From Desulfosediminicola ganghwensis (lineage in GTDB: Bacteria > Desulfobacterota > Desulfobulbia > Desulfobulbales > Desulfocapsaceae): DNA of 64,000 nt. Under the pieces are notes generated by a model. That model was not told the DNA's origin, did no database searches, and saw only the letters and a program-made list of their open reading frames with translations. Numbering within the stretch: position 1 is the first letter of the stretch; each line of letters opens with the position of its first letter. The DNA lies in contig NZ_CP050699.1 of NCBI RefSeq assembly GCF_005116675.2, positions 496,001 through 560,000 of the forward strand, given 5' to 3'. Shown in pieces: positions 1-64,000 of the stretch. The position numbers and the translations under genes are program-made.

Positions 1-57
1 GAAACTGTCTGTCGATACACTTCCACTATTTTTCTGAATTTACCTGAAAAGTCCTGA

Positions 58-100
58 AGACAAATAGAAAAGAGGAAAGGGCCGCTCGCCCTCTCCTCTT
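58..100 (-). terminator. Rho-independent terminator of the thiolase operon
   Basis: A 13-bp stem with one mismatch (70-82 pairs with 88-100) and a 5-nt loop lies just past the thiolase stop. Read on the minus strand it is followed by a T-rich stretch. It would end the SDR-thiolase transcript. Confidence 0.75.
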
Positions 101-151
101 TCGCTTAACCGTGCTGCTGTATGGTACCCTAAAATAGTTGCTGATGCTCTA

Positions 152-1435
152 TCAACAGTTCTCCAATACCATGGCCATGCCCATACCACCACCGATACAG
201 AGCGACGCCAGCCCGAGAGACTGATTTTTTCTCTTCATCTGGCCCATCAGAGTCACCAATATGCGGCTACCGGTACAACCAATGGGATGACCAAGAGAAA
301 TACCGCTGCCATAGACATTGGTCTTTTCAATATCACAGCCCAGCTCACGCATACAGGCCATGGCCTGCACGGCAAAGGCCTCGTTCAGCTCCAGGGAATC
401 GAAATCTGAAATCGTCAGACCCTCCTTTGCCATCAGCTTACGAACGGCCGGAATAGGGCCGAGCCCCATATAGGCCGGATCAAGACCCGCTGTTGAATGT
501 GCTTTGATCTTCACCAGTGGAGTCAACCCAAGCTCTTTGGCCTTATCGGCAGACATCAGCAGCAGCGCTGCCGCCGCATCATTGATGCCGGACGCATTAC
601 CAGCGGTTACTGTGCCATCCTTTATAAAAGCGGGACGAATCCTGCCCATTTTTTCTGCGCTGGTCTCCATGGGCCGCTCATCGACTTTGTAAATAACCGG
701 GTCGCCTTTTCGCTGGGGAATGACAATCGGCACAATTTCATCTTCAAAGATGCCGGTCTTAATCGCCGCCATGGCCCGCTGATGACTCAGGGCACCGATC
801 TCATCCTGTTCCTGGCGGCTGATGCCGTACTTGGCAGCGATATTTTCTGCCGTCATCCCCATGTGGTAACCGTAAAACGTTTCGTAAAGACCATCGAAAA
901 CCATCAGGTCAATCATCTTGCCGTCACCCATCCGCTGTCCCCAGCGAGCGGTGCCAAGACCATACGGCACCCTGCTCATGGATTCCATGCCGCCTGCCAG
1001 AATGACATCAGCGTCACCGCAACGAATGGCGTTGGTTGCCAGCGCCACCGACTCTATGCCGGAAGCACACAGCTTGTTCACGGTAGTTGCGCTGGTCTCT
1101 TTGGGGATACCGGCCCGGATCATGGCCTGCCGGCCGACATTCTGTCCCTGACCTGCACCAAGCACATTGCCCATGATGACCTGATCGATCTCAATGGACT
1201 GCAGCCCGGCATCATAATCGTCATACTGCTGCTCAAGTTCAATCTTCCCTGCACCAGCCAGAGGCTCTGGAGCAAATCTGCTACACTCTTCACTCGTGAC
1301 TGGTCGAAGCCCAGCGGATTTCAGGGTTTCTTTCAGTACTGCCGCGCCAAGATCGACTACAGGTGTGTCTTTAAGGGTGCCGCTATAGGCACCAATTGCA
1401 GTTCGTTTACCACTCACAATTACAACGTCTTTCAT
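152..1435 (-). CDS. Acetyl-CoA C-acetyltransferase (thiolase) with an unusual insertion
   Basis: This is a 427-residue thiolase II that would cleave acetoacetyl-CoA to two acetyl-CoA, or condense them, in the cytoplasm. The nucleophilic cysteine is Cys123 in NKLCASG. The NEAFA motif, GHPIG with its active-site histidine, and the C-terminal CIGGGMG cysteine are all present. Typical biosynthetic/degradative thiolases have about 393 residues. The extra length is a 34-residue acidic insertion at about residues 46-80, between the first helix and the strand before the Cys loop, and it carries one Cys. The start has AAAGGAG six bases upstream. It is second in an operon behind an SDR gene (39-nt gap). 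The divergent CoA-transferase suggests acetoacetate or 3-hydroxybutyrate use. The family is certain; the direction of flux is inferred. Confidence 0.93.
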
Positions 1436-1474
1436 TTCCAGCTCCTTTCAATTAAAGATCTGTTTGTACGTCGC

Positions 1475-2269
1475 CTACCCCTTCGATCCGAGCCGCAAAC
1501 CACCGTGAATAAATACCGTTTCCCCAGCCATCGCCTCATTGACATATAACTCTCTTATCAATGACACGACCTCCTCCGGCTCTATCAACCTGCCAATCGG
1601 CACCTGCTCGATGATTTTACCGATAATTCGCTCGTCTATGCTTTTTACCATGGCTGTGCCCACATAACCAGGCGCTACTGCCATGCAACGAATTTTATCG
1701 GCCAGATTTCTCCTGAAAAATTCAGCAGTAAGCACTTTTGGCATCACCGCCATCGCCGCTTTGGACGATGAATAGTTGATCTGGCCTGCCGTGCCCAGAG
1801 AACCGGTGGAAGATACCAGACATACCAGACCTTTCGAGTTATGGTTCACCATCTGCTCAACACATTCACGAACCGTCAGAAACACCCCTGTAAGGTTTAT
1901 ATCTATGACCCTCTGAAACTTCTCGAGAGACATTTTGCCCACCACCTTACCCGTTTCCCGATCAGTTTTTATCATCAGGCCGTCTCCGGTGATTCCGGCA
2001 AAAGGAGCCACCAGATTAATCGCCCCAAAGCGCTCAATGGCAAACTCGGCAAGCCTGGTGTTATCTTCCTCTTGAGTGACATTGCAGATAATGGAGGCAA
2101 CGCCGTCGCCGATCTCTTTTAACTCGCGTTCTGCCGCCTGAAGTGCCTCCTCCTGCACATCTGCTATAACAACCTTGCCGCCTTCTTTCAGCCAACCTTC
2201 AGCCAATGCCCTGCCAATCCCGCCACTCCCGCCGGTTATGACTGCAACGGAGTCTTTTACCTGAAGCAT
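1475..2269 (-). CDS. SDR-family oxidoreductase, probable 3-hydroxyacyl/3-hydroxybutyrate dehydrogenase
   Basis: This 264-residue classical short-chain dehydrogenase has the TGGSGGIG cofactor loop near residue 12. Its catalytic Ser is near 153, and Tyr166 and Lys170 form YSSSK. An aspartate at the end of beta-2 (IADVQ) favours NAD(H). It likely oxidises 3-hydroxybutyrate(-CoA) to the acetoacetyl level, or runs the reverse, and feeds the thiolase encoded 39 nt downstream. The start is supported by AGGAGGG seven bases upstream. A sigma-54-type promoter lies 77 nt upstream on the same strand. The substrate is inferred from context; other 3-oxoacyl reductases of this fold look the same. Confidence 0.85.
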   Translation of the reverse strand: MLQVKDSVAVITGGSGGIGRALAEGWLKEGGKVVIADVQEEALQAAERELKEIGDGVASIICNVTQEEDNTRLAEFAIERFGAINLVAPFAGITGDGLMIKTDRETGKVVGKMSLEKFQRVIDINLTGVFLTVRECVEQMVNHNSKGLVCLVSSTGSLGTAGQINYSSSKAAMAVMPKVLTAEFFRRNLADKIRCMAVAPGYVGTAMVKSIDERIIGKIIEQVPIGRLIEPEEVVSLIRELYVNEAMAGETVFIHGGLRLGSKG

Positions 2270-2345
2270 ACGTCCCTCCTGTTCGATAGCTGTTGAACCT
2301 GCTTACATGTTTGTTTGTGGTCTGCTTTTTCTTTGTTATGCAACC

Positions 2346-2362
2346 TGCAAAGTCCACGCCAC
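2346..2362 (-). promoter_or_regulatory. Sigma-54 (-24/-12) promoter for the SDR-thiolase operon
   Basis: On the minus strand the site reads TGGCGT-GGACT-TTGCA. GG and GC are 12 bases apart as RpoN requires, and it fits the consensus TGGCAC-N5-TTGCA well. It is 77 nt upstream of the SDR start and almost back-to-back with a second such site on the plus strand. Confidence 0.6.
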
Positions 2363-2391
2363 CCACTCCGTCTATCACCTCTACACTTTAT

Positions 2392-2407
2392 GGGCATAGT
2401 TATTGCT
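2392..2407 (+). promoter_or_regulatory. Sigma-54 (-24/-12) promoter for the CoA-transferase
   Basis: The site reads GGGCAT-AGTTA-TTGCT, with correct GG-to-GC spacing and a perfect TTGCT -12 element. It lies about 95 nt upstream of the CoA-transferase start. With the minus-strand site 30 nt away it forms a divergent sigma-54 control region. Confidence 0.6.
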
Positions 2408-2502
2408 CAGATTTATTTTGAACAACCTTGGCGCCCAATGGCCTCCAACGCAATGAAATGTAGATAAAATGAATTTATTACCGATAACATTCAGGTGAGA
2501 TT

Positions 2503-4101
2503 ATGAAGATGTCCCCGGATTATGATCCTCCAGTACTCAACAAAAACAAAGTTGTTTCCGCCGCTGAAGCCGTAACGGCAATTCAAGATGGAGATATGAT
2601 AGCTACAGGCGGTTTTGTTGGTATCGGCTTTGCCGAACATCTCTGTATCGCACTCGAAGAACGGTTTCTTGCCACAGGCGCTCCCCGTAATCTCGGTATC
2701 ATCTATGCCGCAGGCCAGGGGGACGGCAAATCCCGTGGCCTCAACCATCTTGGACACGAAGGGATGGTCGGCAAAGTCGTTGGCGGCCACTGGGGCCTGG
2801 TTCCAACCCTGCAAAAGCTCGCGGTCGAAAACAAGATCGTGGCCTACAATCTGCCCCAGGGCGTCATTTCCACGATGTTTCGTGATATTGCCGCAGGAAA
2901 ACCCCGCACTATCAGCCACGTCGGTCTCGGTACTTTCGTTGACCCACGAAATGGCGGCGGCAAAATCAACACTACCACCACCGAGGATATCGTGGAACTC
3001 ATGGAGTTCGATGGCGAAGAGTTTCTGGCATACAAAACCCAGCCGGTCAATATCGCCCTCATTCGTGGAACCACCGCCGACCAATCCGGCAACGTCACCA
3101 TGGAAAAAGAGGCACTCACCTTAGAGGTTCTTGCCATCGCCATGGCGGCCCGTAATTCAGGCGGCAAGGTTATCGTACAGGTGGAGAGGGTTGCCGAAAA
3201 CGGCTCGCTCAACCCGAGAGATGTCAAGATTCCTGGCATTCTTGTAGATTACGTAGTGGTTTCAGAACCGGAAAATCACTGGCAAACATTTGGTGAACAA
3301 TACAATCCCGCCTATGCCAGCAAAGTAAAGGTTCCTGTGGAGTCATTGCCGCCAATGGAGATGGGACCAAGGAAAGTCATTGCCAGAAGAGCAGCGTTTG
3401 AGCTTCAGGCCGGCGACATTGTCAATCTCGGCATCGGCATGCCAGAAGGTGTCTCCGACGTGGTCAACGAAGAGGGATTACTCGACCAGATAGTCCTCAC
3501 CGCAGAACCCGGCGTAATCGGTGGAATCCCTGCAGGGGGCCTCAGCTTCGGGGCGGCGGTCAACACCGAAGCATTGATAGACCAACCCTATCAGTTCGAT
3601 TTCTACGACGGCGGTGGACTCGACATCACCTTTCTCGGCATGGCCCAGGCTGACGGGCTGGGGAATGTCAATGTCTCGAAATTTGGTACGAAACTGGCTG
3701 GTGCTGGCGGCTTTATCAACATCAGCCAAAATGCCAGCACGGTGGTATTTCTTGGCACCTTCACCGCCGGCGGTTTAAAGGTCGCAATCGAAAATGGCGA
3801 AATGCGAATCACCAATGAAGGAAAAGCCAGAAAATTCGTTCGGGGACAGGTTGAGCATGTCACCTTCAGCGGTGAATATGCCAGGAAGCGCGGCCAGAAA
3901 GTCCTCTACATCACAGAGCGCTGCGTTTTCGAACTTACCGATGCCGGTTTTGAACTCACCGAAATAGCACCTGGAATCGATCTGCAAAAAGATATTCTTG
4001 ATCAGATGGATTTTGAGCCTGCCATGCGCAAGACTCCACGGCTGATGGACAACAGAATCTTCAACGATGCGCCAATGGGGTCCCAGCCAATGAGAGTTTA
4101 A
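2503..4101 (+). CDS. Acyl-CoA:acetate/3-ketoacid CoA-transferase, YdiF/propionate CoA-transferase type
   Basis: This 532-residue single-chain class I CoA-transferase has fused alpha and beta halves. It moves CoA between acyl-CoA donors and carboxylic acids such as acetate, propionate, butyrate or acetoacetate. The catalytic glutamate is Glu335 in [10 protein letters not shown], followed by the oxyanion glycine loop of the beta half. Length and motif order match E. coli YdiF from end to end. The start has AGGTGAG four bases upstream; a second in-frame ATG lies two codons later. It is divergent from SDR-thiolase and convergent with a sigma-54 activator, and has its own sigma-54 promoter. Substrate preference cannot be read from sequence. 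Confidence 0.9.
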
Positions 4102-4149
4102 TCTGCTGACCTCCCATCCAATTCGCCGCTGAGCCCCCTTGCGCAATAG

Positions 4150-5526
4150 CTAACCAGGCGTGAGGGGGATACTATACTTGCGCGCCTTCTTGTAGAGTAA
4201 AGTCCGGTGAATTCCCAACATATCTGCAGCTTTCGCTTTATTATACGCAGTCATCTTCAAGGCGTCTACAATTGCACTCTTCTCAGCCCGGGCCACCACC
4301 TCTTTCAACAGTGAATGCTGAATTGTCGCGGACCCAATGGTATTTTTATGCAGATAAAGTGGAAGATCTGCCGGAGTAATCAACGACTCCTCACAGGTGG
4401 CCATCGTCCGTTCAACCACATTATGCAATTCCCTCGCATTACCCGGCCAATTATGCTTGAGGAGCAGTTCCTCTGCCTCGTTACTGAACCTGAGCCCGGC
4501 ACCAGTCACTTCATCAAGGTTCTGCTCCAGCATGTGATGAGCAAGCAACAGGACATCCCTGCCGCGCTCACGCAGGGGTGGGATATGCAGCGGCACAACA
4601 CTCAGGCGATAATAGAGATCAGCCCTGAATTCGCCTCGGTCCACCATCTCCTCAAGGTTTTGATTGCTCGCCGCGATCAGCCTGAAATCCGAGTGTATCA
4701 TGCGGTTACTGCCAACCCGCTCAAACTCCTTCTCTTCCAGTACCCTCAACAGCTTGGGCTGCATTTCAAGCGGCAAATCGCCAATTTCATCCAGAAACAG
4801 AGTCCCGGTATCAGCCAACTCAAACTTACCGGCCTTGCCGGTCGGCCTGGCACCGGTAAAAGCACCCTTGCCATAACCAAACAGCTCAGATTCCATTAAA
4901 TCTTTGGGGATTGCCGCACAATTCAGCCTGATAAAGGGTCTGCATTTCCTGAAGCTTTCACTGTGAACTGCCTGGGCGAAAAGCTCCTTACCGGTTCCTG
5001 ATTCACCCGAAATCATAACAGAAAGATTTGTAGCCGCTGCCTTTAAGGCCTCTTTCTTCAATTGGATGATACCATCACTTTCACCAATTATAGAGTCAAA
5101 CGTATACTTGGTGGAACGTAGAGAGTTCAGCTCCTTCTGATAAATACGAACCTTTGACTCCAGCTCCGAGAGTTTTTGCGCCAACTTGCCGACATCTCGG
5201 ATATCCTTAAAGACAACCTGCCCGAAAACCGCAATTACCTTGCCGTTCTCCTTGATTGGAATACGCTGGACCAGCATATTCTGCCCCTTGATAGACTGGC
5301 TCTCGTTCATTTCAGCCTTACCGGTTCGCGCCACAATATGCATCCGCGTGTTTTCTACGACATCGGTAATATGCCTACCAATCTGGCCTTTAGGGTCTAC
5401 CCCGAGAAAACGGCCATATGGCTCGTTGAAATGGGTTATGAGGCCGCCTGGATCAATAACTGCCGCACCACCGTGGATATGTTCGAAAATTCTCTCGAAA
5501 GCCTTCAATCTCTTCGTACAGTTCAT
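4150..5526 (-). CDS. Sigma-54-dependent activator (PAS-AAA+-Fis HTH)
   Basis: This 458-residue enhancer-binding protein has an N-terminal PAS sensor at about residues 12-115 and a short coiled linker. A sigma-54-interacting AAA+ domain follows at about 145-370, with Walker A GESGTGKE, the GAFTGA loop that contacts sigma-54, and Walker [10 protein letters not shown] Fis-type helix-turn-helix closes the protein. There is no response-regulator receiver, so the signal is probably a ligand or redox cue sensed by the PAS domain. The gene sits between the CoA-transferase and a TRAP operon. Three nearby units have sigma-54 promoters, so it is the obvious candidate regulator. The ribosome site is weak (GGGGCGAG). 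Confidence 0.92.
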
Positions 5527-5584
5527 AGACTCGCCCCAATTGCAAAATTCAACATCACCTGCCTGCTCAATACGTATCTGTATT

Positions 5585-5596
5585 GCTACATGTAGC
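5585..5596. promoter_or_regulatory. 12-bp perfect palindrome upstream of the activator gene
   Basis: GCTACATGTAGC lies about 60 bases upstream of the activator start, with another GCTAC half-site at 5603-5607. It may be an autoregulatory operator. A related TTACATGT sequence occurs near 2302 upstream of the CoA-transferase promoter. Function is inferred only from symmetry and position. Confidence 0.35.
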
Positions 5597-5745
5597 CAAT
5601 ATGCTACTCCGAAGTTGGCTTTTTTTCACCATGAATTCGGCGATTTTACCAAAGAGCTGATAGCGATTTTAGTCGTTGTTGCGCTGCCCACCAGGCGATA
5701 ATGAAAATTCCTGCCTTCACGGCGGTTGAACTCGTCATACCAAAC

Positions 5746-5780
5746 ACAAAAAAGGCCGCATCCCTGCACAGGATGCGGCC
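5746..5780 (-). terminator. Terminator of the TRAP transporter operon
   Basis: A perfect 10-bp GC-rich stem (GGCCGCATCC with its complement, 7-nt loop) is followed on the minus strand by TTTTTTGTG. It lies about 55 nt past the dctM stop. Confidence 0.85.
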
Positions 5781-5833
5781 CTTCTCACATTCTCGCGTAA
5801 TAGAATTACGCAGAGCAGGTTATCAATATTTCA

Positions 5834-7177
5834 TCAACCCCCGAAAAATACCGATGGCAGCCAGGTAATAATACCCGGGAACACCGCCAGAATAAGCAAA
5901 CCGATTATCTGCAGGAAAACAAACGGCATAATACCTCTGTAGATGTGGCCCATGGTATACCCCTCTGGTGCTACACCTTTAAAGTAGAAGAGGGCATAAC
6001 CAAACGGCGGGGTAAGGAATGAGGTCTGCAGATTTACACAGAGCAATAGCGAGAACCAAAGGGGATCAAACTCCAGCTCCATGGCGATCGGCATAAAGAT
6101 CGGCACGGTAACCAGCAGAATCGCCGCCCAGTCGATAAACATGCCCATCAAAAAGACTATGCCCATCATAATCAGCAACACTGCGTACCGGTTCATACCC
6201 GAACCGACCAGAACGTCTGCAACCACATCACCGCCACCCATGGAAAGGAAAACGGTGCTGAAAAATTTACCACCGATAAACAGCATCATAACCATTGCCG
6301 TGGTCGACATGGTGGCATGGGCAGAGTCCTTCATCACCTGCCAGCTGAACTTTTTATTGGCGATCGCCAGTATCAACGCACCAAAGGCACCAAGTGCAGC
6401 TGCCTCTGTAGGAGTCGCCACACCAGCCAGGATAGTACCCATAACAGCAAGAATCAGGGCCATCGGCGGAATGAGGGACTTCAGGGTCAGCAACATCTTC
6501 TGACCAGCCGTCCATTTAGAAGCCTCTTCTTTGGCAATAGGCGGACCAAGCTGAGGATTAATGGTACAACGCACCAGAATGTATGTGAAATAGAGCCCAG
6601 CCAACAGCAGGCCGGGAAAAATGGCTCCGGCAAACAAGTTACCGACCGATGTCTCTTTCAGTCCGGTCAGGCCACCGTAGACAACCATCATGATCGAGGG
6701 CGGGATCAAAATACCCAAGGTTCCAGCGGCGCAGATGATACCAGCCGACATCTCCTTCTGATACCCCTTTTTCATAAGGGCCGGTGTGGCAAGCAGGCCC
6801 ATGGCTACAACTGAAGCGCCGATAATACCGGTAGTTGCTGCAAAAACAGTACACACCACGACCACCGCAAGCCCCAGACCGCCTTTTAAGCCGCCGAGTA
6901 CGACGTACAACGTCTCAAACAGTTCATCGGCAACCTTGGAGCGATCGAGCAACTGAGCCATGAGTATGAACAGAGGGATGGCCACCAGAACATAATTGTT
7001 CATCAGCCCCCAGCAGTTGTTGGCAAACATGTCAAACAAGCCTGCAACATCAAACCCATTATCGATCAAACCAAATAAAGTGGCCACCGCCGCCAGGGTA
7101 TAGGCAAGCGGATGCCCTAAAGTAATCGCAAGTATAAGTGTGGCAAACATGGCCACTGTAAGAATTTCCGGGCTCAT
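5834..7177 (-). CDS. dctM: TRAP transporter large permease (DctM-type)
   Basis: This 447-residue polytopic inner-membrane protein has about twelve hydrophobic segments and the typical start PEILTVAMFATLILAI. It carries glycine-rich re-entrant loops such as GTLGILIPPSIMMVVYG. It is the sodium-coupled transport subunit that works with DctQ and the periplasmic DctP. It lies two bases after dctQ and is last in a dctP-dctQ-dctM operon closed by a strong terminator. The linked binding protein resembles the alpha-keto-acid/lactate (TakP) branch, so the cargo is probably a small organic acid. Confidence 0.93.
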   Translation of the reverse strand: MSPEILTVAMFATLILAITLGHPLAYTLAAVATLFGLIDNGFDVAGLFDMFANNCWGLMNNYVLVAIPLFILMAQLLDRSKVADELFETLYVVLGGLKGGLGLAVVVVCTVFAATTGIIGASVVAMGLLATPALMKKGYQKEMSAGIICAAGTLGILIPPSIMMVVYGGLTGLKETSVGNLFAGAIFPGLLLAGLYFTYILVRCTINPQLGPPIAKEEASKWTAGQKMLLTLKSLIPPMALILAVMGTILAGVATPTEAAALGAFGALILAIANKKFSWQVMKDSAHATMSTTAMVMMLFIGGKFFSTVFLSMGGGDVVADVLVGSGMNRYAVLLIMMGIVFLMGMFIDWAAILLVTVPIFMPIAMELEFDPLWFSLLLCVNLQTSFLTPPFGYALFYFKGVAPEGYTMGHIYRGIMPFVFLQIIGLLILAVFPGIITWLPSVFFGG

Positions 7178-7179
7178 GA

Positions 7180-7692
7180 TTACCGCTCCTCACTTTTATC
7201 AAAGAAAACCTGCAAGTCTTTTATGAGGTTAGAGATACCCTGCAACAGTAAAAACAGAAAGCAGAGCGCCATAACAATTTTGTAAGGGTAGATCACCGGA
7301 GCCCAGCTGGTGGAATTTCTCTCAAGTCCCTCGATAGAGTACCAGGCGAACTTGCCAGACCAGATGGTCATACACGTCATCACCGGCAGGAAAAGTACTA
7401 AGGTTGTCAGGGCGCTGATCGCAGCCTGCACCTTCTTCGAAGCCAGTGAGGTGAAAATATCAACACGAACATGCCCGTTTTTCACATCGGTATAGGAAAT
7501 ACCGAACATATAGTGCATACCATACAAAAACGCTGTCACTTCAAAGCCCCAAGAGGTCGGTGTATTGAAGCCATAACGCATCAGCACTTCATAGAGAACA
7601 ACGACCAGCAGGGGTATAATCAGCATCGATGTCAGTTCACCCTGTTTGGTGCTGAAGGTGTCGATGCCCCTGGAGATTTTTGAAAACATCAC
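7180..7692 (-). CDS. dctQ: TRAP transporter small permease (DctQ-type)
   Basis: This 170-residue protein has four predicted membrane helices and the DctQ signature region around YEVLMRYGFNTPTSW near residue 35. It scaffolds the large permease in the inner membrane. It is followed after 2 nt by dctM and preceded by a 186-nt gap with two hairpins, which probably set the expression ratio to the more abundant binding protein. Confidence 0.9.
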   Translation of the reverse strand: MMFSKISRGIDTFSTKQGELTSMLIIPLLVVVLYEVLMRYGFNTPTSWGFEVTAFLYGMHYMFGISYTDVKNGHVRVDIFTSLASKKVQAAISALTTLVLFLPVMTCMTIWSGKFAWYSIEGLERNSTSWAPVIYPYKIVMALCFLFLLLQGISNLIKDLQVFFDKSEER

Positions 7693-7742
7693 ACTATCCT
7701 TTCTTGAAGTAGATCAACAGATTCTTCCGCTTCAACCAGATG

Positions 7743-7774
7743 CCCCTCCCCTTATCCAGAGGATAGAAGAGGGG
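7743..7774 (-). other. Imperfect hairpin in the dctP-dctQ gap
   Basis: CCCCT-rich and GGGG-rich arms around TATCC/GGATA form an imperfect stem between dctP and dctQ. It may act with the stronger hairpin at 7803-7840 to stabilise the dctP end of the transcript. Confidence 0.4.
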
Positions 7775-7802
7775 CCATTCCCCTGACTGCTCGCAGTTTC
7801 CA

Positions 7803-7840
7803 CCCTGTAGTTCTCATGAAAACTTCTGAGAATTACAGGG
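7803..7840 (-). other. Strong 14-bp hairpin directly after dctP
   Basis: The arms 7803-7816 and 7827-7840 are complementary except for one G-U pair, with a 10-nt loop. On the minus strand it begins 39 nt after the dctP stop and has no T-run. It looks like a partial terminator or mRNA-stabilising element that lets the binding protein be made in excess over the permease. Confidence 0.6.
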
Positions 7841-7878
7841 TACGATTCGATTGCGCCAGGATCGTCTGCGATACAATC

Positions 7879-9030
7879 TTACTCGTTGATCTGACCACTG
7901 ATGTAGGTCTCATACGGCCAAGGAGTTGCACCACCGCGGGCCTCACGCCATATGGAGAATTCCTCAATGAATGCTTCCTGGCTATCCATGACCTTCTTCA
8001 CGTCAGGATGCTTCTCTTTAACAGAGTCGATGTAGGTTTTTGCAACCTTACGGAATTCAATGAGAGTCTCTTTGTCCATCTTCACAATCTCAACTTTCTC
8101 AGAGAACCGCTTGATAGCTTCTGCGTTCAGGGAGTTTACCCAGTTGTATGACCACGCCTGGGTCTCCGCAGCTGCGATCTTCACAATCCACTTCAGATCG
8201 TCCGGCAGGCTTTCCCAGGCTTCCTGGTTAAAGAACAGGGCGCACTGGATTGCCGGCTGATGGACACCCGGCTGAATTGCGTATTTGGTGATCTCATCAA
8301 AACCCATTGGGTAGTTGATTGCCGGTGAAGAGAACTCTGCTGCATCAATAACACCACGCTCAAGCGCAAGGTAAACTTCACCACCCGGCAGCGGGGTAAC
8401 GGAAGCGCCCAGGTTGTTCATGATATCCATGTACCAACCAGGAGTACGAAGACGCATGCCTTTAAAATCTTCCATCTTGGTCGCGCGCTTGTTGGAGAAC
8501 AGCCCCATCTCCTGGCCGAGCTGACCGCCTGGAAGTGCGTAGAGCCCGAACTGACCGTAGATTTCCTGCATCATCTCGGTGCCGCCTTTCTCCTGCAGCC
8601 AGATGTTGTAACCCTCTGCATCAAGACCGAAAGGTACGGAAGCAAAAGCAACGAAAGCCTCGTTCTTGCCTTTCCAGTATCCTGGCCAATCGTGACCAAC
8701 CTGGGCAGAACCTTTTGAAACGGCGTCAAAAGACTGCATTGCAGGAACAAGCTCTCCAGCGGAAAAAGGTTTGATATCCAGGCGACCGGCAGAGGCCAGG
8801 CGAACACTGTCGGCAAAGTGAACAGCGACATCATAAAAAAGAAGTCCTTTGGACCAAGGCATTACCATCTTCCAGCGAATCTTCTCGTCAGACGGCTTAA
8901 AATTCACCCGCTTTGCCACCTTATGGCGCTCATCAACCCCAAACTTTTCACGCTTTGCGGCATCTGCTGAACCCATAGTCAGGCCAACCGCCAAACATGC
9001 TGTCAATGCACCTGCAAATAACTTTTTCAT
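7879..9030 (-). CDS. dctP: TRAP transporter substrate-binding protein (DctP/TakP-like)
   Basis: This 383-residue periplasmic receptor starts at MKKLFAGALTACLAVG with a signal peptide cleaved after about residue 24 (SADA). I chose this start over one 37 codons upstream because AAGGAGGAG precedes it by 8 bases. The body has the TRAP receptor features PFGLDAEGYN, KMEDFKGMRLRTPG and PGGEVYLALERGVIDA. It resembles the alpha-keto-acid/lactate-binding TakP group. It is the first gene of dctPQM, with a sigma-54 promoter 157 nt upstream. Confidence 0.9.
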   Translation of the reverse strand: MKKLFAGALTACLAVGLTMGSADAAKREKFGVDERHKVAKRVNFKPSDEKIRWKMVMPWSKGLLFYDVAVHFADSVRLASAGRLDIKPFSAGELVPAMQSFDAVSKGSAQVGHDWPGYWKGKNEAFVAFASVPFGLDAEGYNIWLQEKGGTEMMQEIYGQFGLYALPGGQLGQEMGLFSNKRATKMEDFKGMRLRTPGWYMDIMNNLGASVTPLPGGEVYLALERGVIDAAEFSSPAINYPMGFDEITKYAIQPGVHQPAIQCALFFNQEAWESLPDDLKWIVKIAAAETQAWSYNWVNSLNAEAIKRFSEKVEIVKMDKETLIEFRKVAKTYIDSVKEKHPDVKKVMDSQEAFIEEFSIWREARGGATPWPYETYISGQINE

Positions 9031-9186
9031 GAAACAACTCCTCCTTACTGTTTGCTGTGTTGCCACCCTCCGGCCTTGCACCAGAACGCAGCCTCTCCAG
9101 ACAGCCGCAGCCAACACGCCCATCATGATTATCTGAAGCAAGAAGTAGATGACCGCTACCCCTCCCTCATCAACTTGTCATTACAC

Positions 9187-9201
9187 GCAGGAATTGTGCC
9201 A
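9187..9201 (-). promoter_or_regulatory. Sigma-54 (-24/-12) promoter of the dctPQM operon
   Basis: The minus strand reads CTGGCAC-AATTC-CTGCG, a perfect TGGCAC -24 element with the required 12-base GG-GC spacing. It is 157 nt upstream of the dctP start. An inverted repeat of ATATTATGCRA (near 9332 and 9407) lies upstream, where an activator site could sit. Confidence 0.65.
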
Positions 9202-10135
9202 GAAATTCAACCGTTACAACTTACCCAGGGTTTCTCAGTCGTCCAAGGCATTCTGGGCGGAAACCAGGTTTCAACAAATACCCGTCTGTCTTAAATTCAA
9301 GAATGCTCTAGTCGAAATAACTCATCGAGAGCGCAGATATTATGCGAGTTTATCAACTCACGCAATCGGCCAATCAAGCGACAAGACTTACCCATGCTGT
9401 TGTTTTTGCATAATATATTTCAACTACCCGGTGTCGCTCGCAGGCCACTCCGGCAATAAACCAAGACTGTCCGAAATGTCAGACTTTAGACCAATCCGCA
9501 TGTATCAAGTTTGCTATAGCTTTTCAGGTAATTATATTGGAATAGTCGCCACTTTCAGTTTCACTTCCATGCTCTCCGCTTGACACACAGCAGCCCCACA
9601 CTGACACTTCCCCCCGATCACGTTTCCTGCACTCCCAAGACAGTCCACCCAATCCCCAGACCAACCTTCCTGGCTAACAATCCGCCAACAACGAACTACA
9701 TCCCCATTTTCATGTCTCTTTTTCCGGACTCCAGGCCGCCTGAGACTTTCCTGGAGCGTTTTGCACAAACCACGCCCCCCCTTCATGTCGCCATGGATCA
9801 TGGCCCCATTCACCCAAAAGACCACCCATGTCGATTGGTCTATCAAAGCGCCACCACAATGTATGAGTTACTCCCACCGCAGAAAGTTATCAGAAACCTT
9901 CAGGCATGCGCACCTCAACATTTTTATATCCACTGGGAGCGTATCGGAATATTGCATTTTTTTGCCAAATCGAGACATTTGGGAAAAAATAAGCGGAGCC
10001 ATATAATTAATATTGCATGCATTATTTTTTTACAAATAACGAGGAGTTGGTCAAAAAGGGCTTAATCCGACAAGCTCCTGGGTCCAATTCGCTTTTTACG
10101 ATGTAATAGCTTTATTTTTTTTTGAGATATTCGGG
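9202..10135. other. Long non-coding stretch with no credible gene
   Basis: About 0.9 kb separates the TRAP promoter from the hairpin cluster near 10.15 kb. Open frames here have no domain-like sequence and no ribosome sites. From about 9580 to 9830 the plus strand is strongly C-rich and G-poor. Around 9950-10050 it is AT-rich with repeated AATATTGCAT words. I see upstream regulatory DNA or decayed sequence and nothing more definite. Confidence 0.5.
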
Positions 10136-10235
10136 ACAGGGTCGGTGCCCCCTGTGAGGGAGCTCCTGTTACAGACTATTGCCCGTAACAGGAGAAGCCT
10201 TCTGGCCAAGGCAGAGCAAGCCGGCCTGGCGCCGG
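10136..10235. other. Cluster of four consecutive hairpins (possible structured RNA)
   Basis: Four perfect short stems follow each other: 10136-10155 (6 bp), 10163-10194 (CTCCTGTTAC with its complement, 10 bp), 10197-10212 (5 bp) and 10221-10235 (5 bp). On the minus strand the cluster lies just after the metallo-beta-lactamase gene and could be its 3' end or a processing site. On the plus strand it could be a small RNA. No known RNA family was recognised. Confidence 0.45.
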
Positions 10236-10249
10236 TTTACTCTATATAA

Positions 10250-11827
10250 TCAGGAGATATGAATTGTCTGACCCTGGTACGGTACCAGAACATCAAAGCC
10301 TTTATCGCTGAGAAAATCTCTGAAGCTGAAGGCCTGATCCTCCTCACCATGCACCAGGGCGATTTTTTTAATTTTCAAATTGGATTCAGTCAACACACGG
10401 TAAAGTTCCTCCCGATCCCCATGGGCACTGAACCCGCCGAGAGTAACCACATTTGCCTTCAACGGGTATTCCTTGTTATAGAAACGCACCATCGGTGGCA
10501 ATCCTTTTCGCCCTCCTGACTCAAATTCCTCTGCCTTTTCCTGAATCTGCCGACCAAATGTATTGGTACCCATATACCCAACAATCAGGACTGTGTTGCG
10601 GTCGTTATGGATCTTATGCCGCAAGTGGTGCAGAATTCGGCCCCCTTCACACATACCGGAACCGGCTATGACAATATGTGAGCGGGTGTCTCTGTTCAAA
10701 GCCATCGACTCCTCCACCGTCTGCACAAACTTCAGGTGCTGGAAGTTGAATGGGTTCAAACCGTTTTCCAAAAATGTCTCATGGGTATCGTCATCATATG
10801 TTTCCGGATGTTCACCGAAAACATGCGTGATATTGGTAGCCAAAGGGCTATCGACATAAACCGGAACCCGCTGCACCTCTCCAGCCATATACAGCTCATG
10901 GAGGTAATAGATAATCTCCTGGGTTCTACCGAAGGCAAAGGCCGGGATCAGTACTGACCCGCCCCTGGCAAAAGTCTCCTGCAGCACCTTTTTGAGCATT
11001 GGTTTCATATCCTGAACAGGCTCATGCTGCCGATTCCCATAGGTGGACTCCATGATCAACAAGTCGATATCCTGATGTTCCCCGGCAAAATTCAACTCAG
11101 GATCGTTGATAATTGGTTTATTAAACCTGCCGATATCGCCAGAGAACATGATATTTTTTGTGGTGCTGCCGTTGCTCTTACTCAATACAACCATGGCAGA
11201 GCCCAATATATGGCCTGCGTCGTAAAAGGTACAACTCAGGTTGTCACCAATCACGGTGCTACTTTCATAGGGAACGCCATGAAAATGGCTGAGCGAATCC
11301 TCAGCATCTTCCATAGAATAAAGCGGTGTCACTACCTCCAACTGATGTTCATGGAGAAGATCTACAATTGCCTCACTATTCAGCCTGTGCTCCCCTTTCT
11401 TCAGCATAGCCTTGATCTCAGCCATCTCTTCCCTGGAGACTTTCGTTTTGCCACCAGTCTTGAGTTTGGCCATGAAGTTTCTTGCAGTCTTGTAATTCAG
11501 GTAGGAAGCATCACCTTCCTGAATTTTGGCCGAATCGCGCAGCAAATATTCACAGGCACTGGCAGTTGCCCTGGTACAGAAAACCCCACCGGCAAAACCT
11601 TCTTTCACCACCATCGGAATTCTTCCGGAATGATCAAGATGAGCATGGGAGAGCACTAAATTTGTGATACCCTTCGGGTCTACCGCAAGAACCCGGTTTT
11701 TAGCTTCCGCCTCTTTACGTTTACCCTGGAAGAGCCCGCAATCCAGAACAATTCTGTCATTGCCGGTGTCGACAGTATGAAATGAGCCGGTTACTTCTCG
11801 AGTTGCACCATGGAATGTAACGTACAT
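10250..11827 (-). CDS. MBL-fold/beta-CASP RNA-processing exonuclease-like protein
   Basis: This 525-residue protein joins a metallo-beta-lactamase fold, a beta-CASP domain and a C-terminal RMMBL motif. The metal ligands are visible in HAHLDHSG near residue 60, the later GAGHILGSA-like DAGHILGSA, SGDIG, and FSAHGD near 480. GSGMCEGGRILHHL marks the beta-CASP region. Relatives are CPSF-73-like bacterial RNases and RNA-maturation nucleases. It is probably a cytoplasmic RNase, though the substrate is unknown. The start has GAGGAGAAG nearby. A Trm5-like methyltransferase lies 61 nt upstream on the same strand, which suggests an RNA-processing pair. Confidence 0.9.
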   Translation of the reverse strand: MYVTFHGATREVTGSFHTVDTGNDRIVLDCGLFQGKRKEAEAKNRVLAVDPKGITNLVLSHAHLDHSGRIPMVVKEGFAGGVFCTRATASACEYLLRDSAKIQEGDASYLNYKTARNFMAKLKTGGKTKVSREEMAEIKAMLKKGEHRLNSEAIVDLLHEHQLEVVTPLYSMEDAEDSLSHFHGVPYESSTVIGDNLSCTFYDAGHILGSAMVVLSKSNGSTTKNIMFSGDIGRFNKPIINDPELNFAGEHQDIDLLIMESTYGNRQHEPVQDMKPMLKKVLQETFARGGSVLIPAFAFGRTQEIIYYLHELYMAGEVQRVPVYVDSPLATNITHVFGEHPETYDDDTHETFLENGLNPFNFQHLKFVQTVEESMALNRDTRSHIVIAGSGMCEGGRILHHLRHKIHNDRNTVLIVGYMGTNTFGRQIQEKAEEFESGGRKGLPPMVRFYNKEYPLKANVVTLGGFSAHGDREELYRVLTESNLKIKKIALVHGEEDQAFSFRDFLSDKGFDVLVPYQGQTIHIS

Positions 11828-11888
11828 AAAACACTTCTCCTCATCTGGATTATGGCCTTATTCTCAGGAAAACTATAATTACATTTAA

Positions 11889-12719
11889 TTACCGGATAAC
11901 TGCATCGACACAGATACGAAAGGTCCGGGGAGCGCAATGCCCGCACCTGGTCACTCCTCTCTCAAGCACCTGCCTGCCTGCACGGATACAGCAATCATTT
12001 ACTTTATATTGAGATTCCTTAAAATTATCTGACTTCTGCATGTCATAGTAATGCAGAGTACCATTTTCTTTTAAAACACTGACCGCCATATCCAGAAAGT
12101 CGTGCCCTCTTGTCGGTAACGGCATGACGATACGATCAAAACGTTTATCTAGCGAGGGCACTATCTCAGCCACATCACCGCAGTAGAGTTTTACATTTTT
12201 TATTTTCCGGTTTAATTTTAAATTTTTTACCGCGTAATTATGTGCTTCAGGATTTTTTTCAATCCCCACAATCTCTTGAGCACAGCTATTGCCCCCTATT
12301 ACCAGCGGGTAAGGTGCTATTCCAGAAAACAGCACCAGCACGTTTTCACCCTCACGGACAAGATTTGCAATACGCTTGCGTTCTGTCCCGCTGCGCACAG
12401 AAAAATACACGCGCTCAGGGTTTACCTGAAGGCGTATTCCGAACTCTTTATGCTCAGTCTCCTTACGATTCTCACCTGCGAGTATCTCCAATCCTATCGT
12501 GCGATATTCACCGCCATATATACCAACTCGCTTGGCCACAACTTTAATACGTTTATTATTTCGTAGTATTGTCTCACCAATAAGATGCTCTTTACCAATC
12601 AACCGATCCGGTATGATGATCATGGCAATATCACCAATAACATCATACGAGCGAACCAAACAATCCAACTCGTCAGGTGATAAGGAATCTTGAAGTAAAG
12701 TCTTCAGGTTAACAGCCAT
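11889..12719 (-). CDS. Trm5/Tyw2-like class I methyltransferase
   Basis: This 276-residue protein has the architecture of archaeal/eukaryotic tRNA m1G37 methyltransferases. A small N-terminal region is followed by an RNA-binding-like stretch (KEFGIRLQVNPERVYFS) and a Rossmann SAM domain with VLVLFSGIAPYPL. The acidic IEKNPEAHNYAVKN follows, then a catalytic-loop-like MPLPTRGHDFL where Trm5 has NLP. Bacteria normally use the unrelated TrmD for this job. The start has GGAGAACC. It is probably co-transcribed with the downstream beta-CASP nuclease. Acting on tRNA or on another RNA guanine is an inference. Confidence 0.75.
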   Translation of the reverse strand: MAVNLKTLLQDSLSPDELDCLVRSYDVIGDIAMIIIPDRLIGKEHLIGETILRNNKRIKVVAKRVGIYGGEYRTIGLEILAGENRKETEHKEFGIRLQVNPERVYFSVRSGTERKRIANLVREGENVLVLFSGIAPYPLVIGGNSCAQEIVGIEKNPEAHNYAVKNLKLNRKIKNVKLYCGDVAEIVPSLDKRFDRIVMPLPTRGHDFLDMAVSVLKENGTLHYYDMQKSDNFKESQYKVNDCCIRAGRQVLERGVTRCGHCAPRTFRICVDAVIR

Positions 12720-13197
12720 GGTTCTCCATCTTTCAACTCGAATTTCTTACCAGTTCAGCAAGCATTAGGTGCAAAGCTTTATAATAAATCATAGTTGCCT
12801 GTATTAACGAACGAAATATTGAAGAAGATGACGCTGGATGGACTGTGCTCCAAGGCTATTTCTCCCCGGACATTATCCCAAAGTATTTATTGCAAGTAAC
12901 CCTGAGGGGAGCACTTTTCGGAAACCCGGAGGAATCAGGCAACAGCTTATGCTACTGATATAAAATTGCAATACAGTATAACTTAACCCGGCTATGATGT
13001 CGTGTCACTCCCGACTCCTTCCACTTGAGCCCTCACCTGTTTCAAGCTGGGGATGGTGGTTAGCAAATTCCTTTATGCCAGCAAGTGCACACCAGATATT
13101 CTGCCGGGACAGTGTATAAATCAGCAACCCGGTAAACCATATATACTTGTATATCCTGTTTCCATATCAGTCGGTTGCTTCCAGTCCTCTTTATGGA
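12720..13197. other. Intergenic region, nothing recognised
   Basis: About 480 bases between the methyltransferase start and the cold-shock terminator hold no credible reading frame, no tRNA and no clear repeat. It should contain the promoter for the minus-strand methyltransferase gene. Confidence 0.5.
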
Positions 13198-13244
13198 GAA
13201 AAAACAAAAAAGCGCCTTGAGATGATAAAAACATCCCAAGGCGC
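13198..13244 (-). terminator. Terminator of the cold-shock gene
   Basis: GCGCCTTG pairs with CAAGGCGC, extended by GATG/CATC around an A-rich loop. On the minus strand it is followed by TTTTTTGTTTT. It lies about 70 nt past the csp stop. Confidence 0.85.
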
Positions 13245-13314
13245 CTTCAGTACCACCTGCAACATTATGAGCAATAATTACTCGAAAATTCGAATAACAA
13301 ACTGAAAGACTATT

Positions 13315-13515
13315 CTAAACTTTCAACACATTCTCAGCAGTTAACCCTTTCGGGCCTTCAACGATCTCAAATGATACAGGCTCACCTTCTTTCAGGGACT
13401 TGAAGCCTTCTTCCTGAATTGCCGAATAGTGAACAAATATGTCTTTTTGGCCTTCCTGCTCGATAAACCCATACCCCTTCGCATCATTAAACCATTTAAC
13501 TTTTCCTTCAGCCAT
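13315..13515 (-). CDS. Cold-shock protein (CspA family)
   Basis: This 66-residue single cold-shock domain is an RNA/ssDNA chaperone. RNP1 is KGYGFIEQ and RNP2 is DIFVHYSA. The typical start [14 protein letters not shown] and the end PKGLTAENV are intact. AGAGGAG precedes the start. About 200 bases upstream are AT-rich and free of genes, consistent with the long 5' leader common to csp mRNAs. Confidence 0.95.
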
Positions 13516-13711
13516 AACCTTAACTCCTCTTTAAATAGATCAAATTCATATCGCATAGCTCCATTTTTGTGTTATACCCGTATGGTTATCAAAAGACAAT
13601 GACTATCTTAACTATTTATACATACGACATATTATTTTTTTTCTATCATAGTTTTTGAGCAAGTGTTTCCTAACGCTTCAGGTCATTTTCCTTTTCACTA
13701 TTTTTTCATGA

Positions 13712-14294
13712 ATATTTAGCGGCCAATCATTGCAGGTAAACCTGGGCATCAACCGCAACTGGGAAGGAACGGAAAACAACCTGTTTCACCGCGGTATCGC
13801 CAGTGACGACAGGGAAATGGTTGATGAGTACCAGAAAGATATTCGACATGGTGTAAGAACGTTCCTCTCCCTTGTTCGGCAACTCGGCTTTACCCTGGTC
13901 AATTTCTGCTACCGAACGGAAGCTGCAACCGTTTCCCTGCGGCGGCTGCCTGGATTATGTTTTTATCAACGCCGGTGACGGTCATACCTACCCATACGGT
14001 TACAGAGGGGATAATGACTTAGGCGATCATCGCCAGGCCGAGCCTCAACTCAACGATAAAAGAGGGTGTGATCTTTGTGACTGGGAGTGCTTACGAGATC
14101 CTGCAAAATTTTTGCACGCAATGACCAATCCACTCCCCTGGCAACACGCTATCGTAGAGAGAGAATTCTATAAACTCTGGCTAAAAGACCTACGATATTA
14201 CCAGGCCTGTGACCTCTTTAACGGAAGAGTCGGTTTTAAAGAGTATAAACTCAATAAATATGCGAGGAAGCATATCAAAACAATCCCGCTCTGA
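13712..14294 (+). pseudogene. Frameshifted remnant of a radical-SAM/SPASM-like protein
   Basis: Two overlapping frames give protein-like sequence that would join by a frameshift near 13870-13925. The first gives GINRNWEGTENNLFHRG and DEYQKDIRHGVRTFL. The second gives PCGGCLDYVFINAGDG, YPYGYRGDNDLGD and CDLCDWECLRDP. The cysteine pattern resembles the C-terminal iron-sulfur (SPASM-like) part of radical SAM proteins. The N-terminal CxxxCxxC core is absent, there is no start with a ribosome site, and a stop lies at 13709. I read it as a decayed 3' fragment; the exact family is uncertain. Confidence 0.5.
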
Positions 14295-14388
14295 TTTGCC
14301 TGAACATAAAGCAACCCCCTGGACCAGAACCTGCTCAGGCCAGGCGCCTGATATTCAGGCACCAGCCATCGCTCCAAAGAGATACTTT

Positions 14389-14688
14389 TCAAACGAAACC
14401 ATACAGCCCTTCGAAGACAGGATGATCACCGTCCGCAGTGCTCACCTCCTGGACATCCGGCAATTTCTGGATCTGCTTTACCACCTGCTCCAGTCTATCC
14501 ATCTCATCCACCTTCAGCCAGATCCTGCTATGGTCCCCCAGGCCAATGGGCACGCACGCGATTGCCTCGAGATTATACGCCCGCCTGGCAAAGAGGCTGC
14601 AGATATGGGACATCACTCCGGGATGGTTGTTGACTTCCAGCTGCAAAATTACTGTATTGGTATTTTCTTTAAGCGATCTGCTTGGCAT
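14389..14688 (-). CDS. ilvN: Acetolactate synthase small subunit
   Basis: This 99-residue single-ACT-domain regulatory subunit resembles E. coli IlvN of AHAS I (96 residues). NHPGVMSHICSLFARRAYNLEAIAC is the valine-binding ACT core. It lacks the longer C-terminal domain of IlvH. I start it at MPSRSLKE because GGAGG lies five bases upstream. This start overlaps the ilvB end by 20 nt, so the two are translationally coupled. It should give valine feedback inhibition to the catalytic subunit. Confidence 0.9.
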   Translation of the reverse strand: MPSRSLKENTNTVILQLEVNNHPGVMSHICSLFARRAYNLEAIACVPIGLGDHSRIWLKVDEMDRLEQVVKQIQKLPDVQEVSTADGDHPVFEGLYGFV

Positions 14689-16357
14689 AGGATCCTCCAA
14701 TCATGGAAATATTTGCAGCTCCCGGAGGAACAATTGGGTACACCTCTTCCTCTTTGCCTATAGGTGCATTGACCAGACACGGGCCCGGCTCATTGAGGGC
14801 TGCCTCGAGAACATCCTCCAATTTGCCGTCAATGCCCACATCATAGGCCCGCATACCAAATCCCCTGGCAATGGTGGCAAAATTAATATCTATCTGGAAG
14901 TCTGAGGCGAAATGATGTTGTGAATAAAACAATCCCTGCTGCTGACGCACCAGCCCCAGGGAGTTATTGTTCATTACAATAACCGTAACATTCAGCTGCT
15001 GTTCAACCGCCGTGGCCAGTTCCTGAATATTCATCTGCAAGCTGCCGTCACCAGAAAAACAGACCACTCGCTTTTCCGGATTGGCCAGGGCCGCTCCGAT
15101 CGCCGTCGGCAAACCAAAACCCATGGTGCCCAAGCCTCCGGAAGTGAGCAATTGCCGCGGTCGCGCAAACGGATAGACCTGTGCAGTCCACATCTGGTGT
15201 TTGCCTACATCGGTGGCGATAATTGCGTCATCTCCCAACCTCCTGGCAACCTCCAGGATAATCCCGTACGGCTTTTCAGGAATAATCTTTTCAGCATTGG
15301 TCATGGGGTAGGCGTTTTGCAGAACCCGTACCCTGTTCAACCAGCGGGAGCGCCTGTTTGACCCGATAAGGGGGAGAAGGGCCTCAAGAGTGGCCTTCAC
15401 ATCTCCGACCAAGCCGATATTGGCTGTTTTCAGCTTATTCACTTCGCTGGGGTCGATATCCATGTGAATGATGCGGGCATTCGGACAGAACTCAACAAGC
15501 TTTCCGGTTGCACGGTCATCGAAGCGGGCACCGGCGGCAATGAACAGATCACATTCCTGCAGAATCATGTTGGTTGATCGAGCCGCATGCATGCCAAGCA
15601 TCCCCAGGGAAAGCTGGGCATCAGCCGGCATTGCCCCAAGCCCCATCAGGGTCATAGCTGTTGGAATTTTAGCATGTTCTGCCAGTTGCATCGCCGCTTC
15701 GGCAGCGTCCGCGTGAATGACACCGCCGCCCAGACAGAGAACCGGCCTTTTCGCTGCATTGATAAGTTTAGCAGCCAGCCTGAGAGCTCCTTCAGGAACA
15801 GCGGTGGCGTCTTCGGACTGTCCCGGCTTGACCCACCTGGCAAAGGAAACCTGCTCCTGCTGTACATCTTTCGGGACATCAATCAATACCGGTCCCGGTC
15901 GTCCCGAAGTTGCCAGCCTGAAAGCCTCCGGAATCACATGCAGCAACTCCTGGGCCGAACGGACCATGAAATTATGTTTGGTTATGGGGATCGACATGCC
16001 GTAGGTATCGACCTCCTGGAATGCGTCTGTTCCGATCAGGGATGTCGGAACCTGACCAGTGATACAGACCACAGGGATTGAATCCAGGTAAGCATCTGCG
16101 ATTGCGGTCATAATATTGGTCGCTCCAGGGCCGGAGGTGGCAAAACAGACAGCGGCCTCTCCAGTGGACCGGGCCATGCCCTGGGCCATAAATCCCGCCC
16201 CCTGTTCATGGCGTGCCAGGACATGGCGAATTTTTCTTCTGGAATAGAGGGCATCGTATAACGGCAGATTGGCGCCCCCCGGAATACCGGAAACTGTTGT
16301 TATCCCCTGTCTCTCCAACAGACGAATGATTAACTCCGCTCCATTCATGGTTTGCAT
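14669..16357 (-). CDS. ilvB: Acetolactate synthase large (catalytic) subunit
   Basis: This 562-residue ThDP- and FAD-dependent enzyme condenses pyruvate to 2-acetolactate, or pyruvate plus 2-oxobutyrate to acetohydroxybutyrate, the first common step to Val, Leu and Ile. The catalytic glutamate lies in ARHEQGAGFMAQG, and the ThDP motif runs from GDGSLQMNIQE to NNNSLG. I start it at MQTMNGAEL, with AAGGAGAA seven bases upstream, rather than 15 codons earlier, where the longer frame would run into the attenuator. It is preceded by a leader peptide and terminator, so it is controlled by attenuation. Confidence 0.95.
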   Translation of the reverse strand: MQTMNGAELIIRLLERQGITTVSGIPGGANLPLYDALYSRRKIRHVLARHEQGAGFMAQGMARSTGEAAVCFATSGPGATNIMTAIADAYLDSIPVVCITGQVPTSLIGTDAFQEVDTYGMSIPITKHNFMVRSAQELLHVIPEAFRLATSGRPGPVLIDVPKDVQQEQVSFARWVKPGQSEDATAVPEGALRLAAKLINAAKRPVLCLGGGVIHADAAEAAMQLAEHAKIPTAMTLMGLGAMPADAQLSLGMLGMHAARSTNMILQECDLFIAAGARFDDRATGKLVEFCPNARIIHMDIDPSEVNKLKTANIGLVGDVKATLEALLPLIGSNRRSRWLNRVRVLQNAYPMTNAEKIIPEKPYGIILEVARRLGDDAIIATDVGKHQMWTAQVYPFARPRQLLTSGGLGTMGFGLPTAIGAALANPEKRVVCFSGDGSLQMNIQELATAVEQQLNVTVIVMNNNSLGLVRQQQGLFYSQHHFASDFQIDINFATIARGFGMRAYDVGIDGKLEDVLEAALNEPGPCLVNAPIGKEEEVYPIVPPGAANISMIGGSYAKQIA

Positions 16358-16400
16358 TGGTGGGTTCTCCTTGTTCTGTGTCGGCGCTTGCGGCGAGGCC

Positions 16401-16438
16401 AAAAAAAAACCCCCGCCGGCTTGCGCCGACAGGGGTTT
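16401..16438 (-). terminator. ilvB attenuator (transcription terminator in the leader)
   Basis: On the minus strand AAACCCC...CGGCG pairs with GCCGgcGGGG and is followed by nine T residues, 44 bases before the ilvB start. The upstream arm contains CGGCGC (16423-16428). That can instead pair with GCGCCG at the end of the leader peptide gene (16471-16476), giving mutually exclusive structures as in classic attenuation. Confidence 0.85.
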
Positions 16439-16467
16439 AAGTTACTATTTCTACTTATTTATTCCCG

Positions 16468-16575
16468 TTACGGCGCTGCGCCCTCCACTTTACGCACCAC
16501 GACCACCACACTCACAAGAATAAGTGCTAGAGCGAGAACAGAAACTGCGTTTACGCTGTTGGTGAAGTGGTTCAT
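16468..16575 (-). CDS. ilvBN leader peptide (branched-chain attenuation)
   Basis: This 35-codon frame runs ATG to TAA just upstream of the attenuator and is too short for standard ORF lists. The product has 10 Val, 4 Leu and 1 Ile among 35 residues, including five Val in a row (SVVVVVR) after LALALILV, and ends GAAP. This matches the role and composition of E. coli IvbL. Ribosome stalling at the Val/Leu codons would leave the GCGCCG segment free to form the antiterminator. With ample charged tRNA, the ribosome reaches the stop and lets the terminator form. The ribosome site is weak. Function is inferred, but the arrangement is highly specific. Confidence 0.88.
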   Translation of the reverse strand: MNHFTNSVNAVSVLALALILVSVVVVVRKVEGAAP

Positions 16576-16628
16576 CCGTAAAAAGTCCGTAACAAGATTT
16601 AAACTCAAATGCTATTGATAGTATTCCC

Positions 16629-16656
16629 GTTTATCAAAATTCAATAAAGCCGTCAA
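16629..16656 (-). promoter_or_regulatory. Candidate sigma-70 promoter for the ilv leader
   Basis: On the minus strand a -35 match TTGACG (16651-16656) is followed after 15-16 bases by GATAAA/ATAAAC. This lies about 55 bases upstream of the leader peptide start. Spacing is slightly short, so this is tentative. Confidence 0.4.
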
Positions 16657-16787
16657 GAAATAAAAATTACCCTGCACCTTGAATTTAAATAATTTTTCTT
16701 TGCCTGTACTCCACCTTTTCATTACTTTGTTTGGTGTTTTGCACACTGTTGTTTTTTATCTTCAACCACCCCTCAAAGGAGTCACCC

Positions 16788-17966
16788 ATGATTCAATCAT
16801 TCAATTTCAAATCAACTCCATCCCTGATATTCGGGGCCGGCAAGATCATGGAACTCCCCAACCTCCTGGGACAATTCGGCAAAAGATTACTGATCGTGGC
16901 AGGCGGCTCTTCTTTCACCTCAGGACCCGTCTGGCCGACACTGGAGATGACACTTATGCAAAACGGATTCTCCCTTGCCCTCTGCAGGATAGACAATGAA
17001 CCAACCCCGGCAGATATCGACCAGATATCCGACCAATACAGAGAGGAAAACATCGATGCCGTTATTGCCATTGGTGGCGGCAGCGTTCTGGACACAGGCA
17101 AGGCGGTCTCTGCCATGCTTGCCGAAAACGGATCAGTCGCAGATTTCCTTGAGGGAGTCGGTACCAGAAAACCAAGCGGCCTAAAAGTGCCGTTTATCGC
17201 GGTACCGACCACCTCCGGTACCGGCAGTGAGGCAACCAGCAATGCTGTTATCTGCAGTGTCGGTCCTGAGGGGTTCAAAAAATCTTTGCGGCACGATAAA
17301 TTCATCCCTGACCTTGCGCTGCTTGACCCGCAGCTTACGATTTCATGCCCAAGAGAACTCACCATCTCCTGTGGCATGGACACCTTTTCCCAGCTTGTCG
17401 AAGCGTATCTTTCCACCAATGCGTCTCCCATTACCGATGCCCTGGCACTTACCGGAATTCGCACCGTTATACAATCACTTCCCCAGGCAATAGCAGACGG
17501 CAATAACCTGGAGGCACGCAGTGACCTTTGCTATGGCTCCTATCTTTCAGGAATTGTGCTTGCCAATGCCGGGCTTGGTACCGTACATGGGTTTGCTTCA
17601 GCGCTTGGCGGATATTTTCCGATTCCCCATGGAATTGTCTGCGGCACGTTGATGGCAGCTGCCAACATGTCTGCCCTTGAGCAATTGCTTACAGAGCCTG
17701 AGTCGCAACCCACAGCCATCGCGCTCTCCAAATACGCAGCTTTAGGCAGAATGATCAAAGAGGAGACAACTTCGCAAGTAGAGGACGCCAGGGCGTTCAT
17801 CAGCTATCTGGTAAATCTCACGGAATCGTTACATCTGCCAAAGCTGTCTTCGTTTTCCATATCATATGAAGATCTGGAAAAGGTTGTCGCCACATCCTCA
17901 AATAAATATAACCCGGTGCAATTCACCGATGAACAACTGCTTCAGATACTCAGGGCCCGGCTATAA
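16788..17966 (+). CDS. Iron-containing alcohol dehydrogenase
   Basis: This 392-residue group III alcohol dehydrogenase has the NAD(P) motif GGGSVLDTGKA near residue 95. TTSGTGSEATSNAV follows, and the metal site includes GTVHGFASALGGYFPIPHGIVCG. Start ATG 16788 has AAAGGAG six bases upstream; the longer frame adds a hydrophobic stretch without support. It would interconvert an aldehyde or ketone and an alcohol in the cytoplasm. It stands alone between ilv and a sensor kinase, so the substrate is unknown. Confidence 0.9.
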   Translation: MIQSFNFKSTPSLIFGAGKIMELPNLLGQFGKRLLIVAGGSSFTSGPVWPTLEMTLMQNGFSLALCRIDNEPTPADIDQISDQYREENIDAVIAIGGGSVLDTGKAVSAMLAENGSVADFLEGVGTRKPSGLKVPFIAVPTTSGTGSEATSNAVICSVGPEGFKKSLRHDKFIPDLALLDPQLTISCPRELTISCGMDTFSQLVEAYLSTNASPITDALALTGIRTVIQSLPQAIADGNNLEARSDLCYGSYLSGIVLANAGLGTVHGFASALGGYFPIPHGIVCGTLMAAANMSALEQLLTEPESQPTAIALSKYAALGRMIKEETTSQVEDARAFISYLVNLTESLHLPKLSSFSISYEDLEKVVATSSNKYNPVQFTDEQLLQILRARL

Positions 17967-18114
17967 TCTTCGCTCGATATATGGTATTTCAGGTTGCTAT
18001 TACTACTAAGGGTAGCAATTTCAGTCGTTCATAAGTATGTTAGAGCATTTGTCAGACCATATAGAAATACAGCCTGTTAGCTTTGTTCATTGTTTGAGAT
18101 GATAAGGAGAAAAC

Positions 18115-20535
18115 ATGCTTGACACATCCCAACAGACGCCTCAGCCCACACAAGCTGTGGAGCACATCAACGGCCACTACAAAAAACTATTGGACATGAC
18201 CATCCTCCCCATGATGGTCAGTGACCTTGCCCAGGGAGTTATTCTTTACATAAACAACGCCGCGGCAAAGATGTTGCAAATTTGCCCGAAAGATGCAGTG
18301 GGACTGCCTGTCACCAGGTTCTGGGCCGCGCCCGAGAAACGAAAACATTTTGTTGCAGAACTTCAACATTCAAACAAGGTTCATGATTTTGAAACTGAAC
18401 TCAAATCCACCAATGCGATCAATAAAAATGTTAGCATTTCCGCAACACTTGTTGAGCTAGGCGAATCAGTTGCCATTGCTTCAACTCTTCGGGATATTAC
18501 TGCTCAGAAGATGGCTGACGACGCCCTGAAAAAGAGTGAAGAGAAATATTTCGAACTTTACAACCTGATACGGTTAATGGCGGATACCGCCCCAGACATG
18601 ATCTGGGCTAAAGATACGGACAATAAATATCTGTTCGCCAACAAAGCTATCTGCGACGACCTGCTGAAATGCACACACACCCACGCGCCTCATGGAAAGA
18701 CAGACATTTATTTCGCCAAAAGAGAAAGAGAACGTGGCCACATCCACACCTTCGGTGAAAAATGTATTAATTCCGATGACGTCGTCAAATCCACCAGGGA
18801 ATCAGCCCGTTTCCTCGAAGATGGCTATATACGTGGAAAATATATCATGCTGGATGTCAATAAAGCCCCCATGTTCGACCTGGAAGGTAACGTCATCGGC
18901 ACTGTTGGAACAGGGAGAAATGTCACCCAGGAAAAAAAGGAGCAGGAAAAGAGACAACTGGCGGAAAAACGCTATCGTCTGCTTGCTGAAAACGTTCGTG
19001 ACGTTATCTGGACGATGAATGAGAGTCTTGAATTTGATTACGTAACCCCTTCGATCAAGGAGGCGACCGGCTTCACCCCGGAAGAGTTTGTTAACGCCCC
19101 CATTGGCTCCCTGTTTCCCCGAAAATCTCATTACTTTTTCCCCGCCTTCACCCGCCACTACAAAAGCATAATCCGTCAGCATTTAGCTCGAAACAAGCAG
19201 CAATACTGGGAATTTGAAATGAACCATAAAGACGGTTCCTCGTTTTGGATCGAAACAGTAACTTCGGCCATTTTCGATGAAAAAAACCGTTTTCGTGGTG
19301 TTATTGGTGTAAGCCGCGATGTCACCTCCAGGGTTGAAACTCAAAAAGAGCTTGAACGAGCCAAGGAGCAGGCACTTGCAGCAAGCACGGCAAAATCTGA
19401 ATTTCTTGCTAACATGAGCCACGAAATTCGCACACCGATGAATGGTATTCTCGGCATGTTGCAGCTACTGAGCAATACTAATCTCGATCAGGCCCAGGTA
19501 GACTACGTCACCACCGCCAGCCATTCCGGGTCCAACCTTTTGCAGCTGATCACTGACATATTGGATTTTTCGAAAATCGAAGCTGGGAAAGTTGAACTGG
19601 CGCCGGGCTGTTTCAACATCAAGGACCTGTTGCAATCTATTACCTACTCATTTGAAAACCAGATTGACCACACAAACGTCGATCTTCGCCTTCTCCTCTC
19701 ACCGGATGTACCCGATTTCATAATTGCCGACAAATCAAGGCTGCAGCAGATTCTCTTCAACCTGATTGGCAACTCGGTCAAGTTTACCCATAATGGAAAA
19801 ATCCACCTGCACGTAAGCGCAAGTCCGGCTCCTCAAAAAGATGATGAGAATCTCACTGAAGTTACCTTTGTCATCGAAGATAGCGGTATTGGCATTCCGT
19901 TCCATCTGCAAGACCAGCTTTTTGAACCTTTTGTTCAAGCCGATGGTTCGTTTCGCCGCAAATACAGCGGTACCGGGTTGGGCTTGAGTATCGTCAAGAG
20001 ACTGGTAGAATTGATGGGTGGTACAGTTGAACTCAGATCAAAAGAAAAATCCGGTACAACAATAGTTTTTTCAATTATTGCTCAACGGTCAATTACTGAT
20101 CGAAGCCCCTCTCCCCCCCAACATCAATCCCTTGAAGAGTGCTTTAGCAACACCAGTATAATGGTGGTGGAAGACGAGCGGATAAACGCCATGGTCATAA
20201 CCGGCATGTTACGTAACCTCGGTTGCTCAGTCAGCCTGGCCCAAAATGGTTGTGAAGCGATACGACTGCTTGAACACGAGTCTTTCGACTGTATCCTGAT
20301 GGATATTCAAATGCCGGAGATGGATGGTGTGGAAACCGCCGCCAAGATTCGGGGCCTGAAAACTGAAAACGCTGAAGTCATACCAATCATTGCGGTAACT
20401 GCCCATGCAATGAAGGGGGATCGAGAAAAATTTTTAGAGGCCGGGATGGACGAATATCTCACCAAGCCGGTTGATACTAAAGCCTTGAGCCAAACCCTGC
20501 AAAAGGTGCTGTGCGAGGCTCACAGCAGTCAGTAG
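18115..20535 (+). CDS. Hybrid sensor histidine kinase with PAS domains
   Basis: This 806-residue protein has no clear membrane helix, so it is probably a cytoplasmic sensor. It holds about three PAS domains (about residues 20-130, 150-285 and 285-415). HisKA follows with phospho-accepting His436 in [12 protein letters not shown]. The ATPase domain has [17 protein letters not shown] and [14 protein letters not shown]-terminal receiver has Asp730 in [11 protein letters not shown] and the conserved Lys in YLTKPVD. No output regulator or HPt gene is adjacent, so phosphate must pass to a partner encoded elsewhere. GATAAGGAG precedes the start. The stimulus is unknown. Confidence 0.93.
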
Positions 20536-20584
20536 CCTTCCTGAGAAGGTTCCGCTGATAAGCCTCTTCGAAATCGGACAACTA

Positions 20585-21160
20585 TCAGATAGTGCCGGAG
20601 CAGATATTTTCACCAAAATTTCTGGCACGGGTAAGTTCGTCCTCCTCACCTTTGACCGCGCCGCGGTCGTCTACACCGCGAACCAGCAGGGATTCACCGC
20701 ACTCCATGTCCATGGCGTCGAGCGAATACCGTACCATCAGTTCGCTGCTTTCAAAAAGCTTCTGGCCCCTGGTCGCAGCCGTAGCCAGCAAATATCCGCG
20801 TCGCCCTTCATTCTCCCTGAACCGCTGCTTGAGGTTGTAGCGGCGTGACCAGCGCGCCTGCATACGATCGATAAATATTTTGGTCTGGGCAGAGAGCGAA
20901 TAGAAATAAATCGGACTTACGATCAACAGCCTGTCAGCCCGATCCACCTGTTCATAGACATCCACCATTTCATCCTTGATCACGCAGACACCGGTCTTGT
21001 CGCACCCCCCGCATCCCTGGCAGGGACGAATGGCCAGATCATTCAAGCGAATATACTCCACCGAGCCTCCAGTACTCTCAAACCCTTCTGCCACAGCCTT
21101 GGCCAGAATCTCACTGTTTCCATTTCTTCGGGGGCTCCCTAATACTATGACCATATGCAT
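20585..21160 (-). CDS. Flavodoxin-fold NADPH-dependent FMN reductase family protein
   Basis: This 191-residue protein has the FMN phosphate loop GSPRRNGNSE at its start and SPIYFYSLSAQTKIFIDR in the middle, typical of the iron-sulfur flavoprotein/NADPH-FMN reductase group. A cysteine cluster, CQGCGGCDKTGVC at about residues 47-59, is the compact motif of ISF-like members. It may move electrons between ferredoxin and small acceptors. The start is set at ATG 21160 after GTGAGGTG; another ATG lies two codons on. It is convergent with the kinase gene. Confidence 0.85.
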   Translation of the reverse strand: MHMVIVLGSPRRNGNSEILAKAVAEGFESTGGSVEYIRLNDLAIRPCQGCGGCDKTGVCVIKDEMVDVYEQVDRADRLLIVSPIYFYSLSAQTKIFIDRMQARWSRRYNLKQRFRENEGRRGYLLATAATRGQKLFESSELMVRYSLDAMDMECGESLLVRGVDDRGAVKGEEDELTRARNFGENICSGTI

Positions 21161-21235
21161 AGACACCTCACGTTATCTTCAAGAAGATTCTTAGGTTGAG
21201 TTCCACTGGACATTACTCTCAAACTGCTCTTCCGG

Positions 21236-22039
21236 TTACTTCCAAACCTGGTGGAAATGGTGGACAGGACCATGACCTTGCCCTAGAGAGTACTCTGCGC
21301 CTTTGGTTATTGCACCGTGCAAATAGCCCTCCGCCCTGTTGACCGCTTCGGCAAGCTCAAAGCCCCTGCCCCAGAAAGAGGCAATGGCAGATGAGAGAGT
21401 ACAACCGGTGCCATGGGTGTTTTTGGTTTCAAGCCTCTTCTGCCGATACCTGCTTTCCACGTCACCGTCCACCAGCACATCTTCCAGATACTCGTCAGTC
21501 AGATGACCGGCTTTAAGCAGGACAGCAAGGTCGTGCCTTTCAGCGAGTTCACGGGCGACACTTTCCAGAGATTCAGCACCATTGATACTCTTGCCGGAGA
21601 TAAGCTGGGCTTCAGGTATGTTCGGGGTAATCAACTGTACTGCAGGAAAGAGTACTTCCTTGAGAGCGGCAATTGCATCATCCTCTATGAGTTTATGGCC
21701 GCTGGTGGCCACCATGACCGGGTCCAGCACCACTTTCATACACTTATATTCTTTGAGAATGGCTGCCACGCACTCGATAACCTCCGTAGAATGGAGCATG
21801 CCTATTTTTATGGCGTCAACGCCTATATCATCCAGCACCGCCCGCAATTGCGCCTCCAGAAACGGTGTGGCGACCGGATATATATCAGTCACGCCCAGTG
21901 TATTTTGTGCGGTCAGGGCAGTGATTGCGCTCATACCATAGCAACCACAGGCAGAGAAAGTTTTCAGGTCCGCCTGAATTCCAGCGCCACCACCACTGTC
22001 TGAACCGGCAATCGTCAGTAATCTCGTATATTTTTCCAT
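21236..22039 (-). CDS. thiD: Hydroxymethylpyrimidine/phosphomethylpyrimidine kinase
   Basis: This 267-residue ribokinase-fold enzyme phosphorylates HMP and HMP-P in thiamine synthesis. It shows IAGSDSGGGAGIQADLKTF at the N-terminus, LDPVMVATSG in the middle, and the anion-hole/catalytic NTHGTGCTLSSAIAS near the C-terminus. I use the internal ATG at 22039, which gives the normal family length; the longer frame adds 24 unsupported residues. No other thi gene or TPP riboswitch is visible nearby. Confidence 0.93.
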   Translation of the reverse strand: MEKYTRLLTIAGSDSGGGAGIQADLKTFSACGCYGMSAITALTAQNTLGVTDIYPVATPFLEAQLRAVLDDIGVDAIKIGMLHSTEVIECVAAILKEYKCMKVVLDPVMVATSGHKLIEDDAIAALKEVLFPAVQLITPNIPEAQLISGKSINGAESLESVARELAERHDLAVLLKAGHLTDEYLEDVLVDGDVESRYRQKRLETKNTHGTGCTLSSAIASFWGRGFELAEAVNRAEGYLHGAITKGAEYSLGQGHGPVHHFHQVWK

Positions 22040-22171
22040 AGTCCCACAATAGAAGTTATTTTTCAGGATGTTTTTCCCGAAAACTGTACATGAGGCACCA
22101 GGCCAATACAAGATTTATGGTGAATATCGCAATATGATAGAAAGCCTAAGCGAAGCACATTATGAGGAACC

Positions 22172-23383
22172 TTAATCCTTGAGCAGCATGCCTTTTTCCA
22201 GGCCACCTGCACCCACCCGTAAAACCGCCTGCCACCCATTCTCCTTGGCGATTGCTTCACTGTCAGTACCAACAATCACCTGGCAGCTTTTCCCAAGCGT
22301 CTGTAACCATTTGGTCAGATTGCCGGTTTCATAGCGCTCCCCCCGCCATTTAGTCAAATCGAGCAGCAGCAGTGGTTTTCGCCCGTGCGTGACCAGTGAT
22401 AACAGACAGGAAATATAGAGATACTTCTGCAAAGAACGTAGCGTAGAATCACTCTCACCCCAGTACACCTCAAACCGGTCCCGCTCCAGGACGAGTTGCG
22501 GTCTCGCCGTTAGCTCGCGAAACTGTTCCTCAGATTCCAGCAACGCCGTAGTTCCCGCCAGGGATTCTCTCGCCTCAAAAAGCAGCCCTGCTCCTCCCTG
22601 CTGGAGATCAATATTAGCTCTTTTCAGTAAACATGCTGCCGCGCCAATCTGCTCTTCTGATTGCAACGACCATGATTTACCCTCAAAATGGTTGCAGCCG
22701 ATCGCCAGGGTCGGGGGAAGCCATTTTTCAACATGCTGCCGCGCCCTATCAAACCGTCCGGCGAGATTGACCCTTTGAAGACAGTTCTCATAGACACTGC
22801 TTTCTTCATCACTCAAATCAGAGATCGTATTATTAAGCCAGTTGAGCCAATTGCGGCAATTAGCGGCCAAGTCACCCTTCAACCTGTCAGTGCCCTGCAG
22901 GTCGTCCATGAACGAACATCTCTCCTGGTCCTCACGGGATTTCACCAGCGTTCTCAATTGTTGAAAGCCTTCCTTGACATCACTCCAGCGACCGGAAGCC
23001 GAAATCTCTACAAATGTAATCCACCGACTATAATCAAGTCTTCGGCCCACCTCGATCCTGTCTGTCTCGAAAAGCGATTCATCAAGCTCCGCGAGTTCAC
23101 GCACCAAATCGGGAACAGCTGAATATACCATCATTACAGCTGTTTTCTTCTCAGGGATCACTTTTCTTCCATATGAGCCCTGCTGCCAGACTTTCGGATG
23201 GGAGAGAAACGGCTTTTTCTCTCTTATATCGTAAGGTGGGTTCAGGGCCTGAAGCGCTGAAAAAAGCGGGGAGATGCTCTTTCCTTCAGGATCATAAATG
23301 ACGGTGGTTTCTCTTCCCGGTACAAACCAGCCACTGTCATGCACTCCTTCAACACACCGAGCCTTGGCCTGAATGAGACGCAT
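22172..23383 (-). CDS. Orphan RecF/SMC-like ATPase homologue with eroded Walker A
   Basis: I do not recognise this 403-residue protein as a named family. Its layout resembles compact RecF/SMC-type ATPases. An N-terminal loop, PGRETTVIYDPEGKSIS (residues 22-38), keeps only GKS of the Walker A motif and lacks the GxxGxGKS glycines. The C-terminal LLLLDLTKWRGE (338-349) resembles Walker B, followed by QVIVGTDSEA in the position of an H-loop/switch. The middle (110-330) is helical without a long coiled coil or zinc hook. GGAGGG lies upstream of ATG 23383. It sits between thiD and DUF4332 genes, all on the minus strand. DNA binding or a regulatory role is only a guess. Confidence 0.5.
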   Translation of the reverse strand: MRLIQAKARCVEGVHDSGWFVPGRETTVIYDPEGKSISPLFSALQALNPPYDIREKKPFLSHPKVWQQGSYGRKVIPEKKTAVMMVYSAVPDLVRELAELDESLFETDRIEVGRRLDYSRWITFVEISASGRWSDVKEGFQQLRTLVKSREDQERCSFMDDLQGTDRLKGDLAANCRNWLNWLNNTISDLSDEESSVYENCLQRVNLAGRFDRARQHVEKWLPPTLAIGCNHFEGKSWSLQSEEQIGAAACLLKRANIDLQQGGAGLLFEARESLAGTTALLESEEQFRELTARPQLVLERDRFEVYWGESDSTLRSLQKYLYISCLLSLVTHGRKPLLLLDLTKWRGERYETGNLTKWLQTLGKSCQVIVGTDSEAIAKENGWQAVLRVGAGGLEKGMLLKD

Positions 23384-23435
23384 CACAACCCTCCGGATTT
23401 TATTTCTGTGACTTTGCCTGGCTTATTCTTCCGCT

Positions 23436-23474
23436 AACGACCTAAAGAGAAAGGGGACAGAATTTGCCCCCTTT
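23436..23474 (-). terminator. Hairpin/terminator after the DUF4332 gene
   Basis: AAAGGGG (23450-23456) pairs with CCCCTTT (23468-23474) around an 11-nt loop. On the minus strand it is followed by CTCTTTAGG and lies 13 nt past the stop at 23488. The AAAGGGGACAGAATTT wording is also common in dispersed repeats of environmental bacteria. Confidence 0.5.
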
Positions 23475-23487
23475 ATAACGGATAAAG

Positions 23488-23892
23488 TCAGTGTGACACC
23501 ACTTTGGGCAGGTCCTGAGCCCTGCCAACCCACTTGCGCACCTGCTTCAAGTATGGCATCGAACGAACCAGATGCTTGGCATCGTTAATTTCCTGCAGTT
23601 TTAAAAACAGATGCTCAGGGTTACGCTGGGCGAGTTCCGGTACGCTGTCTATCCCGGCATTCTCCAGAAGATCGGCATATTGGGAACCTACACCTTTTAC
23701 ACGAAACAGATCGGCACGATTGACCCAGTCGAGAATCATCTTTTCACTGACCTTTGCTCTTGCCGCAATTTCCTTTCTTCCCTTCCTGGTCGCGCCGACT
23801 TCAAGGAGAGCCTCAACTGTTTTCACACCGGCTTTCTCCAGTTTATCACTATATTTTTCGCCAATACCCTCAATGGATGAAATTCTTGCCAT
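23488..23892 (-). CDS. DUF4332-family helix-hairpin-helix protein
   Basis: This 134-residue protein has two tandem helix-hairpin-helix-like units. One begins SSIEGIGEKYSDKLEKAG and the second FRVKGVGSQYADLLENAG, as in DUF4332. Such units often bind nucleic acid backbones or act in radical SAM/flavoprotein fusions, but the cellular role is unknown. GAGGTGG precedes the start. Confidence 0.8.
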   Translation of the reverse strand: MARISSIEGIGEKYSDKLEKAGVKTVEALLEVGATRKGRKEIAARAKVSEKMILDWVNRADLFRVKGVGSQYADLLENAGIDSVPELAQRNPEHLFLKLQEINDAKHLVRSMPYLKQVRKWVGRAQDLPKVVSH

Positions 23893-24101
23893 AATAATCC
23901 ACCTCTACAAATGTATTATATTTGAGCGTATGAGTACTGCAGTGTACTTCCCTGAAACGTCCTGTGATAAAAGGACTTTTACTAGTCCAAAGCTATGTAT
24001 CTGTGTGATAATGTCAAGTTGTCAATGATATTTATTACCAACGAATAGCGGATGCATACAAAACATTTGCCCACTTTGACCATTTGCTGTTATGTAGCGG
24101 T

Positions 24102-25013
24102 ATGAACTCGCTTAAACCACTTATATTTTCTATAAAACGTTACGCGCTCCACGACGGACCGAATATCAGGACCACAGTCTTTTTCAAGGGTTGTCCACTC
24201 AGCTGTTTCTGGTGCCATAATCCTGAAGGAATCTCTGCCCGGAGCGAAGTTGTCTTTATCCCAGACAAGTGTATCGGTTGCCGGGAGTGTATTGCAGCTT
24301 GCCCGCAAAACGCACTCTCTGTTACCCAATCCGGACTCGTGCGGGATCAGAAACTGTGCAGCAACTGTTTTGAATGTGTGGAAATCTGTCCCTCCCTCGC
24401 CCAGGAAGCCGTTGGCTACACCAGTTCGGTTCAGCAGATAATGGCCGAAATCGAAAAAGATCTGCCTTTCTTCGACCAGTCTGGTGGCGGTGTCACCTTT
24501 TCCGGTGGCGAACCGCTGATGCAAAAAGACGCTCTGATGACACTCCTGGAGCGGTGCGGTGAAAAAGGGATTCACAGGGCAATTGATACCACCGGCTTTG
24601 CCCCTACCCCACACCTGCTCGATGTTGCCGAACACACCGAGATGTTCCTTTTTGACCTGAAGCATATGGACCCCTACCTGCACCGGGAATTCACCGGTGT
24701 GCCCAATGAACTGATTCTCTCCAACCTTGAGCGGATTTCCAGGCTGCCGGTGGATATCCGTATCAGGATCCCTTTGCTGAAGGGAATTAACGACAGTGAC
24801 GAAAACATACGAGCCACCGCAGAATTTATTGCAAGCCTTGGTCGCATTCGTCGGGTTGACCTGCTTGCCTATCACCATTTCGCCAGCAGCAAATATCTAA
24901 AACTCGGCAACAGCTATCACGCCGCAGAAAGTAACGTCCCCGACACGCTCACCCTCGCCCGAGTAAAAAACACCCTGCAGAATTATGGACTTGATGTCCA
25001 TTTAGGAGGATAG
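24102..25013 (+). CDS. Glycyl radical enzyme activase (radical SAM)
   Basis: This 303-residue activase uses SAM to place the glycyl radical on its partner enzyme. The radical-SAM cluster motif is CPLSCFWC near residue 35. A ferredoxin-like insert then carries two 4Fe-4S motifs, CIGCRECIAACPQNA and CSNCFECVEICPS, as in the long activases of HypD/CutC-type enzymes. It ends four bases before the glycyl radical enzyme gene and is surely co-translated with it. Start ATG 24102 is chosen; a TTG 18 bases upstream is possible, and no strong ribosome site is visible. Confidence 0.93.
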   Translation: MNSLKPLIFSIKRYALHDGPNIRTTVFFKGCPLSCFWCHNPEGISARSEVVFIPDKCIGCRECIAACPQNALSVTQSGLVRDQKLCSNCFECVEICPSLAQEAVGYTSSVQQIMAEIEKDLPFFDQSGGGVTFSGGEPLMQKDALMTLLERCGEKGIHRAIDTTGFAPTPHLLDVAEHTEMFLFDLKHMDPYLHREFTGVPNELILSNLERISRLPVDIRIRIPLLKGINDSDENIRATAEFIASLGRIRRVDLLAYHHFASSKYLKLGNSYHAAESNVPDTLTLARVKNTLQNYGLDVHLGG

Positions 25014-25017
25014 AAAG

Positions 25018-27378
25018 ATGAATGAAAGAATTACCCGCCTGCGCAAGTTAAGCTTTGAAACCAAACCGTCAATTTCCATTGAGCGCGCCCTGCTCGAAAC
25101 AGAATTCTACCAGGAAAACAGTGGTAAATATTCGTTACCTGTACTTCGCGCCCTCAACTTCAAATATCTCTGTGAGAACAAAACTATTTTCATCGGAGAC
25201 GATGAATTACTGGTCGGCGAGCGCGGCCCCGAACCCAAGGCTGTTCCCACCTTCCCCGAACTGACCTGCCACACGGCGGAAGACCTGCGCACCCTGAACG
25301 ACCGCACCATGACCAACTACCGGGTTGATGCTGCTGATATTGCGCTTTACGAGGAAAAAGTCATCCCCTACTGGCAGGGCAGATCCATGCGTGACCGGAT
25401 TTTCAGTGAAATCCCCGAAGAATGGCGAAATGCCTATGAGGCCGGTCTCTTTACAGAATTCATGGAGCAACGCGCACCGGGCCACACCGTTCTCGACGGA
25501 ATAATCTATGAAAACGGCCTGAACGATTTCAAGACACGCATTCAGGATCGGATCGACAGACTTGATTTCGAAAACGACCCGGAAGCCGCAGATAAACGGG
25601 AACAACTCCAGGCCATGGCCATCAGTTGTGATGCCGCAATCATCTTTGCCGAACGCCACGCTGCCTATGCCGAGCAACTCGCAGCGGAGACAACAGTTAC
25701 CGCCCGCCAGGAAGAACTCCTGGAAATTGCCAGGATCTGCCGCAAAGTTCCTGCCAACAAACCGGATACCTTTCACGAAGCCCTGCAGATGTACTGGTTC
25801 GTCCATTTAGGCACAATCACCGAACTCAATGGCTGGGATGCCATGAGCCCCGGCCACATCGACCAGCATCTTCAGCCCTATTACCAGCGTGAAATTCAGG
25901 CGGGCACCATCGACCGCGAGAGGGCCAAAGAGCTCATCAGCTGTCTCTGGATCAAAGTCAACAACCACACCGCGCCACCTAAAGTAGGTGTAACCGCTAA
26001 AGAGAGTGGAACGTACAACGACTTTACCCAGGTTAATCTTGGCGGTCTGAAAAAAGACGGTACCGACGGCAGCTCGGAGGTGTCTTTCATTGCTCTTGAG
26101 GTCGCAGACGAACTGCATCTGCTCCAGCCTCAGCCAAGCGTGCATGTGAGCGTCAAAACCCCCGAGCGGTTTCTGCAGGCGGCAGCCGGGGTCATCAGAA
26201 AAGGTTACGGCTACCCTTCGGTATTCAACACTGACATGGTGGTCATGGAGCAGGTGCGGGTGGGAAAAACTTTTGAAGATGCCCGGGAAGGCGGGACCAG
26301 CGGCTGCGTTGAAACCGGCGCCTTCGGTAAAGAAGCCTATATTCTCACCGGCTACCTCAACGTGCCCAAGATTCTTGAAATCACCCTGAACAACGGTGTC
26401 GACCCACTGACCGGCAAGAAAGTCGGCCTGGAAACCGGAGGAGCCTCTGGCTTTACCTCATTTGACGAATTGTACGAGGCGTTCAGCAAACAGCTCGAGC
26501 ATGTGGTCAACCTGAAAATCAAGGTCAACAATTACATCGAACGCATGTATGCCCGCTACTCTCCGGCGCCGTTTCTATCTGTGGTTATCCGGGACTGCAT
26601 TGAAAAGGGCAGGGATTACTACAACGGTGGGCCCCGCTATAACACCAACTACATCCAGTGCTGCGGAATAGGCACCGTCACCGACAGCTTGTCAGCCATC
26701 AAAACCCACGTCTTTGAGTCCAAGGTGATCGGAATGGCTGAATTACAGACCGCACTGGAAAACAATTTTGCAGGCAGTGAGCCACTGCGCCTTAAACTCT
26801 GGAATAAAACCCCGTTCTTCGGCAATGATGATGAACGGGCTGACAGCATCATGCAGCGCGTTTATGACAGCCTCTTTGAGGCAATTGATGGCAAACCAAA
26901 CACCAAGGGAACCGTCTACCACCTGAACATGCTGTCCACCACCTGCCATGTCTATTTCGGCAAGATGCTCGGCGCCAGCGCCAATGGTCGCCTCGCCCAG
27001 CTACCGCTCTCTGATGGAACATCCCCTTCCCAGGGAGCCGACAGAAACGGCCCTACGGCAGTTATCAAATCGCTCAGCAAGATGGACCAGGTGAAATCAG
27101 GTGGAACCCTGCTGAACCAGCGCTTCCTGCCCTCGGTGCTGAAGACCGAACAGGATCTCAAACAGCTCTGTGGGCTGGTGCGTACCTACTTTGCCCTGGG
27201 TGGTCATCACATCCAGTTCAACGTGGTCGACACCGCTACCCTGAAAAAAGCCCAGCAGCATCCTGACGAGTACCGCAACCTGCTGGTGCGCGTCGCCGGT
27301 TACAGCGATTACTTTACCGACCTCGATAGCGAGCACCAGGCAGAGATTATTTCCCGGACCGAGCAGGAACTCGCCTAG
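25018..27378 (+). CDS. hypD: Glycyl radical enzyme, probable trans-4-hydroxy-L-proline dehydratase
   Basis: This 786-residue enzyme has the thiyl cysteine and acid in GGTSGCVETG (Cys430, Glu432) and the glycyl radical loop RVAGYSDYF (Gly761). Compared from memory with Clostridioides difficile HypD, the match runs end to end. It keeps the residues I recall lining its pocket: RAPGHT His, ELNGWDA Asp, KES Ser with NDF Phe, the TGY Tyr and STTCHVYFG Thr. HypD dehydrates hydroxyproline to pyrroline-5-carboxylate, which ProC reduces; no proC is nearby. AGGAGG lies 9 bases upstream. The family is certain, the substrate likely. Confidence 0.78.
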   Translation: MNERITRLRKLSFETKPSISIERALLETEFYQENSGKYSLPVLRALNFKYLCENKTIFIGDDELLVGERGPEPKAVPTFPELTCHTAEDLRTLNDRTMTNYRVDAADIALYEEKVIPYWQGRSMRDRIFSEIPEEWRNAYEAGLFTEFMEQRAPGHTVLDGIIYENGLNDFKTRIQDRIDRLDFENDPEAADKREQLQAMAISCDAAIIFAERHAAYAEQLAAETTVTARQEELLEIARICRKVPANKPDTFHEALQMYWFVHLGTITELNGWDAMSPGHIDQHLQPYYQREIQAGTIDRERAKELISCLWIKVNNHTAPPKVGVTAKESGTYNDFTQVNLGGLKKDGTDGSSEVSFIALEVADELHLLQPQPSVHVSVKTPERFLQAAAGVIRKGYGYPSVFNTDMVVMEQVRVGKTFEDAREGGTSGCVETGAFGKEAYILTGYLNVPKILEITLNNGVDPLTGKKVGLETGGASGFTSFDELYEAFSKQLEHVVNLKIKVNNYIERMYARYSPAPFLSVVIRDCIEKGRDYYNGGPRYNTNYIQCCGIGTVTDSLSAIKTHVFESKVIGMAELQTALENNFAGSEPLRLKLWNKTPFFGNDDERADSIMQRVYDSLFEAIDGKPNTKGTVYHLNMLSTTCHVYFGKMLGASANGRLAQLPLSDGTSPSQGADRNGPTAVIKSLSKMDQVKSGGTLLNQRFLPSVLKTEQDLKQLCGLVRTYFALGGHHIQFNVVDTATLKKAQQHPDEYRNLLVRVAGYSDYFTDLDSEHQAEIISRTEQELA

Positions 27379-27450
27379 GAATCTGCCGGGCTGAGTCCGA
27401 CAGGCTTCTGGCCAATATCACTCAAACGGCTTGTGATGTCTTAAAACACC

Positions 27451-27488
27451 AAAAGGCCGGTTGGAGTCAACTCCAACCGGCCTTTTGC
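27451..27488. terminator. Bidirectional terminator between hypD and the aminotransferase
   Basis: A perfect 16-bp stem with a 3-nt loop (AAAAGGCCGGTTGGAG and its complement) lies between converging genes. It is flanked by A and T residues on both sides, so it can end both transcripts. Confidence 0.9.
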
Positions 27489-27540
27489 ATTTCCAAGCAC
27501 AGCCCTTTGTAAAATGGCTCTACGAAGGACTGGAGAAATA

Positions 27541-28737
27541 TTACTTCTTCAATGCTTCTGCAATGGAATCACAGACGTAATCGATGTTGCCAGTGGTGAG
27601 ACCGGCAAGGTTGATTCTGCCGCCGCCCACTACGTAAATCGCTTTATTATCGCGAAGCCAGCTGACGATATCGTCACTCAGGCCACTGAAGGAGAACATA
27701 CCGCGTTGCTCCTTGATAAAGGAAAAATCACGCTCAACTCCACGGGCGGCAAGACCTTCCACCAATGCGCTGCGCATGGCAACGATGCGGTCACGCATCT
27801 CATCGAGTTCACCAATCCACTGGTCATAAAGAGCTGCATCAGCAAGGATAGTTGCCGCAACCAGACCACCGTGGGCAGGCGGGTTGGAGTAGATGACCCG
27901 AACAGTGCTCTTCAGATGGCTCATGGCAACCTGAGACTCTTCCTTGGTCGGGCTGATCAGGGTCAAGGCACCAGTACGCTCGTTGTACAAGCCAAAATTC
28001 TTGGAAAAGGAACTTGCCACGAAAAAGTCTACGCCAGCCGCTGCAAACTGCTCCACTGCATAGCGGTCAGCCTCAACGCCCGCGCCGAAACCCTGGTATG
28101 CGAAGTCCAGAAAAGGAACCCAGCCCTTCTCCTTGCCCAGAGCGACAACCTTGCTCCACTGCTCCTCATTCAGATCCACACCGCTCGGGTTATGGCAGCA
28201 GGCGTGCAGCAACACCACATCTCCCGCTGGAACGGTTTCAAGACTTGCCAGCATGGCATCAAAATCGAGGCTCATAGTGGCCGCATCATAATAGGCGTAT
28301 TCAGCGAGCTCAAAACCTGCCGCACTGAAGATACCCTTGTGATTTGCCCAGGTCGGTTTGCTGATCCAGACTTTGGCCTGTTTTTTGAACTTCTTCAGCA
28401 ACTCAGCTCCGACCCGAAGTGCACCGGTACCACCAGGTGCATGGACCGTCGCTGCCCGGCCGGAGGTTATAACTTCGCTGTTTTCGCCGAAAAGCAATTT
28501 CTGCACAGCGGCACCATACCCCGGATCGCCGGAGATCGGCAGATAACTCTTGGTGGTCTCTTTCTCCACCAGAATTCTCTCAGCAGCCTTAACACTGCCC
28601 AATATCGGGGTGTTTCCTGCGTCATCCTTATACACACCAACCCCAAGATTTACCTTAGCCGGATTGGAGTCGTTCTTGAACGCCTCTGTCAGGCCAAGAA
28701 TGGAGTCCGCCGGTGCGGCCTCAATATTCTTCCACAT
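27541..28737 (-). CDS. Aspartate/aromatic amino acid aminotransferase
   Basis: This 398-residue class I PLP aminotransferase of the AspC/TyrB subgroup moves the amino group between aspartate (or aromatic amino acids) and 2-oxoglutarate. The PLP lysine is in SSFSKNFGLYNERTGAL. HACCHNPSGVDL carries the Asn-Pro cofactor motif, and the C-terminal GRINLAGL holds the substrate-binding region. I start at MWKNIEAAP, with GGAGG six bases upstream; the longer frame adds 26 unrelated residues. It is monocistronic. Confidence 0.93.
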   Translation of the reverse strand: MWKNIEAAPADSILGLTEAFKNDSNPAKVNLGVGVYKDDAGNTPILGSVKAAERILVEKETTKSYLPISGDPGYGAAVQKLLFGENSEVITSGRAATVHAPGGTGALRVGAELLKKFKKQAKVWISKPTWANHKGIFSAAGFELAEYAYYDAATMSLDFDAMLASLETVPAGDVVLLHACCHNPSGVDLNEEQWSKVVALGKEKGWVPFLDFAYQGFGAGVEADRYAVEQFAAAGVDFFVASSFSKNFGLYNERTGALTLISPTKEESQVAMSHLKSTVRVIYSNPPAHGGLVAATILADAALYDQWIGELDEMRDRIVAMRSALVEGLAARGVERDFSFIKEQRGMFSFSGLSDDIVSWLRDNKAIYVVGGGRINLAGLTTGNIDYVCDSIAEALKK

Positions 28738-29109
28738 TTGTGCCTCCGCATCTGATAAAAATGTTCTTTTATATAAAAGAGTCTGTTCCCCGCCCTTTAC
28801 CGAACACATCGACATGATTGGTGCAATATACGCATTGGAAATTCATGTGCCCCGGAACAGGGAATTCAGGAAAACTGGCGAGGAATACAGCTACATAGCC
28901 GCATTAGATTATCACACAATATCAGATTGTTTAAAAAAATGATATCGTATTATCGAAGGTAAACGCTCTTTTTCAAGCGAGACTACCCTGCAGTTGTCAC
29001 CGGCAATTATAAATAATCCCGGCTTCACTCGGCAACTCCGTATCTCTGACATCGGGGTTTACCTCCAAAGCCAATCACCTGGTGTGCCGGCCAAGGCGTG
29101 GAATACAGG
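28738..29109. other. Intergenic region, nothing recognised
   Basis: About 370 bases between two minus-strand genes are mixed composition, with no frame carrying protein-like sequence. It should hold the aminotransferase promoter and the end of the nitroreductase transcript. Confidence 0.5.
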
Positions 29110-29721
29110 CTACTTCAACTCTTTGAGAACATACTCCAGCGATTTCTTCTTCGGCCCCCCAACTTCCTTCTTCGGGTAACCAACCGGTATCACCGCCATG
29201 AATTCACCTTGCTCTTCACCGAGGAAGTCCAGGACTTCGGCTTTGATCAGATACAGTATTCCCAGCCAGACACTGCCAAGGCCCAGAGAAGTGGCCGCCA
29301 GCATCAGGTTTTCCACCGCAGCGGCAGAGCTCTGGATTTCCATGGTACGAAAGAAGTCCCAGGAACGTTCTTTTTCAATCTGGAATAGATCACTACCGTG
29401 GCTGATGAGACTGCCGGTATTTTTTACGGCGATTACCACCGGAGCATTGGCAAGACTGCGTGCGGCCATGCGGAGTATCGCAGCCGAAGGTTTGGGGAAA
29501 TTCGCACCACTTCTACTTACCAACTGGGAAAGTTCCTGCTTCTTTTCCCCCTGTAGCACAATAAATTGCCAGGACTGTTGATTATGTGCTGACGGAGCCT
29601 GGTTGGCTGCATCGAGTATGGTTTTGATCGTCTCCTCATCAACCGGCGTGTCCTCAAACTGGCGCACCGAATGGCGGGAGTAAATTGTCTGTAAAGTCGG
29701 GTTCATCGGAGAATTATCCAT
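29110..29721 (-). CDS. Nitroreductase-family FMN oxidoreductase
   Basis: This 203-residue single-domain nitroreductase has the N-terminal FMN-binding SRHSVRQFEDTPV and APSAHNQQSWQF. The C-terminal half has AAAVENLMLAATSLGLGSVWLG and the final GYPKKE. It would use NAD(P)H to reduce nitro compounds, quinones or enones, usually as a dimer. AAGGATCG precedes the start. The physiological substrate is unknown. About 320 bases upstream (29722-30042) hold no gene. Confidence 0.9.
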   Translation of the reverse strand: MDNSPMNPTLQTIYSRHSVRQFEDTPVDEETIKTILDAANQAPSAHNQQSWQFIVLQGEKKQELSQLVSRSGANFPKPSAAILRMAARSLANAPVVIAVKNTGSLISHGSDLFQIEKERSWDFFRTMEIQSSAAAVENLMLAATSLGLGSVWLGILYLIKAEVLDFLGEEQGEFMAVIPVGYPKKEVGGPKKKSLEYVLKELK

Positions 29722-30042
29722 GGGTCGATCCTTGACTATGCAATGAGTTCGTTATGATGTCTAGACGTGTTTGTCGATTGTTTCCGTTATTTGAAGTCTG
29801 AAGTGCAAGCTATGAGCTTTCGCCGGATATCGGATAGCTGGAAAGATGATACCTCGGGAATGTGCAAAGAGTACATCAGGGCAGCCTGAAAACTTGAGGC
29901 TGTAAAACCGATCATTCTTTTTGCCCAGGTTGATAGCCGCCTGGAAACAGAAACACTATTATCATTATTGCCATGTCAAAGCAAGCAAGAGGGTGGCTGG
30001 AAGCACAAACATTAACGAACAACCCATGCCTGTCCCTCTAAC

Positions 30043-30075
30043 AAAAAAGCCCGCACCCCGGAAGGAGGTACGGGC
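30043..30075 (-). terminator. Terminator of the pta-ackA operon
   Basis: AGCCCG(c)ACC pairs with GGT(a)CGGGCT. On the minus strand it is followed by TTTTTTGTTAG, 27 nt past the ackA stop. Confidence 0.85.
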
Positions 30076-30101
30076 TAGTAATCACTTTGCAAGCGACAGG
30101 T

Positions 30102-31310
30102 TTACTTACCGACAATGCCGACTGCCTGGCGTGCGATTGCCAGCTCTTCATTGGTAGGGATACCCCAGATCTGCACCTTGCTCTCGGGGGTGCTGAGCAG
30201 GGTCGGCTTCTTCACGCGCTGGGCGTTTTGCTTCTGATCAAGAATGATACCGAACGGCTCAAGTCCTTCCACGGACTTGGCCCGAACTAAATCATCGTTC
30301 TCGCCGATACCGGCAGTAAAGACAATGGCGTCAACCTTGCCGAGCGCTGCCATGTAGGCTCCGATATATTTACGGTTTCTGTAGGTCTGCACCTCAAAAG
30401 CCAGCTTCGCTTTTTCGTCACCTTTATCGATGGCATCGTGGATATCACGCATATCGCTCATTCCGCAAAGCCCCATCAGGCCAGACTCCTTGTTCAGCAT
30501 GTCATCGATCTGATCGATATTCATACCACAATTCCTGGCAAGAAAAGGGAAGATCGCAGGATCGATATCACCACTGCGGGTACCCATTACCAAACCTTCA
30601 AGCGGAGTCAGACCAAGGGTGGTGTCGATGGACTTGCCCTTCTCAACTGCGGTCATGGAACTGCCATTACCGAGGTGGATAGTGATGATGTTCAACTCTT
30701 CCGGCTTCTTACCCATCAACCGGGCGCATTCTCCTGCCACGAAGGCATGGGAGGTACCGTGAAAACCGTAACGACGTACGCGATGCTTCTCGTACATTTC
30801 GTACGGCAGGGCATAATGGAAAGCATGCGCCGGAATGGTCTGATGAAAAGCGGTATCAAAAACTGCGACCTGGGCAGCATCGGGGAACAGTTCGCGAGCA
30901 ACCATGATACCATCGAGGTTTGCGGGGTTATGCAGGGGAGCCAGGGGCACACACTTTTCAATAGCAGCAAGAACTTCATCGGTTACCAGGGTCGGCTGAT
31001 GGAACTCCTCACCACCGTGAACAACCCTGTGCCCAACAGCATCAATGTCGCTTGAATCGGCAATAACACCTTTATCCGCATCGGCGAGCAGTTCAACAGC
31101 TTTACGCATGCCCTGCTCATGGTTCACGACTTCTGCTTCTATTTTGATGACTTCCTCAGCATCTGTGTCAGGCCTGAGTTCACACTTAACGAGTCCCATC
31201 GGCTGACCGATTCGCTCGACTATTCCTGCAGCCAGTACAGACTCATCCTGCATATCCAGCAGCTGAAATTTAATAGTTGAGCTCCCTGAGTTGATAACTA
31301 ATACTTTCAC
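30102..31310 (-). CDS. ackA: Acetate kinase
   Basis: This 402-residue enzyme interconverts acetyl phosphate plus ADP with acetate plus ATP. It shows LVINSGSSTIKFQL at the N-terminus, HRVVHGGEEF, the phosphate motif HLGNGSSMTAVEKGKSIDTTLG with TRSGDIDP, and FTAGIGEND near the end. The start overlaps the pta stop by four bases (ATGA), so the two are translationally coupled. Together they allow ATP from acetyl-CoA or acetate activation. Confidence 0.97.
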   Translation of the reverse strand: MKVLVINSGSSTIKFQLLDMQDESVLAAGIVERIGQPMGLVKCELRPDTDAEEVIKIEAEVVNHEQGMRKAVELLADADKGVIADSSDIDAVGHRVVHGGEEFHQPTLVTDEVLAAIEKCVPLAPLHNPANLDGIMVARELFPDAAQVAVFDTAFHQTIPAHAFHYALPYEMYEKHRVRRYGFHGTSHAFVAGECARLMGKKPEELNIITIHLGNGSSMTAVEKGKSIDTTLGLTPLEGLVMGTRSGDIDPAIFPFLARNCGMNIDQIDDMLNKESGLMGLCGMSDMRDIHDAIDKGDEKAKLAFEVQTYRNRKYIGAYMAALGKVDAIVFTAGIGENDDLVRAKSVEGLEPFGIILDQKQNAQRVKKPTLLSTPESKVQIWGIPTNEELAIARQAVGIVGK

Positions 31311-33430
31311 TTTAAACCCTCTTTTTCTGCTTGTGCCTGAATGGCGGTTATAGCTACTGTGTTAACAATATCCTCCACGGTGCATCCTCTGGACAGATCG
31401 TTAACAGGCTTATTCAATCCCTGCAGTATCGGCCCGATGGCCACGGCGTTTGCCGAGCGCTGAACCGCTTTGTATGTATTGTTGCCGGTGTTGAGATCCG
31501 GAAAGGTAAAAACTGTCGCCCGGCCTGCAACCAGAGAGCCGGGGAGTTTGGTGGCTGCCACATCCGGGTCTATTGCCGCGTCATATTGAATCGGCCCTTC
31601 AAGAGGCAGATCCAGCCCCCGCTCAGCGATCAGCTCGCGTGCAATGGCCGTAGCTTCAATGATGCGCTCAACATCTTCACCCTTGCCTGAGCTGCCGGTG
31701 GAATAACTGAGCATGGCAACCCGTGGCTCAACCCCGAAAATTCGGGCGGTCTCCGCTGAGCTGATAGCTATTTCGGCGAGCTGCCTCGAAGTCGGGTTCG
31801 GATTTACGGCACAATCGCCATAGACCAGAACACGATCGCGCAAGCACATGATGAAGACCGATGAAACAACTGTAAATCCCGGCTTGGTCCTGATAAATTC
31901 AAAAGCTGGCCGAATGGTGTGTGCCGTGGTGTTTTCGGCACCGGATACCATGCCATCAGCCAGCCCCTTATGCACCATCATGGTACCAAAGTAGGTAGGG
32001 TCAGACATTCTGTCACGGGCCACTTCTTCTATCACACCTTTATGCTTACGAAGTTCAACGTACTCCGTGACAAATGAGTCAAGCAGGCTTGAGCGCGCCG
32101 GATCTATAATTTCAACCCATTTGAGATCCAGCCCACAGCCCGTGGCCCGCATACGAACCTCTTCCTCGCTGCCCAGAAGCACCAGGTTGGCGACTCCGCG
32201 ACGCTGGAGGATATCCGCCGCCTGCAGGATTCGGTCACAGGTGCCTTCCGGTAAAACTATACGCTGCAGATTCCGGCTCGCCTTCTCGAGCAGCGCAAAC
32301 TCAAACATTTTTGGTGTTACCCGGCTCGGTCTGGTGGTGACGATGCTCCTGCCAAGCTCTTTGGTGTCAACATGTTTGGTAAACTCACCCATGGCAGTGG
32401 CTATCCTGCGGGTGTCGTGGGGCTCGATATAACCATACAGTTCCCCCACACGCTCTATGGTCTGGTAGGTATGCCCGGCAACGGAAAGAATCGGCACCGG
32501 TACCGTTGAGCTTAGCCCCTGCAGGAGCCGCAGGACATTCTCCGACGGCAACAGGTCACCTGTCAGTATGATTCCCGAAATGTCCGGATACGTGGTTGAA
32601 AGCCGGGATGCGATGGTGGAGAGAATGATATCACTTCGATCACCCGGGGTGATGATCATTGAACCCGGCTTGATATACTGGAGATAATTGCCGATCTGCA
32701 TGGCAGCTACCACATAGTTTTCCACCAGGGTGGTCATCCCCTCTTCACCGTACATGGTACGGGCACCGAGCCAACGCTTAACGTCTCCGACAGTTGGATT
32801 GCTCAGCTCATGATGCTCTGGAATGACATAGAGCGGCAGACTCGCTTGTCCTTTTCTTGCCTTCACTCTGCTGAAATTTTCAGCCCGCACATCTTCCGCT
32901 GCCCTGTTGACGATGCAGGCCATCACATCGACACCCTCATCGGCCAGAGTATCCAGGCTCAATTGAGTGAGGCGTACCAGTTCTTCAGTCTCTTTCTTTC
33001 TGCCTGAACAGATGAGTAAAACCGGAGCACCGAGGTTAGCCGCAATACTTGTGTTCAGTGCTGATTCAAAGGCGATATCCTTGCCACGGAAATCGGTGCC
33101 GTCACAGAGAACAAAATCAAACTCTGCCTTGAGTGCGTTGTATTTGTTTAAGATGATGTCGTGAAGCAATGCCTCCTGGCCGGAGTTGCTCAACTCCTGC
33201 GCTTCCTGAAGAGTGAGGCCGTAGGCATCGTCGTAATTGATATCCAGATCAAAGTGCTCAATGACCAGATTGATTACCGGATCTTCCCAACCCGGCTCTG
33301 GTTCCTGAATCACCGGACGGAAGAAAGCAACCCGATCAATTGATTTCAGCAACATCTGCATCACTCCAAGCAGAACAGCCGACTTCCCACTCCGCTCTTC
33401 TGTGGCCGTGATATACAAATTGGTCGACAT
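31307..33430 (-). CDS. pta: Phosphate acetyltransferase (long, three-domain type)
   Basis: This 707-residue enzyme has an N-terminal BioD-like P-loop domain (TATEERSGKS), a central DRTGG domain near residues 220-330, and a C-terminal catalytic PTA domain (about 380-700) with YGDCAVNPNPTSRQLAEIA. It converts acetyl-CoA and phosphate to acetyl phosphate. The long form is the regulated E. coli-type enzyme. GGAGAG lies close to the start. It is first in the pta-ackA operon. Confidence 0.97.
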   Translation of the reverse strand: MSTNLYITATEERSGKSAVLLGVMQMLLKSIDRVAFFRPVIQEPEPGWEDPVINLVIEHFDLDINYDDAYGLTLQEAQELSNSGQEALLHDIILNKYNALKAEFDFVLCDGTDFRGKDIAFESALNTSIAANLGAPVLLICSGRKKETEELVRLTQLSLDTLADEGVDVMACIVNRAAEDVRAENFSRVKARKGQASLPLYVIPEHHELSNPTVGDVKRWLGARTMYGEEGMTTLVENYVVAAMQIGNYLQYIKPGSMIITPGDRSDIILSTIASRLSTTYPDISGIILTGDLLPSENVLRLLQGLSSTVPVPILSVAGHTYQTIERVGELYGYIEPHDTRRIATAMGEFTKHVDTKELGRSIVTTRPSRVTPKMFEFALLEKASRNLQRIVLPEGTCDRILQAADILQRRGVANLVLLGSEEEVRMRATGCGLDLKWVEIIDPARSSLLDSFVTEYVELRKHKGVIEEVARDRMSDPTYFGTMMVHKGLADGMVSGAENTTAHTIRPAFEFIRTKPGFTVVSSVFIMCLRDRVLVYGDCAVNPNPTSRQLAEIAISSAETARIFGVEPRVAMLSYSTGSSGKGEDVERIIEATAIARELIAERGLDLPLEGPIQYDAAIDPDVAATKLPGSLVAGRATVFTFPDLNTGNNTYKAVQRSANAVAIGPILQGLNKPVNDLSRGCTVEDIVNTVAITAIQAQAEKEGLK

Positions 33431-34157
33431 AGTCTCTCCGTTTTATTCTAAGCAAAAACAACCTGAAAGCATGATCTCGTTTACCGTCGTATGTTGACAA
33501 CAGATGATATGGATGGCGGCAGCATGCAAAACGACGTTGAATTACTGGAAGTATAATCACCAAAACCTGCTGCACCACCAGAACAGGAAGAAGAGCATAT
33601 GACAACGCAAACACACTCACAATATATCATCTGAAATCGGCTGACATATTATCCGAGAAGCATGGGAGAAACAATACTTTTCACGCCATTTCAGATAGAA
33701 ACCAGGTTTTCCATAATACCAAGTTACCACATCTCGCCCAGTGCATTGCCTTTCGTCTAGATATTCTACTGTTTTACCATTTCGCCTCTAATCATTTGAA
33801 GATCAGCAGATCACAGTCCACGGCCAACCCCTTGATATTGAGTTCCGATCACATTGCACGCATTGGTACGACCTTTATTTTCGCAATGGTCTGACCTTTT
33901 TTGTTCTGCATTTTCGATTCAACCGTTCCACCTCGCTTCAAGCCTCTTCCCTGACATACAACGACCTCTTTTTTTCTTTTTTACCTGACCAATAAAGGGT
34001 ATATACCTATATTCAGTTATCGACCGATTGCCGGAACCAATCGGCTTGGGGGTTCTGCCAGGTAACTACAGCAGTATCGTTGTCATTTTCATTTCAGGTA
34101 TGTTAGCAGCTACTTCTTCAACTGAAGTTAAGCCTTTCATCCAAAGGAGGAGAACTC
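33431..34157. other. 0.7-kb intergenic region upstream of pta and the orphan TRAP receptor
   Basis: This stretch must carry the promoters of the divergent pta and TRAP-receptor genes. I looked for and did not find a sigma-54 match like those before dctPQM. No credible reading frame, tRNA or long repeat was seen. Confidence 0.5.
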
Positions 34158-35243
34158 ATGAAAGTGTTTCTGCGTCTGTTTAGTTTCTGCCTTGCCCTGA
34201 CAATCTGCACCCTCCCTGCCACATCTGCACTGGCAGAAAAGAAAATCCGCTGGAAACTTGCAATGACCTGGTCCTCAACCCTCACCCCATTTGCCACAGC
34301 GCCATTAAATCTCGCCAAGATGGTGGAAGAAATGAGTGACGGCAATTTTGTCATTCGTGTTGAAGGGGCCGAAAAGCATAAAGCGGCTCTGGGTATCCTC
34401 GATATGACCAAAGGCGGCCAGTATGAAATGGGACACACTGCCTCCTATTATTGGAAAGGTAAGGATATCACCACTGTCTTCTTCTGCACCGTACCTTTTG
34501 GCATGAACGTCAATGAGCAGAATGCCTGGTTTTACCACGGCGGTGGTATGGAATTAATGAAAAAGACTTATGACAAGTTTGGTGTTCTAAGCTTTCCCGG
34601 TGGCAATACCGGTGTCCAGATGGGTGGCTGGTTTCAGAAAGAAATTAACTCCCTTGAAGACCTGAATGGCCTCAAAATGCGTATTCCAGGGCTGGCCGGT
34701 GAAGTCTTTGCCAAGCTTGGTGTCAATGTAACCAATATCCCCCCGGGTGAACTGTATACTTCTCTTGATCGCGGCACAATCGATGCCCTTGAGTGGGTCG
34801 GCCCCGCCATGGATATCAAAATGGGCTTTCACAAGATCGCCCCATATTACTATACCGGCTGGCATGAACCTGCCACAGAGCTGCAATTTCTGATCAACAA
34901 GGACGCCTTTGAAAAACTGCCCAAATCATATCAGACCATGTTGATAGCCGCCATGAAAGCGGTCACCGCCGATATGTATACCGATAATTTTGCAGGCAGC
35001 GTAGACGCCTGGGCCCAGATGAAAACGGAATACCCGAATATCGAAGTGAAGACCTTTCCAACACCTGTTCTCAAGGCCATGAAACAGGCTGCAGATGAGT
35101 TGTATGATTCATATGCAGCTGAAAATCCGGATTTTAAAGAAGTACTTGAGTCCCAGCGTGCATATATGGCCAAGGCAAGAGCCTGGATCAACATTTCAGA
35201 GTACAACTACCTGCAGACAGCCAAAGCCTTGACTGAGGAGTAA
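34158..35243 (+). CDS. Orphan TRAP substrate-binding protein (TakP-like)
   Basis: This 361-residue periplasmic receptor has a signal peptide cleaved near residue 26 (SALA). The mature part has MTWSSTLTPFATA, PFGMNVNEQNAWFYHGGG, LKMRIPGLAGEVF, PPGELYTSLDRGTIDALEWVGP and GWHEPATELQF. These features are typical of the TakP/alpha-keto-acid group. AAAGGAGGAG lies ahead of the start. No DctQ or DctM gene is adjacent, and a strong hairpin follows, so it stands alone. It may share the permease of the 5.8-9.0 kb system or act as a sensor's ligand receptor. Confidence 0.88.
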   Translation: MKVFLRLFSFCLALTICTLPATSALAEKKIRWKLAMTWSSTLTPFATAPLNLAKMVEEMSDGNFVIRVEGAEKHKAALGILDMTKGGQYEMGHTASYYWKGKDITTVFFCTVPFGMNVNEQNAWFYHGGGMELMKKTYDKFGVLSFPGGNTGVQMGGWFQKEINSLEDLNGLKMRIPGLAGEVFAKLGVNVTNIPPGELYTSLDRGTIDALEWVGPAMDIKMGFHKIAPYYYTGWHEPATELQFLINKDAFEKLPKSYQTMLIAAMKAVTADMYTDNFAGSVDAWAQMKTEYPNIEVKTFPTPVLKAMKQAADELYDSYAAENPDFKEVLESQRAYMAKARAWINISEYNYLQTAKALTEE

Positions 35244-35284
35244 AGGTACAGGTATCTTCCCGTACCCCCGCCTCACACATTACA

Positions 35285-35316
35285 GGCTGCCGGAGTTTAC
35301 TTCCCATCCGGCAGCC
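35285..35316 (+). terminator. Hairpin terminator after the orphan TRAP receptor
   Basis: GGCTGCCGGA pairs perfectly with TCCGGCAGCC around a 12-nt loop, 42 bases after the stop. The following sequence (CCATTTCC) is only moderately T-rich, so it is a strong hairpin but a weaker intrinsic terminator. Confidence 0.65.
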
Positions 35317-35421
35317 CCATTTCCTGCCACCCATCTCACCGTCTGCATACCACAAATGCTCCTAATCATTGTCAAATAAATATTGACTTTTGAGCTTTCT
35401 CCATTCAAAATGTTGCTGTTT

Positions 35422-35600
35422 TCAGGTGCCTTTGTGCCGAAGAGGGAACCCTGTGTAAATCAGGGACGGGCCCGCCGCTGTAACCGGGGACAATTACTGC
35501 AATTATGTCACTGGCCGTTTATGGAGTTTGTAATATTTCATCACTCCTGGTTGGGAAGACGCAGTAAACGATTGATCCGGAAGTCAGAAGACCTGCCTGG
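35422..35600 (+). ncRNA. Cobalamin riboswitch
   Basis: The conserved order of an AdoCbl-type riboswitch is visible: GGTGCC at 35425, GAGGGAACCCTGTGTAAATCAGGGACGG split over 35441-35468, then CCGCTGTAACCGGGGAC. CACTGG-like, GGGAAGACGC and the B12 box AAGTCAGAAGACCTGCC (35580-35597) follow. It lies about 135 bases before the cbiK start on the same strand and should lower cbiK expression when cobalamin is plentiful. Confidence 0.93.
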
Positions 35601-35734
35601 AAAACAGAGACGATTCTTCCGTGGACAAGGAGAATTGACCTAGATACGTGGTGATACAGGGCATCCCCGGATCATTTGATCATTCTGATCAACGTAAAGG
35701 TTCGGAACACCCGGCCACAATCCAGGAGAATTTT

Positions 35735-36727
35735 ATGAAATTCAGCCGCTCATTGTATCTTGCAGTTACCCTCATGCTGCTTCTCTTCAGCTCCACCAGT
35801 GCTTTTTCTTCAGGCAAAACCGGCAACCATGCCAACCCCAAGACGGCCATAGTCGTTGCCCATTTCGGTAGCACCGTACCCGCCGCTTTACAATCGATCA
35901 CCAATATCACCGATGCAGTGCGGGGTGCCTATCCGGAAACCGAGGTCCGCATCACCTTCACCTCAAACATTATTCGCCGGGTCTGGAAACAACGACAGGC
36001 AGAGCCTCAGCAGTGGCTCGACAAAGGGATCCCCGAAGAAGTGCTGTATGTAAAGAACTTTATCGCCACCGTTGGAGATCTGTTAGAAGATGGCTACACC
36101 AACATCATCGTCCAACCCACCCACATTTTCTATATGGAGCAGTCATACGACCTGCAGCAATACGTCAATGCGCTGGGCTCCATCAACACCATGAAAGAAC
36201 GCTGGAAGCCTATTAATTCTATTGTTATGGGCCGTCCGGCACTCGGTAAGCCCGGCGACATCTACCCATACCATGAGGATGTGGACAAGGTTATTCAGAC
36301 CCTGGCCGGCAACGTTGAACAGGCCCGGAAAAATAACTCCATGCTGGTATATATGGGCCATGGCAATAAATACTGGTCGACTGGCATCTATGCCGAAACT
36401 CAGAAGAAAATGCGCGAACTCTATCCTGACATCGAAACGTATATTGGGGTTGTTGAAGGATCTCCGTCCGTTGAAGACGTGCTCGCCCAGATGAAAGAAT
36501 CAGATAAAAAACAGGTAACCCTGGTTCCCTTTATGATCGTTGCCGGAGACCATGCTGTCAACGATATGGCAGGTGATGAGGAGGATTCCTGGAAATCTAT
36601 CCTGGTCCAGGCAGGTTATGAAGTAACTCCGATACTGCAGGGGCTCGGGTCAAATGATGACTTCGCCAAAATATTTGTCTCCCATATCGCCGATGCCGCC
36701 AACGAGGCAGGAATAGAGATACGATAA
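35735..36727 (+). CDS. cbiK: Secreted sirohydrochlorin cobaltochelatase (CbiK, periplasmic type)
   Basis: This 330-residue class II chelatase is preceded by a signal peptide (MKFSRSLYLAVTLMLLLFSS, cleaved near SAFS). Metal/porphyrin histidines are seen in VVAHFGST, QPTHIFYMEQSYDL and YMGHGNKYW. It matches the periplasmic CbiK of Desulfovibrio, which inserts cobalt or iron into tetrapyrroles and can bind haem. Start ATG 35735 has AGGAG seven bases upstream; the longer frame would lie in the riboswitch leader. It is alone behind the riboswitch and has its own terminator. An export or metal/haem handling role is more likely than the cytoplasmic pathway step. Confidence 0.9.
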   Translation: MKFSRSLYLAVTLMLLLFSSTSAFSSGKTGNHANPKTAIVVAHFGSTVPAALQSITNITDAVRGAYPETEVRITFTSNIIRRVWKQRQAEPQQWLDKGIPEEVLYVKNFIATVGDLLEDGYTNIIVQPTHIFYMEQSYDLQQYVNALGSINTMKERWKPINSIVMGRPALGKPGDIYPYHEDVDKVIQTLAGNVEQARKNNSMLVYMGHGNKYWSTGIYAETQKKMRELYPDIETYIGVVEGSPSVEDVLAQMKESDKKQVTLVPFMIVAGDHAVNDMAGDEEDSWKSILVQAGYEVTPILQGLGSNDDFAKIFVSHIADAANEAGIEIR

Positions 36728-36767
36728 GAACCCGGATATCTAGCTCAGACAACCCTGAACACCCGCC

Positions 36768-36807
36768 ACGGGGCATCATGATTTTACCTGATGTCCCGTT
36801 TTTTTTA
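36768..36807 (+). terminator. Terminator of cbiK
   Basis: ACGGGGCATCA pairs with TGATGTCCCGT (one mismatch) and is followed by eight T residues, about 40 bases after the stop. Confidence 0.88.
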
Positions 36808-36912
36808 TTCTGCCCTCCTCCTACCGTCCCCAAGTCATTTCTTGAGCCTGCCAAAAATGAAGTATAGTTAAGGTACGTGCTCTTTTACCTTTCCATCTTA
36901 CAGGGAGAAATA

Positions 36913-38535
36913 ATGAAACTTTCTCATTATCTTTTCAGTCGCCTTGAACAGTACGGCGTTCGTTGTACTTTTGGCATTCCTGGTGATTTTGCCCTTCCTC
37001 TCTACGCGGAACAGGCTGCTTATGGCATGCAAACAGTTGTCTGCACTCATGAACCCAGCTGTGTTTTTGCTGCAGATGCGTACTCCCGACTCAAAGGTTT
37101 TGGTGCCGTGCTTACCACCTACAGCGTCGGCGGCCTCAATATGATCAACCCGATGGCCATGGCCTATGCCGAAAATTCACCGGTCGTGGTCATCAGTGGC
37201 GCACCTAATGTCTGCGGGAGAAAAACTGAGCCTTCTTTTCATCACCTTGTAAAAGATTATGGCAGTCAGCATAGAATATTCAAAGAGGTTACCTGCGCCA
37301 CAGCAGCACTTAACGAAGCAGCAACCGCAGCAGACGAAATTGATCGCGTACTCACCGCCTGCCTGGCTGAGAAGAGACCCGGTTACCTTGAAATCCCCAT
37401 CGACATGACTTCAGTCGAAATACCGACTCCTCCTAAACCATCCGCGCCGGATCAAGATAGACCTGTCAATACCGCCGCGATCATTGAGGCAGCCGGTGAA
37501 ATTTCTGCCGCCCTTGAAAAGGCCCGGCGTCCTGTGCTCTACGCCGGGGTTGGTATTCGCAGGCACGCCTTGATGGATGCAGTTCGCACCATTTCCGAAT
37601 CGTGGCTGCTTCCTGTGGTCTCCTCTGTAATGGGCAAAGGGGCATTCCCAGAATCCCACCCCCATTTTGCCGGCATCTATATGGGAGAAATGGGGAGCAA
37701 ACTCGCCCGTGAGACTCTCGAAGGTGCTGATCTTATTCTCTCTGTAGGGGTAATCTACTCAGACGTTAATACCGGCTTCTGGACCGCTCACCTCGAATCC
37801 TCGAACATACTCGAGATTCGCGACTCAGAGGTTCGGATATCACACCACATCTATCCCCAGCTCCCCATAGCCCCGCTTATGCAACTCCTGGCGAGCACCA
37901 GACCGGATAGTGCCAGAAAACCGGGAGTCCATCTGGTGAAAGATAAAACTTTGGTAACAGTAGATATAGATGAATCTGCACCGCTCAATACCGCGGCCCT
38001 GATTCAATGTCTGAAAACCATTGATCAATCGAAATTCAGCTATCTTGCTGATGTCGGCGATGCCTGGTTTGCAGGGCTTGAGCTCAACGCGGATATTTTT
38101 ATGGCACCCGGCTACTACGCCTCAATGGGTTTCGCTGTTCCCGGCGCCCTGGGGGCAGCAATGGCAGCTCCTGATCTTCGGCCACTGGTGCTGGTTGGCG
38201 ACGGAGCGTTTCAGATGACCGGCAGTGAACTCTCTACCCTGGTGGCCCAGGGCCACAAACCGATAGTGCTTGTTTTAAACAATGGATATTACAAGATGCT
38301 CGCCGCCCTCGATCAACACAGAGACTACTACAACCTGGCCCATTGGGATTATGTCGCGTATGCGGAAGCTCTGGGTTGTCCCGGTGTCCGTGTTCAGACT
38401 GCGGCTCAACTCAATCGTGCTCTTCACCACGCCTGCACGATAGATGGTCCTTATCTCATAGAAGCAATTCTCAGTAGGGAAGATCACGCACCAATGATGC
38501 GCCGCATAAAGGAGTACTTCACATCACTTAAATAA
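36913..38535 (+). CDS. ThDP-dependent decarboxylase-family protein (pyruvate/indolepyruvate decarboxylase-like)
   Basis: This 540-residue ThDP enzyme has the N-terminal IPGDFALPLY aspartate, the cofactor-activating Glu in HEPSCVFAADAYSR, and the His-His pair SFHHLVKDYG. The ThDP/Mg motif runs from GDGAFQMTGSE to LNNGYYK. These place it with 2-keto-acid decarboxylases. After NNGYYKM, however, position 463 is Leu where bacterial pyruvate/indolepyruvate decarboxylases carry a catalytic Glu (from memory), so the reaction may differ. Start ATG 36913 has GGGAG ahead of it. It is followed 100 nt later by an SLC13 permease. The natural substrate is unknown. Confidence 0.82.
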   Translation: MKLSHYLFSRLEQYGVRCTFGIPGDFALPLYAEQAAYGMQTVVCTHEPSCVFAADAYSRLKGFGAVLTTYSVGGLNMINPMAMAYAENSPVVVISGAPNVCGRKTEPSFHHLVKDYGSQHRIFKEVTCATAALNEAATAADEIDRVLTACLAEKRPGYLEIPIDMTSVEIPTPPKPSAPDQDRPVNTAAIIEAAGEISAALEKARRPVLYAGVGIRRHALMDAVRTISESWLLPVVSSVMGKGAFPESHPHFAGIYMGEMGSKLARETLEGADLILSVGVIYSDVNTGFWTAHLESSNILEIRDSEVRISHHIYPQLPIAPLMQLLASTRPDSARKPGVHLVKDKTLVTVDIDESAPLNTAALIQCLKTIDQSKFSYLADVGDAWFAGLELNADIFMAPGYYASMGFAVPGALGAAMAAPDLRPLVLVGDGAFQMTGSELSTLVAQGHKPIVLVLNNGYYKMLAALDQHRDYYNLAHWDYVAYAEALGCPGVRVQTAAQLNRALHHACTIDGPYLIEAILSREDHAPMMRRIKEYFTSLK

Positions 38536-38634
38536 TGATAATTATTTCATTCACCAACATCATAACCTGTCAAAAAAAATCACCGGACAACATCGCCGGC
38601 TAAAAGGTACACCTGCATCCTCAGAGGACCTGGT

Positions 38635-40419
38635 ATGGAAACCTGGATTATCACCGCGCTACTCATTGTAACGCTCTACCTGCTTATCTCTGAGAAAATC
38701 TCGGTGGACCTGACCGCTATCGGTATCATGGTGACCCTGGTGGTCAGCGGTATCCTCACTCCTCGAGAGGCAGTCGCCGGCTTCGCCAATCCCGCCGTTA
38801 TCACCGTTGGTGCCATGTTTGTGGTGAGTAAGGGAATGATGCGTACGGGGGGCGTTGAGTTCCTTGGCAGACAGGTAATTCATTTCGCAAATGGGAGTTC
38901 TCTGCTGGCCCTCACCCTGATCCTGATAACCGTTGCCATCGCCTCTGCTTTTATCAATAATACTCCGGTGGTTATCCTCTTCATCCCGGTGGTGATGGCA
39001 ATGTGTTGTGAATTTGGCCTGAGCCCTTCAAAGTTCCTGATCCCGGTTTCCTACGCCTCTATTCTTGCCGGCACCTGTACCCTTATCGGTACCTCCACCA
39101 ATATCATCATCAGTGATCTCAGCAATGAATATGGCTACGGTGCGCTCACCATGTTTGAACTCTCTATTATCGGCGCGCCCATAGCCATTATTGGTATTCT
39201 CTTTTTGATTATTGCCGCGCCACGCGTATTGCCTGAACTGGCAAACCCGATCTGCAATATCGAAGACGGCTCCCATCGCCAGTACCTTGCTGAACTCAAG
39301 ATCCGCCCGGACAGTAAGCTGGTGGGCAAGCCCGCCAACACACTGTTTCGCGACAAGCACCCCAACCTTGAGGTACTCGAGGTTATTAATAAAAGTCACA
39401 TTTATTATCCGGGACGAGATACCATAACCATTACAGGCGATGATATCCTGCTGGTGAAGAGCTCACTCAATGACCTGGTTGCTATCCTGCATAATGAGGA
39501 GGTCGAGCTACCCTCTTCTGAAACCGGGCTGCTGCTGGGAGCACAAAAGGATGCGCCTATAGTGGTGGAGCTGATAATTTCCGCGCATTCTCCCCTGCGC
39601 GGCAGGCGACTGGCAAACACTGACCTGGCCAAAGACCCTGATGTGCATATCATCGCCGTTAAGCGGAGCAACCTTCATCTTACCGAGAGGCAAATCCATG
39701 ATATTCGCCTGCAGACCGGCGATATCATTTTAATCTGGTGTTCTGAAAGTAAACTCGACACTATTCGCTCCGATCAGGAATGTATCGTTATTGAAGACGT
39801 CTACGAAGAGATTGTTCACAAGAGAAAAGCCATCTGGTCGATAGTGAACTTCATAGGCATGGTGGTGACCGCGACGCTTGGTTTTGCCGACATAATGACC
39901 TGTGCCCTGACCGCTGCCTTCCTGATGATCATCACCGGCTGCCTGCAGATGCGTGACGCGTACCGCGCACTGCAGGCGGATGTGCTGATGCTTATTGCCG
40001 GCACCATCGCCCTTGGTGCAGCCATGGCCAAAACCGGCACCAGCCAGCTTTACGCCGAAGCCTTTCTCAGCCTTTTTTCGGATATGTCCCCCACCCTCGT
40101 CCTGGGGGGCATGATCCTGCTCACCTCTATCTCAACCCAGATACTCAGCAACAACGCCACCGCCGTATTACTGCTGCCCATTGCAATCTCTACCGCACTT
40201 GGAATCGGGGTTGACCCAAAGCCCTTTATCATCGGAATCTGCATAGGTGCCAGCGCCTGTTTCGCAACCCCTGTCGGCTACCAGACCAACCTGATGGTCT
40301 ACGGTCCCGGCGGGTACAGGTTCAAGGACTACCTCAAGCTGGGCATCCCGCTGAACATATTTGTGGTGCTGGCCGGCATGCTGCTGATCCCTGTAATCTG
40401 GCCATTCCATCTTTCCTGA
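38635..40419 (+). CDS. SLC13/DASS-family permease with two RCK_C domains
   Basis: This 594-residue inner-membrane anion transporter has about five N-terminal helices with FINNTPVVILFIPVV (the first SNT-like motif). Two cytosolic TrkA-C/RCK_C regulatory domains follow at about residues 210-390. The C-terminal helices include ILSNNATAVLLLPIAI and ATPVGYQTNLMVYGPGGY. This layout is that of SLT-type sulfate or dicarboxylate carriers. In a sulfate reducer, sulfate is a plausible cargo, but sequence alone does not decide. GAGGACC precedes the start. The CBS protein that follows could be a regulator. Confidence 0.9.
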   Translation: METWIITALLIVTLYLLISEKISVDLTAIGIMVTLVVSGILTPREAVAGFANPAVITVGAMFVVSKGMMRTGGVEFLGRQVIHFANGSSLLALTLILITVAIASAFINNTPVVILFIPVVMAMCCEFGLSPSKFLIPVSYASILAGTCTLIGTSTNIIISDLSNEYGYGALTMFELSIIGAPIAIIGILFLIIAAPRVLPELANPICNIEDGSHRQYLAELKIRPDSKLVGKPANTLFRDKHPNLEVLEVINKSHIYYPGRDTITITGDDILLVKSSLNDLVAILHNEEVELPSSETGLLLGAQKDAPIVVELIISAHSPLRGRRLANTDLAKDPDVHIIAVKRSNLHLTERQIHDIRLQTGDIILIWCSESKLDTIRSDQECIVIEDVYEEIVHKRKAIWSIVNFIGMVVTATLGFADIMTCALTAAFLMIITGCLQMRDAYRALQADVLMLIAGTIALGAAMAKTGTSQLYAEAFLSLFSDMSPTLVLGGMILLTSISTQILSNNATAVLLLPIAISTALGIGVDPKPFIIGICIGASACFATPVGYQTNLMVYGPGGYRFKDYLKLGIPLNIFVVLAGMLLIPVIWPFHLS

Positions 40420-40674
40420 ACAAAACCGGGCAACCGCTTGCTGTATCGGGTTTGAATGTATTTTCAGCACATTGTGCTACATCGCAGTAGTTTTACCCAG
40501 GGAGAAGACGGGGGGTAGCATAATTTCTATTTTACTGATATTTTTGAGTATTAAATTTGATCAACTTGCCATTCCTATGCTATCATGCTGTCATAACAAT
40601 TAATTGCTGCAGTTATCGATTCTTGCCCTCTCACCCTTCACAGGATAGACCTTTTAAAATCATCTGGAGGTTGC

Positions 40675-41169
40675 ATGAAAGTACGAGACATAATGGAGCC
40701 GTTAGATAACTGGCTGACTCCTGAGATGACCGTTCTCGACGCAATCGAGACCATGAAACACTCAAGGCGTTCCCACGGCTTATCACTCAACGCCATCATA
40801 GTGCTGGACAGTGAACAGAAACTGGTCGGTATCGTCTCCACCACAGACATCCTGAGACTGCTTATCCCTTCGTATATGTATCTTGATGGACTGATGGACG
40901 ACAATTCAAGTTGGGAGACAATGCGCGCTGACAGAACTGAACGCGCCAGGTCATTGCATGTTCGGGATATCATGACCGAGAATGTTCAGGTGATCAACCT
41001 CAACGATTCCATCATGCGCTGTGCCGACATTATGCTGGTGGAACAAATGCGCAGAATGCCGGTGATTGGTACAGAAGGCAAGGTGCTGGGAGTCGTCTAC
41101 CTGCGTGATGTATACAAAACCATCACCGATATCCTCTGTAGTCCCACGGAAGGGGTTGCAAATTACTGA
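40675..41169 (+). CDS. CBS-domain pair protein
   Basis: This 164-residue soluble protein is made of two CBS motifs (about residues 1-65 and 95-155). The first has VRDIMEPLDNWLTPEMTV and VGIVSTTDILR. The second has VRDIMTENVQVINLNDSI and RMPVIGTEGKVLGVVYLRDV. Such pairs bind adenine nucleotides and tune transporters or enzymes. CTGGAGGTTGC before the start is a strong ribosome site. It is 255 bases from the SLC13 gene, so shared transcription is possible but not shown. Confidence 0.9.
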   Translation: MKVRDIMEPLDNWLTPEMTVLDAIETMKHSRRSHGLSLNAIIVLDSEQKLVGIVSTTDILRLLIPSYMYLDGLMDDNSSWETMRADRTERARSLHVRDIMTENVQVINLNDSIMRCADIMLVEQMRRMPVIGTEGKVLGVVYLRDVYKTITDILCSPTEGVANY

Positions 41170-41206
41170 TTCAGTATTTTAGCCTGGCAGGAAACCCGCG
41201 ACCCGT

Positions 41207-41797
41207 TTATTGCGCTGGGCCTGCCAGGGCAGCAACCTGTTCCCTGCGATAACAGCCTGGGTCGTGGTCGTTGACCATCCCGATCGCCTGCATATATGCA
41301 TAGATGATTGTCGGCCCAACAAATGACATCCCCCGCTTTTTGAGATCTTTTGAAATCTTTTCAGAAAGCTCTGTTTTGGCAGGTATTTCTTGTCTATCAC
41401 TATATTCGTGCTGTAGCGGATTATTGCCTACCCAAGCCCAGAGATACTTTGAAAAACTTTCGAATTCTTCTGCAATTTCCAGGAATACCTTTGCGTTTGT
41501 AATTACCGAATTGATCTTCAGTTTGTTGCGGATAATTCCCACATCCACAAGCAACTCTGCGACTTTCTTCTCACCATATAGCGCAACCACCGCAATCTCA
41601 AAATTGTCAAAAGCCTGGATAAAATTTTCTCGCTTTTTAAGAATCGAAAGCCAGGACAATCCTGCCTGCATTCCTTCCAAAACAAGCATTTCAAACAGTA
41701 ACCGATCATCATAGACCGGCACGCCCCAGTGATTGTCGTGGTAGTCGATATATTCAGGGGAGTTCATATCACACCATGAGCACCGTTGCTTTGTCAT
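41207..41797 (-). CDS. tag: DNA-3-methyladenine glycosylase I
   Basis: This 196-residue base-excision enzyme removes 3-methyladenine. RCSWCDMNSPEYIDYHDNHWGVP at the N-terminus holds Cys and His zinc ligands and the catalytic-site residues. LFEMLVLEGMQAGLSW and MSFVGPTIIYAYMQAIGMVNDH are the other Tag signatures. The internal ATG 41797 has GGAG six bases upstream, so I prefer it to one 11 codons earlier. Its expected C-terminal zinc ligand pattern (HDPGCYRR) is present. It is monocistronic. Confidence 0.95.
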   Translation of the reverse strand: MTKQRCSWCDMNSPEYIDYHDNHWGVPVYDDRLLFEMLVLEGMQAGLSWLSILKKRENFIQAFDNFEIAVVALYGEKKVAELLVDVGIIRNKLKINSVITNAKVFLEIAEEFESFSKYLWAWVGNNPLQHEYSDRQEIPAKTELSEKISKDLKKRGMSFVGPTIIYAYMQAIGMVNDHDPGCYRREQVAALAGPAQ

Positions 41798-41904
41798 TAT
41801 CACTCCAAAATTCTCTATATTCGTATTCAATGCTTTTCAGCCGATTCAGCCAGGACCAGCCATTATAACATATCCTTTCCTGCTGATCAGTTTATCGACT
41901 GGAT

Positions 41905-41949
41905 TGAAAAAAAAAAGCGGCACAACCGATTATCCGGTTGTGCCGCTTT
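41905..41949 (-). terminator. Terminator of the hydrogenase operon
   Basis: A 15-bp perfect stem (AAAGCGGCACAACCG with its complement) is followed on the minus strand by a run of T residues, about 75 nt past the large-subunit stop. Confidence 0.9.
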
Positions 41950-42023
41950 CAAATGTTGATGCGATTTCCATGCTGCTTTCAAAACCTATAGCTTGCAGCA
42001 ATCACAGAACGCTTTTCGAATAC

Positions 42024-43337
42024 TTAATGGGTCGCGCAAGCAATACATGGATCGAAAGCCCGCACGACCCACCCCATTGCACTGTCGAGGCCCATATCTA
42101 TTCTATCTTCATGGACAAAACGTTTGGCCATGGTGGTCAAGGCCCGCTCGATAGAGAAGTTGTTATGCACTGTCGGAATGACAAACTCCACGTTAACGAT
42201 CAGACCATTCTCGATCTGATAATGATGAATAAGCGGTCCCCGAGGTGCCTCAACCAGGCCATAGCCAAAACCATCGCGCGGCTCTACAGGTACACTCATC
42301 TCACCATCCATCAGGTTCTCTGCCAGCAGCCTGTCCGCACGCTCAAGACCATTAATCAGTTCAATTCCACGACAGAGGTCAAAAAGCAGAATCTGGTGGG
42401 CAGGTGAGCCGAACTGTACACGGAAACGCTCAAGATAACCGTTGGCAATGGGCGTGCCCATTGACTCGATCAGGTTCATACGTGCCAGACTGTTAGCGCG
42501 AATGGGCAAATCATTGAATGAAGTCTTGGCGGAAAAGCTGTCCTGCACCTGATGAAATTGCAGATTCTCACGAAAATCTTCCGGCCTGAAAGTAACGGTC
42601 TCTGAGCCATCCGATTTCTGCATGGTCACATGATCAACCGGGCGGGTCGGATCATTCTTATCCACAGCAATCATATAGTAAAAAGGGTCGTCTCCTTCCC
42701 AGTCGCCAACTGCTTTGGTCATTTTCTGACTCAATTGCCAGTATTCGTCAAAAAGACTGCAGGCGATGGGAATTGCCGCCTTGATCTTCTTGCGCATTTC
42801 TTTGGCCGCAGCTTTGTCGATACCAGAGACAACTCCGCCGACAACAGCTTTTACAGGATGAATGAACTGGCCACCTGCTATGGCAATCAACTCGGTACCA
42901 ATTTTGCGGACAGCCATGGCTTTTTTGCTGATACTGCCGAGGACATCCTTACTTGCACTTTCATCGGCTCCGAAAATTGAGGTGGCCTGTAGTTTATCCG
43001 GCAGGGTAAAAAAGAACAGTGAAGTTGCCTGGTTTTGTACCAGCTGGCCAACCATCATCAAATGACGAATTTTCTCAGCAACAGGGGGAGGTTTGACGTC
43101 ATAGGCATCTTCCAGCGCTTCCACCGCCGCAAGATGATGAGAAGTGGAACAGACGCCACATACCCGTGGGACAATCACCGGCATCTGCTCGGCTGGCATC
43201 CCTTTTAGAAATTGTTCAAAACCTCTGTATTCCTGCGCAAGAAAGCGAGCGTTCAGGACTTTGCCATGATCGAGGTTCACCACAACTTTAGCGTGGCCCT
43301 CTATTCGGGAAATCGGAAATTGAATTGTAGTAGACAT
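42024..43337 (-). CDS. mvhA: Group 3 [NiFe] hydrogenase large subunit (MvhA-like)
   Basis: This 437-residue catalytic subunit ligates the NiFe centre with RVCGVCSTSHH near residue 58 and DPCIACATH at the C-terminus. There is no cleavable tail beyond the His, so it may end at or near the mature form. The N-terminal RIEGHAKVVVNLDHGKV is typical. Length and motifs fit methyl-viologen-reducing (MvhA, group 3c) or sulfhydrogenase alpha subunits in the cytoplasm. The gene begins three bases after the small-subunit stop. The electron acceptor is unclear because no MvhD, HdrA or diaphorase gene is next to it. Confidence 0.9.
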   Translation of the reverse strand: MSTTIQFPISRIEGHAKVVVNLDHGKVLNARFLAQEYRGFEQFLKGMPAEQMPVIVPRVCGVCSTSHHLAAVEALEDAYDVKPPPVAEKIRHLMMVGQLVQNQATSLFFFTLPDKLQATSIFGADESASKDVLGSISKKAMAVRKIGTELIAIAGGQFIHPVKAVVGGVVSGIDKAAAKEMRKKIKAAIPIACSLFDEYWQLSQKMTKAVGDWEGDDPFYYMIAVDKNDPTRPVDHVTMQKSDGSETVTFRPEDFRENLQFHQVQDSFSAKTSFNDLPIRANSLARMNLIESMGTPIANGYLERFRVQFGSPAHQILLFDLCRGIELINGLERADRLLAENLMDGEMSVPVEPRDGFGYGLVEAPRGPLIHHYQIENGLIVNVEFVIPTVHNNFSIERALTTMAKRFVHEDRIDMGLDSAMGWVVRAFDPCIACATH

Positions 43338-43340
43338 TTT

Positions 43341-44186
43341 TTACAGCACCTTCTCCTTTGGACGACTTTCAAGTTCTGTTTCGGTATAGTCGGAAAACTG
43401 GAACAGGAACAGCGCGAGGTGCGGGGACCTCAGTGCCTCGTTAATCTCTTCTGGATCAATATCAGTCATCCGCCGGAATACATTTGCAAGACTCTCAAAC
43501 CAGGCGTTTGCATCTTTCTCAATGAGATTATTGGAAGGTCCCCGGCAACCAACACAAGGGAAACCAGCTTTAGGACATGGCGCACCGCAACCGTTTCTGG
43601 TCGAGGTGCCCACACAGAGTTGCCCCTGCTTTACCAGACAGACGTTCGGATCCTCATCCTTGTGGATAGATTCAGTGAGTTTGGTAGGTCTCAGGTCTTT
43701 CGGTTTTCTTCTGCCGCATTCCTTGCATACAATCGAGGTTGTCTTCAGGGATCCTGGGTCATTAAGAAGCTTCACGTAGAGATCCGGTACCGGCGGGCAA
43801 CCCGGAAGGTAGATATCCACCTCAGCTTCAGTATCAATCGGTTTGCACTTGGGCAACATTCTGGGGACCCGGCCCTGATGGGTTGTCGCCAAAAAGTGTT
43901 TCCTGATATCATGGCGGTCTCCAAGGCCAGCAACACCGCCTGAGATAGCACAGGTACCTACGGCAACAATTTTTTTCACCTTGCTCGCCGCTTCTCTGAG
44001 CTTAAAAAGATCTTCATCCGTTCTGATACCACCGGTTACGAGCAATATATCAACTTCCGGAACATCATGGGTGGAAACCACCAACGGCATATAAGCGAGT
44101 TTAGCGAGATCGAGTTCGTCTCCTGCGTTCAAGAGAGAGACTTCACACCCGGCGCAGCCTGTTAGCTGCAGGACAGCAAATTGCAT
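43341..44186 (-). CDS. mvhG: Group 3 [NiFe] hydrogenase small subunit (MvhG-like)
   Basis: This 281-residue electron-transfer subunit has no Tat signal, in line with a soluble enzyme. The proximal cluster ligands are in LTGCAGCEVSLLN, VGTCAISGGVAG and LPGCPPVPD. Extra cysteines follow near residues 155-215 (CKECGRR, CLVKQGQLCVG, CGAPCPKAGFPCVGCRG) for the medial and distal 4Fe-4S clusters. GGAGGAAC precedes the start. It is the first gene of a two-gene operon with mvhA. In methanogens the order is mvhD-G-A; here D is missing. Confidence 0.9.
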   Translation of the reverse strand: MQFAVLQLTGCAGCEVSLLNAGDELDLAKLAYMPLVVSTHDVPEVDILLVTGGIRTDEDLFKLREAASKVKKIVAVGTCAISGGVAGLGDRHDIRKHFLATTHQGRVPRMLPKCKPIDTEAEVDIYLPGCPPVPDLYVKLLNDPGSLKTTSIVCKECGRRKPKDLRPTKLTESIHKDEDPNVCLVKQGQLCVGTSTRNGCGAPCPKAGFPCVGCRGPSNNLIEKDANAWFESLANVFRRMTDIDPEEINEALRSPHLALFLFQFSDYTETELESRPKEKVL

Positions 44187-45220
44187 AGTTCCTCCATCTT
44201 CATAATCTATAGAAATGACTCTTGATATCCTGCTAACGACTACATCTTGCCAAGAATTGAGCGATCACACACATAAGCTTCACTTAAGTTTAAGATCGTT
44301 AGGCTTTTCTGAATTCGCAAACCCTTCTACACGGACATAAGTAGCAGGGGACTACAGCAGAGGACAAGAGGTTGGTTATTAAAAAAGGTACCAATACAGT
44401 GAATTGCTTCCCTCACTGGTTGCACATTAACGAGAGGCAAAGATACAAGAGCACTCTCGAAAAGGCAAGAAAATCACGAAAACACAGGGCCCTGCCCTGG
44501 TCCACCAGATAGCCCACCCGTGTAGAAAAATTTAACATGATGCTACTTGAGTCTATCAACGGAGTGAAGCCATTTGCAAGGGCTTTCAAGCCCGATGAGC
44601 GGCAGGAGTCCTTCTCGGTGAACTATATTTTCACGGGCCGACATCTCTTTTCGGAACCAAAACCAGGTCAGGCAGTATATGCGAGAAAAACCAGTCTGAC
44701 CAAACAACTCCAGTGAACTATTCGCCGCAACCGGTTGAGCCTAAAAGCCATTTGTCTCATATACCTAAAAAGGAGATATAGCCCTTCATACAAATGGGCA
44801 GTTGCGGCTCAATACAAAATTCTACGCACCTTTAAAAATAACTCTGATGAATTCGAGGATTCCAGGCGGGGACTATCACCCCGTTCCCTCATCGAAACCT
44901 GCTTTCCTGCCAAGCCTTTCAGGGCCTTTCCTGATCTGCTTTTAGGGCTTCACATATTTTTGAAGTACCCCTCCAGACTACTTCCCGACCAGCCGACCTG
45001 AATTATCAATATTTTTAAAAATGATAATTCAGCACATTAGCAGAAATAAACCTGATATTCTTAGCCTCCGCACCAGCAGGTCCACCCAATAGACCAATAC
45101 AGGCATATTGCCAATAAATCCTTTATTAAATTGGAAACCATGGTGTGGTTTTCAGAAACCAACCTCCAGGATACTGTATTTACACATTTTTTAAGAAGAT
45201 AGTGATTCCCAATAAAACAC
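44187..45220. other. 1-kb non-coding region upstream of the hydrogenase
   Basis: No frame in this stretch gives recognisable protein and none has a convincing ribosome site. It holds the hydrogenase promoter and the end of the peptide-transporter transcript. I see no tRNA, insertion-sequence remnant or long repeat. Confidence 0.5.
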
Positions 45221-45252
45221 TGAGCCCTGATGAGACTTCTCATCAGGGCTCA
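45221..45252 (-). terminator. Terminator of the opp operon
   Basis: TGAGCCCTGATGAG pairs perfectly with its complement around a 4-nt loop. On the minus strand it is followed by GTGTTTTATT, about 45 nt past the oppF stop. Confidence 0.85.
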
Positions 45253-45293
45253 CAAATTTCAACTTCGAAGGTGATCTAATAGTATTGTGTAAT

Positions 45294-46307
45294 TTATTGC
45301 TTATCCCAGAAATGGCAGGCAACCATTCGACCATCACGAACATTCTGCAAGGTCGGCTTTTTACTGGCGCAGACTGGCTGGGCAATCGGGCAACGTGTTC
45401 TGAAAACACAGCCTGAAGGTGGTGAAACCGGAGAAGGGAGGTCACCTTCAAGCACAACACGCTGCTTCTTCTTCTCTTTTTCCGGATCAGGCAGAGGCAC
45501 TGCTGAAATGAGCGCCTTGGTATATGGATGCAGGGGATCATCATAGAGACCCTTCTTATCTGCGATCTCCATCACGTTACCAAGATACAGCACCATGATC
45601 CTGTGGCTGATATGACGAACAACCGACAAGTCATGACTGATAAATATCAACGAGAGCCCGAAAGATTTCTGAAGCTCCTGAATGAGATTTACGATCTGGG
45701 CCTGGATTGAAACGTCCAGGGCAGAGACAGGCTCATCACAGACTATCAGTTTCGGACGCAGAATCATCGCCCTCGCCACGCCGATACGCTGGCATTGGCC
45801 ACCAGAGAACTCATGGGGGTAGCGATTGATCATCAGAGGCAGCAAACCGACCTGATCCATTATCTCTTCGACCCTCTGTTTCCGCTCTTCTGCCGTAAGT
45901 TCCGGATAGTGCACAGTCAACGGTTCAGCGATAATATCACCGATGGTCATTCTCGGATTCAGGCTGGCCAGTGGGTCCTGAAATATGATCTGCAAATCCT
46001 TTCTATACAGAATCATCTGCCGCGATCGAAGCCCGGAAATCTTCTTCCCGTGCCAGACCACTTCACCGGCGGTCGGTTTCAACAGTTGCAGCACGCCCCG
46101 GCCAAGGGTCGATTTGCCACACCCGGACTCACCGACGATACCCAGGGTCTCTCCAGCATAGACATCAAAGCTGACATCATCGACTGCTTTCAGGGGAACT
46201 GGTTTTGAAAACAGTCTGCCACTACTGATAGGAAAATAGACCTTCAGCCCCCGGACGGTGAGGATAGGCGCCTGCTCTTCAAATATATTTTCTTTTTTTT
46301 CCGTCAT
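45294..46307 (-). CDS. oppF: Peptide ABC transporter ATP-binding protein (OppF-type)
   Basis: This 337-residue ATPase has Walker A GESGCGKST, signature FSGGQCQRIGVARAM, Walker B LIVCDEPVSALD and a C-terminal oligopeptide/dipeptide extension with a four-Cys-type motif (CVFRTRCPIAQPVCASKKP), probably an Fe-S or metal site. The start ATG 46307 overlaps the oppD stop (TAATG), with GGAGAAG upstream. It pairs with OppD to drive peptide import. Confidence 0.92.
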   Translation of the reverse strand: MTEKKENIFEEQAPILTVRGLKVYFPISSGRLFSKPVPLKAVDDVSFDVYAGETLGIVGESGCGKSTLGRGVLQLLKPTAGEVVWHGKKISGLRSRQMILYRKDLQIIFQDPLASLNPRMTIGDIIAEPLTVHYPELTAEERKQRVEEIMDQVGLLPLMINRYPHEFSGGQCQRIGVARAMILRPKLIVCDEPVSALDVSIQAQIVNLIQELQKSFGLSLIFISHDLSVVRHISHRIMVLYLGNVMEIADKKGLYDDPLHPYTKALISAVPLPDPEKEKKKQRVVLEGDLPSPVSPPSGCVFRTRCPIAQPVCASKKPTLQNVRDGRMVACHFWDKQ

Positions 46308-47266
46308 TACAACTTCTCCAGATGACAAGCCTTCTTACGTCCGCCAGCGGATTCCTTTAACTCCGGCCGTTCAGCCTGACAGATAGCCATCACATGCTCG
46401 CAGCGTGGTGCAAAGCTACAGCCACCAGGAAGATCCTGCAGGTTTGGCGGCTGGCCGGCAATGGTATGCAGGGCTTCTGCCCCCTCATCATCAAGCCGAG
46501 GCATGGAATCGAGCAATCCCCTGGTGTACGGGTGCTGTGGATCGTTGAAGATCTCATGGACACTGGCCTGCTCAACAATTCTGCCGCCATACATAACCAG
46601 AACCCGGTCACTGAGTCCCGCTATCACGCCAAGGTCATGGGTAATCATAACCGTAGCCATATTCAGCTCTTTACCAAGCTTAGCCAGGAGTTCGAGAATC
46701 TGGGCCTGAACCGTTACATCGAGCGCTGTTGTCGGCTCGTCTGCGATCAACAGTTTCGGCTCGCATAATAGAGCCATGGCAATCATCACCCTCTGTCGCA
46801 TACCGCCAGAAAACTCATGGGGATACATGGTAATCCGCTTTCTCGACTCCGGGATACCAACAAGATCAAGCATGCGGACCGAAGCGGCGGTGGCATCCTC
46901 CTCACTCATCCCCCTGTGCTCCATCAGCACCTCGGTCATCTGTCTTGAGACCTTGAGATACGGATTGAGTGAGGTCATCGGGTCCTGGAAGATCATGGAA
47001 AATTCCACTCCACGAAGAGTATTCAGTTCTGCCGCTTTCAGGTCGAGGATCTGCGTGCCGTCAAAATACACCTTTCCCTCGGCCTTGCCGTTTTTGGCCA
47101 GCAACCCCATGATCGACATGAAAACCTGGGTCTTGCCCGAGCCGGACTCCCCGACAATCCCGAGACATTCTCCAGCCTCAACAGAAAAGCTCACATCATT
47201 GACAGCACAGACCTCACCGTCGTGGGTATAAAAACGTGTCGTCAGGTTTTGTACATCAAGAAGCAT
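46307..47266 (-). CDS. oppD: Peptide ABC transporter ATP-binding protein (OppD-type)
   Basis: This 319-residue ATPase has Walker A GESGSGKTQ, signature FSGGMRQRVMIAMAL, Walker B LLIADEPTTALD and the C-terminal CSFAPRCEHVMAICQAERP metal-binding-type motif of the Opp/Dpp ATPases. The start has AAGGATAGG upstream. It lies between oppC and oppF with minimal gaps. Confidence 0.92.
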   Translation of the reverse strand: MLLDVQNLTTRFYTHDGEVCAVNDVSFSVEAGECLGIVGESGSGKTQVFMSIMGLLAKNGKAEGKVYFDGTQILDLKAAELNTLRGVEFSMIFQDPMTSLNPYLKVSRQMTEVLMEHRGMSEEDATAASVRMLDLVGIPESRKRITMYPHEFSGGMRQRVMIAMALLCEPKLLIADEPTTALDVTVQAQILELLAKLGKELNMATVMITHDLGVIAGLSDRVLVMYGGRIVEQASVHEIFNDPQHPYTRGLLDSMPRLDDEGAEALHTIAGQPPNLQDLPGGCSFAPRCEHVMAICQAERPELKESAGGRKKACHLEKL

Positions 47267-47268
47267 AA

Positions 47269-48192
47269 TTACCTATCCTTGGGGTCAAGCGCATCACGCA
47301 GACCATCCCCGATGAAGTTGAAGCAGAACAGGGTTATCGCGAGAAACAGTGCCGGGAAGAACAGCATCCACGGCGCAGACTCGATCTGTTTGGCACCTTC
47401 AGAGATCAACACACCCCAACTGGTCAGCGGCTCCTGGACACCAAGGCCGAGAAAGGAGAGAAAAGACTCGGTGAGAATGACCTGGGGGATGGTAAGGGTC
47501 ATATACACAATGACAGGCCCCAGAACATTCGGGATGATATGCCGCGTTATAATCTTCCAGTTCGAGACACCCACTGCGTGGGCTGCCTCAATAAATTCCT
47601 TTTTCTTCACCGACAGGGTCTGCCCCCTGACAATCCTGGCCATGGTAAGCCACTCCACCGCACCCAGAGCGATGAAGATCATGAAAATGTTTCTGCCGAA
47701 AAAGACCATGAGCAAGATAACGAAAAACATAAACGGCAGGGAATACATGATGTCTACAATACGCATCATGACGTTATCGACCCTGCCTCCCAGGAAACCT
47801 GCCGTAGCTCCATAGGTAACACCAATGAGCAGACTGACTGTGGTGGCAATGATGCCGACCATCAGGGAGATTCTGGCACCGTACAAAGTTCGCACAAAAA
47901 GATCACGACCGTTGCCATCCGTACCGAACCAGTGGTGAAGCTCTGCGTTCGGTGCGCCAGGGAAATCATAACCCCAGTCAGGTTCGTCAAAGGCCCAGGA
48001 CGAAAGAAACGGTGCAAAAATGGCCAATAGCACGATAATGCCCAAAAGAATCATCGAGGCGACGGCAGCCTTGTTGTGGAGCAGACGACGTAAGGCGTCC
48101 TGCCACAGGCTACGCCCTTTGACCGCTTCCGGTATATCCAGCCCGTTAAGCTGGTCCCTCATATATGGTTTGGATGGTGTTGTATTAGCCAC
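47269..48192 (-). CDS. oppC: Peptide ABC transporter permease (OppC-type)
   Basis: This 307-residue inner-membrane permease has about six helices. The N-terminal LLHNKAAVASMILLGII and the EAA loop EAAHAVGVSNWKIITRHIIPNV are typical of OppC/DppC. It starts with GTG immediately after the oppB stop and is followed two bases later by oppD. Confidence 0.92.
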   Translation of the reverse strand: MANTTPSKPYMRDQLNGLDIPEAVKGRSLWQDALRRLLHNKAAVASMILLGIIVLLAIFAPFLSSWAFDEPDWGYDFPGAPNAELHHWFGTDGNGRDLFVRTLYGARISLMVGIIATTVSLLIGVTYGATAGFLGGRVDNVMMRIVDIMYSLPFMFFVILLMVFFGRNIFMIFIALGAVEWLTMARIVRGQTLSVKKKEFIEAAHAVGVSNWKIITRHIIPNVLGPVIVYMTLTIPQVILTESFLSFLGLGVQEPLTSWGVLISEGAKQIESAPWMLFFPALFLAITLFCFNFIGDGLRDALDPKDR

Positions 48193-49116
48193 TTATTCAA
48201 CCTTTACTCTCGGATCCAGGAATCCGTAAATGAGATCCACAATCAAATTCAACGCCATGATCAAGACCGCATAGAAAATCACCACGCCCATGACCACAGG
48301 GTAATCGCGGTTGAGCGCCCCGTTGACGAAATACCTGCCAATGCCAGGAACATCGAAGATCGACTCAATAACAACAGAGCCTGTGATAACCGCTGCCGTC
48401 GCTGGTCCCAGATATGAGATCACAGGCAGCAGGCCGCCTTTCAAAGCATGTCTCACCACAACAATCTTCTCTGCCAGTCCCTTCGCCCGTGCGGTCCTGA
48501 TAAAGTTGGAATTCATGGTCTCAACCATGCTACCCCGGGTCAGGCGGGCAATGTAGGCAATCTGCGGCAAAGCGAGAGTGATGACCGGCAATATCTGATA
48601 CTGCAAGGCTCCACCACCCCACCCGGCAACAGGTAGCCAGGAAAGATAGACCCCGAAGACCAGTGCCAGAATCGGCGCCATGACAAAGTTGGGAATAGCG
48701 ATACCTGTCATTGCCACACCCATCACCATATAGTCAAAAGCTGAATTCTGCTTCAGGGCCGCAATGGTCCCGGCCGTTATGCCTATCAGCATCGCCAGGG
48801 TGATCGCCATAAGACCGAGGCGAAGACTCACTGGAAAACCGGCGACAATCAGATCGGTAACGGTGAAATCGAGATACTTGTAGGACGGACCGAAATCACC
48901 CTTGAGTATGTTTCCAAGATAAATCAGGTACTGCTCATGAACCGGCTTGTCCAGATTGTAGGCTTTCAGAATGTTTGCCTCAATCTCCGGCGGTAATTGC
49001 CGCTCACGGTCGAAGGGACCGCCAGGGGCAAGCCGCATCATGAAAAAGGCGATGGTGATGATAATTAACAGCGTCGGTATGGCACTACCCAAACGACGCA
49101 CGGCATAGGCAAACAT
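48193..49116 (-). CDS. oppB: Peptide ABC transporter permease (OppB-type)
   Basis: This 307-residue permease has the usual N-terminal YAVRRLGSAIPTLLIIITIAF and the EAA-like RTARAKGLAEKIVVVRHALKG near residue 205. It has about six membrane helices. GGGGAG precedes the start. A hairpin at 49169-49202 separates it from oppA. Confidence 0.92.
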   Translation of the reverse strand: MFAYAVRRLGSAIPTLLIIITIAFFMMRLAPGGPFDRERQLPPEIEANILKAYNLDKPVHEQYLIYLGNILKGDFGPSYKYLDFTVTDLIVAGFPVSLRLGLMAITLAMLIGITAGTIAALKQNSAFDYMVMGVAMTGIAIPNFVMAPILALVFGVYLSWLPVAGWGGGALQYQILPVITLALPQIAYIARLTRGSMVETMNSNFIRTARAKGLAEKIVVVRHALKGGLLPVISYLGPATAAVITGSVVIESIFDVPGIGRYFVNGALNRDYPVVMGVVIFYAVLIMALNLIVDLIYGFLDPRVKVE

Positions 49117-49168
49117 ACGTTACTCCCCGAGTATGTTTTGTATCTGTGATAGCGGAAATCAGTACCAC

Positions 49169-49202
49169 CTTTTGCCGGAACCCTTGAGGTTCCGGCAAAA
49201 GG
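49169..49202 (-). other. Hairpin between oppA and oppB
   Basis: CCTTTTGCCGGAA pairs perfectly with TTCCGGCAAAAGG around an 8-nt loop, 11 nt past the oppA stop. It is probably a partial terminator or stabiliser that gives more binding protein than permease. Confidence 0.7.
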
Positions 49203-49213
49203 AGGACTACACA

Positions 49214-50818
49214 CTATTCTTTGATGGTAATGTATCTCCAGCGATGGATGTCTTTCGCGTTATCAACAAACCCGTCCACCTTCTGGGAAACAAGGTTTTT
49301 GGAGACATAGTGATAGATTGGAATAACCGGCTGATCAGCCATGGCCTGAGCCTCGGCCTGGTAAAGCATTTCCGCACGTTTTTTGAGATCCGCGGTTACT
49401 TCAGCCTGCTGCATGAGAGAATCAAACTTCTCGTTTGAGTAGCGTCCGTAATTATTGGCACCGGTGCGGGTCTCAAGCAGATAGAGGAAGTTCTGGGCGT
49501 CGTTGTAGTCGGCAATCCAGGCTGCACGAGCTACCTGGAAATCACCCTGCTTCAAGTCTGCATAATGAACTTTTACCTCGGAATTGTGGAGCTGGGCCTC
49601 AACACCGATCTGCTTCCACATTGACTGAACCGCCACAGCTACCCGCTTGTGGTTCTCAGAAGTGTTGTAGCGGAGAGTGAGCTTGAGAGGGTTATCCTTG
49701 TTAAAACCAGCCTCGGCCAAAAGCGCTTTTGCTTTTTTCACACGCTCTGGATACGGCATATCCTTCCACTCAACCTCGGCTGGTTTCTCGTAATAAGAAA
49801 CTCCGGGAGGAACAAAGGAGTAGGCAGCAATTTCACCGGTCTTCAATACACGGTCAACAATCGCCTCACGGTTTACCGACAATGAGAGAGCCTGGCGAAC
49901 ACGGATATCATCAAAAGGAGGTACACTGGTGTTCATAGGGTAGTAGTACACGCCGAGATACGGAGCAATGCGTGTCTCATTCGGCAGATTTTCCCGCAGC
50001 CAGTCAATCTGGTCAGAGGCGAAATCCATGGCAACATCAATTTCGCCTGCGCGAAAACGCTTTTGTACCGCAGCACGATCTTCCTGGGTATAAAAGGTAA
50101 GATTGTCGAGCGATACGTTACCGGCATCGTAATACTGCTCATTTTTGGTGAGCTTTACATGGGTATTCGGCAACCACTCAACCAGCTTATACGGTCCATT
50201 GACGACCATATTCTCAGGCTTGGTCCAGTCATTACCCACTTTCTCTATAACATGCCTTGGTACAGGATAGGCTGTGTAGTGAGTCAGAAGGTCGAGGAAG
50301 TATGGTGCAGGACCAACCAGCTGGACCTGAAGAGTGTAGTCATCAAGTGCAGTTACCCCAAGGGTCTCTGGAGCAGCCTTACCACTGTTAATCTCTTCAG
50401 CACCCTCGATGACATACAGCAGGGATGCGTATTCAGCAGCAGTTTCGGGAAGAAGGATTCGCTGCATTGAGTAAACGAAGTCATTGGCAGTAAATGGGGT
50501 GCCGTCAGACCAATTTGTCTTACGCAGCTTGAATGTATACGTTTTCAGATCATCAGAGATGGTCCAAGACTCAGCTACACCGGGAACAGCTTCTGCTTTC
50601 GGGTTTTCTGTAGTCAGCCCGAGGAACATGTCGCCCACGACATAATTTTCCCAGGTACCACTCACCTTGTGTGGATCGAGTGAAGCGGGTTCACCCATAG
50701 TTGCGACTCTGAGTGTACCGCCTGCGAATGCGCTGCCTGCTGTGATAAGTGCAAACATACAGGTAGCGTAAAAGGCGTTTCGTACACCTGACAGCTTTAT
50801 CCACTGTTTCCCTTTCAT
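49214..50818 (-). CDS. oppA: Oligopeptide-binding protein (OppA-type)
   Basis: This 534-residue periplasmic receptor has a signal peptide cleaved near residue 32 (GSAFA). The mature start GGTLRVATMGEPASLDPHK and the family-5 signature region around VAESWTISDDLKTYTFKLR, WSDGTPFTANDFVYS are clear. GGAGGACC precedes the start. It is first in oppABCDF. Peptide uptake here could feed the amino-acid enzymes elsewhere in the window. Confidence 0.93.
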   Translation of the reverse strand: MKGKQWIKLSGVRNAFYATCMFALITAGSAFAGGTLRVATMGEPASLDPHKVSGTWENYVVGDMFLGLTTENPKAEAVPGVAESWTISDDLKTYTFKLRKTNWSDGTPFTANDFVYSMQRILLPETAAEYASLLYVIEGAEEINSGKAAPETLGVTALDDYTLQVQLVGPAPYFLDLLTHYTAYPVPRHVIEKVGNDWTKPENMVVNGPYKLVEWLPNTHVKLTKNEQYYDAGNVSLDNLTFYTQEDRAAVQKRFRAGEIDVAMDFASDQIDWLRENLPNETRIAPYLGVYYYPMNTSVPPFDDIRVRQALSLSVNREAIVDRVLKTGEIAAYSFVPPGVSYYEKPAEVEWKDMPYPERVKKAKALLAEAGFNKDNPLKLTLRYNTSENHKRVAVAVQSMWKQIGVEAQLHNSEVKVHYADLKQGDFQVARAAWIADYNDAQNFLYLLETRTGANNYGRYSNEKFDSLMQQAEVTADLKKRAEMLYQAEAQAMADQPVIPIYHYVSKNLVSQKVDGFVDNAKDIHRWRYITIKE

Positions 50819-51357
50819 AAAGGTCCTCCAAAGTTAATTTTGAAACCACTATTCAAACTCAGCGATAAGAACTCTGCCACAGACACCTCATATGCTGAAA
50901 TGCCTATTGTCGCTGTTCATAAAAGGATTTTCGCACGCTGGCAAGCGGGAATCGCGACAACAACAACCTGTCAGGCATAAATGCTTATTTATTTAAGTAA
51001 CTTGCAACAACATGGCAACGCCAGGTTTTTTTCAACTCCCCCACTTCCACCTGACTATGATCGCAGTAGGAAATTCTCTACATTACGATTTCTGCAACTT
51101 TTGCGGCATCGAAATAAAGATACCGCATTTGAACAGTCCATACTAGACAATTTCATCATAATATGAATGGTTATTTGTCATAAAGAAACACAGAGTATCA
51201 ACCCCATTACCCACAATCATACCCTGAAAGACAAGAGAAAAGGACTCCTGATGGGGGAGCTTTCAATTTGACCAGGCTCAGGTGAAGGGTTACTATTTGC
51301 TGACCGCCTGAAATTGTTTCCCATTTCAATTTATAAAAATATCTGGAGATATCACAC
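50819..51357. other. Intergenic region between divergent oppA and yqeY
   Basis: About 540 bases hold the promoters of both flanking units. No credible frame, RNA gene or long repeat was seen. Confidence 0.5.
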
Positions 51358-51753
51358 ATGAACTTACAGGAAACCATCAAGAGTCAGCTTAAAGATGCCA
51401 TGAAAGCAAAGGACAGCGCCCGGCTCGGTGTTATCCGCATCCTCATTGGAGAATTTCAGCGTCAGCCGGAAAAAGAGCTCAGTGATGAAAAGGTTGTCGG
51501 GATCATAAAAAAACTGATCAAGTCTGAAAGAGAGTTGATTGATGCGGGAGGAACCGGCGATCTTGATTACATTGCAAATCTTGAAAGCTACCTGCCACAG
51601 CAGGCAAGTGAAGAGGATATAAAAACCTGGATCTCCGACAATATAGATTTTTCACAATTTGGCAATAAGATGCAGGCCATGAAACCGATTATGGCTCATT
51701 TTGGCAGCAGCGCAGATGGAAACATCGTCAAAAAAATATTACAGGAGCTGTAA
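51358..51753 (+). CDS. yqeY: GatB/YqeY-domain protein
   Basis: This 131-residue helical protein is homologous to the tRNA-binding tail of GatB. It shows LKDAMKAKDSARLGVIRILIGEFQ at the start and the glycine-poor helices YLPQQASEEDI with a C-terminal GSSADGNIVKKIL. It is slightly shorter than the usual 148 residues. The role is thought to involve tRNA or amidotransferase interaction but is not settled. GGAGAT precedes the start. Confidence 0.88.
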   Translation: MNLQETIKSQLKDAMKAKDSARLGVIRILIGEFQRQPEKELSDEKVVGIIKKLIKSERELIDAGGTGDLDYIANLESYLPQQASEEDIKTWISDNIDFSQFGNKMQAMKPIMAHFGSSADGNIVKKILQEL

Positions 51754-51828
51754 ATCTATGCTTTTTTTTGAACGGAGGGGAGAGAGGGCCAAAAACTACC
51801 AGCCTTGACAGGAAGAAGAGCAAAAAAA

Positions 51829-51900
51829 GCGAAAGCAAAGAACTTGATGGAATCGGATTGCCAGATACCTATCCAATTCCACTAAGTTCTTTGCTTTCGC
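51829..51900 (+). repeat. 72-nt near-perfect hairpin downstream of yqeY
   Basis: GCGAAAGCAAAGAACTT (51829-51845) is matched exactly by its complement at 51884-51900. The stem continues inward with GGAATCGGAT against ATCCAATTCC, leaving a 12-nt loop. A total stem of about 28 bp is far longer than a typical terminator and there is no T-run. It could be a MITE, a small-RNA precursor or a double-stranded processing site. Confidence 0.65.
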
Positions 51901-52920
51901 CAATGGCAATCATCATTTCGCTTTTTACCAGCCAGCGGTCAAAAGCTCACCCATGAACCAGACACAGGTGCAGATGAAATCTAAAAACCTGGTCAGCCAA
52001 GCCTTCTACCTGTTCTCGCACCCCACCAATGCAATTCTGGTTTCAGCTCGGCAAACCTGGCTTTTATGTTTTGCTAACAGTGAATACTTCAACCACTGTG
52101 CATCCTTAATAGCAAATGACGTGCCAAAACAAAAAACAACCTTACAGATGCCTTAAGATAGAACCTGCCCCACTTCACGGCACACATTATTAATTCGCAT
52201 CTTCAGGAGCTTAACAAGCCACTGCCGGTTTTCTTGCCAGTACTTTGCTGTCTTTTGGGTCTTCTCATATGGAATAATCCGTATCTCTGTCACTATGAAT
52301 AGAGCTATCCTATTCTGCAAAAACAGATAGGCGCATGGCCGTATTCGTAAGGACCCGCCCCGACCAACCGTCGTCGGCGGAAAACATATGATTGATACTC
52401 CGTTATTTTATGCAATATTCATTTACTTTTGTCATCGGCCTGCCGTTATTTTAGTCCACACAGGCCTGTCCGGAATAACGGACTTTTCGCCAATCTGTCG
52501 AGATATAAAAATCCCACCACACCATTCAAGCCAATTATCATTGTTTTATTGTGCAGTTAACAGAGCACAGGTTGCTCTGGTCTGTCCTGCACCATCGCGT
52601 ACCATGCGTATCGACTGATAATATTATCCATTAAATTTGATCCACAACTCACTGCAAATACCCTCTCTTAATACTCTGCCATAATGAACGCTTTTGTTTC
52701 GACAACCTAGCATAACTCGAGCCGTATTCTGAATTTTCAGACAACAAAATGGCAGCAAATTGGGTGACGCACTCCTTTCCATGAAATAACACCTGCAATT
52801 TCCTAAAAGAGTTTGATGTAAAGCTTGAGAACATGATACGTTAGCATATATCGTAATCTATTCGAGAATTGTGAATCACTACAGATCCATCGAACCACTA
52901 TCAATTTCGGAGGTGACCGT
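51901..52920. other. 1-kb non-coding stretch before rubredoxin
   Basis: Frames here are short and lack protein-like composition. No tRNA or known RNA was recognised. The last 100 bases should contain the rubredoxin promoter. Confidence 0.5.
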
Positions 52921-53130
52921 ATGGCCTTGCCTAAAGATATGTATCAATGTCAGATTCCCAACTGCGGATATATCTACGACCCGGACAAAGGTGAGCCGAA
53001 AACTGATACTCCACCTGGCACTCCATTCGCCGACCTGCCTGAAGACTGGACCTGTCCATTCTGTCAGGCTTCCAAGAAAAGTTTCCGGCCCCTCGCCGGT
53101 CCCGGTTCGGTACTTTACGAGGGCATATAA
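52921..53130 (+). CDS. Rubredoxin with a CX4C first knuckle
   Basis: This 69-residue one-iron electron carrier has its second metal knuckle in [11 protein letters not shown], as usual. The first is [12 protein letters not shown], with four residues between the cysteines instead of two, like the Rd-2 type described from Desulfovibrio. The end carries an extra tail, [25 protein letters not shown] is an excellent ribosome site. It would shuttle electrons in the cytoplasm, for example to oxygen- or superoxide-reducing enzymes. Confidence 0.92.
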
Positions 53131-53186
53131 GTCATCCTCAACCTTGAGGGTTGATCCGGTACAGCCGGCACACTGCACCACTCAAT

Positions 53187-53219
53187 AAAAAAGGCCACTG
53201 CATATGCTATGCAGTGGCC
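53187..53219 (-). terminator. Terminator of the Hdr/fumarate-reductase-like operon
   Basis: GGCCACTGCAT pairs perfectly with its complement around a 5-nt loop. On the minus strand it is followed by TTTTTTATTG, 45 nt beyond the flavoprotein stop. It also lies past the rubredoxin stop and may serve both. Confidence 0.88.
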
Positions 53220-53263
53220 TCAAGATACCTGGGTCATGAGCTGCAATGACCCTTTTTTATCTA

Positions 53264-54940
53264 CTATACACCTGGGGTTCCTTCTGTCAGAGCCTTGCTC
53301 CAACGATTCTCGGCAACCTCGTCGGTGGAGTAATCCGGCAGGATAATAGGTGCCACTGCTGGATTTTCCACACCAGCCTCTTCCAGCTCTTTTTCGAATT
53401 TCACCACGTGGTCGAGGGACAGATCTTTCACCTCCACGCCACCCTGGATATACTTTGCGGCGTTGATACCGGCACGACGTCCGAAGGTGATGATATCCTG
53501 AAGACTGTTACCCATCAGGCGGTTCTCGCCATGAACACCACCGATAACCTCACCTGCTCCGTACAAACCTGGCAGCTGAGTCTCGGAGTCACCGTTCACG
53601 TTGATGCCACCGTTCTGATAATGCAGGGTCGGGTAAACCAGCATGGGCTCTTTGGAGATGTCAATGCCATGACGCTCAAACTGGATAAACTTGGCAGGCA
53701 ACTCCTTGCGAACAGAACCTGGTCCATGCAGCTCTTCAATCATAGGTGAATCAAGCCAGAGACCAACACGACCGGTCGGGGTCATAATTCCCTTGCCCTT
53801 CTCCATCGCTTCCTGGATAAGTTCCGCAGACTCCACGTCACGAGGCTCAAGCGGGAAGCAGAACTGCTCACCATCGACATTCAATACATGCGCACCAAGA
53901 CCACGGACTTTCTCAGTGATCAGCAACCCGACGTTCTGCTCCGGATAGGCAACACCGGTCGGATGATACTGGGTGGAATGCAGAGATTTGTTGCCGATTC
54001 CTGCCCGATACGCCATAACCACACCGTCCATGGTTGCGCCGTAGTGGTTGGTGGTGGCGAATCCTTTCACATGCAGACGTCCGAAACCACCGGTAGCCAT
54101 GACAACCGCCTTGGCCTTAACCACAGAGAATTCCTTAGTCTCCATGTTGAAAAGGATAGCCCCCGCACATTTGCCATCGCTATCAAGCAGCAACTCGATT
54201 GCAGGGGCAAATTCCAGCACAGTGATCATATCGGCGCGGTTTCTCGCCTCATCACGAACAACACGCATGATCTCGGCACCGGTCATATCGCCGGAAGACT
54301 GCAGACGCTTTCTCGAAGAACCGCCACAGTGACGAACAACAGTACGGCCATCGTCATACTTGTTGAACATCATACCCAGACTTTCGAGCCAGGCGATGGA
54401 AAGCGGTGCATCCTTGGCCAGTGCTGCCACCAGGTCACGCTGGTTGGTGAAGTGGCCGCCACCAATTGTGTCGAGATAGTGGTAATATGGTGAGTCGCAC
54501 TCCTGGCTCGCCGCCTGAATTCCACCCTCAGCCATGATGGTATTGGAATCGCCATGACGCAGCTTGTTGGCGACGATTACCTTGCAGCCACCGTCAGCCG
54601 CCATAATCGCAGCCGAAGTACCGGCGCCACCACCACCGATGACCAGTACATCTGTCTCAAGGTCAACCTTGGTCAGGTCCACAAGGCCAGGGCGTACGAT
54701 TGACTTAGACTGCAGCAGGCGGGTAACTCCTTCCTGAAACACATCGCCTTTATTGGGACCGACCTCTACCTTCAGCTTTGCGTCTGTCTGGTAATCCGGA
54801 TGGTGCTTGGAAAGTACAGTGTCACGCTCTGCCATGGTAAGAGCCGGATAATGCTCGTTACGCCTTGCCATTGCCACACGCTCAGGGCGAGTGGCTTCAA
54901 CTCGTTTAATCAGTTCTTGTAATTCGGGTGTGTATCCCAT
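53264..54940 (-). CDS. Soluble fumarate-reductase/succinate-dehydrogenase-like flavoprotein
   Basis: This 558-residue FAD subunit has an extra N-terminal part of about 95 residues before the dinucleotide motif VIGGGGAGTSAA (100-111). Substrate-site features are present: STQYHPTG, PTLHYQNGGINVN and the ENRLMGNSLQD end. The histidine that covalently holds FAD in membrane SdhA/FrdA (SHTVAAEGG) is Asn133 here (DSNTIMAEGG). FAD should therefore be non-covalent, as in thiol:fumarate reductase and other soluble enzymes. It is last in hdrC-hdrB-frdB-frdA order. Fumarate is the likely but unproven substrate. Confidence 0.85.
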   Translation of the reverse strand: MGYTPELQELIKRVEATRPERVAMARRNEHYPALTMAERDTVLSKHHPDYQTDAKLKVEVGPNKGDVFQEGVTRLLQSKSIVRPGLVDLTKVDLETDVLVIGGGGAGTSAAIMAADGGCKVIVANKLRHGDSNTIMAEGGIQAASQECDSPYYHYLDTIGGGHFTNQRDLVAALAKDAPLSIAWLESLGMMFNKYDDGRTVVRHCGGSSRKRLQSSGDMTGAEIMRVVRDEARNRADMITVLEFAPAIELLLDSDGKCAGAILFNMETKEFSVVKAKAVVMATGGFGRLHVKGFATTNHYGATMDGVVMAYRAGIGNKSLHSTQYHPTGVAYPEQNVGLLITEKVRGLGAHVLNVDGEQFCFPLEPRDVESAELIQEAMEKGKGIMTPTGRVGLWLDSPMIEELHGPGSVRKELPAKFIQFERHGIDISKEPMLVYPTLHYQNGGINVNGDSETQLPGLYGAGEVIGGVHGENRLMGNSLQDIITFGRRAGINAAKYIQGGVEVKDLSLDHVVKFEKELEEAGVENPAVAPIILPDYSTDEVAENRWSKALTEGTPGV

Positions 54941-54979
54941 GATATTCTCCTTCGTCCCGGATGGTCGATGCGAATTCTG

Positions 54980-55762
54980 TTAAAGATGACTGGTATCCTG
55001 CGGCTGCCAGCTTCCTGGCTCGGCCATATCCGGCTCACGCTCGCGATCGACATACCGTTTCTCAAGATCCTCTTTGGACATTGCGCTTAATTCATCAAGC
55101 ATCGGGTCATACTTACCGCTCTCGATATCCGCAACTCTGTTCTTCAGATGCTCAGCCTGGGGCTGAATAAAGCGGGCAAAGACGCGGCGGGCAAGCTGGG
55201 CCACATGATACTGCGGAATCTCACCCATACAACGGCTGGCACACAGGCCACACTGAATACAATCAAAAGAAATTCTGGCCGCCTTCTCAATATTGCCCTG
55301 CTTGAGTGCAGAAACGTAACCGAGAACATCAACATCCATCGGGCAGGCCTTGGTACAGAGATTACAGGCCACACAGCGAAAAAGCTCCGGATAGAGCGCG
55401 TGAATGGCATCAGCCAGTCCGCTCATCTCTTCCAGTTTGAAATCTGCACGGTTGGCTGGAAAGAATGGGATCTGCGCCAGGTACATATTTGGCTCAACCA
55501 CGGTCTGGCAGGCAAGGCCGAAATGCAGTTTATAATCACCGGCCATACGGTATACGGTTGGGCAGGCACCGCAGATACCACCACGGCAGCCCGCACCACG
55601 CAGGAAGCGGAAGCCGGCAAATTCCATCGCCTTCATGATGGTAAGGGTCTCAGGTACTTCATATTGCTTGCCCATTACGAAGATCGGAATCGTCCTTGCT
55701 CCCTCGGGCAGGATGGCGCGATCTCCGGTCGCTACTTTAGGTATCGTTGTTGTTTCACACAT
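54980..55762 (-). CDS. FrdB/SdhB-like iron-sulfur subunit
   Basis: This 260-residue protein has an N-terminal 2Fe-2S domain with Cys59, Cys64, Cys67 and Cys85 (GAGCRGGICGAC ... GLACQT). A helical dicluster domain follows with CVACNLCTKACP and CIQCGLCASRC. It would pass electrons between the HdrB/HdrC-like proteins and the flavoprotein. GGAGATAAACC precedes the start. The gap to frdA is 39 nt. Confidence 0.88.
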   Translation of the reverse strand: MCETTTIPKVATGDRAILPEGARTIPIFVMGKQYEVPETLTIMKAMEFAGFRFLRGAGCRGGICGACPTVYRMAGDYKLHFGLACQTVVEPNMYLAQIPFFPANRADFKLEEMSGLADAIHALYPELFRCVACNLCTKACPMDVDVLGYVSALKQGNIEKAARISFDCIQCGLCASRCMGEIPQYHVAQLARRVFARFIQPQAEHLKNRVADIESGKYDPMLDELSAMSKEDLEKRYVDREREPDMAEPGSWQPQDTSHL

Positions 55763-55808
55763 GGTTTATCTCCATATTCTCGCGAAAGATATACAATCCA
55801 CGGCCTGA

Positions 55809-56693
55809 TCAAGCAGCGGCCAGGCATTTTTTACTCTGTAACAGCTCCAGACTCTTGGCGTCATTAAGCTCGAAATGGCACACCTCGGTTTCAAGCCCGA
55901 GCGCCACAGCCAGCAGCTGAGTGAAATAGACGGTGGGAACACCGCTTTCTATATGACCTTTGGCCTGCAATTGTGCCTGCTGCTTGCCAAGGTTGTATTC
56001 ACATAGCGGACAGCTGGAGGCAATCGTCTCAACACCTGCACCGGCAGCGGAATTGAGAATTGTGGCCGCGGCACTGTTTTCGCCCGGTTCGACGGTCAGT
56101 ACCTGGTAGGAGCCACAACACTTATCTGCGGACGCAAAAGGCACCACTGTGGCACCAAGAGATTCGAGCATATTGGTCATCAGCTCATAGCTGCCGAACG
56201 GTTCAATACCCACATCAGCAGGGCGCTGTAATGTACAACCGTAATACGCACCAACCTTCAGCTCACCAAGCGGCTGTTTGACAGCCTCTTTCAACTTCTC
56301 CCAGCCGATCTGCTCTTCGAGGAAAGTCAGGTAATGCACGACCTCAACTTCACCCGCGTAATCTATCTCATCATCCATAAAGCGGTTGATGGTATCACGC
56401 TTGACCTCATCGGTCTTCATCAGCTGATTGGCACGCGCCAGGGTGTTGTAACACATGGAACACAAGGTAACGAGTTTCTCTGCACCCTGCTCTTTGGCCC
56501 GGATAAGGTTACGCACCGGCCCGACCATATGGATCAGGTCATCGGCGGTGAGGGAATATACCGCACCGCAACAGTTCCAGCGATCGATCTCCTCCACCTC
56601 GATACCGAGCGCTTCCAGAGAAGCAACCGCAGCCGAATCCAGATTCTTGGCTTTGGTTTTCAGGGTACAACCTGGATAGTAACTTATCTTCAT
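55809..56693 (-). CDS. HdrB-like CCG-domain subunit
   Basis: This 294-residue protein has two complete CCG (cysteine-rich) domains. The first has YYPGCTLKTKAKN, WNCCGAVY and CSMCYNT. The second has YYGCTLQRP, DKCCGSYQ and CPLCEYN. Both have the full cysteine set that in HdrB builds the non-cubane 4Fe-4S clusters for disulfide reduction. In thiol:fumarate reductases the same domain is fused to the Fe-S subunit; here it is a separate gene. AAGGAGAGC precedes the start. Confidence 0.9.
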   Translation of the reverse strand: MKISYYPGCTLKTKAKNLDSAAVASLEALGIEVEEIDRWNCCGAVYSLTADDLIHMVGPVRNLIRAKEQGAEKLVTLCSMCYNTLARANQLMKTDEVKRDTINRFMDDEIDYAGEVEVVHYLTFLEEQIGWEKLKEAVKQPLGELKVGAYYGCTLQRPADVGIEPFGSYELMTNMLESLGATVVPFASADKCCGSYQVLTVEPGENSAAATILNSAAGAGVETIASSCPLCEYNLGKQQAQLQAKGHIESGVPTVYFTQLLAVALGLETEVCHFELNDAKSLELLQSKKCLAAA

Positions 56694-56701
56694 TGCTCTC
56701 C

Positions 56702-57097
56702 TTAGCTGGTCAATTTTCTGAAACCGGCGACCAGAGCGATCTGCGGCATCTCCGCAATCGTCTCAGCCGACATTTGTGAAGGTTCAATTTTGTTGGTGCC
56801 CTTTCGCAGTGTCTGCTGGCGCAGCGCCTCCATGACCTTGGCAATATCTATTCCCCTGGGGCATTTGACCGTACAGGCATGACATGAAGCACACTTCCAA
56901 TAAGTATTTATTTCAGCCAGCTTGTTATGCAGGCCGAACTGTGCCATGTGCATCACTTTACGGGGGCCATAGTCCATCTCTGCAGTCATGGGACACATAC
57001 CGCTGCATGTGGCGCACTGCATACAGAGCTTGACATTCTCTCCGCTCAGCTCATTCAGTTTTTTGATCGACTCCAGTGACAGAGTCCCTGCATTCAT
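56702..57097 (-). CDS. HdrC-like 4Fe-4S dicluster protein
   Basis: This 131-residue small ferredoxin-like subunit has CMQCATCSGMCPM near residue 24 and CASCHACTVKCPRG near 72, the two-cluster pattern of HdrC. I start it at MNAGTLSLESI; the longer frame adds 43 residues that include part of the promoter region. The ribosome site is AAGGAAAA at a longish distance. It is the first gene of the operon and probably links HdrB to another electron carrier. Confidence 0.88.
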   Translation of the reverse strand: MNAGTLSLESIKKLNELSGENVKLCMQCATCSGMCPMTAEMDYGPRKVMHMAQFGLHNKLAEINTYWKCASCHACTVKCPRGIDIAKVMEALRQQTLRKGTNKIEPSQMSAETIAEMPQIALVAGFRKLTS

Positions 57098-57776
57098 CTT
57101 CAATGTTATTTTCCTTTTCTTTCTGGAAACAGTGAAACAGCCTCCGATTGCGTTAGCAGACAGCGCCTGCACCCGGCAGCCATAGAAATTACACCAACCG
57201 GCAAGGTGAGCGCACCGTGGTTGCAAGCCGTCAGCTCAAGGGAAAGACATGTGGCAGGTTGAGTTTTAACACCTTCTATAACCCCGCAACATGCGGACAA
57301 CCCCTGAAGGGTTGACGGCAAAAAACCCAGAAAACACAAATGCCTGTACATCGGCATTTCAATCCACCTAGTAATAACAAATCTTTATTGACAATTCAAC
57401 AACGTTTATATCACGCGTTATCAAATACTTACATACAATCCAATGAATGTGTGTTCATTTTTCTCTGAATTTTATCTACACAGGTTACCATGATATTTAG
57501 TTTATGATTTCAAGTTACCAACAGATATTTGAAGGAATATACCACCTGCTACAAGAATTATATTACTGCAATGCCCCCCTGACGGGTCTCTTTCAAACTC
57601 AAGTTCCCAGTTGTGCAGCTATAAAGACTCCAACAGCATCATTGCCCTAGCAGGCCGGATTTATCAAATTCAGCAGGATTGATTCACAGCCATCCGGCGC
57701 AGTCAAAACACCTTCCCCCCGAATGAACGTACTTTTTTCCGCTTTCGGATAACTGCACATCCCCCCCTCCCCGCCA
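57098..57776. other. Intergenic region upstream of the hdrC-like operon
   Basis: About 680 bases are AT-rich in the middle and pyrimidine-rich on the plus strand near 57700-57775. One short perfect hairpin, CAACCC-CTGA-AGGGTTG like, occurs near 57298-57315. No gene was recognised. Confidence 0.5.
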
Positions 57777-58016
57777 ATGTCTAACAATGTGTCTATTCAA
57801 GAAGAATCATGTTCTGTTGTCCCACGATTCCTGACAGCTGATCCAGCTGGAAACATGACTAGCCAAACACTACCTGTCATGAAGGCACGAATTGATCCTG
57901 AAAGGTGGAATGGTGTTGAAAGAAGAAGTGGAACCGACCGGTGCATTAATGCTGATCGCAGACATTCAACTGACGCCCGCCCCCTGCTCGTAAGGAAGAG
58001 CTGGAACCACTTCTGA
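57777..58016 (+). CDS. Small protein with ERR/DRR repeats
   Basis: This 79-residue frame contains GVERRSGTDRCINADRRHSTD, the spaced xRR pattern often seen at the edges of PilZ and sensor proteins in proteobacteria. The upstream DNA is C-rich and lacks a ribosome site. The gene stops shortly before the IS110 element and could be a fragment of something larger. The frame is plausible but unproven. Confidence 0.4.
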   Translation: MSNNVSIQEESCSVVPRFLTADPAGNMTSQTLPVMKARIDPERWNGVERRSGTDRCINADRRHSTDARPLLVRKSWNHF

Positions 58017-58133
58017 ATTAATCGAATGCACCTGAAGGATTGAGATAAACGTGAGAGCAACTGTGTTCAAAGTCAAACCTAATCGTACAGATGAAATCTG
58101 CAACTGACTCAGAGGTAAGGGTTTTAAATTTCA

Positions 58134-59081
58134 TCATCTTTGTTCAGCATAAGTAGGCGACCAAGTGGTTTGATTTCTCACCATGACATTTAGGATGGTT
58201 AAGAGTTTCCGCATGCATGCCGTCAGAGCAACCTTAGGCTTTTTTCCACGAGCAATTAATTGCTCGTGGAAAGTCCTGATGACAGGGTTGCAGCGTGCGG
58301 CTGTCAAAGCCCCCATGTACAAGACAGATCTTATCTGGGCTCTCCCTCCCCATATTCTTCGGGAACCGCGAAAAAAGCCGCTATCTCGATTGAGTGGAGC
58401 TACTCCGGCCAGTGCTGCCACCTCTTTTCTGTTGAGTTGGCCCAACTCAGGCAAGCCTGCTAGGAGTGCAAGCGACAATACTGGTCCTACACCTGGCACG
58501 CTTTGTAATATTTTATCGTTTACTCGCCAGACATCTGATTGCTGGATGAGCTTTTGGAGATCCCCATCAACGTTTTGCAAACGTTTTTCCAGCCATTTGA
58601 TATGTGCTTCAAGATCTTTGCGAACATGTTTTGTAGAGCATCTAAGGCGATTTTTTTCCATAGTTAACATGTCCACAATTTGCCTGCGGCGCACTAGAAC
58701 AGCATCCAATTCTCGAGCTTGCTCGTCTTTGATCGGTCGAGGTTCTGGTCGAATAGCTTCACCAAATCGAGCGATTATTTCAGAATCGATAGAATCTGTT
58801 TTTGCCAACTTGCCAGTAGCTTTAGCAAAGTCCCTCACCTGTCTGGGGTTTACTACGACAATGGGTAGGAATTTCTTGGCAAGTTCACTTACGAGGGGAA
58901 TCTCAAGGCCGCCCGTTGATTCAAGAACAATCAATGTAGGCTGTAATTCCTCAAAGCGTTTTACCAGAGCGGAAATTTCCGTTGGAGCATTGGCTGTACT
59001 CCATTTTTCCTTGGTTGGCCGAACGGCGATGTCCAGCTTAGTTTTTGATACATCAATTCCAATAAATATCTGTTGATCCAT
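58134..59081 (-). CDS. IS110-family transposase (DEDD recombinase)
   Basis: This 315-residue recombinase has an N-terminal RuvC-like DEDD domain with GIDVSKTKLDIAV, LESTGG and TDSIDSEIIARF. A coiled-coil linker at about residues 120-195 follows, then a C-terminal Transposase_20 domain. That domain has SVPGVGPVLSLALLAGLP, GVAPLNRDSGFFRGSRRIWGG and RSVLYMGALTAARCNP, with the putative nucleophilic serine in NRDSG. It appears full length and intact. The long non-coding DNA on its 5' side fits the IS110 subgroup, in which the bridge RNA is encoded upstream. Confidence 0.93.
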   Translation of the reverse strand: MDQQIFIGIDVSKTKLDIAVRPTKEKWSTANAPTEISALVKRFEELQPTLIVLESTGGLEIPLVSELAKKFLPIVVVNPRQVRDFAKATGKLAKTDSIDSEIIARFGEAIRPEPRPIKDEQARELDAVLVRRRQIVDMLTMEKNRLRCSTKHVRKDLEAHIKWLEKRLQNVDGDLQKLIQQSDVWRVNDKILQSVPGVGPVLSLALLAGLPELGQLNRKEVAALAGVAPLNRDSGFFRGSRRIWGGRAQIRSVLYMGALTAARCNPVIRTFHEQLIARGKKPKVALTACMRKLLTILNVMVRNQTTWSPTYAEQR

Positions 59082-59230
59082 GTTAGATTTCCGTTTCCCA
59101 GCCTTGTGAAATGCGGGCTCTTAGTAAGGCCCCGGCAACTGTTCGGGTTAAGCAGAAAGGACCATAACGACCAGCGCTCACACACGGGCTCGTAGTTTAA
59201 TTGTCCCAAGGAGTGGTCGATCTGTTACGG
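59082..59230 (-). ncRNA. Candidate bridge RNA segment of the IS110 element
   Basis: In the IS110 subgroup the non-coding end upstream of the recombinase encodes a structured bridge RNA. Here that stretch has GCCTT/AAGGC arms around a 20-nt loop (59103-59132) and a repeated GAGCCCG word on the minus strand, seen in CTACGAGCCCGTG and TAAGAGCCCGCAT. The limits and loop assignments are guesses. Confidence 0.35.
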
Positions 59231-59435
59231 TCATGTAGCGAAATATGTTACTTAGTAAACTATGTAGGAGTATGGGCGCAACATACAAGGAGTGAGCGAT
59301 TGACAAGTGACCAGTCGCTGGAATGATTATGCAATCGGTTTGTGGAGAAGAACTTCTCAGCTTTAAGTTGTTACTTCTATCACCTTTCTCCCCGCGCCTC
59401 ACTCCTTGAAGCTGAGCTTTAGTGATAATTTTAAT

Positions 59436-59473
59436 TTAAAAAGGCGCCCCGCTATTAGCGGGGCGCCTTTTTT
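59436..59473. terminator. Strong bidirectional terminator
   Basis: AAGGCGCCCCGC pairs perfectly with its complement around a 5-nt loop, with A and T runs on either side. It lies about 20 nt past the VKOR-thioredoxin stop and ends that minus-strand transcript. Confidence 0.92.
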
Positions 59474-59492
59474 ACTGTCGCTTAAATGGTTC

Positions 59493-60581
59493 CTAGTTGT
59501 TTTGCCCCTGCACTCCTTCAGCTGGCTCAGGCTCACACAACTCATCAACCGAGCAACTCTCATCACCTTCACCTGCCCCGGGAATCCGCATTTCGGGTAG
59601 CAACTGGCCCGGAAGTGTAACAGAAGGCAACTGAGGACTGTCATCACTGCCTCCTGTCAGAGGTGCAGACATACTCATACCTGGCCCCTCAACCGCTTCA
59701 ACCCGACGGCAATTCTCTTCAAGGTAATTCAGGATGGTATATTTACCACGCAGCAACCGCACTTCTGATTTGTCCTGGATCATCAGTACCGGAATCTCAT
59801 TAATACCATTCACCTGCAGGTAGTTCCTGTTTATTCTTGGCGTATAATTCTCTGCTTGCACAATTTCTTCATAAGGTGCCGACTTCAACTCATCTATCGG
59901 GTTGAAATTGAGTGAGCAGCTAAAATTCTCGTCTATGGTCTCGATTACCTCTTCACAGTGAGGACAACTTGAAGAAAAGAAAAAATAGAGCGACTTACTG
60001 TCACTCTGCCGTTCAAGGCGGCCATAAACACCATTTTCGAGACCATTTATCTCAAGTTGCGACCTTGAGGTAAATTGCAGGCTGGAAAATGCCAGCAAAA
60101 CAGCAATAAAAGCAGCCAGAGCTGACATTAACTGCCGCCACCCCATAAAGATATTGAGCAGAGCGATAATGCTGAAAATGATAAGGCAATATGAGCAGAA
60201 TATTTCTGCTATGTAGTGCTGAAAACTTATCAGTACACCCTCTGCCGCAATTCCGGCAAGCAACAGGAGCCGGGAAAAACCGAGCCAGCCCCTCGCTCCC
60301 CTGGCGCCAAGGCGCAGGGTAAGGAAAAGTACAAGAAAGTATAAAGTGCCTACGGAGTTAAAGACCACCGGGGACACTGTGGTAAGCTGTTCAACTACTT
60401 CGCAGCCTTCGCTCAAACACAGAAGATCTCCCTGAAGAAGAACCAGCAAGGTCTGAATAGCCGCAAGAATGGCACCACCTAAGGCAAGAAGCAGCTGCAG
60501 ATTGATCAGTTTAGGCACTTTCTCCGAATATTTGTTTGGCTGACGCAACATACGCTCATTTGAAATCTTGTTGAGGTTCAC
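59493..60581 (-). CDS. VKOR-thioredoxin fusion (disulfide-forming membrane protein)
   Basis: This 362-residue protein has four to five N-terminal helices of the vitamin K epoxide reductase fold. The loop pair is in CLSEGCEVV and the quinone-side active site is CSYC near residue 129. A thioredoxin-like domain follows with SSSCPHCEEVI near residue 208. It would oxidise periplasmic thiols and pass electrons to quinone in place of DsbA/DsbB. The last 60 residues are an acidic Pro/Gly-rich tail with a Cys pair (ESCSVDELCEPEP). The start is uncertain: GTG at 60581 or ATG at 60551. Confidence 0.9.
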   Translation of the reverse strand: MNLNKISNERMLRQPNKYSEKVPKLINLQLLLALGGAILAAIQTLLVLLQGDLLCLSEGCEVVEQLTTVSPVVFNSVGTLYFLVLFLTLRLGARGARGWLGFSRLLLLAGIAAEGVLISFQHYIAEIFCSYCLIIFSIIALLNIFMGWRQLMSALAAFIAVLLAFSSLQFTSRSQLEINGLENGVYGRLERQSDSKSLYFFFSSSCPHCEEVIETIDENFSCSLNFNPIDELKSAPYEEIVQAENYTPRINRNYLQVNGINEIPVLMIQDKSEVRLLRGKYTILNYLEENCRRVEAVEGPGMSMSAPLTGGSDDSPQLPSVTLPGQLLPEMRIPGAGEGDESCSVDELCEPEPAEGVQGQNN

Positions 60582-60770
60582 ACATTCTTATTGTGCGCAT
60601 AATTACCAATAGTAATCCGTCCTGAACACAAACCACAAGCCTATACGGTGATAAATGCATACGTGTTGTCCAAATCCATAATGCCGCCCCCCTGCAGGCA
60701 TGGATACAACGCCAATACGCCGCACCGAAAGGCAGGTTCTGATTGTGGAACACTTATGGCCCAACGGAAA

Positions 60771-60811
60771 ACGGGTTGACCGAATCATACAACTTGATTC
60801 GATCAACCCGT
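60771..60811 (-). terminator. Terminator after the secreted low-complexity protein
   Basis: ACGGGTTGA/TCAACCCGT and GAATCA/TGATTC form two stacked perfect stems with a small internal bulge and a 7-nt loop. On the minus strand they are followed by TTTTCC, about 75 nt past the stop at 60887. Confidence 0.8.
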
Positions 60812-60886
60812 AACTCATCGTACTACAGCTCGATTGGCACGAAAATTCTATGCCGGGGAAAAATCCCGGAATATACGGTGAGGCAA

Positions 60887-61714
60887 TTACTTGTTTTTGC
60901 CGTTGCCGTTACCATTCCCGTTACCATTGCCACCGCCGTTTCCGCCTTTGTTGCCGTTGCTGCCTTTATCACTCTTAGCACCGCCGCCATTATCGGAGCC
61001 GGACTTGGAAGATCCGCCCTTGGAACCACTGTGGCCCTTGGCTTTACCGGAGTTCATATCCATGCTCGTAGCAGCTGCGATCTCATCATCCGGAGCCATT
61101 CCCTTGTTTTTGGCCTTGCCCTTGGTGTGACCAAGCCCGAGAGTGCCAGGATGAACGCCGAGTTCATGGGCGATTTCGCCCCAGCCCATACCATCCGCAC
61201 GCATCCCTGCGATATCGCCTTCAGTTACACCAGTAACACCGCTCATGGCCTCCTGCAGATTTTTTTCGGCAGCTTCAAGGCCTGCATTGGCAGCATCCAA
61301 AGCAGCCTGGGCCGCTTCTTGCGCCACCGGATCTTGCGCTTCTATGGCCGCGTCAAGATCATTTTGGGCAGCATCCACAGCCTGCTGCGCGTCATCAGCT
61401 TCAGCATTGGCTGCATCCACTCCGCTGGTATCAATGTTGGCATTTGCTGCACTCGCCAGATTGGCGGCATGGGCAGCCTGGGCCGGGTTGCTGAAAGCGG
61501 GAGCTTCCTCCACACTACCCTCTTCGCCGGTGTCGTCTCCCGCAGGATCGGTCCCGTCAGTGGCACCATCATCACCCTCTGCCGGGGCAGCTGGATCGGT
61601 CTGATCAACAGCCTGGCCGGGATCCCCGGTGGTAGCTTCTTCAGCAAGTACCCCGTTCGCCATCATGAGCATCAGGGTTAAAACAGCGGCATAGACAAAT
61701 TTTCTTGAAATCAT
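60887..61714 (-). CDS. Secreted low-complexity protein with an MGWGEIA motif
   Basis: I do not know a function. The 275-residue product has a signal peptide cleaved near residue 24 (VLAEE). An acidic Asp/Pro/Gly/Thr-rich stretch (25-75) is followed by an Ala-rich helical part (76-155, many DAA/QAA steps). A compact conserved-looking motif then reads MRADGMGWGEIAHELGVHPG (about 172-191) and resembles a small helix-turn-helix-like unit found in other deltaproteobacterial exported proteins. The tail is Gly/Asn/Ser/Lys-rich and basic. GGAGGGAGG precedes the start. It may be a surface or matrix protein. Confidence 0.75.
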   Translation of the reverse strand: MISRKFVYAAVLTLMLMMANGVLAEEATTGDPGQAVDQTDPAAPAEGDDGATDGTDPAGDDTGEEGSVEEAPAFSNPAQAAHAANLASAANANIDTSGVDAANAEADDAQQAVDAAQNDLDAAIEAQDPVAQEAAQAALDAANAGLEAAEKNLQEAMSGVTGVTEGDIAGMRADGMGWGEIAHELGVHPGTLGLGHTKGKAKNKGMAPDDEIAAATSMDMNSGKAKGHSGSKGGSSKSGSDNGGGAKSDKGSNGNKGGNGGGNGNGNGNGNGKNK

Positions 61715-61837
61715 TGGTCCTCCCTCCGTAATATACGGATCGTGTTTGCTCTCTCGCCCCCCAGCATGTCAACAGTCGCCTGTGAGTCGCTCGTAAATCA
61801 ACAACCATTGACGGAGCATACAAAACTCATCGTAATT

Positions 61838-62848
61838 TCATAAAATGAAAAAATCAACAGATTCTTCAATATTCCAACGCTTTTGAGCCACTTTCTGCGG
61901 CTTATTGAACCAACTGATTCCCAGCTTGCTGCTCTTTAAGCCAGGATACTCCTGATAGAGAAACGCCCTGATGCTTTTGGCTCTCTGTTCAGCCAGCTTT
62001 TTATTATTTTTCTGATAGACGACGACTTGCAGGGAGCCTTTTTTCATCAAAACAGCGGTTTTTCCAATCTCCCCCAAAGACTCTTTACCTGATTTGGTCA
62101 ACTGCGCGCTGAATGGCTCGAAGGTGACTTCAGGGACCATCACTGTGCGAGGGCCAAAATAATAATTTCGATAGGAGAAATCATTGAGCCTGTTGAGATG
62201 ATCCACCGCTTTAATCGCAAGCGCTCCGGAAGGAACCACGGCAAGATATTCCTTCCAGGCCAGCCGCTCTTCAGGCGTCCGGCCCAGCCGGGAAAGAACC
62301 AGTGCCCTGTTATAGAGTACAGAGGGGCTCTCAGGCCAAATCTGCAGTGCCTGTACATAGAGGTCGAGTGCCTCATTATACCGCTTGGCCTTTAGATGAT
62401 GATGCCCTAGATACGTAAGTGAATTTAAGTGCTTGGAATTTAGTACAAGTGCTTTTTCATACTGGTCGCGCTCGGCCTTAAGCCTGTTCTTGGCACCATA
62501 GGCAACTCCCATCCAAAAATGATAATCAGCTTTATACGGGTCGAGTCGTATCGACTTTTCAAGATACGGGATAGCCTGATCAATCTTTTCCGATCTGAGC
62601 AGCAGCCGACCATAATAATAATTTGTCAGCGGGCTCTCCGGGTTCAATTCTACCTCTTGGCGGAATTTATCTTCACCTTTCCCGGGATCATCAACATCCA
62701 GATAGTAATCACCCTTGATCGAGTAACCGACAGTTCGCCCAACTTCCTTGACATTACAACTAGTTATTATCAGTATCGTAACGCATACAAAAAAACACCG
62801 GGAGACGTTTACAACCCCCCTCTGCCAATCTCTTCTTTTACGCTGCAT
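61838..62848 (-). CDS. TPR lipoprotein with a C-terminal OmpA-like region
   Basis: This 336-residue protein has a lipobox ITSC near residue 30, so it is likely anchored in the outer membrane. Four to five TPR units follow (about residues 60-210), such as TNYYYGRLLLRSEKIDQAI and HFWMGVAYGAKNRLKAERD. The last 100 residues (VTFEPFSAQLTKSGKESL, KLAEQRAKSIRAFL) resemble an OmpA-like domain that in other proteins binds peptidoglycan. I use ATG 62848 because GAGGAAGAG lies ahead of it; the longer frame adds 25 residues. It may be a scaffold for an envelope complex. Confidence 0.75.
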   Translation of the reverse strand: MQRKRRDWQRGVVNVSRCFFVCVTILIITSCNVKEVGRTVGYSIKGDYYLDVDDPGKGEDKFRQEVELNPESPLTNYYYGRLLLRSEKIDQAIPYLEKSIRLDPYKADYHFWMGVAYGAKNRLKAERDQYEKALVLNSKHLNSLTYLGHHHLKAKRYNEALDLYVQALQIWPESPSVLYNRALVLSRLGRTPEERLAWKEYLAVVPSGALAIKAVDHLNRLNDFSYRNYYFGPRTVMVPEVTFEPFSAQLTKSGKESLGEIGKTAVLMKKGSLQVVVYQKNNKKLAEQRAKSIRAFLYQEYPGLKSSKLGISWFNKPQKVAQKRWNIEESVDFFIL

Positions 62849-63182
62849 ATCTCTTCCTCTTGCTTTAGGGGGCTTCGACCCAAAAAGAATATATCCTCCT
62901 GCACCAAACAACAGTCTCGGCAATCATCCGTCGTAAAATATCAGAAATATAAAATAAAACCAGCGGTGATCAACTGTCGGCAAATCCGATCATCAATTTT
63001 CAACGAAGGGAACAAAATCTTTATACCTTTCCGCTATACGCAATAATGCCGTCGCCCCTTTCAATGCTGCAAAAGCAGGGTTATACTTAAATTATAACGT
63101 TGGTTGGTTAAGTACTTTGAAAGCCCTCAAGATTAAGGGTGTTCTCTGTTGGTGCACCCGAACCTCAGCAAGGAGGAGAACC
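62849..63182. other. Intergenic region between divergent lipoprotein and usp genes
   Basis: About 330 AT-rich bases hold the promoters of both genes. No other gene or structured RNA was recognised. Confidence 0.5.
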
Positions 63183-63626
63183 ATGCAGGAAATCACTCAA
63201 GTCGTGGTGCCGGTTGACCTCGAAAGGCACTCTCAGAAGCTCATTGATTTTGCGATGTATATTGCGCAAAAAATGGATGCCCATCTCAGCCTGATACATG
63301 TTGTTGAGTTTTACACCTCCGGCGACATGATGCTCGGCAGTCCTTCGCTCGAACTGCTGAACGAGGAACGGATTGATCGCTCCAAAGAAGCACTGGAGAA
63401 TCTGGTAAATGACAATAAGCAAAAATACAGCAAGATTGATGGGGTGGTCTTCAAAGGCGATATTGTCGATACCATCGTCAAATATGCCGATGACAAAAAC
63501 GCCGGCTTGCTGATCATCGGGACTCATGGAGCCAAAGGGCTTGAGAAAATCCTTTTAGGCAGTGTTGCAGAACGCGTACTCAAGCGGGTGCACTGCCCGA
63601 CACTCACCATGAATCCCTACAAATAA
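63183..63626 (+). CDS. Universal stress protein (UspA family)
   Basis: This 147-residue single Usp domain begins VVVPVDLERHSQKLIDFA. The ATP-binding pattern GTHGAKGLEKILLGSVAERVLKRVHCP shows the G-2x-G-9x-G-S/T spacing of nucleotide-binding members. ATG 63183 has AAGGAGGAG six bases upstream, so the longer frame is not used. It is monocistronic and has its own terminator. Confidence 0.93.
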   Translation: MQEITQVVVPVDLERHSQKLIDFAMYIAQKMDAHLSLIHVVEFYTSGDMMLGSPSLELLNEERIDRSKEALENLVNDNKQKYSKIDGVVFKGDIVDTIVKYADDKNAGLLIIGTHGAKGLEKILLGSVAERVLKRVHCPTLTMNPYK

Positions 63627-63631
63627 AAAGC

Positions 63632-63677
63632 GCTGCCGTCGGCTACCGAGAACCGTAGCCGATGGCAGCTGGATTTT
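63632..63677 (+). terminator. Terminator of the usp gene
   Basis: GCTGCC(G)TCGGCTAC pairs with GTAGCCGATGGCAGC, with one wobble pair and a 7-nt loop. It is followed by GGATTTTT. Confidence 0.85.
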
Positions 63678-63785
63678 TGCTGTTCTTCTCAGGCAAACCG
63701 TAGTACCATCCTCTCCGTTTCATGCAGAATTCCGGCTAAGTCGATCTCCCTATACTACATGTAATTGCTCTATATTTTTCAGCCA

Positions 63786-64000
63786 ATGAACGAACATCAC
63801 AGTGAGCCAGGCTACATCTGGCGTTCTTTTGACGAACTGACAACCACCCAGCTCTACAGCCTGCTCAAGCTACGGCAGGAAGTTTTTGTAGTAGAACAGG
63901 ATTGCGCCTATCTTGACGCAGACGGCCTTGATCAGCATTCCATGCATTTGCTTGTCTACGATGAGAACGAAAAAGAGTTGATCGGTTACCTCAGGCTGAT
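63786..64000 (+). CDS. ElaA-type GNAT acetyltransferase, 5' part
   Basis: The first 71 codons run off the end of the window. The product begins MNEHHSEPGYIWRSFDELTT, then LYSLLKLRQEVFVVEQDC and YLDADGLDQHSMHLL. This is the N-terminal signature of the ElaA branch of N-acetyltransferases, which use acetyl-CoA on an unknown amine. No clear ribosome site is visible. Confidence 0.85.
   Translation, partial: MNEHHSEPGYIWRSFDELTTTQLYSLLKLRQEVFVVEQDCAYLDADGLDQHSMHLLVYDENEKELIGYLRL

Follow-up and report, generated by a model that had tools for sequence, protein, structure and literature searches.

The question raised by this locus is how an acetohydroxyacid synthase (AHAS) operon is controlled in Desulfosediminicola ganghwensis, and which part is played by a short Val-rich frame that precedes ilvB. 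Within the window, by which we mean the whole stretch of 64,000 nucleotides analyzed, the elements follow one another on the minus strand as promoter-like boxes, a 35-codon frame, a terminator, ilvB and ilvN. This arrangement is very probably a ribosome-mediated transcription attenuator of the ivbL type, which would sense charged tRNA-Val and control ilvBN. Attenuation of this type had been proposed in the initial annotation, and it is supported by the conservation of the parts, by compensatory changes, by a TTGAC box and by the scores of the ilvBN genes; read-through itself is what we infer.

In NCBIfam, the downstream pair scores as ilvB and ilvN of the E. coli isozyme I type. The gene for the large subunit, ilvB (14669..16357, minus strand, start codon ATG at 16357), reaches 913.2 bits with PRK08155 (cut-off 870), and the gene for the small subunit, ilvN (14389..14700, minus strand), reaches 128.1 bits with PRK08178, a score that only just attains the cut-off of 128; we take these two to be models of the E. 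coli isozyme I subunits. The ilvN start is listed as TTG at 14700, with ATG at 14688 as a possible alternative. Moreover, the same genome encodes a second AHAS-like large subunit with 48% identity to IlvB, and the fixed leader and terminator rule described below detected no such leader upstream of that second gene.

The ivbL-like leader peptide gene, taken from the list of open reading frames and with its frame kept in relatives, comprises 35 codons and a stop (16468..16575, minus strand, ATG at 16575) and encodes MNHFTNSVNAVSVLALALILVSVVVVVRKVEGAAP. It contains 10 Val, 4 Leu and 1 Ile, so that 15 of its 35 residues are branched-chain, and the candidate regulatory codons Val23-Val27 (GTG GTG GTC GTG GTG) occupy 16495..16509 of the minus strand in the leader reading frame. 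Upon recounting, the length of the frame, its 15 branched-chain residues and its five consecutive Val, as claimed in the initial annotation, were all found at the positions given there. The terminator with nine T that had been claimed between the leader and ilvB was also found by the terminator scan. This intrinsic terminator (16401..16438, minus strand), which folding and conservation likewise indicate, consists of a stem at 16438..16407, with 14 pairs (9 of them G-C) and a loop of 4, and of a T run at 16409..16401, the last T being 43 bases from the ilvB ATG. The scan alone is not above chance, with 2 sites in 2 kb against 1.8 expected, because its pattern is lax.

Folding and covariation further delimit a predicted antiterminator on the minus strand. 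Its 5' arm, GCGCCG-UAA-C-GGG (16464..16476), spans the leader stop codon, and its 3' arm, CCUGUCGGCGC (16423..16433), overlaps the 5' arm and loop of the terminator, which makes the two pairings mutually exclusive. The complementarity between GCGCCG (16476..16471) and CGGCGC (16428..16423), already pointed out in the initial annotation, is exact, and the leader end, the stop codon and the GGG that follows can pair with the first arm of the terminator. When the RNA was folded only as far as the first terminator arm, GCGCCG-(UA)-ACGGG paired with CCUGUCGGCGC through 11 pairs and one two-base bulge, and 4 of 200 shuffles were equally stable; with the second arm included, the terminator became the minimum-energy fold, a stability reached by none of 200 shuffles. 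CGGCGC extends with its last two bases into the four-base loop of the window's terminator, which does not need them. Beyond the T run, at 16379-16387 of the minus strand, GCGCCGACA is the exact reverse complement of TGTCGGCGC in the terminator arm, and a GCCGRCA-like piece between the T run and ilvB was seen by eye to recur in relatives, being absent from many.

To place these features among relatives, IlvB orthologues were collected from several genome sets, all matches having an E value of 1e-180 or better. They were present in 22 of 93 genomes at the family level, in 41 of 257 at the order level, in 20 of 395 sampled across the phylum (3 of these 20 also belonging to the order) and in 12 of 369 from a class sample centred on the L093 genome (Oryzomicrobium); searching the class of the window's own genome covered the same 257 genomes as the order and yielded nothing further. 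A scan of named genomes contributed the best 80 of 355 loci, including Desulfopila, Desulforhopalus, Desulfobulbus and Halodesulfovibrio. Once 33 duplicate loci had been taken out, 72 distinct upstream regions of genes with at least 50% IlvB identity were retained, the class-sample loci being counted apart. An internal TGA suspected in the ilvB of four genomes, and a TAG in that of a fifth, proved to be the regular stop codon that ends the gene.

The fixed rule called for six of ten V/L/I residues near the frame end, together with a hairpin of -15 kcal/mol or lower and at least 4 T, located 36-80 bases after the stop. It recognized 64 of the 72 ilvB upstream regions, as compared to 1 of 1420 dinucleotide shuffles and none of 72 reverse complements, and hence leader and terminator occur together more often than by chance; the leader frame, whose conservation upstream of ilvB the initial annotation had proposed to examine, is conserved. 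Among the eight regions that it passed over, L016, L030, L092 and L107 have a leader and hairpin on reading, though short of the rule, L050 and L102 have no fitting leader and terminator on reading, and L026 offers only 53 bases of upstream sequence. The eighth, L046 (Pantoea plasmid pJZ29-02), combines MNFIPVAVQIVNVTVLVVVMTPAPKG, a Val-rich frame, with a GC-rich hairpin that lacks a T run, and reads as a degenerate or non-terminating version of the element. In the class sample, 11 of the 12 genomes have a Val-rich frame (V/L/I at 8 or 9 of 10 positions), and 9 of the 12 have frame and terminator together, one of the 12 being the L093 genome itself. More distant AHAS genes (below 50% identity) yielded 5 recognized regions in 36, namely L111, L112, L115, L117 and L137. 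L111, L112 and L115 (the latter two from Omnitrophota) and L117 (Chitinispirillaceae), whose AHAS has 44-45% identity, show Val/Leu-rich frames followed by terminators; the peptide end contains PTAL in the first three, unlike the ivbL type, and these four leaders possibly represent a second attenuator family.

Within the Desulfobulbales, the longest Val run comprises five residues in 27 of 41 leaders, and in 36 of 41 it is separated from the stop by 7-9 residues; Desulfopila aestuarii DSM 18488 (L064, identical upstream to L005) shares the Val5 run of the window. GCG serves as the penultimate codon in 28 of the 41 and GTG in 10, the remaining 3 having GCG one codon earlier, and the conservation of this codon extends to the third base. 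By eye, the leaders vary in N-terminal sequence and in length but agree in their Val run and last codons. The Val codons used are GTG (50%) and GTC (32%) in the leaders, and GTG (30%) and GTC (34%) in the ilvB genes. The ribosome binding site of the leader is weak, with a mean anti-SD energy of -2.3 kcal/mol versus -10.2 kcal/mol for ilvB. In L052 and L054, the leader frame runs on for about 12 more bases before its stop, and an in-frame GCGCCGATGGG still pairs with the terminator arm.

The codon content of the leaders bears on which signal is sensed. The same parts could respond to a general slowing of translation, or to leucine or isoleucine in place of valine, an alternative that overlaps with the best explanation and that we regard as improbable, though it deserves serious consideration. 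E. coli ilvBN responds to both Val and Leu, and Leu and Ile codons are indeed present in the leaders studied here, accounting for 83 and 31, respectively, of the 820 codons that make up the last 20 positions of the 41 Desulfobulbales leaders. Nevertheless, Val is dominant, with 315 of the 820, and the spacing between its run and the stop hardly varies; as Val codons outnumber Leu codons so clearly, valine would be the likeliest signal. Thus, the Val/Leu codon runs anticipated in the initial annotation are conserved in relatives, with the refinement that they are made of Val far more than of Leu.

The competing pairings were then evaluated in an alignment of 67 rows obtained from the 72 upstream regions. 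L026 was left out for its short upstream sequence, L046, L050 and L102 because no fitting leader and terminator were found by script, and L063 (51% identity) because its end is unlike the others, although it has a Val/Leu-rich frame and a strong terminator. Over the 67 loci, 82.9% of the cells in the 11 antiterminator pairs form standard pairs, as opposed to 40-55% when one side is slid by 1-3 columns; 8 of the 11 pairs show double changes, a number reached by 10 of 500 shuffles, and the covariation score is above all 500 shuffles, these shuffle controls ignoring relatedness, so that the counts are not probabilities. Two columns pair poorly, column 18 being unpaired in 32 of 67 rows and column 22 in 28 of 67. 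In the 40 Desulfobulbales rows considered separately, 88.9% of the cells are paired versus 42-60% when slid, and the score is again above all 500 shuffles; the 3 doubly changed pairs and 10 further pair types of this group alone, reached by 131 and 229 of 500 shuffles, respectively, represent no excess. The terminator pairing is likewise kept across relatives (92.5% versus 35-57% when slid, with 5 doubly changed pairs). Furthermore, the antiterminator bases that fall in the loop of the window's terminator are kept and covary in the 40 Desulfobulbales (columns 13/71 and 14/70, the latter with CG in 30, UG in 8 and UA in 2), and since the terminator does not need these bases, the antiterminator is the simplest reason for their being kept.

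Individual lineages illustrate how the two sides change together. In L013 and L024, one base follows GTGCC at the leader end, and GGCAC is found in the terminator; eight other leaders with GTGCC (L007-L012, L014 and L015) face GGCGC through a G-U pair. In Halodesulfovibrio and Desulfomicrobium (L092, L107, L095 and L098), the leader end is CGTTG or CGCTG and the terminators have CAGCG or TAGCG, and in L106 the leader end CGCGTCG corresponds to TGACGCG in the terminator. The alternative pairings suggested for examination in the initial annotation are thus conserved in relatives, with compensatory changes. Duplex calculations, a weaker test whose outcome agrees with the covariation, gave a mean of -23.2 kcal/mol for leader and terminator of the same locus versus -19.1 kcal/mol when the leader came from another clade; the GC-rich leader end pairs as well in 8.5% of its mononucleotide shuffles, and foreign leaders are often nearly as good, a median of 12% pairing with a given terminator as well or better.

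A covariance model of the element was also searched against the 257 genomes of the order. It gave 40 matches of at least 51.5 bits, each directly upstream of ilvB and one apiece in 40 of the 41 genomes that carry the gene, the 41st being that of L026 with its 53 bases of upstream sequence; strong matches at ilvB come by construction, given that the model was built from such loci. This does not apply to the finding that no match of at least 51.5 bits occurs elsewhere in the 257 genomes, obtained with stricter filters and 17 candidates scored per genome, settings under which weak relatives may be missed. Among the weaker matches listed for other places (below 45 bits), 13 were read and contained no Val-rich leader, most of them resembling gene-end terminators.

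Upstream of the leader, a -35 box (TTGACG, 16651..16656, minus strand) and a -10 box (TAAACG, 16628..16633, minus strand) are predicted with a 17-base spacer, the -10 box ending 52 bases before the leader ATG. The core TTGAC is conserved at this side of the leaders: it is present within 150 bases upstream of the ATG in all 40 leaders with an assigned ATG (12% in mononucleotide shuffles), and together with a suitably spaced -10 box in 31 of the 40 (4% in mononucleotide shuffles). The -10 box ends 33-55 bases before the ATG in 28 of those 31, and its distance is implausible in L016, L031 and L043. In the window, the boxes predict a transcription start near 16621, about 45 bases before the leader ATG; a consensus promoter scan names another site, 16637..16609, likewise upstream of the leader. 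The initial annotation had set a start downstream of 16468 against its own reading, and the conserved TTGAC box points to a start upstream of the leader, as judged from sequence. Across the promoter region, a divergent gene (16731-17966, plus strand) has, by eye, the look of an iron-type alcohol dehydrogenase.

These results also bear on whether the frame encodes a functional small membrane peptide, with a 3' terminator of its own and with ilvBN transcribed from a separate promoter. The frame is hydrophobic, and the peptide shows a sub-cut-off NCBIfam match to a transmembrane-like domain (E 0.74, 9.8 bits against a cut-off of 22), no family being found in Pfam. However, its N-terminus and length vary, while the Val run, the last codons and the third base of the penultimate codon are kept; the 3' end of the frame covaries with the terminator; and the consensus scan detected no promoter-like match within the mere 43 bases from the T run to ilvB. 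We therefore hold a membrane peptide to be very improbable. Least credible of all is that the leader frame is incidental and the terminator is the target of a protein or of a metabolite-binding RNA (T-box or riboswitch), for which no supporting point was found and against which stands the conservation of the Val frame in relatives; no Rfam family reached its gathering score over positions 16200-16900 of the window (best rnk_leader, 29.5 bits versus 50). Sub-threshold Rfam alignments to NsiR1 and to the best parts of rnk_leader and His_leader fit the terminator hairpin and were rejected.

According to the preferred reading, attenuation of the ivbL type, transcription would start about 45 bases before the leader ATG. 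With charged tRNA-Val plentiful, the ribosome would reach the leader stop and cover GCGCCGUAACGGG, and with GCGCCGUAACGGG covered the terminator (16438..16401) would form and transcription would end before ilvB. With charged tRNA-Val in short supply, the ribosome would stall in the Val run and leave the leader end free; this would then pair with CCUGUCGGCGC before synthesis of the second terminator arm, and, once the antiterminator had formed, the polymerase would read through into ilvB and ilvN. Stalling, read-through and valine as the main signal are the steps that we infer here. In a model that assumes a ribosome footprint of -15..+11, folds of 40 leaders contained on average 9.1 pairs of region 2:3 when free, 9.1 with the ribosome at the first Val and 8.5 with the ribosome at the last Val; with the ribosome at the stop there were 0, a value that follows from the assumed footprint by construction. 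For the window, 10.3 and 10.0 pairs were obtained with the ribosome at the first and last Val, respectively, and 0 with the ribosome at the stop. At least 5 antiterminator pairs were retained in 34 of the 40 leaders with the ribosome at the first Val and in 30 with the ribosome at the last Val, fewer than 5 being left in 6 and 10, respectively. Overall, the modelled ribosome geometry fits ribosome-mediated attenuation. No excess pairing was detected for a 1:2 pause hairpin (mean z of 0.14 over 41 loci and 0.0 over 67, +0.5 in the window), and annotated E. coli ivbL also fails the same test (+1.6). Consequently, the prediction for a leader that is not translated is antiterminator formation and read-through.

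In an IlvB tree (FastTree), 42 Desulfobulbales sequences form one clade with a support of 0.993, around which Gammaproteobacteria, Rhodocyclaceae and other Desulfobacterota are interleaved, the deep nodes being weakly supported. Leaders are spread over most branches, L167 and L100 (Sumerlaeota) near the base among them; on reading their upstream regions, no fitting leader and terminator were found in L168, and no terminator in L157 and L164. Of the isozyme-I ilvB genes examined, most of those in Desulfobacterota and Gammaproteobacteria, and one in Sumerlaeota, have the element upstream. Given its occurrence across most branches, the element may predate these splits and transfers, and the attenuator is apparently an old companion of the isozyme-I enzyme in several bacterial phyla. 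A broader proposal, which taken as a whole falls somewhat short of an even chance, is that the ivbL attenuator represents a single homologous RNA element that predates the enterobacterial system where it was discovered and has accompanied isozyme-I ilvBN in its transfers among Desulfobacterota, Gammaproteobacteria and Sumerlaeota; it would have two competing hairpins only, with a ribosome at the stop codon as the sole block to the antiterminator, and loss of leader translation would lead to read-through and not to superattenuation.

The passages on distribution in a 2017 survey assign AHAS I to Gammaproteobacteria, with Desulfovibrio and one firmicute as exceptions (PMC5727371). In the present work, the AHAS I ilvB genes of the order (41 of 257 genomes) are accompanied by the element in 40 cases, and 17 further genomes of the phylum sample carry the gene. 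Among the literature matches listed, no title or abstract opening dealt with an ilvB attenuator in Desulfobacterota; earlier surveys (Vitreschak 2004, Lopatovskaya 2010) likely hold earlier cases. What appears to be newly added is the extension of ivbL-type attenuation to Desulfobacterota with comparative evidence. This lineage thereby gains a well-supported candidate amino-acid switch and a short gene easily missed by annotation, and the spread of AHAS I makes the co-evolution of attenuator and operon testable across phyla.

In the attenuators of trp, his and ilvGMEDA, the position of the ribosome chooses between two hairpins, and a 1:2 pause hairpin is present. The element described here would follow the same ribosome-position principle; a 1:2 hairpin was detected neither here nor, with the same test, in E. 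coli ilvBN. Actinobacteria ilvB leaders (the ilvB-II motif, C. glutamicum ilvBNC), compared by description, resemble it in having a short Ile/Val/Leu frame and a terminator before ilvB, but their frames overlap the terminator hairpin, and their mode of regulation is called not clear in the section of PMC1262725 that describes them; ilvB leader peptides of Actinobacteria also feature among the literature matches listed (PMC10272879, PMC11857589). The closest resemblance is to E. coli ivbL-ilvBN (L044), attenuation of which is presented as established in the relevant part of PMC1183508, and whose stretch was found in 5368 of 5426 E. coli genomes, with annotated ivbL and ilvB among the matches listed. 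The two systems differ in that they belong to different phyla, the leader N-termini are dissimilar by eye, a single Val5 here stands against Val4 and Val5 in E. coli ivbL, and the leader stop is followed by CGGG here and by GGAC in E. coli. Nevertheless, they have in common the isozyme I operon, a Val-run leader ending in GCGCCG and the stop, CGGCGC in the first arm and loop of the terminator, and similar distances between these parts.
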